Assembly: GCF_026107415.2 (NCBI RefSeq)
Contig: NZ_JAPCHX010000006.1
Location: 1-64,000, forward strand
From: Microbacterium sp. MPKO10
GTDB taxonomy: Bacteria; Actinomycetota; Actinomycetes; Actinomycetales; Microbacteriaceae
Direction of reading: 5' to 3'
DNA: 64,000 bases
Under the pieces are notes generated by a model. That model searched no databases and had not been told where the DNA came from. It worked only from the letters and a program-made list of their open reading frames with translations. The position numbers were made by a program, and so were the translations under genes. Of this stretch, positions 1-64,000 are shown piece by piece (within the stretch, counting starts at the first letter, position 1; every line of letters starts with the position of its first letter).

Positions 1-22
1 GCGGGCTCCACGAGGAGCCCGC
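1..22 (-). terminator. Hairpin downstream of the DUF6458 gene
   Basis: A perfect 9-bp inverted repeat (GCGGGCTCC / GGAGCCCGC) with a 4-nt loop begins 16 nt past the stop codon of the minus-strand gene at 38-286. It fits an intrinsic terminator for that gene. Any T-tract on the minus strand would lie outside the window, so this cannot be confirmed. Confidence 0.6.
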
Positions 23-37
23 CGCCCGCTGTGGTGT

Positions 38-286
38 CTAGAGCCGGTCGCCGCGATCCGTGGAGTCGTACCGCTGACCCGTCCTGCGGTCGATCCCCTC
101 ACGCCGGGTGACGACGGTGTGCCTCTTGCGGAACGAGAGCACGATGCCGATGATCACGACGAGGAGCCCGCACGCCATCAAGATGTAGCCGATCATGTCG
201 AGATCGACGACCTGTACGTCCACGTTGACCGCGAATGTGAGAATCGCGCCGATGGCGAGGAGAAAGATCCCTGCTCCGATGCTCAT
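38..286 (-). CDS. DUF6458 family small membrane protein
   Basis: An 82-residue protein of unknown function. It has two hydrophobic segments, about residues 4-20 and 31-51, joined by a short loop (VDVQVVDLDMIG). A basic, Arg-rich C-terminal tail is probably cytoplasmic. Size, the MSIGAGIFLLAIGAIL start and the IGYILMACG second helix match the small actinobacterial DUF6458 family, which has no known activity. The start codon is preceded by a good Shine-Dalgarno (GAAAGGAAG on the minus strand). The gene is monocistronic here and is transcribed away from the branched-chain amino-acid genes; a hairpin follows its stop. Confidence 0.8.
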   Translation of the reverse strand: MSIGAGIFLLAIGAILTFAVNVDVQVVDLDMIGYILMACGLLVVIIGIVLSFRKRHTVVTRREGIDRRTGQRYDSTDRGDRL

Positions 287-624
287 CGTGTCTTCCTTTC
301 GCTCCCGAATGCCGTCGCGTTCACCTTACAACGCGGTTCTGCGAGTGGGGCAGAACCTGATAAATTCGACATTGCCGTCACCGTCAACGCGTGTGACGGC
401 ATTACGGCCGAATCCGGCGTGACCGACGCCGCCGTCGACCTGGGCAATGTCTGCCCATCCGTCATCGCCCGACGCACCGATCGGCGCATCCTCTTCGGGG
501 GACGGAATCGTGCGCTGCCTCGCGCAGCCGCGGCCACGAGCATCCGCCACCCGGCTCTTCCACAGCATCCATTCCGCACGCCAGAAACCAGTGTGTCTCG
601 GCGTCAGCCTCAATAAAGGTTGCC
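287..624. other. 338-bp gap between DUF6458 gene and ilvE; no gene I can support
   Basis: This gap must hold the divergent promoters of the flanking genes. It contains an 8-bp inverted repeat (GGTTCTGC 335-342 / GCAGAACC 350-357). A minus-strand frame at 326-613 (95 codons) has fairly high GC at third positions and a protein-like C-terminal half. I recognise no homologue and its proposed start has no clear ribosome site. It may be a small hypothetical gene or a remnant; I do not call it. The ilvE ribosome site (AAAGG, about 616-620) lies at the right edge. Confidence 0.4.
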
Positions 625-1731
625 ATGACTCTCACAGCCGCACCCGCGCCGCTGACGTTCTCCCGTCAGCTCACCGACCGCCCCACACCGCCGGCGGTAC
701 GGGAGCGCGTCCTCAGTGACCCCGGCTTCGGCCAGCATTTCACCGACCACATGGTCATAATCGATTGGACCGCAGGCGAGGGGTGGCAGAGCGCGCGCGT
801 CCAGCCCTATGGTCCGATCGAGCTCGAGCCAGCCGCCGCGGTCTTTCACTACGGGCAGGAAGTGTTCGAAGGACTCAAGGCGTACCGGCACTCCGACGGG
901 TCGATGTGGGCATTTCGACCCGAGAGGAACGCAGCCCGGCTCCAGCGCTCTGCCGGGCGTCTCGCGCTCCCACAGCTGAGCACAGACGACTTCCTGGCGT
1001 CACTGCGTGAGCTGATCGCCGTCGATGCCGATTGGGTGCCCGGAGGAGACGAACACAGCCTCTATCTGCGGCCGTTTCTCTTCGCCAACGAGCCGTTCGT
1101 CGGCGTCCGTGCGGCACGTCGCGCCTCCTACCAGGTGATCGCGTCGCCAGCGGGACCGTACTTCGCGAGCGAGCTTTCCCCCGTCTCGCTGTGGCTGTCC
1201 ACCGAGCACGCGCGCGCGGGGCGAGGCGGCACGGGGGCAGCGAAAAGCGGTGGAAACTATGCGGCATCGCTTCTGCCTCAGGCCGAGGCGCAGCGTCACG
1301 GCTGCTCGCAGGTGCTGTTCGCGGATCCATCGACCGGACGCATCGATGAGGCGGGAAGCATGAACGTGTTCTTCGTCACCCAGGAGGGGGCGCTTCTGAC
1401 GCCGGCCGTCACGGGCAGCATCCTTGAGGGAATCACACGCGACAGCATCATGCAGATCGCGCGCGAGCGCGGACGCGAGGTCGTCGAGCGGGATCTTCAG
1501 CTCGATGAGATGCTCGACGGCATCGCATCGGGGGCGATTACCGAAATCTTCGCCACCGGAACCGCCGCCGTCGTGACGCCCATCTCGCGGCTGGCGGATC
1601 GGGATCGCGAGTGGGTGACGGCGGATGCCAAGACCGGCCCCGTCGCGCGCGAACTCCGCGCCGAACTCACCGGCATCCAGCACGGTCGCATCGCCGACCG
1701 TCACGGGTGGATGCACCGGCTCGACCGGTGA
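625..1731 (+). CDS. ilvE: Branched-chain amino-acid aminotransferase (copy 1)
   Basis: This PLP-dependent enzyme interconverts leucine, isoleucine and valine with their 2-oxo acids using glutamate/2-oxoglutarate. The 368-residue fold-type IV protein has the family landmarks: [28 protein letters not shown], the Schiff-base lysine K207 in [12 protein letters not shown], and [14 protein letters not shown] near the C-terminus. Length is usual for the actinobacterial IlvE type. A second, clearly homologous copy lies at 2893-4002 with leuB between them; by eye the two share well over half their residues, with the catalytic lysine at the same position. Copy 1 has its own upstream gap, so it is probably transcribed separately from leuB. 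Confidence 0.95.
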
Positions 1732-1764
1732 CACTTGTCCGCCGTGCGCGACGTGCGACGGCGG

Positions 1765-1770
1765 TAGGCT
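1765..1770 (+). promoter_or_regulatory. Candidate -10 box for leuB-ilvE
   Basis: TAGGCT fits the TANNNT -10 pattern seen repeatedly in this window. It would give a leader of about 28 nt containing the AGGAG ribosome site (1796-1800) ahead of the leuB ATG at 1805. No good -35 is visible. Confidence 0.4.
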
Positions 1771-1804
1771 TAACACAGTCACACATCACAGTTGCAGGAG
1801 CCAC

Positions 1805-2893
1805 ATGTCACGCACCCTCTCACTCGCCGTCATCCCCGGAGACGGGATCGGACCAGAAGTCATCGCCGAGGCAGAGAAGGTCCTCGATCGGGTGCTGGAC
1901 GGCAGCGATGTCTCTCTGACAAAGCAGCGCTTCTCGCTCGGTGCCGGGCGGTACCTGGCCACCGGCGACGTTCTCACCGACGATGACCTCGCCGCCATCT
2001 CAGCCACAGACGCGATTCTGCTGGGTGCGGTCGGAGGAGCTCCGGGCGACCCCCGGCTGACGGACGCGAACATCGAGCGCGGTCTGCTCCTGAAGCTGCG
2101 CTTCAGCCTTGACCATTACGTCAATCTGCGCCCCACACGCGTCTACCCGGGCGTCCCCAGCCCGCTGAGCAATGCCGGCGAGGTCGATTTCGTCGTCATT
2201 CGCGAAGGCACGGAAGGGCCGTACGTCGGCAACGGCGGCAGCATCAGACAGGGCACCGAGCATGAGATCGCCAATGAAGTCTCTGTCAACACGGCGTACG
2301 GTGTCGAACGGGTCGTTCGGTACGCGTTCGAAAAAGCCGCGGCGCGTCGCGGACGCCTGACTCTCGTGCACAAGACAAACGTCTTGGTCTTCGCCGGATC
2401 CCTGTGGAAGCGCACGGTCGACGCCGTCGCCCGCGAGTTCCCCGAGACACACGTCGACTACCTGCACGTGGACGCGGCGACGATCTTCATGGTCACCGAT
2501 CCGTCCCGCTTCGACGTCATCGTGACAGACAACCTCTTTGGCGACATCCTCACGGATCTCGCGGGCGCCATCAGTGGGGGCATCGGGCTGGCAGCATCCG
2601 GAAACATCAACCCCGACGGAGCGTTCCCGAGCATGTTCGAGCCCGTGCACGGTTCGGCGCCCGATATCGCCGGCCAGCAGAAGGCCGACCCGACGGCAGC
2701 AATTCTCTCGGTCGCGCTCATGCTGGAACACTTCGGCCTGAGCGCGCAGGCGGCCTCCGTCACGGATGCTGTCGAGGCCGACATTGCGCAGCGCACCGGC
2801 GCGCCGCGCACGACAACCGAGATCGGCGACGCCATCGTCGCCCGCCTCAGCGGTGAGGCTCTCGCATCCGATTCCCGACCAGAGGACAACTGA
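1805..2893 (+). CDS. leuB: 3-isopropylmalate dehydrogenase
   Basis: Catalyses the NAD+-dependent oxidative decarboxylation of 3-isopropylmalate to 2-oxoisocaproate, the third step of leucine synthesis. The 362-residue protein opens with [13 protein letters not shown] and carries the substrate Arg region LRPTRVYPG. It has [15 protein letters not shown], the catalytic-lysine stretch LVHKTNVL, the metal-binding [13 protein letters not shown], and the NAD-site [15 protein letters not shown] chose the ATG at 1805 because AGGAG precedes it and homology starts there; the frame is open further upstream but without a ribosome site. Its stop overlaps the start of the second ilvE by one base (TGATG), so the two are translationally coupled: the dehydrogenase product is the substrate of the transaminase. 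Confidence 0.97.
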
Positions 2894-4002
2894 TGAGCAC
2901 GGTTTCAGACTCGCCCACCCTCAGCTACGTGCGGACGCTCAATCCGTCACCCGCGTCGGCAGAGGAACGCGACGCCATCTTGGCGAACCCCGGCTTCGGC
3001 ATCCATTTCTCAGATCATATGGTTGCGATCGACTGGACCATCGAGTCCGGCTGGCACGACGCTCGCCTGCAGCCGTATGGACCGCTGCAGTTCGATCCGG
3101 GCTCGGCTGTGCTGCATTACGGGCAGGAGATCTTCGAGGGTCTCAAGGCATATCGTCACGCCGACGGGTCGATCTGGACGTTCCGGCCCGAGAAGAACGC
3201 AGAGCGTCTGCAGCGCTCGGCCCAGCGTCTCGCGCTCCCTGAGCTGCCCGTCGAAGACTTCCTCGCCTCGCTGAAGCAAGTCGTCTCGGTAGACAGAGAC
3301 TGGGTGCCCACAGACGACGACGGCAGCCTCTATCTGCGCCCGTTCATGATCGCCAACGAGACGTTCCTCGGCGTCCGACCGGCACAGACCGTCGCCTACT
3401 ACGTCATCGCGTCGCCCGCAGGCCCCTACTTCTCCGGTGGTGTCACCCCGGTGTCGATCTGGCTGTCCACGGAGTACTCGCGCGCAGGCCGCGGCGGCAC
3501 CGGTGCGGCGAAGTGCGGCGGAAACTATGCGGCGTCACTGCTTCCGCAAGAGGAAGCCGCGCAGAACGGCTGCTCTCAGGTGCTGTTCCTCGACGCCGAG
3601 ACCGGTCAGCATGTCGATGAGCTGGGTGGAATGAACGTGTTCTTTGTGCGCGGAGGCGACACGCTCGTCACCCCGGCGACCTCGGGAAGCATCCTCGAGG
3701 GAGTCACCCGAGACAGCATCATTCAGCTGGCCCGCGACCGCGGCCTGAACGTCGAAGAGCGAGACATCACTCTCGACGAGTGGCGTGAAGGCGTGGATTC
3801 CGGCGAGATCACCGAGATCTTCGCCTGCGGCACCGCGGCAGTGATCACACCGATTTCGCAGGTGAAGAGCCGCGACTTCACGATCGGTGCACCGGATGCT
3901 GTCGCCGGGGAGATCACGATGTCTCTGCGCCGAGAGCTCACAGACATCCAGCACGGACGGGCCGAGGACCGCCACGGCTGGCTCTACCGGCTAGACGCCT
4001 GA
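2893..4002 (+). CDS. ilvE: Branched-chain amino-acid aminotransferase (copy 2)
   Basis: A 369-residue paralogue of the protein at 625-1731 with the same reaction and landmarks: [15 protein letters not shown]207 in [12 protein letters not shown], and [14 protein letters not shown]. Being coupled to leuB, it is the likelier dedicated enzyme for the last step of leucine synthesis. The upstream copy could be a duplicate with another preference (for example Val/Ile or the catabolic direction). That division of labour is inference: I see no residue that decides it. It is followed 21 nt later by a fumarylacetoacetate-hydrolase-family gene, so leuB-ilvE-FAH probably form one transcript. Confidence 0.95.
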
Positions 4003-4023
4003 GACGACGAGGAGACGCACCAC

Positions 4024-4782
4024 GTGAAAATTGCCCGATTCAGCCATGACGGAGCCATCAACTACGGGATCGTCGATGACGACGCTCTCGTCGTGCTCGA
4101 CGGAGACCCGATGTACACGGGCTTCAACCCGACCGGGGAGCGAGTGCCGCTGAGCGACGCGACTCTGCTCGCCCCCGTGATCCCGCGTTCCAAAGTCGTT
4201 GCTGTGGGAAAGAACTACCACGATCACGCTCGGGAAATGGGCGGAGAGGCTCCCGAAGAGCCGCTGCTGTTCCTCAAGCCGAACACCGCCGTGATCGGGC
4301 CGAACGACCGCATCGTCCTTCCGGAGATCTCCGATCGGGTGGAGCACGAGGGAGAACTCGCGGTCATCATCGGCGCGATCGCCCGCAACGTGGCGGCGGA
4401 AGACGCCGGCACGGTCATCTTCGGCTACACGGCGGCGAATGACGTCACTGCGCGCGATCTGCAGCAGCGAGACGGTCAGTGGACGCGGGGCAAAGGATTC
4501 GACACGTTCTGCCCGCTCGGCCCCCTCGTCGACACGGAGTTCGTGCCCACGACGGGCAGCATCGAGACTCGAGTGAACGGTGAGGTCCGACAGCACGCGC
4601 CGCTGAGCGACATGATCCATTCCGTCGGTGCGATCATCGCGCACGCGTCTGCTGTCTTCACTCTGCTTCCCGGTGACGTCATTCTTACAGGAACCCCCTC
4701 CGGGGTCGGGCCGCTCGAGACCGGGGATGTCGTCGACGTCGAGATCGATGGTCTGGGAACTCTCAGCAACCCGGTAGTCTGA
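4024..4782 (+). CDS. Fumarylacetoacetate hydrolase family protein
   Basis: A 252-residue member of the FAH superfamily of Mg2+-dependent hydrolases and decarboxylases acting on acylpyruvate or oxo-diacid substrates. Visible features are a short N-terminal barrel-like domain followed by the catalytic domain with VGKNYHDHA, the metal ligands in HEGELAVIIG, NDVTARDLQQRDGQWTRGKG, and TGTPSGVGPLETGD. The exact substrate cannot be told. It follows ilvE closely and is probably co-transcribed, hinting at a role in 2-oxo-acid turnover, possibly oxaloacetate decarboxylation or acylpyruvate hydrolysis (inference). The mevalonate operon starts 144 nt downstream behind its own candidate promoter. Confidence 0.9.
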   Translation: MKIARFSHDGAINYGIVDDDALVVLDGDPMYTGFNPTGERVPLSDATLLAPVIPRSKVVAVGKNYHDHAREMGGEAPEEPLLFLKPNTAVIGPNDRIVLPEISDRVEHEGELAVIIGAIARNVAAEDAGTVIFGYTAANDVTARDLQQRDGQWTRGKGFDTFCPLGPLVDTEFVPTTGSIETRVNGEVRQHAPLSDMIHSVGAIIAHASAVFTLLPGDVILTGTPSGVGPLETGDVVDVEIDGLGTLSNPVV

Positions 4783-4787
4783 ACCGC

Positions 4788-4816
4788 CCGACACCGTCGC
4801 CGGGGAGAGATAAACT
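4788..4816 (+). promoter_or_regulatory. Candidate promoter of the mevalonate operon
   Basis: CCGACA (4788-4793) and TAAACT (4811-4816) are separated by 17 bp and match the sigma-70-type consensus at four of six positions each. They lie in the gap between the FAH gene and mevalonate kinase. A start near 4823 would give a leader of about 100 nt. Confidence 0.4.
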
Positions 4817-4926
4817 GTTCGCCGAACGTTTCCTCCATTCTGCGTCGTGCCAGCCCGACGCGTGAAATGTCGAGGTCCGTCCCGGTCGACGCCGACGGGC
4901 GAGAGATGATCAGGACGAGAGAACAC

Positions 4927-5892
4927 ATGCACGAACCCGAACGTGGGGCGCACGGATCTGCCCATGCCAAGACGATCCTGCTCGGAGAGCACGCCGTCGT
5001 CTATGGCAGACCGGCGATCGCGTTCCCCGTCCGGTCGCTCACGCTCACCGCACATGCCCGTGCCGTGGACGGCCCGCTGAGGCTGTCGACGCCGTATCAC
5101 CACGGCTCGATAGCCGCCGTCGACGACGGCACAGCGCCTCGAGAAGAGCATCTGGCTGAGGCGGCACTTCGACACACCCTCGACGCACTGGGAGTAGCGC
5201 ACGACGGCGTTGATGTCACGGTGACCGGGCGCATCCCCGCTGCCCGCGGGCTCGGCTCCAGCGCCGCCGTCGCAAGCGCGATTTCGGTCGCCGTCGCGCG
5301 CCTGCACGGCATCGACCTGACGTACGAAGCCCGCTTCGAACTCGTGCAATTCGTTGAGCGCATCGCACACGGGTCCCCGAGCGGTCTCGACGCACACGCG
5401 ACGATGTCGCCTGGACCCATCCGTTTCGAGAGCGGCGTCGCCCGCCCCCTCGTAGACACATGGCTTCCCCCTCTCGTCATCGCCGATACTGGAGTCGCGG
5501 GGCACACGGCGGCCGCCGTCGCCAGCGTCCGCGCACTCCGCACCACCGACAAACGCGGCGTAGACGCCGCGTTCGACGCGATCGCCGCTCTCGTGGAGGG
5601 TGCCCACACCGACCTCCGGACCGGAGATGCCACGGCGCTCGGCGCACGCATGAACGCCTGTCACAGCATCCTGTCCGACCTTGGCGTGAGCAGCCCGGAA
5701 CTCGACACGCTCGTCGACGCCGCTCACACCGGCGGCGCTCTCGGTGCCAAACTGACAGGAGGCGGTCAGGGCGGATGCGTGATCGCCCTGGCCCCGACGC
5801 CCGCGGACGTCCCGGCCCTCGCCCGGGCACTCACCGAGGCCGGAGCTCGGGGCGTCTGGCCCGTGAACGGCGGAGAGGAGGAAGCAGCGTGA
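4927..5892 (+). CDS. mvaK1: Mevalonate kinase
   Basis: Phosphorylates mevalonate to 5-phosphomevalonate using ATP, the first kinase step of the mevalonate route to isopentenyl diphosphate. This GHMP kinase of 321 residues has LLGEHAVVYG near residues 18-26, the ATP loop GLGSSAA at about 108, the catalytic-base region GSPSGLDAHATMS, and the C-terminal KLTGGGQGGC motif. In-frame ATGs also exist at 4867 and 4906; I prefer 4927 because a purine-rich stretch (GGACGAGAG) precedes it and the conserved core begins soon after. It is the first gene of a six-gene operon, and its stop overlaps the GTG start of the next gene. Confidence 0.95.
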   Translation: MHEPERGAHGSAHAKTILLGEHAVVYGRPAIAFPVRSLTLTAHARAVDGPLRLSTPYHHGSIAAVDDGTAPREEHLAEAALRHTLDALGVAHDGVDVTVTGRIPAARGLGSSAAVASAISVAVARLHGIDLTYEARFELVQFVERIAHGSPSGLDAHATMSPGPIRFESGVARPLVDTWLPPLVIADTGVAGHTAAAVASVRALRTTDKRGVDAAFDAIAALVEGAHTDLRTGDATALGARMNACHSILSDLGVSSPELDTLVDAAHTGGALGAKLTGGGQGGCVIALAPTPADVPALARALTEAGARGVWPVNGGEEEAA

Positions 5893-6869
5893 GCACGAGC
5901 ACCGCGACCGCACACCCGAACATCGCCCTGGCGAAGTACTGGGGCAAACGCGACGAGGAGCTGATCATCCCCGCCACGGGAAGCCTGTCGCTCACACTCG
6001 ACGTCTTTCCCACGACGACGTCGGTGAGTCTGGGGCACAGCGATGACGATGTTGTGATGCTCGACGGTGTTGCGCTCTCGGGAGAGGAATCGGCGCGGGT
6101 CCGCACGGTCCTCGACCGCGTCCGGGCACTCAGCGGTCGCGCCGAGTACGCACATGTGGTCAGTGCGAACACCGTGCCGACGGCAGCCGGACTGGCATCG
6201 TCCGCCGCTGCATTCGCCGCCCTGGCGACAGCTGCGGCCGATGCCTACGGGCTCGAAGCGGACGACCGGATGCTCTCGCGCATCGCTCGTCGCGGATCAG
6301 GGTCCGCATGCCGTTCCGTCTTCCCGGCGCTCGCACGCTGGAACGCCGGCACCGATGACCTCACGTCATTCGCGGAGCCGCTTGACTGGTCCGGCCCGGA
6401 ACTGGCAATGATCATCGGAGTGGTGAGCACAAAACGCAAGGCCATCTCGAGCCGCGCGGCGATGCAGCGCACCGTTCAATCGTCACCGTATTTCCCCGCC
6501 TGGGTCGACTCAAGCGCCCGCCTCCTCGAGCGCATGTCCGACGCGGTCGCCGACGGGGATGTCGACACGTTGGGTGAGCTCACTGAGCAGAGCGCCCTGC
6601 GGATGCACGCGAGCATGTTCGGTGCCGTTCCGCCCATCCGCTACCTCAGCCAGGCGAGCATCGCGCTCTTCGACGCGGTTGCCGAACTGCGCGCCGACGG
6701 CCTCTCTGCGTACGCGACGGCCGACGCCGGCCCCAACGTCAAGATCCTCTGCCGTGCGGATGACTCGGCAGCCATCGTCGAGGGTTTGCGGTCCATCGGT
6801 GCTGACGCCGAATACGTCGTGGCGCACGCGGGCCCGGGGGCGCGCATCATCGAGAGGGAGGGCGCATGA
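5889..6869 (+). CDS. mvaD: Diphosphomevalonate decarboxylase
   Basis: Converts 5-diphosphomevalonate to isopentenyl diphosphate with ATP hydrolysis and loss of CO2. The 326-residue GHMP-fold protein opens with the family signature NIALAKYWGKRD. It has the phosphate loop LASSAAAFAAL (about residue 104), GSGSACRS, and the catalytic aspartate in ADAGPNVKIL (about residue 279). The GTG start at 5889 overlaps the stop of mevalonate kinase (GTGA), which implies translational coupling. The frame is open upstream, but the conserved N-terminus begins at this GTG. Confidence 0.95.
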   Translation: MSTSTATAHPNIALAKYWGKRDEELIIPATGSLSLTLDVFPTTTSVSLGHSDDDVVMLDGVALSGEESARVRTVLDRVRALSGRAEYAHVVSANTVPTAAGLASSAAAFAALATAAADAYGLEADDRMLSRIARRGSGSACRSVFPALARWNAGTDDLTSFAEPLDWSGPELAMIIGVVSTKRKAISSRAAMQRTVQSSPYFPAWVDSSARLLERMSDAVADGDVDTLGELTEQSALRMHASMFGAVPPIRYLSQASIALFDAVAELRADGLSAYATADAGPNVKILCRADDSAAIVEGLRSIGADAEYVVAHAGPGARIIEREGA

Positions 6870-7954
6870 TCACCGTCAGGGCGCCGGGCAAGCTGTTCAT
6901 CGCTGGCGAATATGCCGTCGTCGAAGCGGGAAATCCCGCGGTTCTCGTGGCCGTCGATAGGTTCGTCCGGGTCGATCTGACGCCAAGCGTGGGTAAGGGA
7001 AGCATCCATTCTGATCAGTACGGACGCCAACCCCTCGTCTGGTACCGGGACGCCCGCGGCATCGTGCTCGATCACGACATGCGTCCGGTCGACTACATTC
7101 TCTCGTCGATCGAGGCTGTCGAGCAGCTGGTGGCCGAACGGGACATCACCCCGCGCTTCTATGACCTGTCCGTGTCGAGCGAGCTCGATGACGTCAGCGG
7201 TCGCAAGTTCGGGCTCGGCTCGAGCGCAGCAGTCACCGTCGCCACGGTCAGTGCGTTGAACCAGTTCTACGAGCTGGGCCTGACCCGGCGTGAACGCTAT
7301 AAGCTCGCGATGCTCGCGACGATCGCCGTTTCGCCGCACGCCTCGGGAGGGGACCTCGCCGCCAGCACCTTTGGCGGGTGGATCAGCTACTCGGCCCCCG
7401 ATCGTGTGCAGGTGCTGCGGCTGCGCGAGGAGCACGGAGTCTCGGGAACTCTGCGCGAGAACTGGGACGGCTTCACCGTGCGCCGGCTGACTCCGCCGAG
7501 CGGCCTTCAGCTCCTTGTCGGCTGGACGGGAGAGCCCGCATCGACGTCGCGCCTCGTCGATGACCTGCGCGACAGACGCTGGGCTGAGGAGATTCGCTAT
7601 TCGGACTTCCTCGCGCACAGCCGCCACTATGTCGAAGCACTCATCGCCGCCCTCGACGCAGACGACGCCGAGGGCGTGAAGAGCGCGATCCACGGGGCAC
7701 GCCGCACGCTGTCGCGGCTGGACGCGGCAGCGCAGGTCGGCATCGAGACGCCGGCGCTGTCTCGGCTGAGCGACTCGGCGGATGCCATTGGGGCTGCAGC
7801 GAAGTCATCCGGCGCCGGCGGCGGAGACTGCGGTGTTGTGTTCGCCGACGTCGATGCCGACCTCACCGGCCTGCTGAGAGAATGGGAGCGCAGCGACATC
7901 CGCCATCTCGCACTTGCCGTTCACCCGGCCGAAGGAGGCCTCGATGAGCAGTGA
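6866..7954 (+). CDS. mvaK2: Phosphomevalonate kinase
   Basis: Phosphorylates 5-phosphomevalonate to 5-diphosphomevalonate. The 362-residue GHMP kinase has the N-terminal PGKLFIAGEYAVVEAGNPA, the ATP loop KFGLGSSAAVT (about residue 116), GGDLAASTFGGW, and the C-terminal SSGAGGGDCG motif. These match the bacterial (mvaK2) type of phosphomevalonate kinase. Its ATG overlaps the mvaD stop (ATGA), and its 3' end overlaps the isomerase gene by 11 nt, keeping the whole operon coupled. Confidence 0.95.
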   Translation: MITVRAPGKLFIAGEYAVVEAGNPAVLVAVDRFVRVDLTPSVGKGSIHSDQYGRQPLVWYRDARGIVLDHDMRPVDYILSSIEAVEQLVAERDITPRFYDLSVSSELDDVSGRKFGLGSSAAVTVATVSALNQFYELGLTRRERYKLAMLATIAVSPHASGGDLAASTFGGWISYSAPDRVQVLRLREEHGVSGTLRENWDGFTVRRLTPPSGLQLLVGWTGEPASTSRLVDDLRDRRWAEEIRYSDFLAHSRHYVEALIAALDADDAEGVKSAIHGARRTLSRLDAAAQVGIETPALSRLSDSADAIGAAAKSSGAGGGDCGVVFADVDADLTGLLREWERSDIRHLALAVHPAEGGLDEQ

Positions 7955-9029
7955 TCGTAAAGACGACCACGTTCGGCTCGCCACAGAGCAGAACCGTGGC
8001 CGTCTCCGGGGCAACGACTTCGATGACGTGCGCTTCGTTCACCACGCACTCGGTGCCGTCGACATCGACACCGTGTCGTTGGCGACGCGCGTCGGCGCTC
8101 GCGATTGGCCTGTTCCGCTGTATATCAACGGCATGACAGGCGGCAGCGCGTCGACAGCCCTCATCAATCGCGACCTCGGAATCGTCGCGCGCGAGACGGG
8201 CATCCCCGTCGCATCCGGCTCGATGAGTCGCATGTTCTCTGATTCGAGCGCAGGCGAGGGATTCCGTGTCATCCGTGACGAGAACCCGGACGGCCTCGTG
8301 TTCGCCAACGTGAGCGCGAACGCGACAGTCGAGCAGGCCCGTGAGGCCGTGGGGATGCTGCGTGCTGATGCCCTGCAGATCCACATCAACTCAGTGCAGG
8401 AGATCGTGATGCCCGAAGGCGATCGCGCGTTCTCGCACTGGCCGGAGAGGATCGAGCGGATCGTCGCCGGTCTCGACGTGCCCGTGATCGTGAAAGAAGT
8501 GGGATTCGGCATGAGCGGCAGCACTGTGTCCCGCCTCGCCGGGCTCGGCGTCGGCATCGTCGATGTCAGCGGACGCGGCGGAACCGACTTTGCAGCCATC
8601 GAGAACGCGCGTCGCACGGGCGCGGACTTCAGTATACTCTCGGGCTGGGGACAGTCGGCGATCGTCGGCCTGCTTGACGCACAGCACGCGGCTGCGTCCT
8701 CGGGAGTGTCCCTTCTGGCATCAGGCGGAGTCAGAACGCCGCTCGACGCGGTGCGCGCGCTCGCGCTCGGCGCGTCGGCGGTCGGTGTCGCCGGAGGTTT
8801 TCTGCGGACGCTGCGCGATGACGGAATCGACGCGCTCATCGCGGAGATCACCCGGTGGCTCGAGCAGATCCGCTCGATCACCGCGCTGCTCGGCCACACG
8901 ACCGTCGCCGGGCTCACAGAGACAGACGCAGTGATCGGGGGAGAGGTGCGCGACTACTGCCAGGCGCGCGACATCGACATCACGGCGTTCGCCCGCCGCA
9001 GCGAGAACGAAAGTGAGGCGCGGTCATGA
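7944..9029 (+). CDS. fni: Type 2 isopentenyl-diphosphate delta-isomerase (FMN-dependent)
   Basis: Interconverts isopentenyl and dimethylallyl diphosphate using reduced FMN. The 361-residue TIM-barrel protein shows RKDDHVRLA near the N-terminus, INGMTGGS, and the catalytic glutamine region HINSVQEIVMPEGDR. It also has VIVKEVGFGMS, VDVSGRGGTDFAAIE and the phosphate-binding ASGGVRTPLD. The ATG at 7944 has a strong ribosome site (GAAGGAGG, 7931-7938), so I prefer it to an earlier in-frame start at 7914. The type 2 enzyme is the usual partner of bacterial mevalonate operons. It overlaps both neighbours. Confidence 0.96.
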   Translation: MSSDRKDDHVRLATEQNRGRLRGNDFDDVRFVHHALGAVDIDTVSLATRVGARDWPVPLYINGMTGGSASTALINRDLGIVARETGIPVASGSMSRMFSDSSAGEGFRVIRDENPDGLVFANVSANATVEQAREAVGMLRADALQIHINSVQEIVMPEGDRAFSHWPERIERIVAGLDVPVIVKEVGFGMSGSTVSRLAGLGVGIVDVSGRGGTDFAAIENARRTGADFSILSGWGQSAIVGLLDAQHAAASSGVSLLASGGVRTPLDAVRALALGASAVGVAGGFLRTLRDDGIDALIAEITRWLEQIRSITALLGHTTVAGLTETDAVIGGEVRDYCQARDIDITAFARRSENESEARS

Positions 9030-10066
9030 CGGAAGCAGCGTTCGCCCCGGTGCCCCTGCGATGGCTCGGCCCCGTGCGAATCAGTGGAAACGTGATGAAC
9101 GGCGAGCAGGAGGTGCCGCTCGCCACGTACGAGACGACGCTGTGGCCCTCCGTCCGCCGCGGCGCGCACGTATCGACGATGGTGGACGGCGGAATCCGTG
9201 CGACGCTCATCGACGAGCGCATGGCACGTTCCGTGCTCTTCGAGGCCGACGACGCGGGTTCGGCGCTCGCCGCAGCCAGGCGGATCGAAGCGGATCTTCC
9301 GGCACTGCAGGCCGTCGTCAGCGCAACGAGCCGGTTTGCGACGCTCATCGACATCAACCACCAGATCGTCGGCAATCTGCTCTTCCTGCGGTTCGAATTC
9401 ACCACGGGCGATGCCGCGGGACACAACATGGTCACCCTCGCCTCGGACGCCCTCATGGCGCACATCCTGGATCGAGAGAGCGCACTGCGCTACGGCTCCA
9501 TCTCGGGAAACTACTGCACAGACAAGAAGACCTCGGCCGTCAACGGCATCCTGGGTCGCGGCAAGAATGTGGTCACCGAGATCGTGATCCCCGAAGAGAT
9601 CCTGCGGCGGCGGCTGCGCACGAGCGCCTCGGCTTTGGCGCAGCTGAACGTGCGCAAGAACCTCGTGGGAGGTGCAGTCGCCGGAAGCCTGCGATCTGCC
9701 AACGCCCACTTCGCCAACATGCTGCTCGCGTTCTATCTCGCGACGGGGCAGGACGCCGCCAACATCGTCGAGGGCTCCCAAGGCTTCACCCACGCCGAGG
9801 AGCGCGGCGACGACCTGTACTTCTCCTGCACCATCCCCAACCTGATCGTCGGCTCGGTCGGCAACGGCAAGGGGATCGATGCGATCACCGAGAACCTTGA
9901 CCGTCTCGGATGCTCCGAGGAACGCGAACCGGGCGAGAACGCTCGCCGACTCGCCGTCCTCTGCGCGGCGACCGTGCTCTGCGGCGAGCTCTCCCTGATG
10001 GCGGCTCAGACGAATCCGGGCGAGCTCATGGCCGCCCATCTCCAGTTCGAAAGGACATCCCGATGA
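9026..10066 (+). CDS. hmgR: Hydroxymethylglutaryl-CoA reductase (class I-like)
   Basis: Reduces HMG-CoA to mevalonate with NAD(P)H. The 346-residue soluble catalytic domain has the catalytic glutamate in QEVPLATYET and the GDAAGHNM aspartate motif (about residue 128). It also has SGNYCTDKK with the catalytic lysine (about 167), GENARRLA, and a C-terminal histidine (LMAAHL, about 337). SGNYCTDKK and the NVRKNLVG stretch resemble eukaryotic/Streptomyces class I enzymes rather than the class II enzymes of Gram-positive cocci. There are no membrane segments. The start overlaps the isomerase stop by 4 nt (ATGA). Confidence 0.96.
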   Translation: MTEAAFAPVPLRWLGPVRISGNVMNGEQEVPLATYETTLWPSVRRGAHVSTMVDGGIRATLIDERMARSVLFEADDAGSALAAARRIEADLPALQAVVSATSRFATLIDINHQIVGNLLFLRFEFTTGDAAGHNMVTLASDALMAHILDRESALRYGSISGNYCTDKKTSAVNGILGRGKNVVTEIVIPEEILRRRLRTSASALAQLNVRKNLVGGAVAGSLRSANAHFANMLLAFYLATGQDAANIVEGSQGFTHAEERGDDLYFSCTIPNLIVGSVGNGKGIDAITENLDRLGCSEEREPGENARRLAVLCAATVLCGELSLMAAQTNPGELMAAHLQFERTSR

Positions 10067-11217
10067 CGATCGGCATCCACGACATCTCTGCTGCGACCGG
10101 CGGCCTCGTCTTCACGCTTGCCGACCTGGCGGAGCACGAGGGAATCGACGTGGGCAAATATCATCGGGGAATCGGGCAGACGGAGATGAGCCTGACGAGC
10201 GAGGACGAAGACATCGTCACCATGGCCGCGCGCGCGGCGGCGCCGATTCTCGAGCGCCACGGCAGCACCGGCATCCGCACCGTCGTTTTCGCCACCGAGT
10301 CGGGCATCGACCAGTCCAAGGCTGCCGCCGTGACGCTGCACGGGGTTCTCGGGCTTCCCCCTGAAGTGCGTGCCGTCGAGGTCAAGGAGGCGTGCTATTC
10401 GGCGACGGCGGCTATTCAGTTTGCACTCGGCATCGTCGCCCGCAGGCCGAGCGAGCGGGTGCTCGTGATCGCGAGTGACGTGGCGCGCTACGAGCTCAAT
10501 TCCAGCGGCGAGGCGACGCAGGGCTCTGGAGCCGTCGCGCTCTTGATCGCTGAGGACCCGGCACTTCTCGAGATTGAACCGGAGTCCGGATTGTGGACGG
10601 GCGACGTCTGGGACTTCTGGCGCCCCAACGACCGCAGCACGGCGCTCGTCGACGGTCGATACTCGGTGCAGGTCTATCTTGACGCTCTAGAGGGCGCGTG
10701 GAACGACTACCAGGCTCAGGGCGGAGCTGAGTTCTCGAGCTTCGCGCGCGTCTGCTACCACCAACCCTTCACCCGCATGGCCGTCAAGGCGCAGCAGCGT
10801 CTGGCGCGCATTGCAGATCCGGATGGCGAGGCCCGAGATATCGATCGACTCGCCGACACGGTCGAATACAACACCCGAATCGGCAACTCGTACACCGCAT
10901 CGATCTATCTCGCGTTCCTCTCTCTGCTGGACAACGGTCCGGATCTCTCCGGTGAACGCGTCGGCTTCTTCAGCTACGGCTCAGGAGCCGTCGGCGAATT
11001 CTTCTCCGGCGTCCTCGTTCCCGGCTACAAGGATCGGGTGAGAGTCGACGCACTCGAGCGGATGCTGGCAAGCCGCCGCCCCGTCGCCTACGACGAGTAC
11101 CGGCATCGGCACATCGCGTACGACCGGGTCGGCGACTTCGAGACGGCAGACGAGACCCAGGGCGCTGTGCGCTTCGCGGGCGTGAGCGAGCACAAGCGCC
11201 AGTACGAGCGTCGCTGA
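10063..11217 (+). CDS. mvaS: Hydroxymethylglutaryl-CoA synthase
   Basis: Condenses acetyl-CoA with acetoacetyl-CoA to HMG-CoA, the entry step of the mevalonate pathway. The 384-residue thiolase-fold protein has all three catalytic residues at the positions known from the bacterial enzyme: E79 (ATESGIDQSK), C111 (KEACYSATAA) and H233 (CYHQPFTRM). A GNSYTASIYLAFLSLLD motif and GFFSYGSGAVGEFFSG lie towards the C-terminus. The ATG at 10063 overlaps the reductase stop. It is last in the operon. No acetoacetyl-CoA thiolase or acetoacetyl-CoA synthase gene is in the window, so that substrate must come from elsewhere. Confidence 0.97.
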   Translation: MTIGIHDISAATGGLVFTLADLAEHEGIDVGKYHRGIGQTEMSLTSEDEDIVTMAARAAAPILERHGSTGIRTVVFATESGIDQSKAAAVTLHGVLGLPPEVRAVEVKEACYSATAAIQFALGIVARRPSERVLVIASDVARYELNSSGEATQGSGAVALLIAEDPALLEIEPESGLWTGDVWDFWRPNDRSTALVDGRYSVQVYLDALEGAWNDYQAQGGAEFSSFARVCYHQPFTRMAVKAQQRLARIADPDGEARDIDRLADTVEYNTRIGNSYTASIYLAFLSLLDNGPDLSGERVGFFSYGSGAVGEFFSGVLVPGYKDRVRVDALERMLASRRPVAYDEYRHRHIAYDRVGDFETADETQGAVRFAGVSEHKRQYERR

Positions 11218-11246
11218 CGACAGCATCCGGCTCGGCCCGTCTCGAC

Positions 11247-11252
11247 TAGGAT
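11247..11252 (+). promoter_or_regulatory. -10 box of gltX
   Basis: TAGGAT lies 7 nt before the second of two consecutive ATG codons (11257 and 11260). The spacing suggests a leaderless message starting at the ATG at 11260. Confidence 0.45.
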
Positions 11253-11256
11253 CGAG

Positions 11257-12774
11257 ATGATGTCAACTGCAGCCTCTTACCCCTTCTCTCCAGCCGCCGG
11301 CCGCGATGTTCGTGTGCGGTTCTGCCCTTCTCCGACCGGAACGCCCCACGTGGGCCTGATCCGCACGGCCCTGTTCAACTGGGCGTATGCGCGGCACTCG
11401 GGCGGAAAGCTCGTGTTCCGCATCGAAGACACCGACGCCGCACGCGACAGTGAGGAGAGCTACGCGCAGATTCTCGAGGGGCTGCGATGGCTGAACATCG
11501 ACTGGGATGAGGGCATCGACGTGGGTGGCCCGCACGGCCCCTACCGTCAGTCGCAGCGGTCGGAGATCTATGCCGACGTCATCGAGAAGCTGACAGCATC
11601 CGGTCACCTGTATGAGAGCTACTCGACGGCGGAGGAGATCGAGGCGCGCAATGTCGCCGCGGGGCGTCCGGCCCAGCACGGATACGACAACGGCGATCGC
11701 GACCTCACGGACGAGCAGAAGGCGGCGTTCCGAGCCGAGGGTCGTCAGCCGGCTCTGCGCCTGCGTGTGCCGGACGAAGACCTCTCATTCACTGACCTCG
11801 TGCGCGGAGAGATCACATTCCCCGCGGGATCGTTCATCGACTTCGTCGTCGTTCGCCCGAACGGAAAGCCGCTCTACACCTTCGTCAACCCGGTCGACGA
11901 CGCTTTGATGGGCGTCACTCACGTGCTGCGCGGGGAGGACCTCCTGCCGTCGACGCCACGTCAGATCGCCCTGTATCGCGCGCTGATCGACGTGGGGCTG
12001 ACCGAATTCGTGCCGAACTTCGGGCACCTGCCCACCGTGCTCGGCGACGGCAACAAGAAGCTCTCCAAGCGCAACCCCGAGTCGAACCTCTTCCACCACC
12101 GTGATCGGGGCTTCATTCCCGAAGGGCTCGACAACTACCTGGCGCTCCTCGGCTGGGGCTATTCCGCCGATCGTGACGTCTTCACGCTTGACGAGATGGT
12201 CGAGCGCTTCGACATCGTCGATGTGAATCCCAACCCGGCGCGCTTCGATATCAAGAAGGCCGAGTCGATCAACGGTGACCACATCAGGATGCTGGAAGTC
12301 TCAGACTTTGCCTCGCGCTGCATCCCTTATCTCGTCGATGCCGGAATTCTGACAGAGCCGCTGACCGACGACCAGCAGGCGATCCTCGCCCAGGCGGCCC
12401 CGCTCGTGCAGACGCGCATGAGCCTGCTGGCCGATGCTCCCGGGATGCTCGGCTTCCTCTTCACCGACGCCGCATCCATCGAATTTCAGGCCGATGCGCT
12501 CAAGTCTCTTCCGGCAAACGCCGACGAGGTTCTCGCGGCAGCGCTCTCCACGCTGCGTGCGGCCGACGACTGGTCGGCAGAAGCACTGCAGCAGGGACTC
12601 GCCGACGCGCTTGTCGAGGGCCTCGGCCTCAAACCGCGCGTCGCCTACGGCCCACTGCGCGTCGCGATCTCCGGGCGCCGGGTCTCTCCGCCGCTCTTCG
12701 AGTCGATGGAGATTCTCGGCAAGTCCGACTCGGTGGCGCGCCTCGAACGGCTGGCGGCGCACCTGGGGGAGTGA
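11257..12774 (+). CDS. gltX: Glutamyl-tRNA synthetase
   Basis: Class I aminoacyl-tRNA synthetase of 505 residues. [24 protein letters not shown] carries the HIGH-like element (HVGL), and KKLSKRN is the KMSKS equivalent (KLSKR). An all-helical anticodon-binding region forms the C-terminal third. The ATG at 11260 may be the true start because no ribosome site precedes 11257 and a -10 box is 7 nt upstream of 11260. Actinobacteria usually lack GlnRS, so this enzyme probably also mischarges tRNA-Gln for GatCAB (established for the group, not shown here). tRNA-Gln and tRNA-Glu genes lie 1 and 7 kb downstream. Confidence 0.98.
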
Positions 12775-12781
12775 GGCAGCG

Positions 12782-13723
12782 ATGACACAGCACTTCGATG
12801 TCGTCGTCATCGGCGGGGGGCCCGCTGGGCTCTCGGCCGCGCTCAACCTAGTGCGCGCGCGCATGCGTGTTCTCGTGCTCGACGCCAACCGGCCGCGGCA
12901 CTCGGCGACGCTCTTCGCACACGGGTTCCTCACTCGCGACAACATCTCTCCGCTGGAGCTGCGGCGGCTCGGCCGTGAGGACGTGTCAGCGTACGAGAAC
13001 GGTGAGGTGCAGTTTGCCGCTGTCGATGCTGTCACGGCTCTGCCCGACGGCTACCGTGTCGTCGCCCGTGGGGTGAAGGGACACCCGGACCGCGACGTCC
13101 ATGCCCGGCGCATTGTCGTGGCGACAGGGCTCGCCGAGATCCTTCCCGACATCGGCAATGCGCGTGCGTTCTACGGAACCTGCCTGCACAGCTGCCTCGA
13201 GTGCGATGGGTGGGAGAAACAGGATGCTCCGCTGGTGCTGATCGGCGAGAGCGAGGACCTCGCGCTGCAGGCGTTCCGTGCGCTGCAGTGGACGAACGAC
13301 CTTCTGGTGCTCACCAACGGTGCCGCCGTCATCGACGAGGCAGAAGAACGTGAGCTTGCCGCATCCGGAATCCGTCTGGAGCGCACGCCCATTGATGAGA
13401 TCACCGGGGAACGAGGCGTCATGACGGGCCTTGTGCTCGCTGACGGTCGGGCGCTGACGTATCGGGCGGGGTTCATCCGCCCGCGCTGGGAGGTGCGGCT
13501 CGGTTTCCTCGATCCTCTCGGCCTCGACGCCGACGGCGATGGTCTGCTCATTGTCGACGAGCGCGGGCGCGCGTCTCGACCCGGCGTGTACGCGGCGGGA
13601 GATATCGTGCCGCCCGGGCCTCAGCAGATTGCGATCGCTGCCGGGCATGGTGCCGTCGCCTCCGCGACGATCGTCGATGACGATGTTCGTGAGAGACGAG
13701 CATTCGGGACACGCCCGGTGTGA
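12782..13723 (+). CDS. NAD(P)/FAD-dependent oxidoreductase, thioredoxin-reductase-like
   Basis: A 313-residue flavoprotein of the thioredoxin-reductase fold. It has the FAD-binding VVVIGGGPAGLSAALNL at the N-terminus, ATG-type second FAD contacts (RRIVVATGL), a CLEC pair (C138, C141) followed by DG where thioredoxin reductases have CATCDG, and GVYAAGDI near the end. The NAD(P) domain lacks an obvious full GxGxxA loop (VLIGESEDLALQ), so cofactor use is uncertain. It begins 7 nt after gltX and is probably co-transcribed. No thioredoxin gene is adjacent, so the electron acceptor is unknown; it is probably not the main TrxB. Confidence 0.85.
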   Translation: MTQHFDVVVIGGGPAGLSAALNLVRARMRVLVLDANRPRHSATLFAHGFLTRDNISPLELRRLGREDVSAYENGEVQFAAVDAVTALPDGYRVVARGVKGHPDRDVHARRIVVATGLAEILPDIGNARAFYGTCLHSCLECDGWEKQDAPLVLIGESEDLALQAFRALQWTNDLLVLTNGAAVIDEAEERELAASGIRLERTPIDEITGERGVMTGLVLADGRALTYRAGFIRPRWEVRLGFLDPLGLDADGDGLLIVDERGRASRPGVYAAGDIVPPGPQQIAIAAGHGAVASATIVDDDVRERRAFGTRPV

Positions 13724-13729
13724 CCCGTT

Positions 13730-13758
13730 TTGGCGCGTGCGCCGTCGTCGGCTAAAGT
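13730..13758 (+). promoter_or_regulatory. Promoter of tRNA-Gln
   Basis: TTGGCG (13730-13735) and TAAAGT (13753-13758) are separated by 17 bp, about 34 bp before the tRNA. Confidence 0.6.
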
Positions 13759-13792
13759 TGTCTCTTGGCTCCGGCACCACCGGGGCACGCCG

Positions 13793-13864
13793 TGGGGTAT
13801 GGTGTAATTGGCAACACAGCGGTTTCTGGTACCGCCATTCTTGGTTCGAGTCCAGGTACCCCAG
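13793..13864 (+). tRNA. tRNA-Gln (anticodon CTG)
   Basis: A complete cloverleaf can be drawn: acceptor TGGGGTA/TACCCCA, anticodon stem GCGGT/ACCGC around loop TTCTGGT (anticodon CTG, reading CAG), and a T-loop TTCGAGT. The U1-A72 acceptor pair is a known feature of tRNA-Gln. The CCA end is not encoded. It has its own promoter and a terminator 6 nt downstream. Confidence 0.96.
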
Positions 13865-13869
13865 CTCTG

Positions 13870-13903
13870 AACTCCTCCGACATCGTCGGGGGAGTTTTGT
13901 GTT
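13870..13903 (+). terminator. Intrinsic terminator of tRNA-Gln
   Basis: A 12-bp stem with one G-U pair (AACTCCTCCGAC 13870-13881 / GTCGGGGGAGTT 13885-13896) and a 3-nt loop is followed by a short T-rich stretch. Confidence 0.8.
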
Positions 13904-13947
13904 TCGCTGCCCAATAACGTGTGGTGGGGGAGCGCTATGGTGGGGGC

Positions 13948-14871
13948 GTGAACCATCAGGCTGCCGATGACCCCAAAACACCGGCGGCGTCAGGCGCGCG
14001 TGCGCCGCTCGAGCGGTTTCCGCTCCGACTGCGACGACGCCCGCCTCGCCGTACACTCAGTCTGCTGGGGGCGGGAACGCTCGTCGCCGCCCTGGCCGTC
14101 GGTGGCGTGATGACGCAACTGCAGCAGGGCGAGATTCTCAAGGCGATCGTCATCCTCAGCGTCTGCGGTCCGCTCGCTCTCATCGCATTCGGCTCGGTGC
14201 CTCAGCCGCGGCATACGAGGTCCTTCAGATTCATCAACGCCATCGTCATGACGCGAGCGGAACGGGCACCCGTCGACTCCTGGGTGCATCTTGCCCCCAC
14301 CGGGCGTATGCGGGTGCTGGTTCTGATCACGTTCGTGTGGCTGTCGCTTGGAGCGTCCGCGACCGTTCTCAGTGCACTTGCTCAGCTGACGGGGCTGATG
14401 GCGATTCAGAACGAAGAATCCGGAGTCGGGGGTCTCGTCCTCGGCGGAACTGTGTCGTTGTTCGCGGCCATCGGGTTGTGGCGGGTGACGGCACTCATGC
14501 TCTCGCGGAATGCGCGCCACGGGACCGTCGGCCGTCGGCCGAGTGGAATCGCGCTCGGCCGAACAGCCGTCGCCGTTCACGTCCCCGGGCGAGATGTCGA
14601 GATTCCCTGGACGGCAATCACGCGCATTCAACCGTCGAGGCTGAAGATCGGTCGTGACGCGAACGTGCCGGTGATCCTCTTCTGGCTGAACCCCGACAGC
14701 ACGGTGCCTGGCGGTCGACAGTTTGTGCCCATCGAGTCGATTGGCGTTCCGCCTGATGCCCTCTACACGGCTCTGCGTTGGTACCTCGCCCATCCCGAAA
14801 GCCGCTGGGAACTGGGCCGAACCGAGGGAGCGCACCGACTTGACGCGTGGCACCGTGACGCTCTCGGCTGA
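13948..14871 (+). CDS. Membrane protein of unknown function with a PH-like C-terminal region
   Basis: A protein of about 307 residues. After a charged N-terminus (PLRLRRRPPRRT) there are two hydrophobic segments close together (LGAGTLVAALAVGGVM and AIVILSVCGPLALIAF). Two more come further on, around LVLITFVWLSLGASATVLSAL and VGGLVLGGTVSLFAAIGLWRV. The C-terminal third (about 195-285) is soluble and resembles the short PH-like domains of bacterial membrane proteins (SGIALGRTAVAVHVPGRDVEIPW). I do not recognise a specific family. The GTG at 13948 is preferred over the in-frame GTG at 13921 because a G-rich stretch precedes it. It stands alone between the tRNA-Gln terminator and the EamA gene. 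Confidence 0.7.
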   Translation: MNHQAADDPKTPAASGARAPLERFPLRLRRRPPRRTLSLLGAGTLVAALAVGGVMTQLQQGEILKAIVILSVCGPLALIAFGSVPQPRHTRSFRFINAIVMTRAERAPVDSWVHLAPTGRMRVLVLITFVWLSLGASATVLSALAQLTGLMAIQNEESGVGGLVLGGTVSLFAAIGLWRVTALMLSRNARHGTVGRRPSGIALGRTAVAVHVPGRDVEIPWTAITRIQPSRLKIGRDANVPVILFWLNPDSTVPGGRQFVPIESIGVPPDALYTALRWYLAHPESRWELGRTEGAHRLDAWHRDALG

Positions 14872-14974
14872 TCGGCAGGCCTGCGTCACGTTGGCGAGCG
14901 GACTGCCGCAGCGCTCTGCACATCCGGCGAAGCACAGTGACGCGCGTGCGCGCCGGAGGAGAGGGAGAACGACA

Positions 14975-14998
14975 GTGAGGGTCGTGAGCGATCAGTGA
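14975..14998 (+). CDS. Seven-codon ORF coupled to the EamA gene
   Basis: GTG AGG GTC GTG AGC GAT CAG TGA starts 7 nt after a strong ribosome site (GGAGGAGAGGGAG, 14955-14967). It ends in a GTGA overlap with the EamA start at 14995. The EamA GTG itself has no good ribosome site at normal distance. This is compatible with translational coupling through a minimal upstream ORF. It is inferred from spacing only. Confidence 0.35.
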   Translation: MRVVSDQ

Positions 14999-15936
14999 CT
15001 GGGCGCTACACTCTCACGGGGGTCGCCGCGATCGCCGTCACTGCTGTGCTCTGGGGAACGACCGGAACGGCCGCCACTTTCGCGCCCGATGCCGGCCCGC
15101 TGGCGATTGGCGCGGCGGCCCTCGGCATCGGTGGTCTGCTTCAGGCTGCGATCGCGTTTCCCGCTTTGCGCTCCGCATGGTCGGCCTTGAGAGCACAGCG
15201 GCATCGCATCGTTCTCGGCGCCCTCGCTGTGGCGGTCTACCCGTTGGCCTTCTACAGCTCTATGGCTCTGGCCGGCGTAGCGATCGGCTCCGTGGTCTCG
15301 CTCGCCTCCGCTCCGCTGGCCTCGGGGCTTCTTGAGCGGATTGTGGAACGTCGACCGTTGAGCCGGTGGTGGATGCTGTCGGCGGGCTTCGGCATCGGCG
15401 GCAGCGCGCTCCTGTGCTTTTCCACGATGGGCGAGCCGCACGCGTCTGCCCCCGCCACGGTCATCGGAGTGCTTCTCGGCCTCATCGCCGGGGTCACCTA
15501 TGCGACGTTCTCCTGGGTCGTCTCACGCCTCATGACGGCCGGGATCTCCCGCGCTGCGTCAATGGGTGCGGTCTTCGGCGTCGGCGGTGCACTGCTCATG
15601 CCGGTCCTCGCGATCACCGGTGCACGGCTCGTGACCTGGCCCGAGGGCATCCTGGTCGGCGCGTACATGGCGCTGATTCCGATGTTCCTCGGGTATCTGC
15701 TGTTCGGCTTTGGACTGACGCGCGTCTCCGCGAGCACCGCCACGACGATCACACTCGCCGAGCCGGCCGTCGCTGCCCTGCTCGCCGTTCTCATCGTCGG
15801 GGAGCGACTCACCTCTCTCGGATGGATCGGTTTAGGAGCCATCGCCGCCGGACTCCTCATCGTGGTCGTTGCACCAGTGAGTTCAGCCCGCGTCGCAGAG
15901 CGGCCTCGGGCCGAGGACCCTCCGGGCAGCGTGTGA
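14995..15936 (+). CDS. EamA/DMT family transporter
   Basis: A 313-residue integral membrane protein of the drug/metabolite transporter superfamily with about ten hydrophobic helices arranged as two EamA repeats. The second repeat starts near IGVLLGLIAGVTYATFSWVVSRL. The family feature TLAEPAVAALLAVLIVGERLTSLGWIGLGAIAAGLLIV is at the C-terminus. Members export amino acids, metabolites or drugs; the substrate is unknown here. The start is a GTG lying in a GTGA overlap with a short upstream ORF. It is convergent with the MFS gene, whose stop is 22 nt away; no clear terminator hairpin separates them. Confidence 0.9.
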   Translation: MTGRYTLTGVAAIAVTAVLWGTTGTAATFAPDAGPLAIGAAALGIGGLLQAAIAFPALRSAWSALRAQRHRIVLGALAVAVYPLAFYSSMALAGVAIGSVVSLASAPLASGLLERIVERRPLSRWWMLSAGFGIGGSALLCFSTMGEPHASAPATVIGVLLGLIAGVTYATFSWVVSRLMTAGISRAASMGAVFGVGGALLMPVLAITGARLVTWPEGILVGAYMALIPMFLGYLLFGFGLTRVSASTATTITLAEPAVAALLAVLIVGERLTSLGWIGLGAIAAGLLIVVVAPVSSARVAERPRAEDPPGSV

Positions 15937-15958
15937 GCGAGCGGGGCCCGAGTCGCGA

Positions 15959-17281
15959 TCAGGCCGGTCCACCGGCGGTTGGCTGATCAATGCCGTCGAC
16001 GACGGCGAACCGGCGTGCGTGAGCGGACCACCCTCGCTCGGTTGGCATCGCGCGGAGAGCGCGATTCGAGAGTGCCAGCAGGGCAGCGACCATTGTCAGT
16101 GCGGCACAGAGCGCCAGCGTCCCGGTCCGTCCGGCTATCGTCAGCCCGAACCCGGCGATGAGCGGAGTCAGTGGCATCGCGCCCATGCTGAACACCCGGA
16201 ATGCGCTGTTCGCGCGTCCCAGCAGCTCGGTGGGGACAGCGACCATGAAGTATCCCATCAGCGCAGAGTTGAGTGCGGGCACGAGGAGCACCGAGAGCCC
16301 GATGACCGTCATGATCGCCGGGACCGTGTGCACCATCACGAGCGCTGTGGTTCCGAGCGTGCACATCACCAGGCTCGCGATGACGATGACGCTGCCGGGA
16401 ATGCGAGGGACGAGCAGCGGCGACACAGCGGCGCCCAGGAGCATGACGCCGCCGAGCACAGCAGTGATCGTGCCGATGATCACGGGGGAGTGGCCCGATT
16501 GCTGCAGCGAGTAGATGATCGTCGTGATCGCAGAGTTGAATCCCAGGTTCGCGAGCATCGCGACCCAAAGCACTCCACGGAGGTCGACGCGAGAGAAGAG
16601 CCAGCTGACACCCTCACGCACCTCGGAGAGCGCGCTGGGTCGAAGGGGCGAGATCTCGGATGCTGCCGGCTGCAGGGCAGCCGTGAGGTTCGCCCCTCGG
16701 CGCAGCAGCACCCACGACGTTGCGGCCGAGATGAGGTAGATCACCGCGGAGAACAGCGCGACGAGCCAGCCGCCGACCGCGAGGAGCGCACCTCCGAGAG
16801 GTCCGCCGGCGAGCTGGATTGCTGCGCCGCGCCCTTGATTCGCAGCTTGAGCGCGCCCCATTGCCTCATCGGGGACGACTTCTTTGAGAGCGACCTCCCC
16901 GGCGATATCGAAGAGTCCCTCACGCGCTCCCAGCAGCGCGTTGAGCGCCAGAAGCACGCCGAATGTGAGGGCCGACGTTCCGTCGAGAACGGCGAACGAC
17001 AGAGCAAGAGCGACGCCAATGCCGGCGCCGAGGAGCATCAGTCTGGGCCGGGAGTGTCGGTCGGCGAGGACACCGCCGCCGAGTGTGCACGTGAGGCGTA
17101 CCACAACCCCGACGGCGCCGATGATTCCCGCCTGCGCCGGGCTGTCCGTCACGATGAGGGCGATCAGGGGCACGGCGAAATCGAGAAGTGCTCCCGCGAG
17201 TTCCTTCGCGGAATCGCTGAGAAACCACGTCGGATAGGACGCGACCCGCCAGAGTCGGATCGGGGCGTCTGAAGATGTCAT
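15959..17281 (-). CDS. MFS transporter
   Basis: A 440-residue major-facilitator protein with about twelve membrane segments. The motif A-like loop GGGVLADRHSRPRLML follows the second helix, and charged central and C-terminal cytoplasmic stretches are visible. Its form resembles the drug-efflux branch fused to ArsR-type regulators (MdtG/TetV-like). Substrate unknown. I chose the ATG at 17281: a -10 box (TACGGT on the minus strand, 17293-17288) lies exactly 6 nt before it, suggesting a leaderless message, and the conserved protein starts there although the frame is open for 45 more codons. It is divergent from the HTH regulator at 17362 and shares an array of repeats with it, so it is probably that regulator's target. 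Confidence 0.92.
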   Translation of the reverse strand: MTSSDAPIRLWRVASYPTWFLSDSAKELAGALLDFAVPLIALIVTDSPAQAGIIGAVGVVVRLTCTLGGGVLADRHSRPRLMLLGAGIGVALALSFAVLDGTSALTFGVLLALNALLGAREGLFDIAGEVALKEVVPDEAMGRAQAANQGRGAAIQLAGGPLGGALLAVGGWLVALFSAVIYLISAATSWVLLRRGANLTAALQPAASEISPLRPSALSEVREGVSWLFSRVDLRGVLWVAMLANLGFNSAITTIIYSLQQSGHSPVIIGTITAVLGGVMLLGAAVSPLLVPRIPGSVIVIASLVMCTLGTTALVMVHTVPAIMTVIGLSVLLVPALNSALMGYFMVAVPTELLGRANSAFRVFSMGAMPLTPLIAGFGLTIAGRTGTLALCAALTMVAALLALSNRALRAMPTERGWSAHARRFAVVDGIDQPTAGGPA

Positions 17282-17287
17282 ACGGTC

Positions 17288-17293
17288 ACCGTA
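17288..17293 (-). promoter_or_regulatory. -10 box of the MFS gene
   Basis: TACGGT on the minus strand, 6 nt before the ATG at 17281. It directly abuts the GCGCAA repeat array. Confidence 0.5.
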
Positions 17294-17296
17294 GAC

Positions 17297-17344
17297 GCGC
17301 AAGGAAAGATGCGCAACTAGCATTGCGCAATTATCGATGCGCAA
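17297..17344. repeat. Four GCGCAA direct repeats at an exact 14-bp period (probable operator array)
   Basis: GCGCAA occurs at 17297-17302, 17311-17316, 17325-17330 and 17339-17344. Each start is exactly 14 bp from the next. The third copy is extended to the palindrome ATTGCGCAAT (17322-17331); the second and fourth are preceded by GAT. The array fills the space between the -10 box of the MFS gene (17288-17293) and that of the ArsR-like gene (17350-17355), so it covers both -35 regions. The natural reader is the HTH protein encoded next to it; this is inference. Confidence 0.8.
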
Positions 17345-17349
17345 TCGAG

Positions 17350-17355
17350 TAGCCT
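17350..17355 (+). promoter_or_regulatory. -10 box of the ArsR-like gene
   Basis: TAGCCT, 6 nt before the ATG at 17362, with no ribosome site; probably a leaderless message. Confidence 0.5.
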
Positions 17356-17361
17356 TGAGAC

Positions 17362-18003
17362 ATGACGAGTGCGGAGGAGAACGCCCACGACAGTGCCGAG
17401 GTGGTGCACGGCGCATCTTCGGCAGGCGGACATGCGTGGCATGCCGAAGATGAGGTGATGACGGAGGCGATGCTCAAAGCGCTGACGCACCCCGTGCGCC
17501 GGAGAATCCTGCGGGTGCTCGGGCAGAAGGTCTACGCGCGCTCAGCAGACCTGGCCCAGGCACTCGGCGTCGCGGCGAACTCGGTCAGTTTCCACGTTCG
17601 GACCCTGGCCGATGCCGGCCTGATCGAAGAGGCCCCCGAACGCGCGCGAGACCGCCGTGATCGGGTCTGGACGCCGGTGCGAGGAGGCCTCAACGTCGGC
17701 ACCCCGGAGCATCCTGTCCGCGACGAGGTTCTCGCCGACGCTCTCATGAGAGCCATGGTCGAGGACCACTACGACCTCGTGAACCGGTCGAGTGCGAGCT
17801 GGATGGAGTTCATCGCCGGGCGCAACGCCCGAATGCGTTCAAACTTCATGCACATGAACGTCCCGATGGATGCCGAGACCGCCGAGACTTTCTTTCGGAC
17901 GATCAGTTCATTGGCCGATGAGGCAGCCGAGCGCCTCGATCCGGATGACCCGGATGTACACGTCTGGGAGATCGACGTCATTGCGGCTGACGACACCGTC
18001 TGA
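17362..18003 (+). CDS. ArsR-like winged-helix transcriptional regulator
   Basis: A 213-residue regulator. Residues about 35-110 form a winged helix-turn-helix (EAMLKALTHPVRRRILRVL, then YARSADLAQALGVAANSVSFHVRTLADAGLIEE). This matches the ArsR/HTH_20 class that represses efflux genes. No CxC metal site is visible, so it is probably not a metal sensor of the classical ArsR type. The C-terminal half (VEDHYDLVNRSSASWMEFI onward) is a helical domain of the kind seen in regulators paired with MFS pumps and may bind a ligand or dimerise. It is divergent from the MFS gene with a 14-bp-period repeat array between, so I infer autoregulation and control of the pump. Confidence 0.9.
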   Translation: MTSAEENAHDSAEVVHGASSAGGHAWHAEDEVMTEAMLKALTHPVRRRILRVLGQKVYARSADLAQALGVAANSVSFHVRTLADAGLIEEAPERARDRRDRVWTPVRGGLNVGTPEHPVRDEVLADALMRAMVEDHYDLVNRSSASWMEFIAGRNARMRSNFMHMNVPMDAETAETFFRTISSLADEAAERLDPDDPDVHVWEIDVIAADDTV

Positions 18004-18076
18004 TGACCGCGTCACCGACGCGTGCCGCTGACCTTGTGATCAGGCCCGGCGCGTCTCCTGGGCTCTCGGCGCGGCC

Positions 18077-18715
18077 TCAGACCTCGATCGACTCGCCCGG
18101 TTCCAGAGGGAAATGCTCGCCCCCGCCGCTCTCCACAACGCTCGCGATCCGTTGATTCGACATATCTTTCCCGACGCGCGAGAGCACCATCTCGTGGGTG
18201 GGAAAGCTCCGCTTCGGGGCGACCTCGGCGACGAAGTCCATCACCTCACTGATCTTCAGCCACGGCGCGCCGGCAGGAACCGCCATCAGATCGACTTCAA
18301 CGCCCTCGGGTACGGTGAAGGAATCTCCGCCGTAGTACACGGCACCGTCGATCAGCACCCCGAGGTTGTCGACGATCGGAATGGACGGGTGGATCACGGC
18401 GTGCTTTCCGCCGAAGAAGCGCAGGGAGAATGGCTCGACATCGACCTCGTCCCCGGCCTCGACCACCGTCACATCAAAGCCCTCGGCAGCCCGAGCGACA
18501 CCGGCCGGTCCAAAGATGCGCACGTTCGGATTGATCGACCGGATCCGCTGAAGCTGCTCCGGCGTCCAATGGTCGGGATGCTCGTGAGTGATGACGACGG
18601 CAACGGTTCCGGCAGCATCCGTGATCGGAGTGGTGAAAGCCCCGGGATCCACGATCAGCCGCTCTCCGTCGTTGTCGATAACGAAAGCCGCGTGCTCAAG
18701 CTTTGTGAGGTTCAT
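18077..18715 (-). CDS. MBL-fold metallo-hydrolase
   Basis: A 212-residue metallo-beta-lactamase-fold protein. The metal motif ITHEHPDHW sits at about residues 43-51 (HxHxDH). Further ligands are probably in FGGKHAVIH, YYGGDSF and FPTHEMVL. This arrangement is that of the UlaG-like/UPF0173 group of small Zn or Mn hydrolases. The substrate is unknown. It is divergent from the lipid kinase gene and convergent with the ArsR-like gene. The start has no ribosome site. Confidence 0.88.
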   Translation of the reverse strand: MNLTKLEHAAFVIDNDGERLIVDPGAFTTPITDAAGTVAVVITHEHPDHWTPEQLQRIRSINPNVRIFGPAGVARAAEGFDVTVVEAGDEVDVEPFSLRFFGGKHAVIHPSIPIVDNLGVLIDGAVYYGGDSFTVPEGVEVDLMAVPAGAPWLKISEVMDFVAEVAPKRSFPTHEMVLSRVGKDMSNQRIASVVESGGGEHFPLEPGESIEV

Positions 18716-18762
18716 ATCGCCAGTCTCGCGCCGCCCTGCGGCGACCGCAAGCGGACCGCTGA

Positions 18763-18768
18763 CATAAT
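18763..18768 (+). promoter_or_regulatory. -10 box of the lipid kinase gene
   Basis: CATAAT, 6 nt before the GTG at 18775; probably leaderless. Confidence 0.45.
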
Positions 18769-18774
18769 CCAGGT

Positions 18775-19680
18775 GTGAGTCGTGAACCGTACAGGATCGC
18801 CGTCGCGATCAACCCGGCATCCAGCTTCGGCGCGCATTCCGCCGTGGGCATGAGCCTCGTCGATGCTCTCGCTCGGCAGAATGTCGAGGTGACGACGCTC
18901 ATCGAGGCGGATGCCGAGAAGCTCGGTGCAGCCACGGCTGCCGCCGTCCGTTCGAACCCCGATGCCCTCGTCGCCGTCGGGGGAGACGGTCTTGTCAACG
19001 TGGCCATCAACGCACTCGCCGACAGCGAGGTGCCTCTCGCAATCGTCCCGACCGGCACGGGGAACGACTTCGCCCGCGGACTGGGCATCGCACGCGACAA
19101 GCCGGATGCCGCGGCACAGCGAATCCTGACTGCGCTGCGTGCTGACAGCATCCGAGTCGTCGATGTCGGTGTCGCGAGAACCGCGGCGGGTGAACGCAGG
19201 TTCGGGGGAGTCGTGTCCGTGGGGTTCGACGCCCGAGTGAACGCCAGAGCCAACGCAATGCGCTGGCCGCGCGGAGGATCGCGCTATGTTCTCGCCGTGC
19301 TGCGCGAACTCGCATCATTCCGCGCCGAGCAATTCACGGTCACTCTCGGCTCACACACCAGCACGCATGACGCGCCTTTCATCTCGATCGCCAACAACCG
19401 ATTCATCGGCGGAGGCATGGCGATCGCGCCCGATGCAGATCTCGATGACGGGCTGCTGGACGTCGTGCGGGTCGACCCCATCTCAAAGCTGGCGCTGCTC
19501 GCCTTCTTTCCTCGCGTTTTCGCGGGCACCCACACCAGGCTCGAGATCGTTCACGTCCAGCGCGTGCGGGAGATCTCACTGGCGGGCGCGAGCGTCGATG
19601 CCTATGCGGACGGCGAGAATCTCGGAACGCTGCCGGTCAGCATCCGGGTGATTCCACACGCCCTCCGTGTGATCGTGTGA
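18775..19680 (+). CDS. Diacylglycerol kinase family lipid kinase
   Basis: A 301-residue member of the DagK/YegS/sphingosine-kinase family, which phosphorylates lipid hydroxyls with ATP. Seen here are the N-terminal RIAVAINPASSFG, the nucleotide motif VAVGGDGLVNVAINALA, LAIVPTGTGNDFARGLGI, and the C-terminal-domain motif ISIANNRFIGGGMAIAPDADLDDGLLDVV. In actinobacteria such proteins make phosphatidic acid or act in phosphatidylinositol synthesis; the exact lipid is not deducible. It starts with GTG directly after a -10 box. tRNA-Glu follows after about 100 bp. Confidence 0.93.
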   Translation: MSREPYRIAVAINPASSFGAHSAVGMSLVDALARQNVEVTTLIEADAEKLGAATAAAVRSNPDALVAVGGDGLVNVAINALADSEVPLAIVPTGTGNDFARGLGIARDKPDAAAQRILTALRADSIRVVDVGVARTAAGERRFGGVVSVGFDARVNARANAMRWPRGGSRYVLAVLRELASFRAEQFTVTLGSHTSTHDAPFISIANNRFIGGGMAIAPDADLDDGLLDVVRVDPISKLALLAFFPRVFAGTHTRLEIVHVQRVREISLAGASVDAYADGENLGTLPVSIRVIPHALRVIV

Positions 19681-19731
19681 AGCCGTGCGTTGATGCCGAC
19701 ACGCCCGGCATGTGCGCTGCGGGCGCGTGAT

Positions 19732-19761
19732 TTGTTGGCATGTGTTGTTCTGTGGCATACT
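19732..19761 (+). promoter_or_regulatory. Promoter of tRNA-Glu
   Basis: CATACT (19756-19761) is a plausible -10 box. The -35 is either TTGTTG (19732-19737, 18-bp spacer) or TTGGCA (19735-19740, 15-bp spacer). Confidence 0.5.
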
Positions 19762-19777
19762 CATGGAGTTGTTTTCA

Positions 19778-19850
19778 GGCCCCATCGTCTAGCGGCCTAG
19801 GACGCCGCCCTCTCACGGCGGTAACGCGGGTTCAAATCCCGCTGGGGTCA
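19778..19850 (+). tRNA. tRNA-Glu (anticodon CTC)
   Basis: Acceptor GGCCCCA/TGGGGTC (one G-U pair), D-arm GTCT..GGAC, anticodon stem CCGCC/GGCGG around CTCTCAC (anticodon CTC, reading GAG), and T-arm GCGGG/CCCGC with loop TTCAAAT. CCA is not encoded. It is followed within 8 nt by a strong terminator. Confidence 0.96.
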
Positions 19851-19857
19851 CAATCTG

Positions 19858-19898
19858 AAAATCGCCTCCAGGATGCACGCGTCCGGGAGGCGATTTTT
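19858..19898 (+). terminator. Intrinsic terminator of tRNA-Glu
   Basis: A perfect 12-bp stem (AAAATCGCCTCC 19858-19869 / GGAGGCGATTTT 19886-19897) ends in a run of five T. It has a 16-nt loop. Confidence 0.88.
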
Positions 19899-20058
19899 GT
19901 ATCTGCGTTCAGCGCCATCACGCCTCGGCAACGTTTTCAGTGTCGGTGCCCGAAACGTTTGCAGACGTGATTATGCTGAATGCATTGCACTACAGCAACG
20001 TCGCTGGCTACACGTGTGTCGGCGGCGTCTTCCCCCAACCAAGAAGGGATGTACCCAA

Positions 20059-21690
20059 ATGGCATCCGGAAAGTCCACGGCCCGACGTGTTGTGACTGCG
20101 ACGGCGGGTCTTGCCGTCGCCACGCTCGCGCTCGCCGGCTGTTCAGGAAGTTCAGGAGACGATGGCGGATCCGGCGGTGATGGCGGGCCGATCGTGATCG
20201 GCACAACCGACAAGATCACGACCATCGACCCGGCTGGCTCCTATGACAACGGCTCGTTCGCCGTCATGAACCAGATCTACCCGTTCCTCATGAACACCCC
20301 CTACGGCAGCCCCGACGTCGAGCCCGACATCGCCGAGTCGGCGGAGTTCACATCGCCGAACGAATACACCGTCACGCTCAAAGACGGCCTGACATTCGCA
20401 AACGGCAACGAGCTCACGTCGTCTGATGTGAAGTTCAGTTTCGAGCGCACACTGAAGATTGACGACCCCAACGGCCCGGCATCGCTGCTCAACAATGTCG
20501 ACAGCATCGAGGCCCCCGATGACCTCACCGTCGTATTCACGCTCAAGAGTGAGAACGACCAGACGTTCCCCCAGGTGCTTTCAAGCCCCGCGGGTCCGAT
20601 CGTTGACGAGGACGTGTTCTCGGCAGACGAGCTGACGCCGGACAAGGACATCGTCGACGGGAAGGCGTTCGCTGGCCAGTACTCCATCGAGAGCTACGAC
20701 TTCAACAACCTCATCCAGTACAAGGCGAACCCTGATTACCAGGGCGTGCTCGGTGCCGCAGAGAACGACGTCGTCAATGTCAAGTACTACTCGGAGTCGT
20801 CGAACCTGAAGCTTGCTGTGCAAGAGGGCGACATCGACGTGGCGTACCGCAGCCTGTCGGCGACCGACGTCGAAGACCTCAAGGGCAACGACAACGTCAA
20901 GGTGACGAGCGGCCCCGGCGGCGAGATTCGCTACATCGTGTTCAACTTCGACACGATGCCGTTCGGTGCGAAGGCGGACGGAGCCGACGAGGCGAAGGCG
21001 CTCGCAGTGCGCCAGGCGATGGCCGATCTCATCGACCGTGACCAGATCGCCGAGCAGGTGTACAAGGGCACATACACGCCGCTGTACTCCTACATTCCGG
21101 ACGGACTGACCGGTGCCACCGAGTCGCTGAAGCCGCTGTACGGAGACGGTGAGGGTGGCCCGGATGCTGACAAGGCGAAGCAGCGTCTCGAGGACGCCGG
21201 TGTTGAGACGCCAGTCAAGCTCAGCATTCAGTACTCGAACGACCACTACGGTCCGTCGTCCGCCGATGAATATGCGCTGATCAAGTCTCAGCTCGAGGCT
21301 GACGGGCTGTTCAGCGTCGATCTTCAGACAACGGAATGGGTGCAGTACTCGAAGGACCGCACGGCTGACGTGTACCCGATGTACCAGCTGGGATGGTTCC
21401 CGGACTACTCGGATGCCGCGAACTACCTGCAGCCGTTCTTCAGCAAAGAGAACTTCTTGCTGAACCACTATGACAACGCGGAGGTGCAGGACCTCATCGA
21501 CCAGCAGTTGGTCGAGCAGGATCCCGACGCTCGCGCGAAGCTCATCGAGCAGATCCAGGACGTCGCGGCCAAGACGCTGCCGACGCTTCCCTACCTGCAG
21601 GGTGCGCAGATCGCCGTATCAGGCTCCGACGTTGAGGGAATCACTCTCGACGCGTCGTTCAAGTTCCGCTACGCGCCGATCCACAAGTAG
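20059..21690 (+). CDS. ABC transporter substrate-binding lipoprotein (peptide/nickel family 5)
   Basis: A 543-residue extracellular solute-binding protein for di/oligopeptides or similar ligands. The N-terminus is a lipoprotein signal peptide: basic STARRV, hydrophobic stretch, lipobox LALAGC with Cys about residue 28. A Gly/Asp/Ser-rich linker follows, then the family-5 domain starting at IVIGTTDKITTIDPAGSYDNGS. The frame is open upstream, but the ATG at 20059 has the ribosome site AAGAAGGG and the correct signal peptide. It heads an operon with two permeases and a fused ATPase. Aspartate-rich sequence and a DPP-like layout suggest a peptide importer; the ligand is unknown. Confidence 0.93.
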   Translation: MASGKSTARRVVTATAGLAVATLALAGCSGSSGDDGGSGGDGGPIVIGTTDKITTIDPAGSYDNGSFAVMNQIYPFLMNTPYGSPDVEPDIAESAEFTSPNEYTVTLKDGLTFANGNELTSSDVKFSFERTLKIDDPNGPASLLNNVDSIEAPDDLTVVFTLKSENDQTFPQVLSSPAGPIVDEDVFSADELTPDKDIVDGKAFAGQYSIESYDFNNLIQYKANPDYQGVLGAAENDVVNVKYYSESSNLKLAVQEGDIDVAYRSLSATDVEDLKGNDNVKVTSGPGGEIRYIVFNFDTMPFGAKADGADEAKALAVRQAMADLIDRDQIAEQVYKGTYTPLYSYIPDGLTGATESLKPLYGDGEGGPDADKAKQRLEDAGVETPVKLSIQYSNDHYGPSSADEYALIKSQLEADGLFSVDLQTTEWVQYSKDRTADVYPMYQLGWFPDYSDAANYLQPFFSKENFLLNHYDNAEVQDLIDQQLVEQDPDARAKLIEQIQDVAAKTLPTLPYLQGAQIAVSGSDVEGITLDASFKFRYAPIHK

Positions 21691-21880
21691 TAGCTCAGCC
21701 TGGTGTGGGGCGGATGCTGTACCCGCATCCGCCCCGCGCCGGGCGAGCAATCCGTTCGTCCCCAGTTAGGCAGGTGGAACGCTGACTTCCCCGAGCGCAC
21801 AACCCAGCGGCTCCGTTGCGCAGACCGCGCCCTCCGCGAAATCGGGAGGAGGGGGAGGGAGCCTGTGGCGATATATCGTC

Positions 21881-22876
21881 GTGCGGTTTCTCCTCATCAT
21901 TCCGACGATCTTCATTCTCGTCACCCTTGTGTTCGTGCTTATGCGCACGACCGGCGATCCGATCACAGCCGCTCTCGGTGGCCGACTCACACCGGATCAG
22001 CTTGCCGAGCGCATCCATAACGCTGGCTACGATCGCCCCGTCATCGTTCAGTACTTCGAGTACCTGGGCGGTTTGCTCCGCGGCGACTTCGGCACGACGA
22101 TCAGCGATCATCGTCCGGTCACCGAGATCCTCCTCACCTATGGCTCTGCGACCCTCGAGCTGGCGATCTATGGCCTGATTGTGGCTTTCATCGTCGGCAT
22201 TCCGCTCGGCATGTGGGCAGCGTACCGCCGTGACAAGGCATCGGATGCCGTCCTGCGCATCCTGGCCATCCTGTTTTACGCCACACCAGTGTTCTTCGCC
22301 GGGATGCTGCTCAAACTCATCTTCTCTGTGGGTCTGGGCATCCTTCCCGTCTCCGGCAGAGCGAGTACGCGAACCGAGTTGAATATTCAGTTCCTCGACA
22401 ATCCCACGGGCATCCACCTGATCGATGCGTTCCGCCTGGGCGACCCCGATGCGGTCGGTGACGTTCTGAGCCATGCTGCTCTGCCCGCCATTGCCCTCGG
22501 GCTTCTCACTGCCGGTGTGTTTCTGAGACTCGTGCGCACGAACATGATCGGAACGCTGACGAAGGACTACGTGGATGCTGCGCGCTCACGCGGCGTGAGT
22601 GAGTTCCGCCTGGTCCGCACACATGCTTATCGCCCCGCGCTGATTCCCATCATCACCGTCATGGGCATGCAGATCGCGCTGATGCTGGCGGGGGCGGTGC
22701 TGACCGAGACCACCTTCGAATGGAAAGGCCTCGGGTTCATGCTCGTGCAATACCTCCAATCACGCGATTTCGTCGCCGTGCAGGGCATCGTCGTGCTACT
22801 GGCCGTGATCGTCGCCATCACCAACTTCATCGTCGACATCATCGCGGCGCTGATCGACCCGAGAGTGAGGTATTGA
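21881..22876 (+). CDS. ABC transporter permease, DppB type (start probably further upstream)
   Basis: An inner-membrane permease of the peptide/nickel importer family with about six membrane helices. It has the DppB loop GDPITAALGGRLTPDQLAERIHNAGYDRPVIVQY and the coupling motif DYVDAARSRGVSEFRLVRTHAYRPALIP. The first standard start codon is GTG 21881, giving 331 residues, but it cuts off the first residues of helix 1 (WRYIVV precede it in frame). The frame is open back to 21770. An AGGCAGGTGG ribosome-site-like stretch precedes a CTG at 21782, which would give 364 residues with a natural-looking Ser/Ala/Gly-rich N-terminus. I suspect a CTG start but give the conservative coordinate. Confidence 0.9.
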   Translation: MRFLLIIPTIFILVTLVFVLMRTTGDPITAALGGRLTPDQLAERIHNAGYDRPVIVQYFEYLGGLLRGDFGTTISDHRPVTEILLTYGSATLELAIYGLIVAFIVGIPLGMWAAYRRDKASDAVLRILAILFYATPVFFAGMLLKLIFSVGLGILPVSGRASTRTELNIQFLDNPTGIHLIDAFRLGDPDAVGDVLSHAALPAIALGLLTAGVFLRLVRTNMIGTLTKDYVDAARSRGVSEFRLVRTHAYRPALIPIITVMGMQIALMLAGAVLTETTFEWKGLGFMLVQYLQSRDFVAVQGIVVLLAVIVAITNFIVDIIAALIDPRVRY

Positions 22877-22877
22877 C

Positions 22878-23921
22878 ATGACCACTCAGACGGGAACTCC
22901 ACGACGCTCACTTCTCGATCGTCTGCCCATCCTGCGCCAGCTGAGGCAGAGCTATGGCATTCAACGCGGCATGCTGATCGCGGGCCTCGCCATCACGATT
23001 GTGTTCGCGATTGTCGCCATCTTCGCCCCATGGCTCGCACCCTATGGGTACGCGCAGCTCAGTGACGATAACGGCGGATTCGGGGCACAGCAGCCACCGA
23101 GCGCCGCGCATCTGTTCGGAACCACGGTCGGCGGATTCGACGTGCTCTCCCGAGTGCTCTGGGGCGCTCAGACCGCGGCGCTCGTCGTCATCGTGGCCGT
23201 CGTCTTATCGATCTTCATCGGCGTGATCCTCGGCCTGCTGTCTGGATACTTCGGCGGTTGGATCGACCGCGTGCTCGTCGTTATCTGCGACGCGATATAC
23301 GCCTTTCCGTCTCTGCTCCTCGCGATCGTCATCTCGATTGCGATCTCGGGCGGCAGATCCAACCTCATTGGGGGAATCCTGACGGCGGCGATGTCGATCA
23401 CCGTCGTATTCATCCCGCAGTATTTCCGGGTGATCCGCGCGGAGACCGTGCGCATCAAGGCGGAGGCGTTCGTCGAGTCGGCCAAAGTGCTCGGCGCGAG
23501 CAACGTCCGCATCATGAGCCTGCACGTGTTCCGCAACGCCACACGCACGCTGCCGCTCATCTTCACGCTGAACGCATCCGAGGCAATCCTGACCCTCGCC
23601 GGGTTGGGCTTCCTCGGCTTCGGCATCGAGCCGACAGCAGCATCCGAATGGGGTTATGACCTCAACAAGGCGCTCGCCGACGTTTCGAGCGGGATCTGGT
23701 GGACCTCCATCGGCCCCGGTCTCGGCATCGTGCTCGCCGTGCTGGGCATGACCCTCGTGGGCGAGAGCCTCAACGACCTCAACGATCCGCGGCTGCGCGG
23801 GCGCCGCGTTGTCGCTGCGGACTCCGGCGAGATGGTCGAGACGAGTGTCGTTCCGGCTGTCGGCACACACGACGCTTCCGAGGGCGATAACGACGACGCG
23901 AGCGAGGGAGAACGACAATGA
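22878..23921 (+). CDS. ABC transporter permease, DppC type
   Basis: A 347-residue second permease of the importer. A short cytoplasmic N-terminus is followed by helix 1 (MLIAGLAITIVFAIVAIFAPWLAPYGYAQL). A periplasmic loop with HLFGTTVGGFDVLSRVLWGA (the OppC 'GTD..GRD' region) leads to five more helices. The coupling loop is AFVESAKVLGASNVRIMSLHVFRN. The C-terminal tail is long, acidic and probably disordered (about the last 40 residues, rich in Glu/Asp/Ser). It lies one base after the DppB stop and overlaps the ATPase start by 4 nt. Confidence 0.94.
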   Translation: MTTQTGTPRRSLLDRLPILRQLRQSYGIQRGMLIAGLAITIVFAIVAIFAPWLAPYGYAQLSDDNGGFGAQQPPSAAHLFGTTVGGFDVLSRVLWGAQTAALVVIVAVVLSIFIGVILGLLSGYFGGWIDRVLVVICDAIYAFPSLLLAIVISIAISGGRSNLIGGILTAAMSITVVFIPQYFRVIRAETVRIKAEAFVESAKVLGASNVRIMSLHVFRNATRTLPLIFTLNASEAILTLAGLGFLGFGIEPTAASEWGYDLNKALADVSSGIWWTSIGPGLGIVLAVLGMTLVGESLNDLNDPRLRGRRVVAADSGEMVETSVVPAVGTHDASEGDNDDASEGERQ

Positions 23922-25603
23922 GCAACGACATCCTGCAGATTACAGATCTGAACGTCGCGTTCTCGTCGGATGCCGGGGCGGTTCGCGCAGTCGACGGTGT
24001 CTCACTGACGGTGGGGCAGCGAGAGGTCGTGGCGATCGTGGGGGAATCCGGGAGCGGGAAGACCGTGACGGCGAAGACCATCCTCGGTCTGCTGCCGGAA
24101 ACAGCGACCAGTTCGGGGGCCGTCGTCGTGCGCAGTCGTGAAGGCGACCGTGAGAGCGACGTCATCTCTGTATCGAAGAATCGTCTTCGACAGATTCGGG
24201 GAGACGACGTCTCCATGGTCTTCCAAGAGCCGTCGACGGCGCTGAATCCCGTCTTCACCGTCGGGTGGCAGATCGCCGAGGGGCTCAGGGCGCATAATTC
24301 GAAGCTCAAGAGGTCAGAGGCCAGGACGCGAGCGATCGATATTCTGCGGCGGGTCGGCATTCCAGACCCCGAGACCCGCGTCGACTACTTCCCGCACCAA
24401 TTCTCCGGCGGTCAGAAGCAGCGCGTCGTCATTGCCATGGCACTCGTTCTCGATCCGGGGCTCATCGTCGCGGACGAGCCGACGACGGCGCTCGACGTGA
24501 CCGTGCAGGCCGAGATCCTTGATCTGCTGCGGCGGTGCCGTGACGAATTCGACACATCGATCGTCCTCATCACACACAATATGGGCGTCGTCGCCGATCT
24601 GGCCGATCGTGTCGTCGTCATGTATCAGGGTGAGGTCGTCGAAGAGAACGAGGCACGGGCACTTTTCGCAAGCCCGAAGCATGACTACACCAAGAAGCTC
24701 CTGGGGGCCGTTCCCCGCATCGGTCAGAGCATCGAGGTCGCCGATCGACGTGCGCCCGACCGCGAAGCGACGCCGATCGTCGAGGCGACGGATCTGCACA
24801 TCCAGTATCCGGGCCGACTGGGGAGGCCGGGCTTCATGGCTGTCGATGGCGTCTCGTTCCGCATCGCACCGGGAGAAGTCCTGGGCCTCGTGGGTGAGTC
24901 CGGGTCGGGAAAGACCACGATCGGTCGCGCCATCGCAGGTCTCACCCGCGTGACCGGCGGCTCACTTCAGGTACTCGGCGCCGAGATGAACGGCGTCAAG
25001 GAGCGCAGCTTCAAGAAGCAGCGCTCGCGGATCGGTTTCGTTTTCCAGGATCCGGCCTCGAGCTTCAATCCGCTGCTCTCCATTGAGGATTGCGTGGCCG
25101 AGCCGTTCCGCGTTCATCGGCGAGACATGACCGATGCGCAGATCGAAGCGAAAGTCGCTGAGCTTCTGGAAGCCGTTCAGCTCCCGCGGGCCTATGCGAA
25201 GCGGTTTCCGCACGAGCTCTCCGGCGGTCAGCGCCAGCGGGCAAGCCTCGCACGAGGACTCGCCCTTGACCCCGAACTGCTGATCGCAGACGAGCCGACG
25301 AGTGCCCTGGACGTTTCCGTGCAGGAGCGCGTGCTTGAGCTCTTCGCCGAGCTGCAGGGAGAACTTGGCTTCGCCGCACTGTTCATCAGCCACGACCTCG
25401 CTGTCGTTGACATCCTCTCCGACCGCATCGCCGTGATGTATCACGGTCGGATCGTCGAGGACGGAACAGGTGCTGAAGTCCTGGGAAATCCTACTGACCC
25501 CTACACACAGCGTCTTCTCGCCTCGCTGCCCGTTCCGGATCCGGCAGAGCAGGAAGTGCGTCGCACCGCGCTTGCCGCGATCATCGCGGAAGAGCGGGCC
25601 TGA
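23918..25603 (+). CDS. Fused double ATP-binding protein of the peptide ABC importer
   Basis: A 561-residue protein combining DppD- and DppF-like ATPases in one chain. Domain 1 (about 1-275) has Walker A GESGSGKT, signature FSGGQKQRV and Walker [13 protein letters not shown]. Domain 2 (about 285-560) has a second GESGSGKT, signature LSGGQRQRA and [12 protein letters not shown]. Both end in the family's oligopeptide C-terminal stretch ([26 protein letters not shown]). Both sites look catalytically complete. The fusion fixes ATPase stoichiometry at one chain per transporter, common in actinobacteria. Start ATGA overlaps the upstream permease. A hairpin follows the stop. Confidence 0.95.
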
Positions 25604-25612
25604 CGGCCGGTG

Positions 25613-25654
25613 CGCCGTTCGGTGCGTGGTCCTTCGACGGCGCACTGAACGGCG
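25613..25654 (+). terminator. Long hairpin after the peptide ABC operon
   Basis: A 14-bp stem with one G-U pair (CGCCGTTCGGTGCG 25613-25626 / CGCACTGAACGGCG 25641-25654) and a 14-nt loop, 10 nt after the stop codon. There is no T-tract, as is frequent for actinobacterial terminators. Confidence 0.6.
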
Positions 25655-25685
25655 TGTGCGGGGGAGCACGCACTGCGGCATCCGT

Positions 25686-25691
25686 TAGAGT
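25686..25691 (+). promoter_or_regulatory. -10 box of the terC transcript
   Basis: TAGAGT places the transcription start near 25698, directly at the 5' edge of the riboswitch. Confidence 0.5.
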
Positions 25692-25698
25692 GGTGACA

Positions 25699-25800
25699 GC
25701 GAAGGGGAGTATCCCGTTTCGCGGCGTCCGTCAGGACGGGTCACAACAGGGTGATCCCGGGTGCCGCGCCGATGTGTGTCGGGGGAGAGACTTTCGACGT
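25699..25800 (+). ncRNA. yybP-ykoY (manganese) riboswitch upstream of terC
   Basis: The conserved elements of the yybP-ykoY aptamer are present in order: GAAGGGGAGTA at the 5' edge (about 25701-25711), an internal stem-loop around GTCCGTCAGGAC, AACAGGG with CCCGGG, and the 3' signature GGGGGAGAGACTTTCG (25781-25796) that closes the P1 helix. The class senses Mn2+ and commonly precedes TerC-family and Mn-exporter genes (established). The position between a -10 box and a terC gene fits exactly. Downstream, CTTTCGCGAAAG (25813-25824) can form a hairpin over the AAAGG ribosome site of terC, and its CGAAAG can also pair with the aptamer's CTTTCG. This suggests control of translation initiation (inference). 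Confidence 0.88.
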
Positions 25801-25834
25801 TTCACGCACCCTCTTTCGCGAAAGGCATCGCCGC

Positions 25835-26836
25835 ATGCATCCTGAGCTCCCACTGGCATTCGAGATCGGCTCCTACGTCGTTCTCGTGCTCATCCTCCTG
25901 TTCGACTTGCTCTTGGTGGTGCGGCGCCCCCACATCCCCTCGATGAAGGAGTCGGCTCTCTGGGTTGCGTTCTACGTCACCCTCGCGCTCGTCTTCGCGG
26001 GGTTGATGCTTCTTTTCGCCGGTGGCGACTTCGCGGGGGAGTTCCTCGCCGGCTGGCTGACCGAATACAGTCTTTCCGTCGACAACTTGTTTGTCTTTGT
26101 CATCATCATGACGAAATTCGCGGTGCCGAAGAAGCTCCAGCAGGAAGTCCTGATGGTGGGAATCATCATCGCTCTGATCTTCCGTGGCATCTTCATCATT
26201 GCCGGCGCGACACTGATCGAGCATTTCAGCGCCGTGTTCTACATCTTCGGTGCCTTCCTGCTGTACACAGCATGGAAGCAGGCGTTTGGTGACAGCGACG
26301 ACGAGAGCGAGGGCGACTCGTGGTTCACCCGGTTCATGCGCCGCAAGATGAAGGTCGCACCGGACTTCGATGGCTCGAAGCTGCGCACCGTCGTCGACGG
26401 CCGCAGAATGTGGACGCCCATGGTGATGGTCTTCCTTGCCATCGGAGCGACCGACGTCATGTTCGCGATCGATTCGATCCCCGCAATCTTCGGCATCACA
26501 CAGAGCCCGTTCATCGTCTTTACAGCGAACATCTTCGCGTTGATGGGGCTTCGCCAGCTCTACTTCATGCTGGGCGGACTCCTCGAGAAGCTTGAGTACC
26601 TGCATTACGGAATCGCCTTCATTCTCGCGTTCATCGGAGTGAAGCTGGTCTTCCACGCGCTGCATGTGAATGAGCTGCCGTTCATCAATGGGGGTGAGCC
26701 CGTGCTCTGGATCCCTGAGATCAGCACGTGGGTATCGCTCGGCGTCATCATCGCCTCGATGGCTGTCGCGACGGTCGCAAGCCTCATCGCCGCACGCCGC
26801 AAGGGGGGAGCGGAGCGCGAGATCTCCGGCGAGTGA
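25835..26836 (+). CDS. TerC family integral membrane protein
   Basis: A 333-residue membrane protein with about nine helices. The family's acidic membrane residues are present: TEYSLSVDNLFVFVIIM in the first half and ATDVMFAIDSIPAIFGIT in the second, a paired D/N-D arrangement. A charged cytoplasmic loop (GDSDDESEGDSW...) separates the halves. TerC/Alx-type proteins export Mn2+ or supply metal to exported enzymes (established for several members). The Mn riboswitch upstream strongly supports a manganese role here. I chose the ATG at 25835 (AAAGG ribosome site) over an upstream in-frame start at 25751 because the latter lies inside the riboswitch. The stop codon overlaps the promoter region of the leuCD leader. 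Confidence 0.94.
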   Translation: MHPELPLAFEIGSYVVLVLILLFDLLLVVRRPHIPSMKESALWVAFYVTLALVFAGLMLLFAGGDFAGEFLAGWLTEYSLSVDNLFVFVIIMTKFAVPKKLQQEVLMVGIIIALIFRGIFIIAGATLIEHFSAVFYIFGAFLLYTAWKQAFGDSDDESEGDSWFTRFMRRKMKVAPDFDGSKLRTVVDGRRMWTPMVMVFLAIGATDVMFAIDSIPAIFGITQSPFIVFTANIFALMGLRQLYFMLGGLLEKLEYLHYGIAFILAFIGVKLVFHALHVNELPFINGGEPVLWIPEISTWVSLGVIIASMAVATVASLIAARRKGGAEREISGE

Positions 26837-26842
26837 TATCCT
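26837..26842 (+). promoter_or_regulatory. -10 box of the leuCD leader transcript
   Basis: TATCCT begins directly after the terC stop codon. It lies 6 nt before the GTG of the leader peptide, so the transcript would start at the leader's own start codon. Confidence 0.55.
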
Positions 26843-26848
26843 TGCCAC

Positions 26849-26890
26849 GTGCTGTTCGGTCTGCTTCTTAGCTGCCGCGGCGAGGCCTAG
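26849..26890 (+). CDS. Leucine leader peptide of the leuCD operon
   Basis: A 13-codon ORF beginning GTG CTG TTC GGT CTG CTT CTT AGC, encoding M-LFGLLLSCRGEA. Four of the 13 residues are leucine, three of them consecutive. It has no ribosome site. The start codon lies 6 nt after a TATCCT -10 box, so translation is probably leaderless. The last five codons form the 5' arm of an 11-bp hairpin. This is the layout of an amino-acid-controlled attenuator: scarcity of Leu-tRNA would stall the ribosome at the Leu codons and cover the hairpin's 5' arm. Leucine leader peptides are known upstream of leu genes in actinobacteria; this instance is inferred from sequence. Confidence 0.7.
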   Translation: MLFGLLLSCRGEA

Positions 26891-26912
26891 TCTTCAGGCA
26901 TCCTCGTCGCGG
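26875..26912 (+). terminator. Attenuator hairpin upstream of leuC
   Basis: CCGCGGCGAGG (26875-26885) pairs with CCTCGTCGCGG (26902-26912) over 11 bp with one G-U pair and a 16-nt loop. The 5' arm lies in the end of the leucine leader peptide. No T-tract follows. A possible competing helix is GAGGC (26882-26886) with GCCTC (26924-26928). It may act as terminator or as a folding switch; which is not decided by sequence. Confidence 0.6.
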
Positions 26913-26956
26913 AGTCTGGTGACGCCTCTTTCACTTCACCCCAAGGAAGCACTTCA

Positions 26957-28390
<1,434 letters not shown>

Positions 28391-28395
28391 GAATC

Positions 28396-28992
28396 ATGCA
28401 GAAATTCACAACTGTGACGGGGATCGCCGCTCCATTGAAGCGGTCAAACGTCGACACCGACCAGATCATCCCCGCTGTCTACCTGAAGCGCGTCACGAAG
28501 ACCGGCTTCGATGACGCCCTGTTCGCCGGCTGGCGACAGGATCCCGAATTCGTGCTCAACAGACCGGAGTTCTCGGGTGCCAGCATCCTGGTCGCCGGCC
28601 CGGATTTCGGCACGGGATCGTCACGTGAGCATGCGGTCTGGGCGCTGCGCGACTTCGGTTTCGCCGTCGTTCTGAGCCCGCGTTTTGGAGACATCTTCCG
28701 GGGGAACTCCGGCAAGCAAGGCCTGCTGGCCGCCCAGATCAGCGAAGATGACCTCGAACGGCTCTGGGCGGTCATCGACGAGAACCCGGGCGTTGAGTTC
28801 ACCGTGAGCCTTGATGATAAGACCGTGACAGCCGGTGACGTTCAGGTGCCATTCGATATCGATGATTACACTAGGTGGCGCCTGCTCGAGGGGCTCGATG
28901 ACATCGCGTTGACACTTCGCAATGAAGACGCGATCACCACATTCGAGGCGACGCGGGCCACATGGCGTCCGCAGACTTTGCCCGCCAAATAG
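28396..28992 (+). CDS. leuD: 3-isopropylmalate dehydratase small subunit
   Basis: The 198-residue swivelling domain that pairs with LeuC. Landmarks are [21 protein letters not shown] at the N-terminus, [17 protein letters not shown] (substrate-binding) and [15 protein letters not shown]. It has the usual length. It begins 5 nt after leuC. The murA gene follows after 20 nt with TTG as its start, so leuCD and the cell-wall genes may share a transcript. Confidence 0.98.
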
Positions 28993-29012
28993 CCAAATAA
29001 TAGGGGCACGTA

Positions 29013-30383
29013 TTGAAGACACTTGTTCAGGACGCAACGCGGGTGGGGGCAGGCGTGGCATTGCACGCAGACTCGATCACGATCCGCGGCGGGCAGCCTC
29101 TCAACGGACGCATCGAGCTCAAGGGAGCGAAGAACCTCGTCACCAAGGCGATGGTCGCCGCGCTTCTCGGTGACACCCCGAGCGTCTTGAAAGACGTTCC
29201 CGACATCAGCGATGTGCGCGTCGTACGCGGACTGCTCGACGTTCACGGTGTGAAGATCACCGACGGCGAGGAAGACGGTGAACTGCATCTGGATCCAGGT
29301 GCCGTCGAGTCTGCCCACATGGCTGACATCGATGCCCACGCGGGCTCGAGTCGCATTCCGATCCTGTTCTGCGGACCGCTTCTGCACCGCCTCGGCGAGG
29401 CATTCATCCCGGATCTCGGCGGGTGCCGCATTGGCGACCGACCCATCGACTTCCACCTGGATGTTCTGCGCACGTTCGGTGCGGTCGTCGAGAAGCTGCC
29501 CAGCGGAATCCGGCTCTCGGCCCCGACCGGGCTCCGAGGCGCCAAGATCGAACTGCCCTACCCGAGTGTCGGCGCAACCGAGCAGGTTCTCCTCACCGCC
29601 GTGCGCAGTGAGGGCATCACAGAACTCCGCGGTGCCGCCATCGAGCCCGAGATCATGGATCTCATCAACATCCTGCAGAAGATGGGCGCGATCATCTCCG
29701 TCGACACCGATCGTGTCATCCGCATTGAGGGGGTCACGGCGCTCAGCGGGTACTCGCATCGGGCACTTTTCGACCGCAACGAGGCGGCCAGCTGGGCTGC
29801 CGCGGCGCTCGCGACCGAAGGCGACATCTTCGTCGGTGGAGCTCGGCAGTCTGAGATGCTGACCTTCCTCAACGTCTTCCGCAAGGTGGGCGGCGAATTC
29901 GAGATCCACGAGGACGGGATCCGGTTCTACCACCCGGGAACGGCTCTGAATCCTGTCATCATCGAGACGGACGTGCACCCGGGCTTCATGACGGACTGGC
30001 AGCAACCTCTCGTCGTCGCCCTGACCAAGGCGCAGGGTGTTTCCATCGTGCACGAGACCGTCTACGAGAAGCGCTTCGGCTTCGTGGACGCGCTCGTCGA
30101 GATGGGGGCGACGATCCAGATCCACCGCGAGTGCCTCGGCGGGCAGGCCTGCCGATTCGGTCAGCGCAACTTCAACCACTCTGCCGTGATCTCGGGGCCG
30201 AGCACGCTGCACGGTGCCGACATCGTCGTTCCCGACCTGCGCGGAGGGTTCTCGCACCTCATCGCGGCGCTCAGCGCTGAGGGAACCTCACGCGTCTCAA
30301 ACGTCGGAATTATCAGCCGCGGATACGAGCGCTTCCTTGAGAAGCTGCAGCTGCTCGGGGCCGACTTCACAATCGAAGGATAA
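29013..30383 (+). CDS. murA: UDP-N-acetylglucosamine 1-carboxyvinyltransferase
   Basis: Transfers enolpyruvate from PEP to UDP-GlcNAc, the first committed step of peptidoglycan synthesis in the cytoplasm. The 456-residue protein has the two-domain fold seen as repeats, KGAKNLVTKAMVAALLGDTPSVL at the N-terminus, the catalytic loop LGGCRIGDRPIDFHLDVL and the C-terminal PDLRGGFSHLIAALSAEGTS. The loop keeps the cysteine that fosfomycin alkylates; mycobacterial MurA has Asp there. On this evidence the enzyme itself should be fosfomycin-sensitive (inference). The start is TTG at 29013, preceded by AGGGG. The sequence is of the actinobacterial MurA type that sits beside leuD. Confidence 0.96.
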   Translation: MKTLVQDATRVGAGVALHADSITIRGGQPLNGRIELKGAKNLVTKAMVAALLGDTPSVLKDVPDISDVRVVRGLLDVHGVKITDGEEDGELHLDPGAVESAHMADIDAHAGSSRIPILFCGPLLHRLGEAFIPDLGGCRIGDRPIDFHLDVLRTFGAVVEKLPSGIRLSAPTGLRGAKIELPYPSVGATEQVLLTAVRSEGITELRGAAIEPEIMDLINILQKMGAIISVDTDRVIRIEGVTALSGYSHRALFDRNEAASWAAAALATEGDIFVGGARQSEMLTFLNVFRKVGGEFEIHEDGIRFYHPGTALNPVIIETDVHPGFMTDWQQPLVVALTKAQGVSIVHETVYEKRFGFVDALVEMGATIQIHRECLGGQACRFGQRNFNHSAVISGPSTLHGADIVVPDLRGGFSHLIAALSAEGTSRVSNVGIISRGYERFLEKLQLLGADFTIEG

Positions 30384-30390
30384 TGGGGGA

Positions 30391-31173
30391 GTGTCAGACA
30401 CTCCGAAGCCATTGCCACAGACGTCAGTGAAGCGCAGCACCGAGAAGTCGCGTCCGTCGGTCTTCTGGATCCTCGCGGCGATCATCTTGCCGATCGCGCG
30501 CGTGATGATGAAGATCACGATCATCGACGGACACAAGCTTCCGAAGAACGGCCCGTTCATTCTCGCGCCGAATCACTACAGCGAGATCGACCCAATCGTG
30601 ATCGGAATCGCGACCTGGAAGATCGGCCGTGTCCCGCGGTTCATGGCGAAATCGTCACTGTTTCGCATTCCTGTCGTCGGGCGCCTCCTTCGAGCCTCCG
30701 GACAGATACCGGTCGAGCGTGAGGGCTCGTCGAGAGGAAACGGACCGATCGACGCTGCCGGTACGCTCGTGACAACGGGCGGGGGCGTCATCGTGTATCC
30801 CGAGGGAACCCTGACGCGTGACCCGGATCTGTGGCCCATGCGTGGCAAGACCGGGGCAGCGCGCATGGCGCTCACGCACGATCTTCCCGTGATCCCGATT
30901 GCCCACTGGGGAACCCAAAAAGTGATGGCACGCTACGCGAAGAAGGTCAGTTTCTTCCCGCCCAAGAAGATCACGATCAAGGTGGGCGATGCCGTCGATC
31001 TGTCCGCCTTCGACGGACGCGCGCGAGATTCCGCTGCCTTCGCGGCCGCGACCGGTACGATCATGGACGCGATCACGGCTGAACTCGAGGATATCCGCCA
31101 CGAGAAGGCACCCTCCGAACGCTGGGATCCGACCAAGCACAATCAGAGGGAGACTGGACGCTTTGAGTCGTAA
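30391..31173 (+). CDS. plsC: 1-acyl-sn-glycerol-3-phosphate acyltransferase
   Basis: Acylates lysophosphatidic acid to phosphatidic acid at the membrane. The 260-residue protein has a basic N-terminus and one hydrophobic segment (VFWILAAIILPIARVMM). It has the catalytic NHYSEIDPIVIG (an NHx4D-type block, with His and Asp), a second block FMAKSSLFRIPVVGRLLRASGQIPVERE, and YPEGTLTRDPDLWPMRGKTGAARMAL with the glycerophosphate-binding EGT. Start GTG at 30391 follows GGGGGA and lies 7 nt after murA; the frame is open upstream inside murA. It overlaps gpsA by 11 nt, coupling two steps of phospholipid synthesis. Confidence 0.95.
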   Translation: MSDTPKPLPQTSVKRSTEKSRPSVFWILAAIILPIARVMMKITIIDGHKLPKNGPFILAPNHYSEIDPIVIGIATWKIGRVPRFMAKSSLFRIPVVGRLLRASGQIPVEREGSSRGNGPIDAAGTLVTTGGGVIVYPEGTLTRDPDLWPMRGKTGAARMALTHDLPVIPIAHWGTQKVMARYAKKVSFFPPKKITIKVGDAVDLSAFDGRARDSAAFAAATGTIMDAITAELEDIRHEKAPSERWDPTKHNQRETGRFES

Positions 31174-32287
31174 GACGACGACGGCCCGAGTGGCGGTGAT
31201 CGGTTCGGGCAGCTGGGGCACCACGTTCGGCAAGATCCTCGCCGACGGCGGCAGCGATGTCACCATGTGGGCGCGCCGCGCCGAAGTTGCGCGGGACATC
31301 TCGAAGAATCACCGCAATCAGGACTACCTGCCCGGTGTGACGCTTCCCCCGCGGATGACCGCGGTGACGAAGCTCGCCGACGCCGTCGCGGGCGCTCAGC
31401 ACGTCTTCGTCGCCGTTCCAAGCCAGTCGCTGCGCGACAACCTCGTCGAGCTGCGCCCGCATCTGGCCGACGAGGCCAGCATCGTGTCGCTCATGAAAGG
31501 CGTCGAACGCAGCTCGGGGATGCGCATGAGCCAGGTCATCGAGGAAACCCTGGATTGGGATCCGGCACGTGTCGCGGCAGCATCCGGCCCCAACCTGGCG
31601 CTCGAAATCGCCAAAGAGCAGCCGACGGCCGCGGTTGTGGCCTCACAGAGTCTCGAGACGGCCCAGGCGATCGCGCTGCTCGCCCGCAACTCGTATTTTC
31701 GGACCTTCGTCAACACCGACGTGATCGGGACGGAATTCGGCGGCGTGCTGAAGAACCTCATTGCCGTCGCCATCGGTATCGTCGACGGCGTCGGCTACGG
31801 AGAAAACACCAAGGCATCGATCATCACACGCGGTCTCGTTGAGATGACGGACTTTGCCGTGGCGTTCGGTGCCCAGCCCGAGACGCTCTCCGGCCTTGCA
31901 GGACTGGGCGACCTGATCGCCACGTGTCAGTCGCCGCTGTCCCGTAATAACACGGCGGGCAGACTGCTCGGCCAAGGGTATAGTTTCTCGTCGGTCGTCA
32001 AGCAGATGCAGCAGACGGCCGAAGGTCTCGCTTCGGTGGGGCCGGTGCTGGAGATGGCTGATTCGGTTGGTGTGAGCATGCCGATCGTGCAGCAGGTCAA
32101 GCAGGTTCTCGACGGAACGCTCGACCCCAAGGGAATCGCCCCGCACCTGACAACCGAATCAGACGAACCCCAGGGGGAGAGGACGACCGATGATGCGAAA
32201 GCTGCGGGTGGCGGTGCTGTTTGGGGGGCTCTCAAGCGAGCATTCGATCAGTTGCGCAACGGCGGCGGGAGTGCTGGGAGCGATTGA
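31163..32287 (+). CDS. gpsA: Glycerol-3-phosphate dehydrogenase [NAD(P)+], with C-terminal extension overlapping ddl
   Basis: Reduces dihydroxyacetone phosphate to sn-glycerol 3-phosphate, the phospholipid backbone. The 374-residue protein has the Rossmann motif VAVIGSGSWGTTFGKILADGG, VSLMKGVE, AASGPNLALEIA, and the catalytic-lysine region FGGVLKNLIAVAIGIVDGVGYGENTKASIITRG. It ends in a Gly/Ala-rich tail of about 30 residues encoded within the first 98 nt of ddl in another frame. The usual enzyme ends about 30-40 residues earlier. The TTG start at 31163 overlaps the plsC stop; the conserved N-terminus begins shortly after it. Confidence 0.95.
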   Translation: MSRKTTTARVAVIGSGSWGTTFGKILADGGSDVTMWARRAEVARDISKNHRNQDYLPGVTLPPRMTAVTKLADAVAGAQHVFVAVPSQSLRDNLVELRPHLADEASIVSLMKGVERSSGMRMSQVIEETLDWDPARVAAASGPNLALEIAKEQPTAAVVASQSLETAQAIALLARNSYFRTFVNTDVIGTEFGGVLKNLIAVAIGIVDGVGYGENTKASIITRGLVEMTDFAVAFGAQPETLSGLAGLGDLIATCQSPLSRNNTAGRLLGQGYSFSSVVKQMQQTAEGLASVGPVLEMADSVGVSMPIVQQVKQVLDGTLDPKGIAPHLTTESDEPQGERTTDDAKAAGGGAVWGALKRAFDQLRNGGGSAGSD

Positions 32288-33284
32288 CCGCGACCGATTC
32301 GAGGTGATTCCCATTGGGATCACACGGGCCGGACAATACGTTCTGCAAGACGACCTCAGCACGTTCTCGCTCGATCGCGCCGAACTCCCCGAGGTCACGG
32401 ACAACGGCACTCGGGTGCGCTGGCCCGATGACGCGACGAGTCGTGAGATGACACTCGAGCGCGACGGAGAAGTCGTCTCGCTCGGCGTCATCGACGTGGT
32501 ATTCCCGATCCTGCACGGAACGTCGGGCGAAGACGGCACGATTCAGGGGCTTCTCGAACTCGCGGGGCTTCCCTATGTCGGCTCCGGTGTGCTCGCCTCA
32601 GCCCTGGGCATGGACAAGCACTTCACCAAGACGGTGCTTCAGCACGCCGGGATTACCGTGGCGCCCTGGAAGCGTGTGCGCAGCGCTGAGTGGGAGGCAA
32701 CTCCGGATGCTGCGGGCGCACTCCTCGAGGGGCTCACCCTTCCCGTCTTCGTGAAGCCGGCTCGAGCGGGCTCCAGCGTCGGCGTCAGCCGTGTCGCGCA
32801 CCCCGACGAGCTCGCTGAGGCCCTGCGCGTGGCGTTCGCCGAAGACGACTCCGCGATTGTGGAACAGGGGATCGATGGCCGTGAGGTCGAGATCGCTGTT
32901 CTCGGCGGGCGCCCGGGCGAAGCCGCCCGAACCTCTGATGTCGCCGGTGAGATCGTCGTCTCGGGACGAGACTTCTACGATTTCGACGCGAAGTACTTGG
33001 GGGCGGCTGGCATCGATCTGGTGTGCCCCGCTGAGGTGACAGGCGACGAGCTCGACGAGATGAAGTCCACTGCGCTCCACGCCTTCGATGCCGTCGGCGC
33101 CGAAGGGCTCGCCCGCGTCGACTTCTTTCTGGCGGACGACGGGTTCGTGCTCAACGAAGTGAACACGATGCCGGGGTTCACACCGATCTCGATGTTTCCC
33201 ACATGCTGGATCGCTTCGGGGCTCAGCTACAGCGACCTGATCACCGAACTCATCGAGGCCGGCAGAGAGCGCGGCGCTCGTTAA
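32190..33284 (+). CDS. ddl: D-alanine--D-alanine ligase
   Basis: ATP-grasp ligase making D-Ala-D-Ala for peptidoglycan. The 364-residue protein has the N-terminal LRVAVLFGGLSSEHSIS, HGTSGEDGTIQGLLELAGLPYVGSGVLASALGMDKHFTK, and the ATP-grasp lysine FVKPARAGSSVGVS. The catalytic C-terminal block is VLNEVNTMPGFTPISMFPTCW. The start lies 98 nt inside the 3' end of gpsA. The beta strand VAVLFGG is needed for the fold, so the overlap is real. ATG at 32193 is an equally good start. Its TAA stop shares the palindrome TTAA with the stop of the convergent DUF3515 gene. Confidence 0.96.
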   Translation: MMRKLRVAVLFGGLSSEHSISCATAAGVLGAIDRDRFEVIPIGITRAGQYVLQDDLSTFSLDRAELPEVTDNGTRVRWPDDATSREMTLERDGEVVSLGVIDVVFPILHGTSGEDGTIQGLLELAGLPYVGSGVLASALGMDKHFTKTVLQHAGITVAPWKRVRSAEWEATPDAAGALLEGLTLPVFVKPARAGSSVGVSRVAHPDELAEALRVAFAEDDSAIVEQGIDGREVEIAVLGGRPGEAARTSDVAGEIVVSGRDFYDFDAKYLGAAGIDLVCPAEVTGDELDEMKSTALHAFDAVGAEGLARVDFFLADDGFVLNEVNTMPGFTPISMFPTCWIASGLSYSDLITELIEAGRERGAR

Positions 33285-33754
33285 CCGGTGACGTCCTCAG
33301 CGTTCAGGCACTTCTCCGACTGATCGATCACGCTGACCGCGGCTGAGAGGTCGAGCAGAGCAGATCCGGACGCTTCGCGGTTGTCGATCACGACCTCGAC
33401 GGCGGGCGTCCGCCCGTACGTCGTGAATCGATAGATCGGTGCCTCGCTGTCATCACGCACCCAGTCGACGCCATCCACGCTGAAGCAGGGCATAGTCGTC
33501 GGCCCGATGGGCGTGACGCCGCAGTGCAGCAGGATCGAGGCGGGATCGCCCCACGCTCCGGTCGCCTGAGCCGTCGTCTGGCGTTTGTCGAAATCGCCGA
33601 CGGCGTCGGGAAGACGCACCGTGACAGCGGCACACATCGGGTCATTCGAATCGGGGGCGGGCTCCATGGCGACTGCGCCGGCACAGCCCGTCAGAGAGAG
33701 GGCTGACGCGGCAATGAGGAGAGACGCCGAGAGGGCACGGGCACGGTTACGCAT
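33281..33754 (-). CDS. DUF3515 family lipoprotein
   Basis: A 157-residue predicted lipoprotein. After a basic start (RNRARA), a hydrophobic segment ends in the lipobox SLTGC (Cys at about residue 24). The mature domain has conserved cysteines (DPMCAAV, LLHCGV, PCFSVDGVDWV, EKCLN). These and YRFTTYGRTPAVEVVID are typical of the actinobacterial DUF3515 family, of unknown function. The start I chose has a -10 box (TAGCCT, minus strand) 7 nt upstream, suggesting a leaderless message; the longer open frame upstream overlaps thiL on the other strand. It is divergent from thiL with only 24 bp between the two ATGs. Confidence 0.88.
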   Translation of the reverse strand: MRNRARALSASLLIAASALSLTGCAGAVAMEPAPDSNDPMCAAVTVRLPDAVGDFDKRQTTAQATGAWGDPASILLHCGVTPIGPTTMPCFSVDGVDWVRDDSEAPIYRFTTYGRTPAVEVVIDNREASGSALLDLSAAVSVIDQSEKCLNAEDVTG

Positions 33755-33761
33755 CACATTC

Positions 33762-33771
33762 AGGCTACCGT
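33762..33771. promoter_or_regulatory. Overlapping divergent -10 boxes (DUF3515 gene / thiL)
   Basis: AGGCTACCGT contains TAGCCT on the minus strand (33767-33762) and TACCGT on the plus strand (33766-33771). They share one TA step. Each box lies 7 nt before an ATG (33754 on minus, 33779 on plus). Both genes would be leaderless and read from one bidirectional promoter. Confidence 0.6.
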
Positions 33772-33778
33772 TGATGGT

Positions 33779-34780
33779 ATGGGGTTCTCTGACAGCGCTG
33801 GTGGGCCGAGTGTCGCCGAGGTGAGCGAGGGCGAGGTGCTCGCTCGCATCTTCCCGCGCCTTCCCGAGGCCGATGCGGCTCTCATCGGTCCGGGCGATGA
33901 CAGCGCTGTTCTCGCGGTTCCCGATGGGCGCACCGTTGTGACGACGGACATGATGGTGCACGGTCCCGATTTTCGGCAGGCCTGGTCGACACCGTGGCAG
34001 CTGGGCTGGAAGGCCGCGGCCACGAACCTGTCTGACGTCGCCGCCATGGGCGCGAGCCCGACAGCCCTTCTCGTCGCACTCGCGGTGCCGGAGTCCACAC
34101 CCGTCGCCGACGTGGAACGGTTCGCAGACGGACTCCGCGATGCGTGTCACGCTCTCGCGCCGGGGTGCGGCGTGGTTGGCGGAGACCTCTCGGTGTCCGA
34201 CACCTTTACGATCGCCGTGACCGCATTCGGAGATCTCGCCGGGCTTGCTCCCGTCCTGCGCTCAGGAGCGCGGCCGGGAGATATCGTCGCGGTCTCCGGT
34301 CCCCTCGGGCTCGCGGCGCGCGGGCTGGAGCTTCTGTTCCGGGATGGTGTCGATGAGGACGGCGTCCCCGATGCTTCCCGTGCGCGTCGGCTGCGGGAGC
34401 AGCATCCGGATCTCATCCTCGCGCAGCTCACCCCGTCGCCTCCGATCAGCGATGGGCCGCGTGCGGCTCGTGCGGGTGCGACGGCCATGATGGACATCTC
34501 CGATGGCCTCGCTCTTGACGCATCGCGCCTAGGACGGGCAAGCGGAGTGACGATCGCTCTGGAGTCTTTGCTGCTCGGAGATGAGCCGACTGCGGCTCTG
34601 CACGGAGGCGAGGACCACGGCCTGCTCGCGTGCTTCCCCGCCGGTACGAATGTGCCGGACGGATTTGCCCGTATCGGGATGGTGGTGGATCGGGGAAGCG
34701 ATGTCGTCACCTGCGACGGGGCTGCTGTCGAGGCGCGCGGGTGGGATCCTTACACGGCGTGGGACGGCGCTTCCGGCTGA
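33779..34780 (+). CDS. thiL: Thiamine-monophosphate kinase
   Basis: Phosphorylates thiamine monophosphate to the active cofactor thiamine diphosphate. The 333-residue AIR-synthase-fold protein has GPGDDSAVLAVPDGRTVVTTDMMVHGPDFR (Mg-nucleotide site), KAAATNLSDVAAMGASPTALLVALA, GCGVVGGDLS and MMDISDGLALDASRLG. The ATG at 33779 follows a -10 box by 7 nt with no ribosome site. It is the distal gene after ddl but is read from its own bidirectional promoter. Its 3' end overlaps the convergent rsmD by 31 bp. Confidence 0.96.
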   Translation: MGFSDSAGGPSVAEVSEGEVLARIFPRLPEADAALIGPGDDSAVLAVPDGRTVVTTDMMVHGPDFRQAWSTPWQLGWKAAATNLSDVAAMGASPTALLVALAVPESTPVADVERFADGLRDACHALAPGCGVVGGDLSVSDTFTIAVTAFGDLAGLAPVLRSGARPGDIVAVSGPLGLAARGLELLFRDGVDEDGVPDASRARRLREQHPDLILAQLTPSPPISDGPRAARAGATAMMDISDGLALDASRLGRASGVTIALESLLLGDEPTAALHGGEDHGLLACFPAGTNVPDGFARIGMVVDRGSDVVTCDGAAVEARGWDPYTAWDGASG

Positions 34781-35349
34781 TCATCTGCCGGTTCGGCCCA
34801 CCAGATAACCGTCTCGCCGTAACGACGGGAGCGCACAGGGGCGATCCAGTCGGGCCAGCTCGGCTCGGGGGAACGCGAGCTTCGCTCCACGACGATGATC
34901 GCATCGTCGGCGAGGATCGGCACGAGCGAGTCGAGGTTTCTCGTGAGCTCGTGTTCGGCGAGATCGTACGGCGGATCGAGGAAGACGAGCGAATAGCGGA
35001 TGCTGCCTGCGGCACGATCGAGCCAACTCTGCACGCTCGACACCACGGTCTCCACATGCAGCGAGCGCTCGGCGGCGCGTGTCACCGTTGAGGCGTTTGC
35101 TCGGCAGATGGCGCCAGCGCGCGACGAACTGTCGACAAGGGTGACCGAGGACGCGCCACGGGACGCTGCCTCGAGGCCTTGCGCGCCCGAACCCGCGTAG
35201 AGGTCGGCAACATGGGCGCTGCGCAGCGCATCCCGGGCATCGAGAGCAGAAAAGATGGCCTCGCGCACACGGTCGCTTGTCGGGCGCGTCCCCTGAGGAG
35301 GCACCTTGATCGCGAGTGAGCCGGCGTCACCGCCGATGATTCTGGTCAT
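34750..35349 (-). CDS. rsmD: 16S rRNA (guanine(966)-N(2))-methyltransferase
   Basis: Methylates G966 of 16S rRNA in the assembled small subunit, using S-adenosylmethionine. The 199-residue protein begins MTRIIGGDAGS, has RPTSDRVREAIFSAL, the SAM-binding VADLYAGSGAQGLEAASRGA and the catalytic DPPY motif (FLDPPYDL). I chose the start at 35349, where homology begins; an upstream in-frame ATG at 35361 adds only four residues. TATTGT on the minus strand (35363-35358) lies 8 nt upstream, so the message may be leaderless. It is divergent from recG and overlaps the end of thiL. Confidence 0.95.
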   Translation of the reverse strand: MTRIIGGDAGSLAIKVPPQGTRPTSDRVREAIFSALDARDALRSAHVADLYAGSGAQGLEAASRGASSVTLVDSSSRAGAICRANASTVTRAAERSLHVETVVSSVQSWLDRAAGSIRYSLVFLDPPYDLAEHELTRNLDSLVPILADDAIIVVERSSRSPEPSWPDWIAPVRSRRYGETVIWWAEPADDQPEAPSHAV

Positions 35350-35357
35350 TGCTCTCG

Positions 35358-35390
35358 ACAATATCGTGTGTCAGTACCACCGCGTAGACT
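35358..35390. promoter_or_regulatory. Divergent -10 boxes of rsmD and recG
   Basis: TATTGT on the minus strand (35363-35358) lies 8 nt before the rsmD ATG. TAGACT on the plus strand (35385-35390) lies 7 nt before the recG ATG. No ribosome sites are visible, so both messages are probably leaderless. Confidence 0.5.
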
Positions 35391-35397
35391 CGAACAC

Positions 35398-37575
35398 ATG
35401 AACGAGTCGGGACTGGGAGAGAAGCTTTCCGTGCCTCTCGGCGGCCGTACAGCAGCGGCGTTCGAGCGCGCCTTCGGGCATCGTACCGTCGGCGATCTTC
35501 TCGCGCATTACCCGCGCCGGTACGCCCATCACGGCGAGTTGACCCAGCTGGGCAGCCTTCCGGTCGGTGAGAACGTGGCTCTCGTCGCCGATGTCGTGCG
35601 CGCCTCAAGCCGGCCCATGAACAAGCGCAAGGGGTCGATCTTTGAGGCCGTGATTTCCGACGGTCGCGGCATCCTCACACTCACGTTCTTCAATCAGAAC
35701 TGGCGCAAGAGCGAACTCGTCCCCGGTGCGCGCGGCGTCTTCTCGGGAAAGATCTCTGTGTACCGTGGGGCGATGCAGCTCACGCACCCCGATTACGAGC
35801 TCTTCGAGAAGTCCCAGGTGTCTGAAGAGAACGCCCGGGTTTGGGCCGAGACCCCGATTCCCATCTACTCCGCCACAGGGTCCATTCCGACGTGGGCGGT
35901 CAAGAAGTCCGTCGCACTCGCGTTGGATCATGTGGGGCTCGGCGTCGTCGACCCCGTGCCGGCGGCGATCCGGGATACCGAAGGCATACTCGACTACGGA
36001 ACAGCACTGGAACGCATCCATCGCCCACGCACCGACAGCGACTGGCAGCGTGCACGGCGGGCCCTGCGCTTCCATGAAGCGTTCGTGCTGCAGGCGGCTC
36101 TCGTCGAAAGCCGTGCGCAGGCGCGTGAGCAGATGGCGATGCCCCGCGTGTCAGAACCGGGTGGGCCACTCGAGCGCTTCGAGGCGCAGCTGCCCTTCAC
36201 CCTCACCGCGGATCAGACCTCGGTCGGAGCCGAGATCACCCACGACCTGGCGCAGCACAATCCCATGAACCGTCTGGTCCAGGGCGAGGTGGGCTCCGGA
36301 AAGACCCTTGTCGCGCTGCGCGCCATGCTCACGGTCGCTGAAGACGGCGGCCAGACCGCGATGCTTGCGCCGACGGAGGTGCTCGCCGCTCAGCATTTCC
36401 GGTCGATCGTCGCATCTCTCGGCCCCGACCTGGCCGCCGACATGGCACCGGTTCTGCTCACCGGTCGCATGCCTGCGGCCGAGCGTAAGAGGGCACTTCT
36501 GCGCATCGTCGGCGGGCAGGCGAAAATCGTGATCGGCACGCACGCCCTGCTCAGCGACATCGTGGAGTTCTACGACCTCGGGCTCATCGTGATCGATGAG
36601 CAGCATCGGTTCGGCGTCGACCAGCGCGACACGCTGCGTCGCAAGAGCGCGGCGCACCCGCACACCCTCGTGCTCACAGCCACCCCGATTCCCCGAACCG
36701 TCGCCATGACCGTCTTCGGCGACCTCGACGTCAGCACGATCACCGAACTTCCCGACGGGCGACGGGGGATCGAGACGTTTGTCGTGCCACTCGCCGTGAA
36801 GCCGACCTGGATGCCACGTGTGTGGGCGCGCATGCGCGAAGAGGTCGATCAGGGCCGTCAGGCGTTCGTCGTGTGCCCGGCAATCGATGCCGACACTCCG
36901 GGAGAACAAGACGAAACGGGTGAGGATCTCGACCCGGAGGTCGGAACGGCGATAAAACAGGCCCCCGCGACGGTCGTCGAAGTCACGGCGACGCTGCGCT
37001 CGGATCCAGTGACGGAGGGACTGCGCATCGAGAGCATCCACGGCCGTCTCTCGACGGACGAGAAGAACGACAGCATGACGCGGTTCGCCGCCGGTGACAT
37101 CGATGTTCTCGTGTCCACAACGGTGATCGAGGTCGGTGTCGACGTGCCTAACGCATCGACGATGGTGGTCCTCGACGCCGATCGCTTCGGGGTCTCGCAA
37201 CTTCACCAGTTACGCGGCCGCGTCGGGCGCGGGTCCGTTCCCGGTCTGTGCCTGCTTGTCACGAACGCCGCCCCCGAATCGACGAGCCTTGAGCGTGTCG
37301 AAGCCGTCGCCGCGACAACCGACGGATTCGAGCTGGCGCAGCGGGATCTCGAGCTGAGACGGGAGGGCGACGTCCTCGGCGGTGCTCAGTCCGGCGGACG
37401 GTCGTCGCTTCGGCTGCTGCGCGTGGCGTCGGACGGCGAGGTCATCACGCGCGCACGCGAGGCGGCGCAAAACGCGTACGCCGAAGATCCGGGCTTCACG
37501 AAGCATCCTGAACTTCGAGACGCGATCGACAGACGGCTGGATGAGACCGAACGCGAGGCGCTGTCGAAGTCCTGA
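35398..37575 (+). CDS. recG: ATP-dependent DNA helicase RecG
   Basis: Remodels stalled replication forks and branch structures in recombination repair. The 725-residue protein has an N-terminal wedge/OB domain (about 1-250: VGDLLAHYPRRYAHHGELTQLGSL, ILTLTFFNQNW). The helicase core has Walker A LVQGEVGSGKTLVALRA, a DEQH box (VIDEQHRFGVDQRD), LVLTATPIPRT and STTVIEVGVDVPNAS. It also has QLRGRVGRG and a C-terminal ELRREGDVLGGAQSG. A short acidic insert (PGEQDETGEDLDPEVG) interrupts the second RecA domain. The ATG at 35398 follows a -10 box by 7 nt; an earlier in-frame start exists at 35368. Confidence 0.97.
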   Translation: MNESGLGEKLSVPLGGRTAAAFERAFGHRTVGDLLAHYPRRYAHHGELTQLGSLPVGENVALVADVVRASSRPMNKRKGSIFEAVISDGRGILTLTFFNQNWRKSELVPGARGVFSGKISVYRGAMQLTHPDYELFEKSQVSEENARVWAETPIPIYSATGSIPTWAVKKSVALALDHVGLGVVDPVPAAIRDTEGILDYGTALERIHRPRTDSDWQRARRALRFHEAFVLQAALVESRAQAREQMAMPRVSEPGGPLERFEAQLPFTLTADQTSVGAEITHDLAQHNPMNRLVQGEVGSGKTLVALRAMLTVAEDGGQTAMLAPTEVLAAQHFRSIVASLGPDLAADMAPVLLTGRMPAAERKRALLRIVGGQAKIVIGTHALLSDIVEFYDLGLIVIDEQHRFGVDQRDTLRRKSAAHPHTLVLTATPIPRTVAMTVFGDLDVSTITELPDGRRGIETFVVPLAVKPTWMPRVWARMREEVDQGRQAFVVCPAIDADTPGEQDETGEDLDPEVGTAIKQAPATVVEVTATLRSDPVTEGLRIESIHGRLSTDEKNDSMTRFAAGDIDVLVSTTVIEVGVDVPNASTMVVLDADRFGVSQLHQLRGRVGRGSVPGLCLLVTNAAPESTSLERVEAVAATTDGFELAQRDLELRREGDVLGGAQSGGRSSLRLLRVASDGEVITRAREAAQNAYAEDPGFTKHPELRDAIDRRLDETEREALSKS

Positions 37576-37607
37576 CGGCCACGTCGAAATCCTGCGCGCA
37601 CGCCAGG

Positions 37608-37613
37608 TAGGCT
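37608..37613 (+). promoter_or_regulatory. -10 box of coaD
   Basis: TAGGCT, 6 nt before the coaD ATG. A run of five G lies between, which may equally serve as a weak ribosome site on a longer transcript. Confidence 0.45.
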
Positions 37614-37619
37614 GGGGGC

Positions 37620-38102
37620 ATGAGCAGGATCGCCGTTGTTCCCGGATCATTCGACCCCGTCACGCTGGGGCACCTCGACGTGATCGAACGGGCGGCACCG
37701 CTGTATGACGAATTACACGTCGTTGTCGTGCACAATCCCGACAAGGCAGCGCTTCTGCCCATCGCCCAGCGCGTGGCCCTTCTCGAGGAGTCCATCGCGG
37801 CGGCTGGGCTCCCGACGAACATCGTCGTCTCATCGTGGAGCGTCGGTCTGCTCGTCGACTACTGCACGGATGTCGGTGCCTCCGTGCTTATCAAGGGCAT
37901 TCGATCGCAGATCGACGTGGCATACGAGACCCCCATGGCGATCGTGAATCGCGACCTTGCGAGTGTCGAGACGGTATTCATGCTCACAAGCCCGGCACAC
38001 GCGCACGTCTCAAGCTCACTCGTCCGCCAGGTGGCGGCCCTGGGCGGTGACGTTACACCGTACGTTCCGAACGCCGTCGCCACGTTCCTGAGGTCGACAT
38101 GA
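37620..38102 (+). CDS. coaD: Phosphopantetheine adenylyltransferase
   Basis: Fourth step of coenzyme A synthesis: transfers AMP from ATP to 4'-phosphopantetheine. The 160-residue nucleotidyltransferase has [24 protein letters not shown] (the GHxD-type active-site loop), [15 protein letters not shown] (K-G-I-R motif) and [20 protein letters not shown] near the C-terminus. It overlaps the MoxR gene by 4 nt (ATGA), so the two are coupled although functionally unrelated. Confidence 0.97.
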
Positions 38103-39112
38103 CGGACGCAGCCGTTCGGTTCGACACGGACGAGACCGGTCGTCGAGACGCCATGCCGATCTCGGAGGTCAGCGCTCTGGCCACGCAGATCGTAGGCCGC
38201 ATCGAGACGGTCATTGACGGCAAGCACGACGCTGTGCGCACCGCGGTCACCGTGCTGCTCGCCGAGGGGCATCTGCTGATTGAAGACGTCCCCGGCGTCG
38301 GGAAGACGATGCTCGCGCGGGCGCTCGCAGCCTCGGTCGGGGTCACCGTCAGCCGCATCCAGTTCACGCCCGATCTGCTTCCGAGCGACGTGACCGGGGT
38401 CGCCGTCTTCGATCAGCGCGAGAGCCGATTTGAATTCACGCCAGGCCCAGTCTTCGCACACATCGTCATCGGCGACGAAATCAACCGTGCCTCACCCAAG
38501 ACACAGTCTGCACTTCTCGAATGCATGGCAGAACGCCAGGTGACGGCTGACGGAACCACCTACCAGCTCAGCCGGCCGTTCACGGTATTCGCGACGCAGA
38601 ACCCCATCGAAATGGAGGGAACCTACCCGCTGCCCGAGGCGCAACGCGATCGATTCTCCGCACGGCTCTCGATGGGCTACCCGGACGCCGCCGCCGAGCG
38701 CGCCATGCTCACCAATCGTGATGACGGCGACCCGCTCAGCGCGATCGAGCCCGTCGTCACTCTTCCCGAACTCGTGTCGATGATCGATGCCGTGCACGGA
38801 GTATTCGCCTCACCGTCGGTCAAGGCGTATGCCGTCGATCTCGTTGCAGCGACGCGCGACCACGCCGAACTGAGGCTCGGTGCCAGCCCCCGAGCGACGC
38901 TTCAGCTGCTGGCGGCCGCGCGTGCCAGAGCCGCCGTCGAAGGGCATGAGTTCGTGTTGCCCGACCACGTCGCCGCCCTGGCCGAATCAGTGCTCGCTCA
39001 CCGCCTCGTGCCCGTGCCCCGTGCGGGGGAGCGCGGCCGTGACACGGCCGCAGCACTTCGCGCGATCGTTGCGGAGATCGTGGACTCCACTCCCGTCCCG
39101 AACCTCGGGTAG
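38099..39112 (+). CDS. MoxR family AAA ATPase
   Basis: A 337-residue AAA+ protein of the MoxR class, chaperone-like ATPases that assemble or activate partner proteins with VWA or DUF58 domains. Walker A is [16 protein letters not shown] and Walker [23 protein letters not shown]. Sensor region [27 protein letters not shown] and the C-terminal lid ([15 protein letters not shown]) follow. The start at 38099 overlaps coaD; an internal ATG at 38153 would also fit the conserved core. The three genes MoxR-DUF58-transglutaminase form the common actinobacterial module. Confidence 0.95.
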
Positions 39113-39119
39113 GCGCAAC

Positions 39120-40295
39120 ATGCCGGCGCAGACGCTCCGCCTGACTCGACGTGGCTGGTCTCTGCTCTGGGCAGCTCTTGCGATCGTCGTCGTGACGACG
39201 GCGATGAACCGGCGCGAAGGGCTGTTCATCGCCGCGTTCCTGGTGCTCGCCGTCGTGCTCTGCAGCGCTACTGTCGCGTTCCAGAAGACTCCGCTGCGCA
39301 TGACGCGCACGGTGCCGGCCGAGGCACAGTGCGGTGAGCCGATGGAGATCGTCTGCACGATGAAATCGATCGGGATCACCAGCACGGTGGCCGGGTGGAC
39401 GGACGCCGTTCCTCAGTCGTTCGGGCGATCGCCGGTCGGGGTGCTGCCGCCCGCGCATCTCCTGCGCGGAGGGCGGGCCGCCGTGCGCTACCGTGTGGTG
39501 CCGACGGTGCGTGGCCTGCACGAGATCGGCCCCTTCAGCGTCACGCTCACGGATCCGCTCGGCGTGTGTGAGGTGGTGCGCGCGGTCGGATCACCATCGA
39601 CAGCCCTCGTCCTTCCGCGCGTCAGCCCCCTTGCTCCCAGTGAGCTGTTCACGGCGGCCAGCGAGGGGCGGCGCCGTGATCGCACCAGGCCGACGGCGCC
39701 GCGCGCCGACGAACTTATTGCCCGCGATTACCGGCCGGGGGATCCATTGAGGCGAGTGCACTGGCGCGCAACGGCCCGTCACGGTCAGCTGATGGTGCGT
39801 CAAGAGGAACCGCAGGCCGACCCCGACGTGCTGGTGCTGCTCGACGTTCCCCCTGGCCAGACGCGCATCGACGCCTGCGTTGACCTGGCAGCGTCCATTT
39901 CTCTGCACCTGGGGTCCCTCGGCTACCGGATCACCGTCGCCCTGCCAGAGACCGAGTGGCTGACCGTGTCGCCGAAGGACGCGCGTGAAATCCTGATGCC
40001 CCTCGCCGTATGGCCCGGCGGAACAATCAGATCTGCGCACGAGACGGCGCAGCGCTGTGAGCAGCGGTTCGCCGACCGCATCCCGCTTATCCTCATCACC
40101 ACGGATGCCGACAGGCTCGTCGCCCTCGCCGACCTCGCGACCCAGGCGTCTCCCGCGATTGCCTTCATCGCCACGGGGTCAGGATTGCTGCGGGACACGG
40201 TACCGGCCACGTGGCAGGCATCGGGGCTGTCAGACCGTATCGATGTGCCTGCGAGCTGGGACCGACTCAACCGGAGGCTGCTCGTTCATGACTGA
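39120..40295 (+). CDS. DUF58 domain-containing protein
   Basis: A 391-residue protein with two hydrophobic segments near the N-terminus (LLWAALAIVVVTTAM and LFIAAFLVLAVVLCSATVAF), a beta-rich extracellular-like middle, and the DUF58 signature RADELIARDYRPGDPLRRVHWRATARHGQLMVRQEE. A vWA-like domain follows (DVLVLLDVPPG). DUF58 proteins are the usual partners of MoxR ATPases; the function is unknown. The ATG at 39120 lies 7 nt after the MoxR stop. Its end overlaps the next gene by 8 nt. Confidence 0.92.
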   Translation: MPAQTLRLTRRGWSLLWAALAIVVVTTAMNRREGLFIAAFLVLAVVLCSATVAFQKTPLRMTRTVPAEAQCGEPMEIVCTMKSIGITSTVAGWTDAVPQSFGRSPVGVLPPAHLLRGGRAAVRYRVVPTVRGLHEIGPFSVTLTDPLGVCEVVRAVGSPSTALVLPRVSPLAPSELFTAASEGRRRDRTRPTAPRADELIARDYRPGDPLRRVHWRATARHGQLMVRQEEPQADPDVLVLLDVPPGQTRIDACVDLAASISLHLGSLGYRITVALPETEWLTVSPKDAREILMPLAVWPGGTIRSAHETAQRCEQRFADRIPLILITTDADRLVALADLATQASPAIAFIATGSGLLRDTVPATWQASGLSDRIDVPASWDRLNRRLLVHD

Positions 40296-42546
40296 TGCGA
40301 GAGCAGATGCGCGTGCGGGCCGTCGACGCGAGGGGCGTCGGCTGGTTCCGCTCACCGTGTCGCTTGGCCTCCTCATCGTCACGGCGCTCTCGGCGTTTCT
40401 GCCGGTTCTCGATGAGACGGGCTGGTGGTTCGGTTGCGTCGCCGTTGTGGCCGCTGTGGCGGGGGCGTCCGCCCTCGCACGGTTTCTGGGGGGCGCACGG
40501 CCCCTCGGCAGCATTGTGGGCGCTGCCGCGGGAGTCCTCGCCGTCACGGCGATCTGCGGAGCCGACACGACGCTGGCCGGAATCCTTCCCACGCCCGGGA
40601 CGATCGGCCATTTTGTCGACCTCACCCAGTCGGCAGGAGAATCGATCTACCGGCAGTCGATTCCGGCCCATGCGGATGCCGGAATCACGTTTCTGCTGAT
40701 CTTCGCCGCTCTCATGGCCGCCGTGTCGATCGACTTGATGGCTATCTCCGCCGGGGCGGCGGCACCAGTGGGGCTTGTCGCCCTCGCGATCATCATTCCC
40801 CCGTCCGTCTTGATGGAGGAGCTTCCGGTCTTCGCTTTCGCCGCGACGGCGCTCACGTATCTCGCGGTGCTCTGGGCCAGCAGGGTTGCGCAGGGCCGCG
40901 GCGGTGGCCTGGCCCGGATGCTGTCGATTGGTGTGGTTGCGGCATCCATCGCGGGCATTGGCGCCGCGGCTGTTCCCGGCTTCAACGGCACCAACCCGTT
41001 CAGCGTGTCGAACGCGACGACATTGTCGAGCAGTGTGTCCCCGCTTCTCAACCTGGGCGAGGACCTGCAGCGCACGGGAAACTCGGTGCAGTTCCGCTAT
41101 CGCACTTCGGCCTCGGAGCCTCCGCGCTTTCGGATGATGACGCTTGAGACGTTCGATGGTGAGACGTGGTCGTCGACGCAGGAGCGGTCGGGAGTGTTCG
41201 CCGTCGAGCCCGGAGAGAGCCTGGTGCGCAATGAGGGCATCGCCGCCCCCTCGGGAACGCCCGTGAACACCGTCGTGTCCATTGCGGGGCTTCGTGACCG
41301 CGTGCTGCCCATCCCCGATGGCGCGATTGCAATCGACGGTGCCGATGGCACGTGGCTCTGGGATCCCGCAGACGAGACGGTGCGCAGCGCGAGTGACAGC
41401 ACGACGGGGCTGCACTACACCGTCGCCTCGATCCGCTCAGCCCCGACGGCCGAGAGCCTGCGGGCGGCGGATATTCCCGACCGCGGAATCTTCGCCGCTG
41501 AACGGGAGGTTCCCGGCGACGTCCCCGAGGTCATCACGAGCACATTGGAAACGGTCATCGAGGGGACCGAGAACCCCTACGCGCGGGCTCACGCGATTCA
41601 GACATTCCTGCGTGACGGTGACTTCACCTATTCGCTCTCGGCGCCCGTCGCGCAGGGCTACGACGGAGATGGGCTCGACGTCATCGCCATGTTTCTCGAG
41701 CGCCGCGCCGGGTATTGCGTGCACTTCGCCGCCACGATGGCGACCATGGCGCGGCTGATCGACATCCCCTCGCGGATCGTCCTCGGATTCCTACCGGGTG
41801 ACGAGAACAACAAAGGCCAGCACACCGTCACGACGGAAGACCTGCACGCCTGGCCCGAGCTGTTCTTCGAAGGCGTCGGCTGGGTAGCATTCGAGCCGAC
41901 ACCGGGGCGAGGCAGCACACCCGCCTACGCGCCCGAACCGACATCCACTGCCGAAGCGCAAGCGCCGGAGGACCTCGATCCGCGCGCGTTCGATACCCCA
42001 ACCGCCCGCGAGACCACGCAGACACCGGATGCTGACACGGCAGCGCCCGACTCGAACAACAACGCCACGCCGAACCTTGCGCCGTTCGGCGCGATCGGCG
42101 GCATCGTCCTCGTCCTGCTCGCTGTTCCCGCTCTTGTTCGCGCGGCGCGACGGACGCGACGACTGCGGCGCGCAGGCCACGACCGGTCTGCCATCGACGC
42201 TGCCTGGGCCGAGATCGTCGACACCGCCGTCGACCTCGGCTGGCAGCATCCGGTCTCTGACACGCCGAGACGGTTGGGCGAGAGGATCTTGACTCGGATT
42301 GACGAGGGAGGGGCCGATGAAAGCGGCGCCGTCGCCGCGTCCGTCGAGAACCTCATGCGTGCCGTGGAGCGCGCGCGGTATGGACCGTCCGTCGACTCCA
42401 CCATGGTCGGCACCGCGGCTGATGCCCGGGTGGTGCTGTCCGCACTGCGCGCGACAGCGACACCGGCCGAGCGCCTGCGGGCAGCGATGTGGCCGCCGAG
42501 CGTGTTCGCGCGGGGCATCCAGCCGACAACCAACCTGGCCGGGTAG
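40288..42546 (+). CDS. Transglutaminase-like membrane protein (TgpA type)
   Basis: A 752-residue protein. The N-terminal third holds about six or seven membrane helices (the DUF3488 region). The extracytoplasmic middle contains the transglutaminase-like core with the catalytic Cys in RAGYCVHFAATMATMARL, His in TEDLHAWPELFF and an acidic residue soon after (VGWVAFEPTPG). A Pro/Ala/Thr-rich linker leads to one further membrane helix (GIVLVLLAVPALVRAA) and a cytoplasmic C-terminal domain. All three catalytic positions appear intact. It is third in the MoxR-DUF58 module; substrate unknown, presumably an envelope protein or peptide. Confidence 0.93.
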   Translation: MTDARADARAGRRREGRRLVPLTVSLGLLIVTALSAFLPVLDETGWWFGCVAVVAAVAGASALARFLGGARPLGSIVGAAAGVLAVTAICGADTTLAGILPTPGTIGHFVDLTQSAGESIYRQSIPAHADAGITFLLIFAALMAAVSIDLMAISAGAAAPVGLVALAIIIPPSVLMEELPVFAFAATALTYLAVLWASRVAQGRGGGLARMLSIGVVAASIAGIGAAAVPGFNGTNPFSVSNATTLSSSVSPLLNLGEDLQRTGNSVQFRYRTSASEPPRFRMMTLETFDGETWSSTQERSGVFAVEPGESLVRNEGIAAPSGTPVNTVVSIAGLRDRVLPIPDGAIAIDGADGTWLWDPADETVRSASDSTTGLHYTVASIRSAPTAESLRAADIPDRGIFAAEREVPGDVPEVITSTLETVIEGTENPYARAHAIQTFLRDGDFTYSLSAPVAQGYDGDGLDVIAMFLERRAGYCVHFAATMATMARLIDIPSRIVLGFLPGDENNKGQHTVTTEDLHAWPELFFEGVGWVAFEPTPGRGSTPAYAPEPTSTAEAQAPEDLDPRAFDTPTARETTQTPDADTAAPDSNNNATPNLAPFGAIGGIVLVLLAVPALVRAARRTRRLRRAGHDRSAIDAAWAEIVDTAVDLGWQHPVSDTPRRLGERILTRIDEGGADESGAVAASVENLMRAVERARYGPSVDSTMVGTAADARVVLSALRATATPAERLRAAMWPPSVFARGIQPTTNLAG

Positions 42547-42549
42547 ACT
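42544..42549 (+). promoter_or_regulatory. -10 box of the yceD-rpmF operon
   Basis: TAGACT overlaps the stop codon of the transglutaminase gene and lies 8 nt before the GTG at 42558. Confidence 0.45.
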
Positions 42550-42557
42550 CGTTTGTT

Positions 42558-43118
42558 GTGAGTGGAAGCAAGAAGAGCCCGTTCGCGATCAGCGTTCACG
42601 ACCTCATCGGTCGCCCCGGGCACATGCGCGAGCACGCGCTGACGGTCGCCGCGCCCGAGCAGCTGGGCGAGGGACTGATCTCGGTCAAGCAGGGCGCAGA
42701 GATCGTCGAAGACGTTCGTCTCGAATCCGTGCACGAGGGCGTCCTTGTCACAGCCGACGTCTCGACGACGGCGACAGGGGAGTGCGGACGCTGCCTGACA
42801 GACATCGCCCAGAGCGTCGAAGTCGAGATTCAGGAACTTTTCGCGTATTCTACTGAGGAAGCTTCTGAGCAGGCGGTTCACGATGACCACGTGGATCTTG
42901 AACCTCTTGTCAGAGACGCAGTGGTTTTATCATTGCCGTTTCAGCCGGTGTGCCGACCTGATTGCCCCGGTCTCGATCCCGAGACCGGCGAGCGTCTCGC
43001 CGACACCGGTGAAAAAGAACCCCGCGAGATACTGGATCCCCGGTGGGAAGCCCTCGCTCGGTTCTCCTCACGCCCAGGCACCGAAGACTCGAGTGCGACA
43101 GACAGAGAAGAGAGATAA
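42558..43118 (+). CDS. YceD family (DUF177) protein
   Basis: A 186-residue DUF177/YceD protein. The family is encoded next to rpmF in most bacteria and is linked to large-subunit rRNA processing or assembly (established mainly by co-occurrence and plant homologues). Seen here are [22 protein letters not shown] with its CxxC, and [20 protein letters not shown] with a second cysteine pair, which together could bind a metal. The GTG at 42558 is preferred because a -10 box (TAGACT) lies just upstream and the conserved sequence begins near it. It is followed 2 nt later by rpmF. Confidence 0.9.
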
Positions 43119-43120
43119 CC

Positions 43121-43324
43121 ATGGCTGTTCCCAAGCGAAAGAAGTCGCGTGCCAACACCCACGCCCGTCGTTCGCAGTGGAAGGCGAGTGCGCCGACGCT
43201 GGTGAAGACCGTTGAGAACGGTCAGGTCACCTACAGCCTCCCGCACCGCGCGAAGGTCGTCACCGACTCGGCCGGTACCGAGCTGTTCCTCGAGTACAAG
43301 GGCCGCAAGGTCGCCGACATCTGA
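43121..43324 (+). CDS. rpmF: 50S ribosomal protein L32 (zinc-independent form)
   Basis: A 67-residue ribosomal protein with the standard N-terminus [21 protein letters not shown]. The C-terminal half keeps LPHR but has no cysteine. The four Cys that bind zinc in the canonical protein are all absent, so this is the C-minus type. In actinobacteria, C-minus ribosomal proteins can be the only copy or a zinc-starvation paralogue. Its place in the standard yceD-rpmF-rnc operon suggests it is the main copy. The ATG at 43121 follows GAAGAGAGA. Confidence 0.97.
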
Positions 43325-43325
43325 C

Positions 43326-44048
43326 GTGCGGCACGCCGCATCCGCTCATCGCGAGCGCGAAACCACCGACCGAGGACCGCTTCTGGCGGTCCTCGGCGTT
43401 TCGCTGGACCCGGGGCTTCTTGAACTGGCGCTGACCCACCGGTCATACGCATATGAGCACGGCGGGCGACCGCACAACGAACGCCTCGAGTTTCTCGGCG
43501 ATTCGGTGCTAGGTCTCGCCATCACCACGGCCCTCTACCGCGATAACCCCGGCCTGCCCGAGGGCGAACTCGCGAAGATGAGGGCCGCTGTCGTGTCGAC
43601 GGTCGCCCTTGCCGAGGTTGCGACGTCGATCGGCCTCGGCCAGTACATCCTGCTCGGCAACGGTGAAGAGCGCACGGGCGGCCGCGAGAAATCCTCGATT
43701 CTCGCCGACACGATGGAAGCGCTCTTCGGTGCCGTGTACCTCGACAAGGGCCAGGATGCCGCCACCGACACCGTGATGCGTCTCGTCGGCCCGCTGCTGC
43801 AGGACACCGCGCGCTTCGGCGCGGCGATGGATCCGAAGACACACCTGCAAGAGGCAGCAAATCGCATCGGCGCGCCCGCACCCGAGTACGCGATTGAGAG
43901 CACGGGTCCCGATCACGACAGGCGCTTCACCGCGACAGTCACCGTGGGTGACATCGTCTCGGCGACGGGAACGGGTACGAGCAAGAAGCAGGCCGAGATG
44001 GCGGCTGCGCTCACCGCGTGGACCGAACTCAATGCCCGAGCTTCCTGA
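43326..44048 (+). CDS. rnc: Ribonuclease III
   Basis: Cleaves double-stranded RNA in rRNA and mRNA maturation. The 240-residue protein has the catalytic signature HNERLEFLGDSVLGL, the second acidic site ADTMEALFGAVYLD and a C-terminal dsRNA-binding domain (DPKTHLQEAANRIG ... GTSKKQAEMAAALTAW). The start is GTG at 43326, one base after the rpmF stop; the frame is open upstream inside rpmF. It overlaps mutM by 17 nt. Confidence 0.96.
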   Translation: MRHAASAHRERETTDRGPLLAVLGVSLDPGLLELALTHRSYAYEHGGRPHNERLEFLGDSVLGLAITTALYRDNPGLPEGELAKMRAAVVSTVALAEVATSIGLGQYILLGNGEERTGGREKSSILADTMEALFGAVYLDKGQDAATDTVMRLVGPLLQDTARFGAAMDPKTHLQEAANRIGAPAPEYAIESTGPDHDRRFTATVTVGDIVSATGTGTSKKQAEMAAALTAWTELNARAS

Positions 44049-44928
44049 AGTCGAGGTCGTCAGGCGAGGTCTCGAACCCGCCGTGACCGGCGCCCTTGTG
44101 ACCTCTGTCGAGGTGCGCGATGAACGGTCGTTGCGGCGCCATGATCGCGCAGCAGGAGAATTCGCTGACCTGCTCACCGGTCAACGCATCTCGAGTGCGG
44201 TTCGCCGGGGAAAGTTTCTGTGGTTTCCGCTGACCGAGCGCGAGGCACTCGTCACGCACTTAGGAATGAGTGGCCAGGTGCTGCTCCGCGAGCCCGGCGT
44301 CGACGATCGGCACACACGCATCGCTCTGACGATCGAGCATCCCGACCATGGCGAGCTCCAGGTCAACTTTGCCGACCAGCGCATTTTCGGAAGCATGGCC
44401 ATCGATCCTCTGGTGCCGACGGCGGACTCCTGGGCGGGCGGTTTCGCTGGGCAGGGGATCGCAGGCCCCACTGTCCCCTCCCAGGTGGCGCACATTGCCC
44501 GCGACATTCTCGACCCCGCGTTCGACGCCGACGGCACGATCGAGAAGATCCGCAGGCGCCGCTCCGGCATCAAACGCGTGCTTCTTGACCAGACGCTCAT
44601 CAGCGGCATCGGTAACATCTATGCGGACGAAGCGCTGTGGGCCGCCGGGGTGCACGGCGAGCAGGCAGCATCCCGGATGTCACGGGCTCGCATCAGCACC
44701 CTGCTCGCGGCCGTGAGGAACGTGCTTGAGAAGGCCCTCGCCGAGGGCGGCACCAGCTTCGACGCCCAGTACGTCAATGTGAACGGCCAGTCGGGATACT
44801 TCGCGCACTCGCTGAACGCCTACGGTCAGGCGGGGCGGCCCTGTTCACGGTGCGGGTCAACGATCATGCGCGCCTCGTTCATGAACCGGTCGAGCCACTT
44901 CTGCCCGGTCTGTCAGCGGCGCCGTTGA
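44032..44928 (+). CDS. mutM: Formamidopyrimidine-DNA glycosylase
   Basis: Base-excision repair enzyme removing 8-oxoguanine and formamidopyrimidines, with beta/delta lyase activity. The 298-residue protein starts with the N-terminal catalytic proline and glutamate (M-PELPEVEVVRRGL). It has HLGMSGQVL, FADQRIFGSM and ISGIGNIYADEALW (helix-two-turn-helix). It ends with a complete zinc finger (PCSRCGSTIMRASFMNRSSHFCPVCQ; four Cys). All catalytic and zinc residues are present. It overlaps rnc by 17 nt. A hairpin follows before smc. Confidence 0.96.
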   Translation: MPELPEVEVVRRGLEPAVTGALVTSVEVRDERSLRRHDRAAGEFADLLTGQRISSAVRRGKFLWFPLTEREALVTHLGMSGQVLLREPGVDDRHTRIALTIEHPDHGELQVNFADQRIFGSMAIDPLVPTADSWAGGFAGQGIAGPTVPSQVAHIARDILDPAFDADGTIEKIRRRRSGIKRVLLDQTLISGIGNIYADEALWAAGVHGEQAASRMSRARISTLLAAVRNVLEKALAEGGTSFDAQYVNVNGQSGYFAHSLNAYGQAGRPCSRCGSTIMRASFMNRSSHFCPVCQRRR

Positions 44929-44958
44929 TGGTGCGTGCGGTGTTCTCGGGCGACGAGC

Positions 44959-44984
44959 CTGCCAGATCCGACGGATCGCGGCAG
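44959..44984 (+). terminator. Interrupted hairpin after mutM
   Basis: CTGCC/GGCAG (44959-44963, 44980-44984) enclose GATCC/GGATC (44965-44969, 44973-44977) around a 3-nt loop. It may end the yceD-rpmF-rnc-mutM transcript. There is no T-tract. Confidence 0.4.
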
Positions 44985-45044
44985 TGATCCGTTACCGTAG
45001 ACCACAGAGTTCCGCACCATCCCGGTCATCGAAAGGCCTCAGCG

Positions 45045-48000
45045 TTGTATTTGAAGAGCCTCACCCTCAAAGGCTTCAAGTCGTTCGCTCAGCCGACCAC
45101 TTTTGCGTTCGAGCCCGGCGTCACGTGTGTCGTGGGGCCCAACGGTTCAGGAAAGTCGAACGTCGTCGATGCCCTCGCCTGGGTGATGGGTGAGCAGGGC
45201 GTCAAGACCCTGCGCGGCGGCAAGATGGAGGACGTCATCTTCGCCGGCACTTCGACGCGAGGGCCGCTCGGCCGCGCCGAGGTCATCCTCACCATCGACA
45301 ACTCAGACGGCGCGCTGCCGATTGAATACTCCGAGGTCACGATCAGCCGCACGCTGTTCCGCAATGGCGGAAGCGAGTACGCAATCAATGGCGAGGGATG
45401 CCGTCTGCTCGACGTTCAGGAGCTGCTGAGCGACTCAGGACTCGGCCGCGAAATGCACGTCATCGTGGGCCAGGGTCGACTCGACACCGTTCTGCATGCG
45501 AGCCCGGAAGAGCGCCGGGGCTTCATCGAAGAGGCTGCGGGGATTCTCAAGCATCGCCGGCGCAAAGAGAAGACGGTGCGCAAGCTCGAGGCCATGGAAA
45601 CAAACCTCACACGGCTGAGCGATCTGGCGGGGGAGATCCGCCGCCAGCTGAAGCCGCTGGGCAGGCAGGCCGAGATCGCGCGCGAAGCTCAGACGATCGC
45701 GGCGGTCGTCCGCGATGCGCGCGCCCGCATCCTGGCCGACGATGTGGTGACGCTGCGCACGACGCTTGACGCGTTCGGCCGTTCTGAGAGTGAGCGGCAC
45801 ACGGAACGCATCGTGCTGCAGGAGCAGCTCGAGCAGAAGCAGCTGCGCATCGCGCACATCGAGAAGGCACAGCTCGGCGACGCTGTCGACGAGGCACGGC
45901 GGGTCTCATACGGACTCGATTCGGTGCAGCAGCGGCTGCGCAACTTGCACACGCTCACGGGCCAGCGCATTGCGCTTCTCGACGCGCAGTCCGAACAGTC
46001 TGAGACCTCGTCGACCGTGTCTGAGCAGATGATCACGGATGCCGAGAGCGAGCTCGAACAGCTGCGCGAGGGAATCACGGCAGCCGAGCAGGCGTCAGAG
46101 GCAGCGCAAGCGCACACCATGCAGACCCGAGAGCGCCTCGATGCCGTCGACCAGGAGATCCAAGCGCAAGCCGATCTCGTGTCGCAGCATGACCTCGAAA
46201 TCGCCAAGCTCTCGGGCCAGGTCGAGACCGCGGCCTCCAAGCTTGCCGCGGTCCGCGGAGAGAAGCTGCGTCAGCAGAACTCACTGGACGCCGCAGAGCA
46301 GCGTCGCCAAGAGGCCCAGCATCGCCTCAACGAGCTTGAGGAAACATCGAGCGAGAGCAGCGTGAGCGAGTCCGGACTGGACGAGGCCTACGAACTGGCT
46401 CAATCGCGCGTCTTCGACGCCGAGGCCGAGATCGACAGGCTGCGCGACGACCTTCACACCAACGAACGCGAGCGCGACGCCCTCGCCGCAAAGACGAGCG
46501 CACTGTCTCGCGCCCTCGACATCCGCGACGGAGCGGCAGACCTGGTCTCGGCATCGCTCGACGGCGTCACGGGCATCGTCGCCGACAGCGTCCAGGTGAA
46601 GCCGGGCTACGAGGCCGCCGTCGCTGCCGGGCTCGGGACGCTCGCCGATGCCGTACTCGCTACAGGGGCGGCCGCCGCAGAGAACGCTCTCGCCCACGCC
46701 AAGCAGAACGATCTCGGCCGCGTCGAAGTCGTGCTCGCCGATGGGCCGCGGCGCACCATTTCGTGGGCGAAGAAGGCTGTCTCGGCAGCATCCGTCGTCA
46801 CGGCCCCCGACGGCGTGCTGGGCCTTCTCGACCACATCGGCATCGTGGACGATATCTCCGCGGCCCGATCGGCCCGAGCCGAACTCGGAGACGACGCCGC
46901 GCTCGTCACCTTCGTGACCGCTGCTGGTGATGTGATCACCGAGCATGTGCTGCGCGGAGGATCCGGCGGCAAGCAGGGGCGCATCGAACTGCTGGCCGAG
47001 CGGGATGCTGCGGACGAACGACTCACTGAGGTGACAAGCGCCGTTGAGCGGCTGCGCTTCGATCTGGATGCCCAGAGGGCCGAACACGCGGCGGCGAAGG
47101 AACAGTCGCAGCTCGCCCTGCAGTCGCTGCGCGAGTTCGACGCGCAGCTGGCTGCCGAGACCGAAGCGCTCAACAAGGCAACAGTGCAGGTCGAGGCATC
47201 GGTCGCCGAGTGCGAGCGCCTCACCGCATCGTGCGCGGCATCAGAGGTCGCCGTGACCGAGGCCGAGGCAGCGAGTGAAAAGGCGAAGGCTGCGTTGGAG
47301 ACGGCGCAGAGCAGGCCACGCCCAATCCTCGACGTCTCGGCACGCGACGAACTCGCCGCCGAGCGTGAACGCGCACGCGAAGCCGAGGTCGAGGCGCGCT
47401 TCCACGTCGAAACTGCGCGGGAACGCGTGTCTGCTCAGGCGGAGCATGTGCGTTCGCTGACGCAGCGCCGTGAGCGCGAGAGGCAGGCCGCCGAGGCGGC
47501 AGCACGCCGTGCGGTGATCCGCCGTCGCCAGCTCGACGCGGCGACGCGCGTCTCGGAGGCACTGCCCGAGGTGCTTGCCTCGGTCGAGAGGTCGGTGCGC
47601 GAAGCATCCGTCACGCTCGCTCGCGCTGAAGAGCAGCGCTCCAGCCAGAACGAGGAGCTCGCGGCGTTGCGCCGCGAGGAGTCCGCCCTGCGCGAGCGGC
47701 TTCAGGCCGTGACCGAGAACGTCCACGGACTCGAGCTGCAGATCTACGAGAAGAAGCTGCAGCTCTCGAGCCTCCTGGAGCGGGCCGGAAGCGAATTGGG
47801 CCTTGTCGAAGACGTCCTCGTCGCCGAGTACGGCCCCGACGTTCCTGTGCCCGTCGATGTCGCCGATGCACCGGAGATCCCCGAGACCCCGGAGCCGGGT
47901 GCCGAGCCCTCGGCGGAGGCCCCGCACGAGGCAGAGGCGGAGGGCGTGGAAACGCAGGAGCCCGAACTCGACATGCGCGAGCAGACGGTCACCGACGGGT

Positions 48001-48770
48001 CTTCGTCGAGGCCGGAACCTGCCGAGTCGGGTGCAGCTGCGGCGTCAGACAACACGGATGCTGTCGCCGAGGAGCCCGACGTCGAGACCGTGCCCTACGA
48101 TCGCACCGAGCAGCAGCGTCGCCTCGAGAAGGCCGAGCGGCAGCTGCAGAGGCTCGGCCGCGTGAATCCGCTTGCCCTCGAGGAGTTCGCCGCGCTCGAG
48201 CAGCGGCACACGTTCCTCACCGAGCAGCTCACCGACCTCACAAACACCCGCAAGGACCTCCTCACGATCATCGACGAGCTCGATGACAAAATGCAGAGCA
48301 TCTTCCAGGACGCGTTCGACGACACCAAGGCCGCCTTCGCCGAAGTGTTTCCGATCCTGTTCCCCGGAGGAACGGGCAGCATCTCGCTCACCAACCCGGA
48401 CGACATGCTGACGACGGGAATCGATGTTGCCGTGCGCCCCGCAGGCAAGAAGATCGAACGTCTCTCGCTGCTGTCTGGCGGCGAACGCTCGCTCGCCGCC
48501 GTGGCCCTGCTCATCGCCATCTTCAAGGCGCGGCCCAGCCCGTTCTACATCATGGACGAGGTCGAGGCGGCACTGGACGACGCGAACCTCGGCCGGCTGC
48601 TCAGCATCTTCGAATCGCTCCGCGAGGCGTCGCAGCTCATCGTGATCACCCACCAGAAGCGCACGATGGAGATCGCCGACGCGCTTTACGGGGTATCGAT
48701 GCGGCAGGACGGCGTATCCGCCGTTGTCGGTCAACGACTTGCCGAGGAGCGCGAGCGGGCGAGCGCGTGA
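45045..48770 (+). CDS. smc: Chromosome segregation protein SMC
   Basis: Condensin ATPase that organises and segregates the chromosome with ScpAB. The 1241-residue protein has N-terminal head GFKSFAQPTTFAFEPGVTCVVGPNGSGKSN (Walker A), coiled-coil arm 1 (about 170-490) and a hinge (about 490-650). Arm 2 follows, then the C-terminal head with LLSGGERSLAAVALLIAIF and FYIMDEVEAALDDANL. Between arm 2 and the head (about 925-1015) lies an acidic, Pro/Ala/Glu-rich stretch of roughly 90 residues unlike coiled coil. The total length exceeds the usual 1150-1200. The start is TTG at 45045, preceded by GAAAGG; MYLKSLTLKGFKSF is the standard N-terminus. Confidence 0.97.
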   Translation: MYLKSLTLKGFKSFAQPTTFAFEPGVTCVVGPNGSGKSNVVDALAWVMGEQGVKTLRGGKMEDVIFAGTSTRGPLGRAEVILTIDNSDGALPIEYSEVTISRTLFRNGGSEYAINGEGCRLLDVQELLSDSGLGREMHVIVGQGRLDTVLHASPEERRGFIEEAAGILKHRRRKEKTVRKLEAMETNLTRLSDLAGEIRRQLKPLGRQAEIAREAQTIAAVVRDARARILADDVVTLRTTLDAFGRSESERHTERIVLQEQLEQKQLRIAHIEKAQLGDAVDEARRVSYGLDSVQQRLRNLHTLTGQRIALLDAQSEQSETSSTVSEQMITDAESELEQLREGITAAEQASEAAQAHTMQTRERLDAVDQEIQAQADLVSQHDLEIAKLSGQVETAASKLAAVRGEKLRQQNSLDAAEQRRQEAQHRLNELEETSSESSVSESGLDEAYELAQSRVFDAEAEIDRLRDDLHTNERERDALAAKTSALSRALDIRDGAADLVSASLDGVTGIVADSVQVKPGYEAAVAAGLGTLADAVLATGAAAAENALAHAKQNDLGRVEVVLADGPRRTISWAKKAVSAASVVTAPDGVLGLLDHIGIVDDISAARSARAELGDDAALVTFVTAAGDVITEHVLRGGSGGKQGRIELLAERDAADERLTEVTSAVERLRFDLDAQRAEHAAAKEQSQLALQSLREFDAQLAAETEALNKATVQVEASVAECERLTASCAASEVAVTEAEAASEKAKAALETAQSRPRPILDVSARDELAAERERAREAEVEARFHVETARERVSAQAEHVRSLTQRRERERQAAEAAARRAVIRRRQLDAATRVSEALPEVLASVERSVREASVTLARAEEQRSSQNEELAALRREESALRERLQAVTENVHGLELQIYEKKLQLSSLLERAGSELGLVEDVLVAEYGPDVPVPVDVADAPEIPETPEPGAEPSAEAPHEAEAEGVETQEPELDMREQTVTDGSSSRPEPAESGAAAASDNTDAVAEEPDVETVPYDRTEQQRRLEKAERQLQRLGRVNPLALEEFAALEQRHTFLTEQLTDLTNTRKDLLTIIDELDDKMQSIFQDAFDDTKAAFAEVFPILFPGGTGSISLTNPDDMLTTGIDVAVRPAGKKIERLSLLSGGERSLAAVALLIAIFKARPSPFYIMDEVEAALDDANLGRLLSIFESLREASQLIVITHQKRTMEIADALYGVSMRQDGVSAVVGQRLAEERERASA

Positions 48771-48784
48771 CCGCCCGCGGCGGC

Positions 48785-48790
48785 TACGCT
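48785..48790 (+). promoter_or_regulatory. -10 box of ftsY
   Basis: TACGCT, 6 nt before the ftsY ATG; no ribosome site, so probably leaderless. Confidence 0.5.
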
Positions 48791-48796
48791 TGAGTC

Positions 48797-49675
48797 ATGG
48801 CAGAACGCACTCCGTGGTCTCTTTCCGGTGCCCTGAAGGGCATGTTCCAGCGACCCACCATCGATGAGTCGACGTGGGACGATCTCGAGCACGCTCTCAT
48901 CACCGCAGACTTCGGCTCCGACATCGCCGAAGCGATCATCGACGAGCTGCACGCGAATGTCGATCGCTATCACACGACCGATCCGCGTGACCTCCAGCGG
49001 ATGCTGCGAGAGACGATCGATGAACGACTCTCGCGCTTAGACCCCACGCTGACACTCAGTGAGCGGCCCGCCGTGGTTCTGATGGTCGGCGTGAACGGCG
49101 TGGGAAAAACCACGACGATCGGCAAGCTGGCCCGCTTCATCAGCAACGCGGGGCGCAGCGTAGTCGTCGGTGCTGCTGACACCTTCCGCGCGGCCGCCGT
49201 CGAGCAGCTCGGAACCTGGGCCGAACGCGCCGGCGTGCCGATTGTAAAGCCACAGCACCCCGGGCAGGATCCTGCTTCTGTCGCGTACCAGACGGTCGAG
49301 CACGCCATGACGACCGGCACCGAGATCGTGATCATCGACACGGCCGGCCGGCTGCACACCAAGGGCGGCCTCATGGACGAGCTGTCGAAGATCCGGCGTG
49401 TCGTCGAGAAACAGGCGCCGGTCTCTGAGGTGCTGCTCGTTCTCGACGCGACGACGGGCCAGAACGGCGTCCAGCAGGCACAGGCGTTCATCGAGCACGC
49501 CGGGGTCACAGGACTCGTCATCACCAAGCTCGACGGGTCGGCCAAGGGCGGTTTTGTGCTCGCCGTGCAGGAGCGCACCGGGCTGCCGATCAAGCTCATC
49601 GGCCAAGGCGAGGGGATCGGCGACATCACTGGCTTCACACCGCACGTCTTCGCGCAGAACCTCGTGGGGGCGTAA
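48797..49675 (+). CDS. ftsY: Signal recognition particle receptor FtsY
   Basis: GTPase at the membrane that receives SRP-ribosome complexes. The 292-residue protein is little more than the NG domain: four-helix N domain, then GVNGVGKTTTIGKLAR (P-loop), ADTFRAAAVEQL, IIDTAGRL, ITKLDGSAKGG and a C-terminal GQGEGIGDITGF. The acidic A domain found in E. coli FtsY is essentially missing, as in many actinobacteria. Membrane binding must then rely on the N-terminal helix (WSLSGALKGMF). The other SRP GTPase, Ffh, is 3 kb downstream. Confidence 0.96.
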   Translation: MAERTPWSLSGALKGMFQRPTIDESTWDDLEHALITADFGSDIAEAIIDELHANVDRYHTTDPRDLQRMLRETIDERLSRLDPTLTLSERPAVVLMVGVNGVGKTTTIGKLARFISNAGRSVVVGAADTFRAAAVEQLGTWAERAGVPIVKPQHPGQDPASVAYQTVEHAMTTGTEIVIIDTAGRLHTKGGLMDELSKIRRVVEKQAPVSEVLLVLDATTGQNGVQQAQAFIEHAGVTGLVITKLDGSAKGGFVLAVQERTGLPIKLIGQGEGIGDITGFTPHVFAQNLVGA

Positions 49676-50176
49676 ATGGGCATCGAACACGATTACTTCG
49701 GCGTCATCGAATCGGATGCCTCGGGTGCCCTCTATTGGTCGGAGACCGTCGAGGCGGGTGACCAGACCGTCGATGTGACACTCAGCGTGCCCGGAGGTGT
49801 ATCCGTCACCGATGAAGCGCTCGACGTGGCGCAAGCGATGATTTCGACGCTCGAGGGACTCGATATGCGGGCACGCGAAGCGCTTGTCGCAGAGCTGGGC
49901 ACCGCAGCATCCGATGTGACGGCATTTTTGCTCGAGATCGACGAACTGCTCGGGCCCGAGCTCTCCGCATTCATCACACGCGAGTCAGGTGACCGCGACA
50001 TCGATGTGCTCCGATCGCTCGAGCTGCTGCGCACCGTGTTCCATCCCCACCAGACGGGGGAGGGTGACACGTTCGTCACGCTCGAATTCGCCCTGGCACC
50101 CGACGAGAACGAGCTTGCACTGCTGACGCACCTCAGCATGCGCGGCGAACCGGTCTCGATCGAGTTTCTGGACTGA
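49676..50176 (+). CDS. Conserved hypothetical protein (DUF2004-like)
   Basis: A 166-residue soluble, acidic protein starting MGIEHDYFGVIESD. It has no signal peptide, membrane segment or recognisable catalytic motif. The pattern (short beta-rich N-terminus, then a helical half with LLRTVFHPHQTGEGDTFVTLEFALAPDENELALLTHLSMRGEPVSIEFLD) resembles proteins annotated as DUF2004 in related actinobacteria. I am moderately sure of that family and know no function for it. The ATG directly follows the ftsY stop codon, so it is translated from the same transcript. It is convergent with lipA, 5 nt away. Confidence 0.8.
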   Translation: MGIEHDYFGVIESDASGALYWSETVEAGDQTVDVTLSVPGGVSVTDEALDVAQAMISTLEGLDMRAREALVAELGTAASDVTAFLLEIDELLGPELSAFITRESGDRDIDVLRSLELLRTVFHPHQTGEGDTFVTLEFALAPDENELALLTHLSMRGEPVSIEFLD

Positions 50177-50181
50177 CGCCG

Positions 50182-51204
50182 TCAGACAGCCTGGGCGAAC
50201 GGCCGTGAATCGTCGGCCAGGTGCCGCAGAGCGTCCGGGATCGGGCGCTCCGAGGCGACCATGGACTGCGCCCAGAGTCGGCCCGCCCGATACGACGAGC
50301 GCACGAGCGGTCCCGCGAGCACACCGAGAAACCCGATTCGCTCGGCGATCTCTTTGAACTCGATGAACTCCTGTGGCTTCACCCAGCGGGCGACCGGAAG
50401 ATGGCGTGGGGACGGGCGCAGATACTGCGTCAGTGTGATGATGTCGGTTCCGGCATCACGCAGGTCGTGCAGCGCCGTGACGACCTCTTCGGGCTCTTCG
50501 CCCATGCCGAGAATGAGGTTCGACTTCGTGATCAGGCCGGCGTCTCTCGCCTGCGTCAGCACACCGAGCGACCTCTCGTAGCGGAATGCGGGGCGAATGC
50601 GCTTGAACAGGCGCGGCACGGTCTCGACATTGTGCGCGAAAACCTCGGGGCTGGCACCAAAGATCTCGTCGAGGAATCGCGGATCGCCGTTGTGCTCGTT
50701 CGCGAGAATCTCGACGCCCGTGTTCGGATTCTGCTCGTGGATCTGCCGCACGGTCTCCGCGTTCAGCCACGCGCCGGTGTCGGCGAGGTCATCACGGGCG
50801 ACGCTCGTGATCGTCGCGTAGCGCAGCCCCATCCGTGACACGCTCTCAGCGACACGGCGCGGTTCGTCGGTGTCATACTCGGCCGGCTTGCCCGTGTCGA
50901 TCTGGCAGAAGTCGCACCGACGCGTGCACTGCGACCCACCGATGAGGAAGGTCGCCTCGCGATCTTCCCAGCACTCGTAGATGTTGGGGCAGCCGGCTTC
51001 CTGACACACGGTATGCAGGTTCTCGTCTGCGACGAGTGCGCTCAGCTGCTTGAATTCGGGGCCCATCCGCGCCCGCGTCTTGATCCACTCGGGTTTGCGC
51101 TCGATGGGAGTTTCGGCGTTGCGCACCTCGAGACGCAGAAGCGGTCGACCCTTGGGAGCGGTGGCGGGACCCTGGGCTCCTCCGCCGGCTGCGCAGCCGC
51201 TCAT
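50182..51204 (-). CDS. lipA: Lipoyl synthase
   Basis: Radical-SAM enzyme that inserts two sulphurs into protein-bound octanoyl chains to make lipoyl cofactor. The 340-residue protein carries the auxiliary cluster cysteines in [12 protein letters not shown], the radical [11 protein letters not shown] motif and the C-terminal RSSYRAG serine that ligates the auxiliary cluster. The N-terminus has a CAAGGGAQG stretch of unclear role. The ATG at 51204 overlaps the lipB stop by 4 nt, coupling the two consecutive steps of lipoate synthesis. Confidence 0.97.
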
Positions 51205-51845
51205 GCGACAGCCTCCTCGCGGTTGAACGCGGCAGTCATCACCCGCGAGACGGAGTCGGCGAGATCGGCCGGAGTGATGCGGTACCCCAGCTGCTCGCTC
51301 ACGCTGGTCACACCAGCATCCCGGATGCCGCAGGGAATGATGTGCTCAAATGCACCGAGGTCGTTGTCGCAGTTCACCGCGAATCCGTGCATCGTCACAC
51401 CTTCGGCGACGCGGACGCCGATCGCCGCGATTTTCTCGTCACGATCCGCGCCACGTACCCAGACACCCGAACGACCGGAGACCTGAACGGCCTCCACACC
51501 GAGCGGAGTGAGGGCATCGATCAGCGCACGTTCGAGTGTGCGGACATGCGCGACGACGTCGACGGGGTCTGCGAGTCGCACGATCGGGTACCCCACGAGC
51601 TGGCCCGGCCCGTGCCAGGTGATCTTGCCCCCGCGGTCCACGTCAATCACCGGAGTGCCGTCGTCGGGTCGCTCATCGTCCTCCGTGCGCTTTCCCGCCG
51701 TGTAGACGGCTTCGTGCTCGAGGAGGAGCAGCGTGTCGGGGGAGAGGCCGTCGGCGACGCGGCGATGGGTCCGTCGTTGGATCTCCCACCCCTCCAGATA
51801 CGGAACATATGCGGGCGCGAGCCCGAGTGTCGATGTGGTCAGCAT
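51201..51845 (-). CDS. lipB: Octanoyl transferase (lipoyl(octanoyl) transferase)
   Basis: Moves octanoate from acyl carrier protein to lipoyl domains, the step before LipA. The 214-residue protein has [33 protein letters not shown], the lysine KIAAIGVRV and the catalytic cysteine in HIIPCGI. These are the known catalytic Cys/Lys positions. On the minus strand TAGGGT lies 6 nt upstream of the ATG with no ribosome site, so the lipB-lipA message is probably leaderless. It is divergent from ffh. Confidence 0.97.
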
Positions 51846-51851
51846 GACGAC

Positions 51852-51938
51852 ACCCTAGCGTTAATAGACGCAATACATTAAATAAGAACGAGTCGTGTCG
51901 CCAAGGTGGCTCCCACGCTCAGCGAAACCCAGTAGAAT
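51852..51938. promoter_or_regulatory. Divergent -10 boxes of lipBA and ffh
   Basis: TAGGGT on the minus strand (51857-51852) lies 6 nt before lipB. TAGAAT on the plus strand (51933-51938) lies 10 nt before the ffh ATG, giving a leader of only a few nucleotides. The AT-rich stretch at about 51861-51890 lies between them. Confidence 0.5.
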
Positions 51939-51948
51939 CGGTGTCCAA

Positions 51949-53502
51949 ATGGCTACATTCGGAACACTCTCAGACCGCCTCGCAGAGACCTTCAAGAACC
52001 TTCGCAAGAAGGGCACGCTCTCGGCCTCAGACATCGACGGCACCGTCCGGGAGATCCGGCGTGCGCTCATCGACGCCGACGTCGCCTTCGACGTGGTGAA
52101 GGACTTCACCACGCGGATCCGCGAACGCGCCCTCGGTGATGAGGTGAACAAGGCGCTCAACCCGGCTCAGCAGGTTGTGCAGATCGTCAACGACGAGCTC
52201 ATCGGCATCCTCGGCGGTGAGCAGCGCCGGCTCGAGTTCGCCAAGACTCCGCCGACGGTCATCATGCTCGCTGGTCTGCAGGGCGCGGGGAAGACGACCC
52301 TCGCCGGAAAGCTCGCGAAGTGGCTGGCCAAAGACGGCCACACGCCGCTGCTGGTCGCGTGTGACCTGCAGCGCCCGAATGCGGTGACTCAGCTGGGCGT
52401 CGTCGCTGAGCAGGCGGACGCCGCCCTGTTCGCGCCAGAGCCGGGCAACGGCGTCGGCGACCCGGTGAAAGTGGCGAAGAACTCGATCAAGCACGCCCGT
52501 GACAAGCAGTACGACACGGTCATCATCGACACCGCGGGTCGCCTCGGCGTGGACGCCGAGCTGATGAAGCAGGCGGCGAACATTCGCAAGGCGGTTGACC
52601 CCGACGAAGTGCTCTTCGTCATTGACGCCATGATCGGTCAGGATGCTGTCGCCACGGCGAAGGCCTTCCAAGACGGGGTGGACTTCACCGGCGTCGTGCT
52701 GTCGAAGCTCGACGGCGATGCCCGCGGTGGTGCGGCGCTGAGCGTCGCCTCCGTCACGGGCCGCCCGATCATGTTCGCCTCGACGGGTGAGGGTCTCGGT
52801 GACTTCGAGCCGTTCCACCCCGACCGCATGGCCCGTCGCATTCTCGACCTCGGTGACATCCTGACGCTCATCGAGCAGGCGCAGCAGGCCTTTGACGAAG
52901 AAGAGGCACGTCAGGTCGCCGAGAAGTTTGCGACAGACACCTTCACCCTCGACGACTTCCTCAAGCAGATGCAGCAGCTCCGCAACGCGGGATCCATCAA
53001 GAAGATGATGGGGATGCTGCCCGGCATGGGGCAGATGAAGGGGCAGCTCGACAATTTCGACGAGAAAGAGATCGTGCGCACGGAGGCGATCATCCAGTCC
53101 ATGACCCGAGCAGAGCGCACGACGCCGAAGCTGCTCAACGGCTCGCGCCGCTTGCGCATCGCTCGCGGATCGGGCACGACGGTCACCGAGGTGAATCAGC
53201 TCGTGGCGCGGTTCGAGCAGGCTGCCAAGATGATGAAGTCCGTCGCCAAGGGTGGAATGCCGCAGATGCCGGGAATGGGACCCGTGCCCGGTGCACATGG
53301 CGGCAGCCCGCGCAAGAGCAAGAAGGGCAAGAAAAAGGGCGGTTCACGCTCGGGCAACCCGGCGAAGCGGGCGGCAGAAAACGCGCAGCTCGGCCAGCCG
53401 GCTGAGAAGCCCGCGGGCTCCGGATTCGGGCTGGGAGCCTCCGGCGCAACCCCGCCGAGCGAAGACGAACTCGAGTCGCTGCAGAAGTTCCTCGGCCGCT
53501 GA
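51949..53502 (+). CDS. ffh: Signal recognition particle protein Ffh
   Basis: SRP54 GTPase that binds signal sequences and 4.5S/6S RNA. The 517-residue protein has N domain (1-90) and G domain with GLQGAGKTTLAGKLAKWL, VACDLQRPNA, IIDTAGRLGVD and LSKLDGDARGG. The methionine-rich M domain (about 320-430) has FLKQMQQLRNAGSIKKMMGMLPGMGQMKG and the RNA-binding RRLRIARGSG. A lysine-rich, Gly/Ala-rich C-terminal tail of about 60 residues follows. The ATG at 51949 has no strong ribosome site and lies 10 nt after a -10 box. Confidence 0.97.
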   Translation: MATFGTLSDRLAETFKNLRKKGTLSASDIDGTVREIRRALIDADVAFDVVKDFTTRIRERALGDEVNKALNPAQQVVQIVNDELIGILGGEQRRLEFAKTPPTVIMLAGLQGAGKTTLAGKLAKWLAKDGHTPLLVACDLQRPNAVTQLGVVAEQADAALFAPEPGNGVGDPVKVAKNSIKHARDKQYDTVIIDTAGRLGVDAELMKQAANIRKAVDPDEVLFVIDAMIGQDAVATAKAFQDGVDFTGVVLSKLDGDARGGAALSVASVTGRPIMFASTGEGLGDFEPFHPDRMARRILDLGDILTLIEQAQQAFDEEEARQVAEKFATDTFTLDDFLKQMQQLRNAGSIKKMMGMLPGMGQMKGQLDNFDEKEIVRTEAIIQSMTRAERTTPKLLNGSRRLRIARGSGTTVTEVNQLVARFEQAAKMMKSVAKGGMPQMPGMGPVPGAHGGSPRKSKKGKKKGGSRSGNPAKRAAENAQLGQPAEKPAGSGFGLGASGATPPSEDELESLQKFLGR

Positions 53503-53506
53503 CGCG

Positions 53507-54637
53507 TCAGCGCTCTTTCAGCTCGCGAGCCAGATGCGCCACGACGGCTGTGAGGTCTCCGTGCGCCTCGTCAGCGATGCGTCGCTGACGCGTGCTGCTG
53601 CCGCCGCTTGAGATAATGTCTCCGATGGAGGTCAGCTCTGCAGCGCAGCCGAGACGGCGGGCGACGGGTTCGAGACGGTCAAGGTGCGCGGCGATGTCGT
53701 CGGCAACGGGGCGTTGGGTTCCCTCGGCATCCACGATGATCGTCGCGTCGAGACCGTAGCGCGCCGCACGCCACTTGTTCTCGCGGACGAACCACGGCTG
53801 CAACTCGGGGAGAGGTCGTCCGTCGTCGATGCGTTGAGACAGATCGTCCACGAGGCAGTGCACGAGTGCGGCGATAGCAGCGAGCTCACCAGGCGTCGAC
53901 GTACTGTCACAAAATCTGACCTCGACGGTTCCCCATCGCGCCGACGGGCGAACGTCCCAGCGGACTTCAGTCTGATCCTCGATGATCTCCGTCGCGAGCT
54001 CGTCCTCGACGTAGCGCTCATAGTCTCCCCACGTGCGGATCTGCTCGTACGGAAGCCCGGCTGTGGGAAGCTGCTGAAACATCAGTGACCGATTCGAGGC
54101 GTACCCCGTATCCACTCCGCCCCAGAAGGGGCTGGAGGAGGAGAGGGCGAGAAGATGCGGAAAATAGCGCAGCATCCCCGCCACCGTCGGCATCGCCTTC
54201 GACACATCGTCGAGCCCGACATGCACGTGGACACCCCAGATGAGCATATTCCGGCCCCACCACTGAGTGCGCTCGATCAGCTTGTGGTATCGCTCCTTGT
54301 CGGTGACGGGCTGATCGAACCACTGGCCGAACGGGTGGGTTCCGGCACCGATCGGGACGACTCCGCGCGCGGCGGCGACAGTTCGCAGCTCGTCGAGAAG
54401 CGCGCGCAGCTCGTCGACAGCATCCGAGACCCGAGAGTGCACGCCGCTCACGAGCTCGACGGTATTCTGAAGCAGCTCCGAGACGATCTGCGCGTGTTCG
54501 CGTCCGTCCGTCCGCCGCAGATCGGCGAGGACGTCACCCGCAGCATTGGCGAGCTGGCCTGTGTGTTCGTCGACGAGGGCGAGCTCCCATTCGAGTCCGA
54601 TCGACGAGCGGGCGGAGCGGGCGAATTCGATCGTCAT
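53507..54637 (-). CDS. Carboxylate-amine ligase, YbdK type (putative glutamate--cysteine ligase 2)
   Basis: A 376-residue glutamine-synthetase-fold ligase of the GCS2/YbdK family. It begins MTIEFARSARSSIGLEWELALVDEHTG, with the metal-binding IGLEWE. It continues with IVSELLQNTVELVSGVH, GIGTHPF-like VPIGAGTHPFGQW, HVHVGLDD and the catalytic EVRFCDSTSTPGELAAIAALV region. Members make gamma-glutamylcysteine weakly or act on other amino acids; in actinobacteria the true role is often unknown. The start at 54637 has an AAGAAAGG ribosome site on the minus strand. It is convergent with ffh, 4 nt away. Confidence 0.9.
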   Translation of the reverse strand: MTIEFARSARSSIGLEWELALVDEHTGQLANAAGDVLADLRRTDGREHAQIVSELLQNTVELVSGVHSRVSDAVDELRALLDELRTVAAARGVVPIGAGTHPFGQWFDQPVTDKERYHKLIERTQWWGRNMLIWGVHVHVGLDDVSKAMPTVAGMLRYFPHLLALSSSSPFWGGVDTGYASNRSLMFQQLPTAGLPYEQIRTWGDYERYVEDELATEIIEDQTEVRWDVRPSARWGTVEVRFCDSTSTPGELAAIAALVHCLVDDLSQRIDDGRPLPELQPWFVRENKWRAARYGLDATIIVDAEGTQRPVADDIAAHLDRLEPVARRLGCAAELTSIGDIISSGGSSTRQRRIADEAHGDLTAVVAHLARELKER

Positions 54638-54720
54638 CGGTACACGACCTTTCTTGAGATCACTATCCTCACACGTGCGCGCGCTCACCGGCAGGCATGC
54701 CGAGGCGCGGTCAGAATGAA

Positions 54721-54750
54721 TTAGCGGTCGGGCCCGGTATCTGGCAGAAT
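54721..54750 (+). promoter_or_regulatory. Promoter of rpsP
   Basis: TTAGCG (54721-54726), 18-bp spacer, CAGAAT (54745-54750). The -10 context TGGCAGAAT is the same as in the rplS promoter. A start near 54757 gives a leader of about 120 nt. Confidence 0.55.
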
Positions 54751-54877
54751 AGGACGCTGAAGCTGTGAGTGCTCGACCCTCTATCCGGCAACCACGGCCT
54801 TCCCTTACGTTTTCGCGCCTCCGTGTACCCCACCGGTCGGGCCGGGCACACCAATCAACAGACATCTCAGGAGAATT

Positions 54878-55330
54878 GTGGCTGTCAAGATCCGTTTGAA
54901 GCGCTTTGGAAAAGTTCGGGCGCCGTACTACCGCATCGTCGTGGCAGACTCGCGCACCAAGCGCGACGGTCGTGTCATCGAGGAGATCGGCAAGTACCAC
55001 CCGACAGAGGAGCCCTCGCTCATCGAGGTCGACTCGGAGCGCGCGCAGTACTGGCTCTCGGTCGGCGCTCAGCCGAGCGAGCAGGTGCTGGCCCTTCTCA
55101 AGCTGACCGGCGACTGGGGAACCTTCAAGGGAGACAAGGACGCCGTCTCGACGGTAAAGTCACCTGAGGCCAAGGTTGAGTTCGTCGCCGACGAGAAGAA
55201 GAAGCCCGTTCTCAAGCCCAAGGCGGAGAAGCCGGCAGAGAAGGCTGACGACGCAAAGAAGGCTGACGACGCCGAGAAGCCCGCCGAGGACGCTGATACG
55301 GCTGAGGCACCGGCAGAGGAGCAGGCCTAA
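54878..55330 (+). CDS. rpsP: 30S ribosomal protein S16
   Basis: Ribosomal protein of 150 residues. The first 85 or so are the conserved S16 fold ([40 protein letters not shown]). The remaining 50-60 are a low-complexity Lys/Ala/Asp/Glu/Pro tail with a repeated KADDA unit, typical of actinobacterial S16. The start is GTG after AGGAG. It leads the operon rpsP-khpA-rimM. Confidence 0.98.
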
Positions 55331-55332
55331 TC

Positions 55333-55569
55333 TTGCTTGCTCCCGCTCTGGAACACCTCGTCAAAGGGATTGTCGACAATCCCGATGACGTCAACGTTCG
55401 TGCCACGAGCTCATCTCGCGGCGAGGTCCTCGAGGTTCGCGTGAACCCCGAGGACCTCGGCCGGGTCATCGGCCGGTCTGGACGCACGGCGAAGGCTCTT
55501 CGGACCGTCGTCGGCGCGCTGGCCGACGGGTCGCGCGTGCGCGTTGACGTCGTCGACACTGACGACTGA
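55333..55569 (+). CDS. khpA: KH-domain RNA-binding protein KhpA
   Basis: A 78-residue protein that is a single KH domain with the VIGRSGRTAKALRTVV GxxG-type loop. KhpA pairs with KhpB in many Gram-positive bacteria and binds small and messenger RNAs (established elsewhere). The start is TTG at 55333, two bases after the rpsP stop, with GAGGAGCAGG upstream inside rpsP. It sits between rpsP and rimM as in most actinobacteria. Confidence 0.95.
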   Translation: MLAPALEHLVKGIVDNPDDVNVRATSSSRGEVLEVRVNPEDLGRVIGRSGRTAKALRTVVGALADGSRVRVDVVDTDD

Positions 55570-55570
55570 C

Positions 55571-56161
55571 GTGGCGAAGAACGACTCGCACCGCACGTCA
55601 CTTCGCGTGGGCCGGCTCTCGAAGGCCCACGGGCTCAAGGGTGCCCTCAAACTCGAGTTGTACACGGATGACCCGAACCGCCGGTTCGTCCCTGGTGCCG
55701 CGTTCAGTCTGCAGGTGCCCACCACGTCTCCCTGGCACGGTCAGTCCATCGTGCTGTCCGAACTGCGCTGGTACAACGGTGCCCCCGTCGCCTTCTTCGA
55801 AGGCGTGACCGATCGCACGGCCGCAGAGACTCTCGTCAAGGCGATTCTCTGGACGGACGACACCGATCAGTCTCCGGAAGAGAACGCCTGGTACGACCAT
55901 CAGCTCGTCGGTCTGCGCGTCCATCGCGATGGCATCGACGTCGGAGCTGTCAGCCGTGTCGACCATCTTCCGGCCCAGGATCTCCTCATCGTCGACACCA
56001 GTAGCGGTGAGGTTCTGGTGCCGTTTGTCGCCGCCATCGTTCCTACTGTCGATATTGCGGCAGGAACAGTGACGGTCACTCCTCCCGCAGGCCTCTTCGA
56101 AGAGCTTCCGGCGAATCCGGAATCTGACGCGCAGGACACCGCCTCAGAAGAGGATGCCTGA
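55571..56161 (+). CDS. rimM: 16S rRNA processing protein RimM
   Basis: Assembly factor for the 30S head that binds S19. The 196-residue protein has the N-terminal beta-barrel (LRVGRLSKAHGLKGALKLELYTDDPNRRF) and the PRC-barrel second half (WYDHQLVGLRVHRDGIDVGAVSRVDHLPAQDLLIV, VPFVAAIVPTVDIAAGTVTV, PPAGLFEELP). The start is GTG at 55571, one base after the khpA stop. An unusual 260-bp gap separates it from trmD, to which it is normally coupled. Confidence 0.96.
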   Translation: MAKNDSHRTSLRVGRLSKAHGLKGALKLELYTDDPNRRFVPGAAFSLQVPTTSPWHGQSIVLSELRWYNGAPVAFFEGVTDRTAAETLVKAILWTDDTDQSPEENAWYDHQLVGLRVHRDGIDVGAVSRVDHLPAQDLLIVDTSSGEVLVPFVAAIVPTVDIAAGTVTVTPPAGLFEELPANPESDAQDTASEEDA

Positions 56162-56421
56162 GAACTCCTCCAGCCCCGTCTGTGGAACGCCTCGGCCCAC
56201 GTATCTCGCTGCAGTGACCTGTGCAGGTGCACGCGCGGAACCGTCTCGCTCGCTGCACTGCAGAGCGCTCCTTTAATGAGAGCCTCGTAAACCTCGCCGA
56301 TGGCTGCGATCCGCACAGCCTGCTCACTCACGCAGCTCCGCCGAGTCTGCCGACGACTCCGCCGAGTCCGCCGACGACGCTCTGCTCCGCAGAAGAGTTC
56401 CACCCCGCATAGAATCGGGGG
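56162..56421. other. rimM-trmD gap with a 21-bp tandem repeat
   Basis: These 260 bp carry no gene I can support. They contain two adjacent 21-bp repeats (CTCCGCCGAGTCYGCCGACGA, 56336-56356 and 56357-56377, one mismatch). Just before trmD there is a -10 box (TAGAAT, 56410-56415). The gap separates two genes that are usually in one operon. Confidence 0.6.
56410..56415 (+). promoter_or_regulatory. -10 box of trmD
   Basis: TAGAAT, 6 nt before the trmD ATG; a G-run lies between. Probably a leaderless message. Confidence 0.5.
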
Positions 56422-57108
56422 ATGCGCTTTGACATCGTCACGATCTTTCCCGAGTTCTTCGACGTGCTCGATATCTCGCTGCTCGGGAGGGCCCGGAAAA
56501 GCGGACTGATCGAACTTGGCGTACACGATCTGCGCGATTACACCCACGACCGGCATCGCACGGTCGATGACACGCCGTATGGCGGAGGCGCGGGCATGGT
56601 GATGAAGCCGGAGCCGTGGGGTGAGGCGCTTGACAGCGTTCTCGACGACGCTGATGACCCCCTGGTGATCTTCCCCTCACCGGCGGGAGACGTTTTCACC
56701 CAGCAGATGGCGCGTGAACTCTCCGAGAATGCGCATCTCGTGTTCGGTTGCGGCCGGTACGAAGGCATCGACCACCGCGTCTTCGACCACACGGCGTCGC
56801 GCGCGCGAGTGAAACTCGTGAGCCTCGGCGACTACGTGCTCAACGGGGGAGAGGTAGCTGTCATGGCCATGATCGAGGCGATCGGTCGACTCGTCCCGGG
56901 GGTCATTGGCAACCCGGCAAGCCTCGTCGAGGAATCTCATGAAGCCGGGCTTCTCGAATATCCCAGCTACACGAAGCCGGCGGTCTGGCGCGGCATTGAC
57001 GTGCCGCCTATCCTGCTCAGCGGCAACCACGGCGCGATCGAGCGCTGGCGGCACGAGCAGCAGGTGGAGCGGACTCGCCGTGTGCGCCCCGACCTGCTGG
57101 ACGAGTGA
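56422..57108 (+). CDS. trmD: tRNA (guanine(37)-N(1))-methyltransferase
   Basis: Methylates G37 next to the anticodon of certain tRNAs, preventing frameshifts. The 228-residue SPOUT protein has [50 protein letters not shown] and the SAM knot [31 protein letters not shown]. Its length is normal. Its own -10 box and the long gap suggest independent transcription from rimM. It is convergent with map. Confidence 0.97.
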
Positions 57109-57112
57109 CGCG

Positions 57113-57877
57113 CTAGCGCTGTGTCAGGATGATCGGACCGTCCTCAGCGATGGCGATCGTGTGCTCCATGTGTGCGCCGCGTGATCCGTCGACGCTGCGG
57201 AGCGTCCAGCCATCGGAGTCGGTGACGATCTTGTCCGTCGACTGAAGGAACCACGGTTCGATCGCTACCACCAAGCCGGGGCGCAGCGGGTAGCCCCGCC
57301 CCGCACGACCGTCGTTGGGGATGTGCGGTTCGCCGTGCATTTCGCGCCCGACGCCGTGCCCGCCGAAGTCCGTGTTGATCGTGTATCCCGCGCCGTGGGC
57401 GACTTCCGCGATCGCCGCGGAGATATCGCCGATCTTTGAGCCGGCGCGCGCGGCGCCGATTCCCGCGTCGAGCGCGCGGGTTGTGACCTCGATGAGTCGT
57501 GCATCTTCGTCGCGCGGGGTCCCGACGATGACGCTGAGTGCTGAGTCGGCGACCCAGCCGTTGACGGATGCTGCGAAGTCGACGCTCAGCAGGTCGCCGT
57601 CACGCAGCCGATAGTCGTGGGGGAGACCGTGCAGAACCGCGTCGTTGACCGACGTGCACAGCACTTTGCCGAACGGCATCGCTCCGAATGACGGGTGGTA
57701 GTCGATGTAACAGGATTCGGCGCCGGCCGCCCGAATCCGATCGTGGGCGAGTGTGTCGAGGTCGAGTAGGTTCACGCCGACGTCGGCCGCCTCTGCGAGT
57801 GCAGTCAGGGTATCGGCGACGAAACGTCCGGCCGGACGCATCTGTTCGACTTCGGCGGGTGTCTTCAATTCGATCAT
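57113..57877 (-). CDS. map: Type I methionine aminopeptidase
   Basis: Removes the initiator methionine from nascent proteins. The 254-residue pita-bread-fold enzyme has all metal ligands: two Asp (SVDFAASVNGWVADSA), His (GGHGVGREMHGEPH), Glu (AIEPWF) and Glu (MEHTIAI), plus the substrate His (VNDAVLHGLP). The start at 57877 has a GGAGGAA ribosome site on the minus strand; the frame is open 29 codons further upstream without one. Actinobacteria usually carry another map near secY, so this is probably a second copy. It interrupts the common trmD-rplS neighbourhood. Confidence 0.95.
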   Translation of the reverse strand: MIELKTPAEVEQMRPAGRFVADTLTALAEAADVGVNLLDLDTLAHDRIRAAGAESCYIDYHPSFGAMPFGKVLCTSVNDAVLHGLPHDYRLRDGDLLSVDFAASVNGWVADSALSVIVGTPRDEDARLIEVTTRALDAGIGAARAGSKIGDISAAIAEVAHGAGYTINTDFGGHGVGREMHGEPHIPNDGRAGRGYPLRPGLVVAIEPWFLQSTDKIVTDSDGWTLRSVDGSRGAHMEHTIAIAEDGPIILTQR

Positions 57878-57950
57878 GGGTTCCTCCGCACCCATTGTTT
57901 CAGCCAGCCAGTACGCAGTGGGCATCGGTGGTTCTCTCAGTTTGCCCTCA

Positions 57951-57956
57951 TAGCAT
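57951..57956 (+). promoter_or_regulatory. -10 box of the membrane-protein gene at 57963
   Basis: TAGCAT, 6 nt before the ATG; no ribosome site, so probably leaderless. Confidence 0.45.
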
Positions 57957-57962
57957 GAAGTC

Positions 57963-58478
57963 ATGTTTCTTCGCAGGGCCGTCTACTACTGGCAACTCGC
58001 CGCGGTGCTGCTTCTGCCCTTATGGCTTTTCGTCGGCTGGGGCATCTGGGGCGGCAGCGCCTGGACGTTCCTCGGCGTCGTCGTGGCCGCGCCTATCCTG
58101 TTCGTCGCCCTGCTGATCGTCACGCTCGTGATCTACGGCCGCGCCGAGGTTCGGGACAGCAACGCCGTTTCGTGGATCGATGTCGCGACGATCGCCGCGT
58201 GGCACGTGAGCATCATCGCATTCGGATTCTTCGGAGCCACCGCCTCGATGTTCGCGGTGCTCACCGTCGTCTTCGGACTCACCGCGTTCTGGGTGGCGCT
58301 CTGGGAGCTCGTGCGCAGCGTGACACGCCGGGCGAAAGAGACGATGAGAGAGTTTGAGAAGATGGCGGGCGGCACGGCACACGGGCCCGTTTCCCCTCCG
58401 CGCGAGGAACGTCGGCGCACAGACACGGCCGATGAGATCTTCGTCGTGTACGAGGGACGCGAGGACCGCAGCGCCTGA
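57963..58478 (+). CDS. Hypothetical membrane protein
   Basis: A 171-residue protein with about four hydrophobic helices: LAAVLLLPLWLFVGWGIW, TFLGVVVAAPILFVALLIVTLVIY, TIAAWHVSIIAFGFFGA, and MFAVLTVVFGLTAFWVALWELV. A charged cytoplasmic tail follows (TRRAKETMREFEKMAGG ... EERRRTDTADEIFVVYE). I recognise no family. It is divergent from map; the gap holds the start-proximal -10 box. Nothing in the sequence indicates a function. Confidence 0.8.
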   Translation: MFLRRAVYYWQLAAVLLLPLWLFVGWGIWGGSAWTFLGVVVAAPILFVALLIVTLVIYGRAEVRDSNAVSWIDVATIAAWHVSIIAFGFFGATASMFAVLTVVFGLTAFWVALWELVRSVTRRAKETMREFEKMAGGTAHGPVSPPREERRRTDTADEIFVVYEGREDRSA

Positions 58479-58482
58479 TCGA

Positions 58483-58512
58483 TTGGCGCCGGAGCCGCAA
58501 TCGTGGCAGAAT
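58483..58512 (+). promoter_or_regulatory. Promoter of rplS, overlapped by a 10-bp inverted repeat
   Basis: TTGGCG (58483-58488), 18-bp spacer, CAGAAT (58507-58512), matching the rpsP promoter in both boxes and spacing. The -10 lies in the left arm of a perfect inverted repeat (CGTGGCAGAA 58502-58511 / TTCTGCCACG 58535-58544). A start near 58519 gives a leader of about 138 nt. Confidence 0.55.
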
Positions 58513-58656
58513 TGACGTTCGTGCCTTGGCTCGGTTCTGCCACGGGGGAACCTTTGCGCCGCGGATCAATCTGACAGAGATCAATCCGACACAGGGGCAC
58601 GCACCTTCAACTTTTCCAGAGATTCGTGCTCGACCAGTGGCGGGCACAGAGAGTGA

Positions 58657-59010
58657 ATGACCATGCATATCCTCGACAGCGTCGATGCAGCATCCCTCAA
58701 GTCCGACGTCCCCGACTTCCGCGCCGGCGACAACGTTAAGGTTCACGTGAACATTGTCGAGGGCAGCCGCTCACGTATCCAGGTGTTCCAGGGCACGGTA
58801 ATCGGCCGTCAGGGCCACGGCGTCCGTGAGACATTCACCGTTCGCAAGGTCAGCTTCCAGGTCGGCGTTGAGCGTACGTTCCCCGTGCACTCGCCGGTCA
58901 TCGAAAAGATCGAGCTTGTCTCGCGCGGCGACGTGCGCCGGGCCAAGATCTACTACCTGCGCAACCTGCACGGCAAGAAGGCGAAGATCCGCGAGAAGCG
59001 CGCCAACTGA
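58657..59010 (+). CDS. rplS: 50S ribosomal protein L19
   Basis: Ribosomal protein of 117 residues at the 30S-50S interface. It has [48 protein letters not shown] and the C-terminal [20 protein letters not shown]. Two in-frame starts, 58657 and 58663 (MHILDSVD), are possible; the second matches relatives equally well. It is followed by a perfect terminator hairpin. Confidence 0.98.
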
Positions 59011-59032
59011 TTCGCGTCGTTGTCAAAACGTG

Positions 59033-59066
59033 CCGAGCTCCCCACCTAGACTGGTGGGGAGCTCGG
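59033..59066 (+). terminator. Terminator of rplS
   Basis: A perfect 14-bp stem (CCGAGCTCCCCACC 59033-59046 / GGTGGGGAGCTCGG 59053-59066) with a 6-nt loop. The loop is TAGACT (59047-59052), which fits a -10 box and could start the lepB transcript about 16 nt before its ATG. Confidence 0.75.
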
Positions 59067-59074
59067 ACGGTTTA

Positions 59075-59812
59075 ATGACAGAAGAATCAGTGGCGGCGGA
59101 AAACCCCGCAGACAGACGGCGGCGCGGAGCGCTCGCGTTCCTTCGTGACCTCGTGATCATCGTCATCGTGGCGCTTCTCGTGTCATTCCTCGTGAAGACG
59201 TTCCTTGTGCGGTCGTTTTACATTCCGTCCGGATCCATGGAGGACACGCTCCAGATCAATGACCGAATCATCGTCAATGAACTCGTTCCCGACGTCATCG
59301 ATCTGCAGAGGGGAGATGTCGTCGTGTTCACCGACCCGGGCGGCTGGCTCTCCTCGCCCCCGCCCGACCCCGACACTCCGTGGATCGTCAGCGCCTGGGA
59401 CGGCCTGCTCACGGCGGTCGGGCTCTCGGTGAGCGACAGCAACGACCACCTCATCAAACGAGTGATCGGGCTGCCCGGCGACCACGTCGTGTGCTGCAAC
59501 GCTCTCGGCCAGATGAGTGTCAACGGCGTGCCGCTCAATGAGCCCTATCTTCTGCTTCCGCAATCAGCCCAGGCCGTCTCGGCGACCTCGTTCGACATCA
59601 CGGTGCCCGCCGACTCGCTGTGGGTGATGGGCGACAACAGGTACAACTCCAAAGATTCCCGGTACAACGGCAACACGCCGGGCAAGGGATACGTTCCCAT
59701 CGACAACGTCGTCGGGCGCGCGTTCGTCATCAGCTGGCCGATTGACCGGTGGCAGGGGCTCGGCGATTATCCCGCCGTGTTCGACGGCATTCCGGATGCT
59801 GGGGCCGAGTGA
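59075..59812 (+). CDS. lepB: Signal peptidase I
   Basis: Cleaves signal peptides on the outer face of the membrane. The 245-residue protein has one N-terminal membrane segment (DLVIIVIVALLVSFLVKTFLV). The catalytic Ser is S54 (PSGSMEDTL), the catalytic Lys K128 (HLIKRVIGLPGD), and the C-terminal box WVMGDNRYNSKDSR. The ATG at 59075 is chosen because homology and the membrane segment follow it; the frame is open back into rplS. It begins 9 nt after a strong terminator hairpin. rnhB follows 7 nt downstream. Confidence 0.96.
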   Translation: MTEESVAAENPADRRRRGALAFLRDLVIIVIVALLVSFLVKTFLVRSFYIPSGSMEDTLQINDRIIVNELVPDVIDLQRGDVVVFTDPGGWLSSPPPDPDTPWIVSAWDGLLTAVGLSVSDSNDHLIKRVIGLPGDHVVCCNALGQMSVNGVPLNEPYLLLPQSAQAVSATSFDITVPADSLWVMGDNRYNSKDSRYNGNTPGKGYVPIDNVVGRAFVISWPIDRWQGLGDYPAVFDGIPDAGAE

Positions 59813-59819
59813 ACGACCG

Positions 59820-60467
59820 ATGACCGTGTCTGATCCGACACTTGACGTCGAGACCGAGCTGATCACGTCGGGAGCCCCGTTCGTGATCGGCTGCGATGAG
59901 GTGGGGCGGGGAGCAGTGGCGGGCCCTGTCGCTGTGGGTATGGCCGTTGTCGATGCGACGCACACCAGCATCCCGCCCGGTTTGCGTGACTCGAAGATGC
60001 TCAGCGAGAAGAAGCGCACGTCTCTCGCGCCCGTGGTCGCGACCTGGGCTCTGCACTCGGCTGTCGGGCTGGCAAGCCCGCAGGAGGTCGACGACGTCGG
60101 AATCGTCACTGCGTTGGGGCTGGCGGCCAAGCGTGCCCTCGGGCTGCTGTACGAACAGGGCCTCGCCATCGCTTCGGGAACCATCCTTCTCGACGGCAAT
60201 CACGATTATCTGTCACCGACGCTGACGCATCCGCTCGACGTTCGTACACGGGTCAAGGGCGACCGCGACTGTGCATCGATCGCCGCCGCGTCAGTTGTCG
60301 CAAAAGTGCACCGCGACACGATGATGGTCGCCGAACACGCCAAGACCCCGGTCTACGAGTGGCAGTCCAACAAAGGGTACGGCTCCGTCGCCCATCTAGA
60401 GGCGATCAGGGCGCACGGGGTGACCTCCGTCCACCGCCGAACCTGGCTCGTCAACCACGTAGGATGA
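59820..60467 (+). CDS. rnhB: Ribonuclease HII
   Basis: Nicks RNA in RNA-DNA hybrids and removes single ribonucleotides from DNA. The 215-residue protein has the catalytic IGCDEVGRGAVAGPV, LRDSKMLSEKKR, the third acidic stretch VKGDRDCASIAAASVVAKVHRD and a C-terminal YEWQSNKGYGSVAHLEAI. The active-site DEVGRG is intact. The ATG at 59820 lies 7 nt after lepB. Confidence 0.96.
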   Translation: MTVSDPTLDVETELITSGAPFVIGCDEVGRGAVAGPVAVGMAVVDATHTSIPPGLRDSKMLSEKKRTSLAPVVATWALHSAVGLASPQEVDDVGIVTALGLAAKRALGLLYEQGLAIASGTILLDGNHDYLSPTLTHPLDVRTRVKGDRDCASIAAASVVAKVHRDTMMVAEHAKTPVYEWQSNKGYGSVAHLEAIRAHGVTSVHRRTWLVNHVG

Positions 60468-60474
60468 GAACACA

Positions 60475-60798
60475 ATGGATGACGAAGATTTTGAGGACTA
60501 CGACCGCGAGGTCGAGCTTGCCCTCTTCCGTGAGTACCGGGATGTCGTCGGACAATTCGGCTACGTGATCGAGACAGAGCGGCGCTTTTACTTGGCCAAT
60601 GAGGTTGAGCTCGTACGTCGCGACACCGAGCATGATTTCTATTTCGAGGTCACGATGCGCGATGTCTGGGTGTGGGACATCTACCGCTCCGACCGCTTCG
60701 TGAAGTCAGTGCGTGTTCTGACGTTCAAGGACGTCAATATCGAAGAGCTGCAGAGCCGAGAGTTCGAGCTCCCCAAGGACCTCGCCCTCGACGAATAG
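60475..60798 (+). CDS. DUF2469 family protein
   Basis: A 107-residue acidic protein conserved in actinobacteria between rnhB and yraN. It starts with an Asp/Glu-rich stretch (DDEDFEDYDREVELALFREYRDVVGQF) and continues with alternating aromatic-charged strands (RRFYLANEVELV, DFYFEVTMRDVWVWDIYRSDRFVKSVRVLTFKDVN). Function unknown. TAGGAT (60460-60465) at the end of rnhB, 9 nt before the ATG, may be a nearly leaderless promoter. Confidence 0.93.
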   Translation: MDDEDFEDYDREVELALFREYRDVVGQFGYVIETERRFYLANEVELVRRDTEHDFYFEVTMRDVWVWDIYRSDRFVKSVRVLTFKDVNIEELQSREFELPKDLALDE

Positions 60799-60944
60799 CC
60801 GTCGGCGATCGGATGCTTGAGGCAGGCGTCCTCCTTCGGTGAACGGTCGGCAATCGTCGTCCACAAGCGTGCGGCGCGGGCATGTCGTACACAGGTGGAC
60901 CTGGTGCGGTCGCGCGCGACGAGATCGCGCGCCACGATGGGCGC

Positions 60945-61307
60945 ATGGATGAGACGACGATCGAATTCGGGGCACGCGGAGAAGCCGCGGCGTGCGCCCA
61001 TCTGGAGCAGTTGGGCTACGAGATCCTCGAGCGCAATTGGCGTCATGCGCTCGGCGAGATCGACATCATCGCCCGCTCGGGCGACACCATTGTCTTCGTC
61101 GAGGTGAAGACGCGCTCGGGCGTCGGCTTCGGCCACCCCTTTGAGGCGATCACGCACGACAAGGCGCGTCGCCTGCGCAGGCTGGCCCGGCAATGGGATG
61201 CCGAGGCTGTCACAGCGCCGCGCCGCATCCGCATCGACGCCATCGGCGTGATCTGGCCGCACGGGGACGACGCTCCCGTGATCGAGCATCTTGAGCAGGT
61301 GTGCTGA
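60945..61307 (+). CDS. YraN family (UPF0102) endonuclease-like protein
   Basis: A 120-residue restriction-endonuclease-like protein: GARGEAAACAHLEQLGYEILERNWRHALGEIDIIARSGDTIVFVEVKTRSG. This includes the E-x-D and E-V-K catalytic pattern of the fold. Members are linked to DNA processing by their position next to comM and dprA; no activity is firmly assigned. I chose the ATG at 60945, where homology begins; an in-frame ATG at 60882 would add 21 residues. The 146 bp before it hold nothing I recognise. The stop overlaps comM by one base. Confidence 0.9.
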   Translation: MDETTIEFGARGEAAACAHLEQLGYEILERNWRHALGEIDIIARSGDTIVFVEVKTRSGVGFGHPFEAITHDKARRLRRLARQWDAEAVTAPRRIRIDAIGVIWPHGDDAPVIEHLEQVC

Positions 61308-62839
61308 TGCCCGTCGCGCGAACCTGGGCTCTCGCACTCATCGGTCTGGACGGCACGCTGATCGAAGTGGAGGCCGATATCTCGGCCCAGCTGCCCGCCT
61401 TCGTGATTATCGGTCTCGGAGACCGCTCCCTGCGCGAAGCCGAGGGCCGTGTGCGTCAGGCGGTGAGCAATTCCGGATGCCGGCTGGCGGCCAGGCGCAT
61501 CACCGTCAACCTGTCACCGGCCAGTCTGCCCAAGCACGGGGCGGGATTTGATCTTGCCATTGCACTGGCCTGCCTCGCAGCGGATGGTGTGATCGACCGC
61601 GCCTCGGTGGACCAAGTGGTCCATATCGGGGAATTGGGTCTCGATGGCCGGCTGCGCCCCACACCGGGTGTTCTGCCCGCGGTTCGCGCTGCCGTTCGCG
61701 AGGGACGCAGCACCGTGATGGTGCCCGTGGCGAATGCCGACGAAGCGCGGCTTGTTCCCGGTGCCGACATCATCGCTGTTCCCTCGCTTCGCGATGCGGC
61801 GATCCACCACGGCGCTGACCTTGCCGCACGCCCGGTCGAGGCAATCACGGCGCCGCCTGTTCCCGATGTGGAGCCCGAGTCTCTCGACATTGCTGATGTC
61901 ATCGGGCAGTCGGATGCTGTCGATGCACTTGAGACAGCGGCCGCGGGAGGGCATCACCTGATGATGCTGGGCCCACCGGGGTCTGGAAAGACGATGATCG
62001 CCGAACGGCTGCCGGGAATTCTTCCCGATCTCAGCATCGACGAAGCGTTGGAAACAGCGAGCGTCGGGTCGCTTGCCGGCCAGCCGTTCGGAGGCGCGCT
62101 TCGTCTGCGACCCGGCTATGAGGCGCCGCACCACACGGCAACGGCCGCGGCGATCATCGGCGGCGGCAGTGGAACAATTCGCCCGGGCGCCGCTGCGCGA
62201 GCGGTCAACGGAGTGCTGTTTCTGGATGAGGCACCCGAGTTCGACAGAACCGTGCTCGACGCCCTCCGCCAACCTCTCGAGTCGGGCATCATCACGATTC
62301 ATCGAGCGCATGCTGTCGCGCGCTTTCCTGGCCGGTTTCAGCTCGTGATCGCGGCGAACCCCTGTCCGTGCGGCCAGTACGGCGCGGCAGACGGACACTG
62401 CACATGCCCTCCGGCGTCGATCCGCCGATACCTGGGGCGGCTCTCCGGGCCGCTGCGCGACCGTGTCGACATTCAGCTGAGCGTGTCTCGGGTCTCCGCC
62501 GCGCACCTGCAGGCGTCTGCGTCTGTCGACCGGCCTCGATCAAGCGACGTGCGAGCTCGTGTCACCGAAGCCCGCGCACGCGCCGCAGAACGCCTGCGTT
62601 CCACACCCTGGACGCGTAACTCCGAGGTGACGGGGGCTTGGCTCCGTGGCGACGGCGCAGTGCCGAGGAGTGTGACGGCGGGGATCGATCGCGCTCTGGA
62701 ACGTGGCTCGCTCACCATGCGCGGATACGACCGTGTACTCCGCGTCGCCTGGACGATCAGCGACTTGGCGGGAACGGAGCAGCCGACGGCAGAGCATGTC
62801 GGAAAGGCGCTGTACTTGAGGAAGGGAATGACACCGTGA
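61307..62839 (+). CDS. ComM/YifB family Mg-chelatase-like ATPase
   Basis: A 510-residue AAA+ helicase-like protein of the ComM (YifB) family, which in competent bacteria promotes branch migration during transformation. The N-terminal domain (1-180) has the Lon-like fold (SLREAEGRVRQAVSNSGCRLAARRITVNLSPASLPK). Then come Walker A MLGPPGSGKTMIAERLPGILP, Walker B LFLDEAPEFDRTVLDALRQPLE and ANPCPCGQYGAADGHCTCPP with its zinc-like cysteines. The C-terminal Mg-chelatase domain (LSGPLRDRVDI) closes it. The ATG at 61307 shares a base with the yraN stop. It overlaps dprA by 4 nt. Confidence 0.95.
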   Translation: MPVARTWALALIGLDGTLIEVEADISAQLPAFVIIGLGDRSLREAEGRVRQAVSNSGCRLAARRITVNLSPASLPKHGAGFDLAIALACLAADGVIDRASVDQVVHIGELGLDGRLRPTPGVLPAVRAAVREGRSTVMVPVANADEARLVPGADIIAVPSLRDAAIHHGADLAARPVEAITAPPVPDVEPESLDIADVIGQSDAVDALETAAAGGHHLMMLGPPGSGKTMIAERLPGILPDLSIDEALETASVGSLAGQPFGGALRLRPGYEAPHHTATAAAIIGGGSGTIRPGAAARAVNGVLFLDEAPEFDRTVLDALRQPLESGIITIHRAHAVARFPGRFQLVIAANPCPCGQYGAADGHCTCPPASIRRYLGRLSGPLRDRVDIQLSVSRVSAAHLQASASVDRPRSSDVRARVTEARARAAERLRSTPWTRNSEVTGAWLRGDGAVPRSVTAGIDRALERGSLTMRGYDRVLRVAWTISDLAGTEQPTAEHVGKALYLRKGMTP

Positions 62840-64000
62840 CGCAGATCGACGGGGCAGCACACACCGGGCACACGGGTACACCGCGTCGCGATGAAGAAGA
62901 GCGACGGGCCCGCGAGCACTGGCTTGGGGTCGCCGAACCCGGTGATGGAACAGCGCACACGCTCATCGACGCGCTCGGCGCTGCGCGAGCACGCGATCTC
63001 GTGGCAAGCGATGTCTCGGCCGCCGTAATCGTCAGCGAACTGCTCGAGCACACGGATGCGGGGGCGGACGCGGTCCACGAGGTCGTGGAACTTGTCGCCC
63101 ACGGGCTGAACAGGTGGCGGCCCCGCATCGGCACCATCGACTCCGACGCCTATCGCCGGGCCGCCGAGCGGTGCGGCGCACGTTTCATCATGCCGGGAGA
63201 CCGGGACTGGCCGAGTGGTGTCGATGATCTCGGCGAGAACGCGCCGCTCGGGCTCTGGGCGCGCGGCAGCCTCGATGTTCTCCCCACACGTTCGGTTGCC
63301 GTCGTGGGCTCGCGCAACTCGACAGGATACGGAGAGCACGTCACGATGGAGATCGCGTCGGGACTCGTGGCCCGCGGCGTCGGCATCATCTCCGGCGCGG
63401 CGTATGGAATCGACGGCCATGCGCATCGGGCGACCCTTGCCTCCGGCGGTGCAACTGCTGCTTTTCTTGCCGGAGGGATCGACAGACCCTATCCGCGGGG
63501 GCACTCCGACCTCATCGAGCGCATTGCCACGGAGGGTGTTCTGCTCAGTGAGGTCCCTTGCGGTTCGACTCCCACGCGCTGGCGGTTTCTGCAGCGCAAT
63601 CGACTTATCAGTGCGCTGGCGACAGCGACGATCATCGTCGAAGCAGGATGGCGCAGCGGCTCGCTGAACACCGCAGCTCACGCGTCGACACTCGGCAGGC
63701 CGCTCGGCGCCGTTCCCGGACCGGTGACGAGCGCCGCCTCAGCCGGTTGCCACCGGCTTCTGCGCGAGAACGACGCCGTGTGCGTCACGAGTGCGGACGA
63801 GGCAGCAGAGCTCGCGGGAGACAGCGACGATACCGACATCCTCTCTCCGCTGCGCGACTGGATCGAGACACGTGTGCTCGACGCCCTGAGCTCACGACGT
63901 CCGCGTACCGTCGACGAGATCGCGTCGCGCAGTGGGCTCGACCACGACGCCGTCCGCTCTCGCCTCGGAACGTTGAGCGTGCTGGGCGACGTTCGCGAGA
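62836..64000 (+). CDS. dprA: DNA-processing protein DprA (3' end outside window)
   Basis: Loads RecA on incoming single-stranded DNA in transformation and is widely conserved also in non-competent species. 388 codons are in the window without a stop. The Rossmann-like domain begins with VAVVGSRNSTGYGEH (about residue 156) and has IISGAAYGIDGHAHRATLASGG, AFLAGGIDRPYPRGHSDLIERI, RFLQRNRLISALATATIIVEAGWRSGSLNTA and GAVPGPVTS. A C-terminal winged-helix begins before the window ends (RTVDEIASRSGLDHDAVRSRLGTL). The start is GTG at 62836 in a GTGA overlap with the comM stop. Confidence 0.95.
   Translation, partial: MTQIDGAAHTGHTGTPRRDEEERRAREHWLGVAEPGDGTAHTLIDALGAARARDLVASDVSAAVIVSELLEHTDAGADAVHEVVELVAHGLNRWRPRIGTIDSDAYRRAAERCGARFIMPGDRDWPSGVDDLGENAPLGLWARGSLDVLPTRSVAVVGSRNSTGYGEHVTMEIASGLVARGVGIISGAAYGIDGHAHRATLASGGATAAFLAGGIDRPYPRGHSDLIERIATEGVLLSEVPCGSTPTRWRFLQRNRLISALATATIIVEAGWRSGSLNTAAHASTLGRPLGAVPGPVTSAASAGCHRLLRENDAVCVTSADEAAELAGDSDDTDILSPLRDWIETRVLDALSSRRPRTVDEIASRSGLDHDAVRSRLGTLSVLGDVRE

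Follow-up and report, generated by a model that had tools for sequence, protein, structure and literature searches.

The question raised by this locus is what a row of identical short elements does between two divergent genes, and which protein reads it. In the window (the whole 64-kb stretch of DNA analysed) of Microbacterium sp. MPKO10 the hexamer GCGCAA starts on the + strand at 17297, 17311, 17325 and 17339, with a step of exactly 14 bp, and the whole array lies between two divergent leaderless-looking promoters. The original prediction had placed four copies at just these positions, with copy 1 lying 3 bp past the putative -10 box of the MFS gene and copy 4 ending 5 bp short of the -10 box of the regulator gene, and had described copy 3 as a 10-bp palindrome (ATTGCGCAAT); all of this agrees with the sequence. 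The palindromic core is TGCGCA in copies 2-4 and CGCGCA in copy 1. The genes and promoter elements around the array are as follows.

15959-17281, minus strand: MFS transporter gene (Pfam MFS_1, 6.2e-22), with ATG 17281 as the chosen start
17288-17293, minus strand: putative MFS -10 box, TACGGT on the minus strand (ACCGTA on the plus strand), followed by 6 nt and then ATG, a leaderless geometry
17311-17316, minus strand: putative MFS -35 box, TTGCGC on the minus strand, exactly 17 bp from the -10 box and identical with array copy 2
17350-17355, plus strand: putative regulator -10 box, TAGCCT, followed by 6 nt and then ATG
17362-18003, plus strand: HTH_20/ArsR-like winged-helix regulator gene (213 aa, Pfam)

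The start of the MFS gene was set at ATG 17281 because relatives start at the matching place and because the longest open reading frame, which begins at 17416 inside the regulator gene, would cross the array; the match of the protein to TIGR00900 is under the cut-off of that model. The regulator carries a winged-helix domain, with 42.4 bits for HTH_20 (cut-off 27) and 23.6 bits for HTH_5 (cut-off 22) in Pfam, and is also above the respective cut-offs of HTH_24 and Fe_dep_repress. Against the ArsR/SmtB metalloregulator model NF033788 it reaches 43.7 bits, under the cut-off of 55, and its 213 residues include no cysteine and hence no thiol metal ligand. By these comparisons the protein groups with ArsR-like winged-helix regulators and not with metal sensors. 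The AlphaFold2 model (mean pLDDT 78.8, residues 1-29 below 50) contains helices 61-68 and 72-84, strands 88-90 and 102-105, and two long C-terminal helices, where residues 72-84 (ANSVSFHVR...) are the predicted recognition helix. The top structural match, 4g6q (Kfla_6221), is an uncharacterised Kribbella protein which was also returned by the sequence search. Two tRNA genes are situated a few kb from the array, tRNA-Gln (anticodon CTG, window 13793-13865) on one side and tRNA-Glu (anticodon CTC, window 19778-19851) on the other.

Counted singly, GCGCAA is no more frequent in the window than expected (50 observed versus 53.1 expected). The array is nevertheless the sole case in the 64-kb window of a hexamer run of at least four copies at one period of 7-40 bp, none of 40 simulated 64-kb sequences (first-order Markov) contained such a run, and runs of at least three copies numbered 7 in the window versus 0-4 in 10 simulations; the four-copy periodic run is not a product of chance. 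In the whole 3.75-Mb genome a set of three GCGCAA copies spaced by 14 bp is confined to this locus when up to 2 mismatches are tolerated, and 6 other places appear when 3 are allowed. The candidate idea of a second target in the same genome was rejected after a search with a two-unit pattern, which gave no match with up to 1 mismatch and, at 2 mismatches, 25 matches, fewer than the 59 of the reversed control.

For the comparison with relatives, upstream regions were chosen by similarity of the regulator protein and reduced from 157 to 134 by shared 11-mers, and the arrays were thinned from 78 to 64 by similarity. Eight duplicate loci (L108, L110, L112, L115, L119, L120, L121, and L124) and the weak own-genome paralogs L002 and L004 were left out of the counts, and loci found by the motif itself (L072-L107) were excluded from the family counts of conservation, symmetry, half-sites and promoters. 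The profile alignment A1 includes motif-found regulators in 5 of its 27 rows (L072, L091, L092, L098, and L101), which is a mild bias. Order-level relatives comprise 30 and 80 loci taken among the higher-ranked of the matches listed, and the recognition-helix residue was read in 80 loci, 20 of them from further stretches.

The original prediction had been staked beforehand on the conservation of hexamer and period in relatives. The array at 14 bp next to the regulator is kept in all four other genomes examined from the genus, and the wider family mostly retains it: the pattern CAA-N11-CAA (period 14) is present in 104 of 134 non-redundant upstream regions versus 3.5 in dinucleotide shuffles and is absent from the remaining 30 regions upstream of related regulators, and the neighbouring periods of 13 and 15 (CAA-N10-CAA and CAA-N12-CAA) are seen in 1 and 0 of 134. 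Likewise, CAA-N6-TTG was found in 90 of 134 upstream regions (4.6 in shuffles) and the TTG-N2-CAA junction in 85 (4.5 in shuffles), while a second arrangement with the same period, built on TTGCAA junctions, occurs in 29 of 134. In the control comparison, limited to the 60 of 134 regions with enough flank, CAA-N11-CAA was present in 55 upstream, 0 coding and 1 far-upstream sequences. Of the 54 arrays with enough flank, 39 are accompanied by a divergently oriented homolog of the window's MFS gene, which was undetected in the other 15.

Of 327 genomes in the order, 186 gave a match to the regulator. The idea that the array is conserved throughout the phylum was rejected, since the exact pair TTGCGCAA-N6-TTGCGCAA is found in just 6 of 396 phylum-wide genomes, 4 of which have it next to a family regulator and 2 elsewhere; because these exact matches are so few, the claim of breadth rests on the order-level set.

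The next question is what the repeat unit is. The GCGCAA hexamer itself is probably not the unit. The better reading, though not a proven one, is that the unit is a 14-bp inverted repeat GCAA-N6-TTGC and that the TTGCGCAA palindromes are the junctions between units, and on the same footing the window array is better described by three such repeats placed end to end from 17299 to 17340.

17299-17312: putative operator unit 1, GCAA-GGAAAG-ATGC, a 14-bp inverted repeat with one half-site mismatch
17313-17326: putative operator unit 2, GCAA-CTAGCA-TTGC, with perfect half-sites
17327-17340: putative operator unit 3, GCAA-TTATCG-ATGC, with one half-site mismatch
17341-17344: outer half-site GCAA after unit 3, with no matching partner one unit on

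Alternatively, each 8-bp TTGCGCAA palindrome could be one dimer site, the array being four sites 14 bp apart with their dyads on the junctions, as the nearly perfect palindromes of the core copies would suggest. The ends of the arrays bear on this choice. In the 64 arrays the inner half of the element one period beyond the core matches at 173/256 and 169/256 positions at the two ends, the outer half at 106/256 and 102/256, and the next period out from this flanking element at 71/256, 89/256 and 56/255, 59/252. The outer halves are therefore weaker than the inner ones, yet above the next period out. An inner-half match is expected in terminal elements if this half completes a terminal unit, and the fact that mainly the array-facing half is kept there speaks against dyads on the junctions, while the match partly retained in the outer halves speaks for them.

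Loci where only one of the two symmetric elements is exact point in both directions, and their numbers are indicative only. Counted by eye, 11 loci (for example L003, L196, L199, and L204) have the unit in exact form but no exact junction, 9 of them with a symmetric outer base, and this disfavours the junction-centred reading; among the 11, L142 proves to be an array whose junction has one mismatch, and a degenerate second unit was seen by eye in L135, L149 and L163, so that truly isolated units are fewer than 11. The reverse, an exact TTG-N2-CAA junction where no exact unit exists, was seen in 6 loci, among them two mismatch-bearing arrays (L024 and L056), and these loci favour the junction-centred reading, as does L040. 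In this locus, from an Actinoplanes relative, a single palindrome, 18 bp long and with TTGCGCAA at its centre, lies shortly upstream of the regulator, an exception to the GCAA-N6-TTGC model.

In a global test the unit was symmetric in 121 of 167 cases versus 88.0 expected, and the junction in 94 of 136 versus 89.9. Under within-locus permutation, however, the excess of the unit was gone (36/76 versus 38.2), so the global excess reflects differences between loci, and within-unit symmetry was dropped as a proof of the unit. The same permutation left the junction under expectation (15/43 versus 21.8), that is, the junction bases of mixed arrays show less symmetry than chance would give, which is a further point against dimers centred there. 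Spacer positions 1/6 and 2/5 have no significant symmetry, and at positions 3/4 it is below expectation (19/167 versus 45.4). In four g189 (probably Streptomyces) arrays, all from one genus, the 10-bp arms that lie outside the pair agree about the unit centre at 8, 10, 7, and 8 of 10 positions, with shuffled means of 4.4-5.8, and about the junctions at 3 to 8 of 10. Finally, with dyads on the junctions a dimer would have to seat its two recognition helices at a distance of about 4 bp. According to these data the junction-centred arrangement is unlikely, and the 14-bp inverted repeat is retained as the unit below.

The original prediction had considered a 14-bp period unusual for a dimer-binding winged-helix repressor. 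For a dimer as such this does not stand, because a distance of 10 bp, roughly one turn, separates the two half-sites of a unit and the 14 bp would simply be the length of the unit; what stays unusual on this reading is the rigid end-to-end packing at 1.33 turns. The accompanying proposal of polymerising or wrapping binding is not demonstrated by rigid packing, which does favour contacts between neighbours. Alternatively, the array could be four direct-repeat half-sites for head-to-tail polymerising monomers similar to BldC, and the strict periodicity together with the variable copy number (2-4 core elements per array) would suit such a filament. Elements occur, however, in both orientations, single units are inverted repeats, and ArsR-like proteins with known structure are dimers, making this arrangement very improbable.

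The register of the units is strict: consecutive exact CAA-N6-TTG units are spaced by 14 bp in 73 cases, by 28 bp in 4 and by any other distance in none, the fixed spacing of the putative dimer sites being that of cooperative multi-dimer operators of the CodY/Zur type. CAAAG elements are likewise spaced by 14 (28 times), 28 (2) or 42 bp (1). It may be supposed that each unit is an operator in its own right, bound without cooperativity, that further units were gained to tighten occupancy, and that 14 bp is just the closest packing; palindromic units could indeed bind singly, and the paralog L003 in the same genome has a single unit. In this case the spacing should drift, yet 73 of 77 consecutive distances are 14 bp and the other 4 of 77 are 28 bp, so independent operators are given a modest chance at best. 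Cooperating dimers on abutting units are preferred, since a fixed register favours contacts between neighbours.

Several repeats outside the main set were also observed. The distant paralogs L002, L003 and L004 of the window genome have single 14-bp inverted repeats of another half-site type upstream, namely ACAAGAAGTCTTGT in L003 and, by eye, GAAGCATACGCTTC in L002 and CAACAAAGTAGTTG in L004. In a second subfamily (L014 and the class B loci among L169-L217) the recognition helix is mostly SSGATSYHLR-like, and the upstream regions contain CAAAG elements with a 14-bp period and TTGCAA junctions, so that the half-site differs and the period is the same.

Neighbouring spacers within an array have a likeness of 2.05 of 6 positions versus 1.90 between loci, with shuffles reaching up to 2.36. 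Because neighbouring spacers differ about as much as those of different loci, the array is kept by selection and does not result from recent tandem duplication. This has to be set against the suggestion that the repeats are promoter elements or debris of tandem duplication with no dedicated reader. One copy does suit a -35 box, but this would account for one copy and not for four, neighbouring spacers are unrelated, and the array is tied to one regulator family; such an origin is hardly credible.

The contribution of the array to the promoters is itself regular. With a -10 box permissively defined as TANNNT 6-8 nt before the start codon, 62 of 64 arrays have a box next to the regulator gene and 50 of 64 have one next to the MFS gene. 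Of these 50 arrays, 47 also carry TTGCGC at a distance of exactly 17 bp upstream of the MFS-side -10, and for this reason one array element probably doubles as the MFS -35 box. In the window the array spans the stretch between both -10 boxes, as had been anticipated, and this operator-like overlap with both promoters of a divergent regulator/transporter pair is the geometry of a divergent autoregulated efflux operon with a repressor and an MFS pump.

Which protein reads the array was approached by a search for TTGCGCAA-N{0,30}-TTGCGCAA across 396 genomes of the order, where 50 genomes gave matches. Among 30 loci taken from the matches listed, a family regulator was present in 12 of 13 with a gap of 6 and in the one locus with a gap of 20 (two periods), and in none of the 16 loci having another gap. 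The domain begins about 250-280 bp from the array in L075, L089, and L090, three of the 12 loci, and one more of the 12, L077, is the same locus as L008, already in the profile. Two further kinds of occurrence were noted. The pair TTGCGCAA-N3-TTGCGCAA is present in five g43 genomes (G717, G534, G733, G573, and G750), where the family regulator is absent from the two loci checked (L099 and L100), probably another system, and the g140 genomes G538 and G734 carry eleven and nine TTGCGCAA pairs, several of them followed by TCCGTCGG, which resembles a dispersed repeat family.

The half-site was also compared with residue 73 of the regulator. With N73 the first half-site base is G 150 times, A 5 times, C twice and T once; with G73 it is G 15 times and A 41 times; all 21 CAAA-type loci in which the residue was read carry G73, and the GCAA-type locus L037 has S in place of N73. 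A tree computed with the helix columns omitted shows one change of N73 and three of the operator type, and covariation with the recognition helix was dropped as independent evidence because a single change of N73 deprives the Fisher value of this association of its independence. By these comparisons the half-site type tracks the regulator subfamily, the match being with subfamily via few evolutionary events. Since half-site type goes with regulator subfamily, the adjacent HTH_20/ArsR-like protein, which had been named as the obvious candidate, is the likely predicted reader of the array, and the regulators found at 12 of the 13 gap-6 loci point to the same protein.

In our opinion the array is probably the shared operator of the MFS/regulator pair, which would accept one HTH_20 dimer per 14-bp unit and repress both genes. 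This proposal starts from the position of the array, its conservation, the strict 14-bp register, the promoter overlap and the link with the regulator family, to which it would add one dimer per unit, cooperative contacts, repression and a ligand. Each GCAA-N6-TTGC would take one regulator dimer, with one recognition helix in each of two half-sites 10 bp apart, while successive dimers would be 14 bp, about 1.33 turns, apart and rotated by about 120 degrees round the helix. Three dimers would thus make four helical turns over 42 bp, most of the stretch between the -10 boxes. Neighbouring dimers may cooperate through mutual contacts and occlude RNA polymerase at both leaderless promoters, whereby the regulator would repress its own gene and the pump gene until an inducer, probably an export substrate of the pump, frees the operator.

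Several known systems resemble parts of this proposal. With the ArsR/SmtB-type repressors (HTH_5/HTH_20; for example SmtB, CzrA, NolR, and Phr) the regulator shares the winged helix, according to Pfam, a solved-structure sequence and the structure match, and would presumably also share the role of local autorepressor beside a transporter. It differs from them in the absence of cysteine, a score below the metalloregulator cut-off, extra C-terminal helices and the row of abutting 14-bp putative operators. BldC of Streptomyces forms head-to-tail asymmetric oligomers on direct repeats (PMC5859096); it is likewise an actinobacterial helix-turn-helix protein whose binding sites vary in length, whereas the units of the window array read as inverted repeats. 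CodY (PMC10415144) and E. coli Zur (PMC4219657) are described as two dimers on one operator region with cooperative dimer-dimer contacts. They belong to other families, and the sites of CodY overlap, while here units abut at 14 bp and rows of three are possible. RdfS (PMC11963761) is a winged-helix protein that oligomerises on DNA with no apparent consensus motif, unlike the strict motif and spacing of the window array. Cooperating dimers (CodY, Zur), direct-repeat filaments (BldC) and winged-helix oligomers (RdfS) are kinds already known. In the open-access literature no description was found of an operator of rigid abutting 14-bp inverted repeats with subfamily-specific half-sites.

The wider reading, which we hold to be evenly poised between true and false, is that an actinobacterial HTH_20 branch would place its dimers end to end every 14 bp, with an invariant step and a half-site code (GCAA, ACAA, CAAA) switched by the recognition helix. 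Taken jointly and with the same balance, this would be a large uncharacterised branch in which at least two dimers spiral as a short repressor helix, 1.33 turns each. On this wider reading the operators of many unstudied HTH_20 regulators would become readable from sequence. The array layout itself provides a rule for predicting operators in a widespread family of regulators, offers an easily tested case of winged-helix dimers that would pack at non-integral helical turns, and suggests that a single repeat may act as operator junction and -35 box together.
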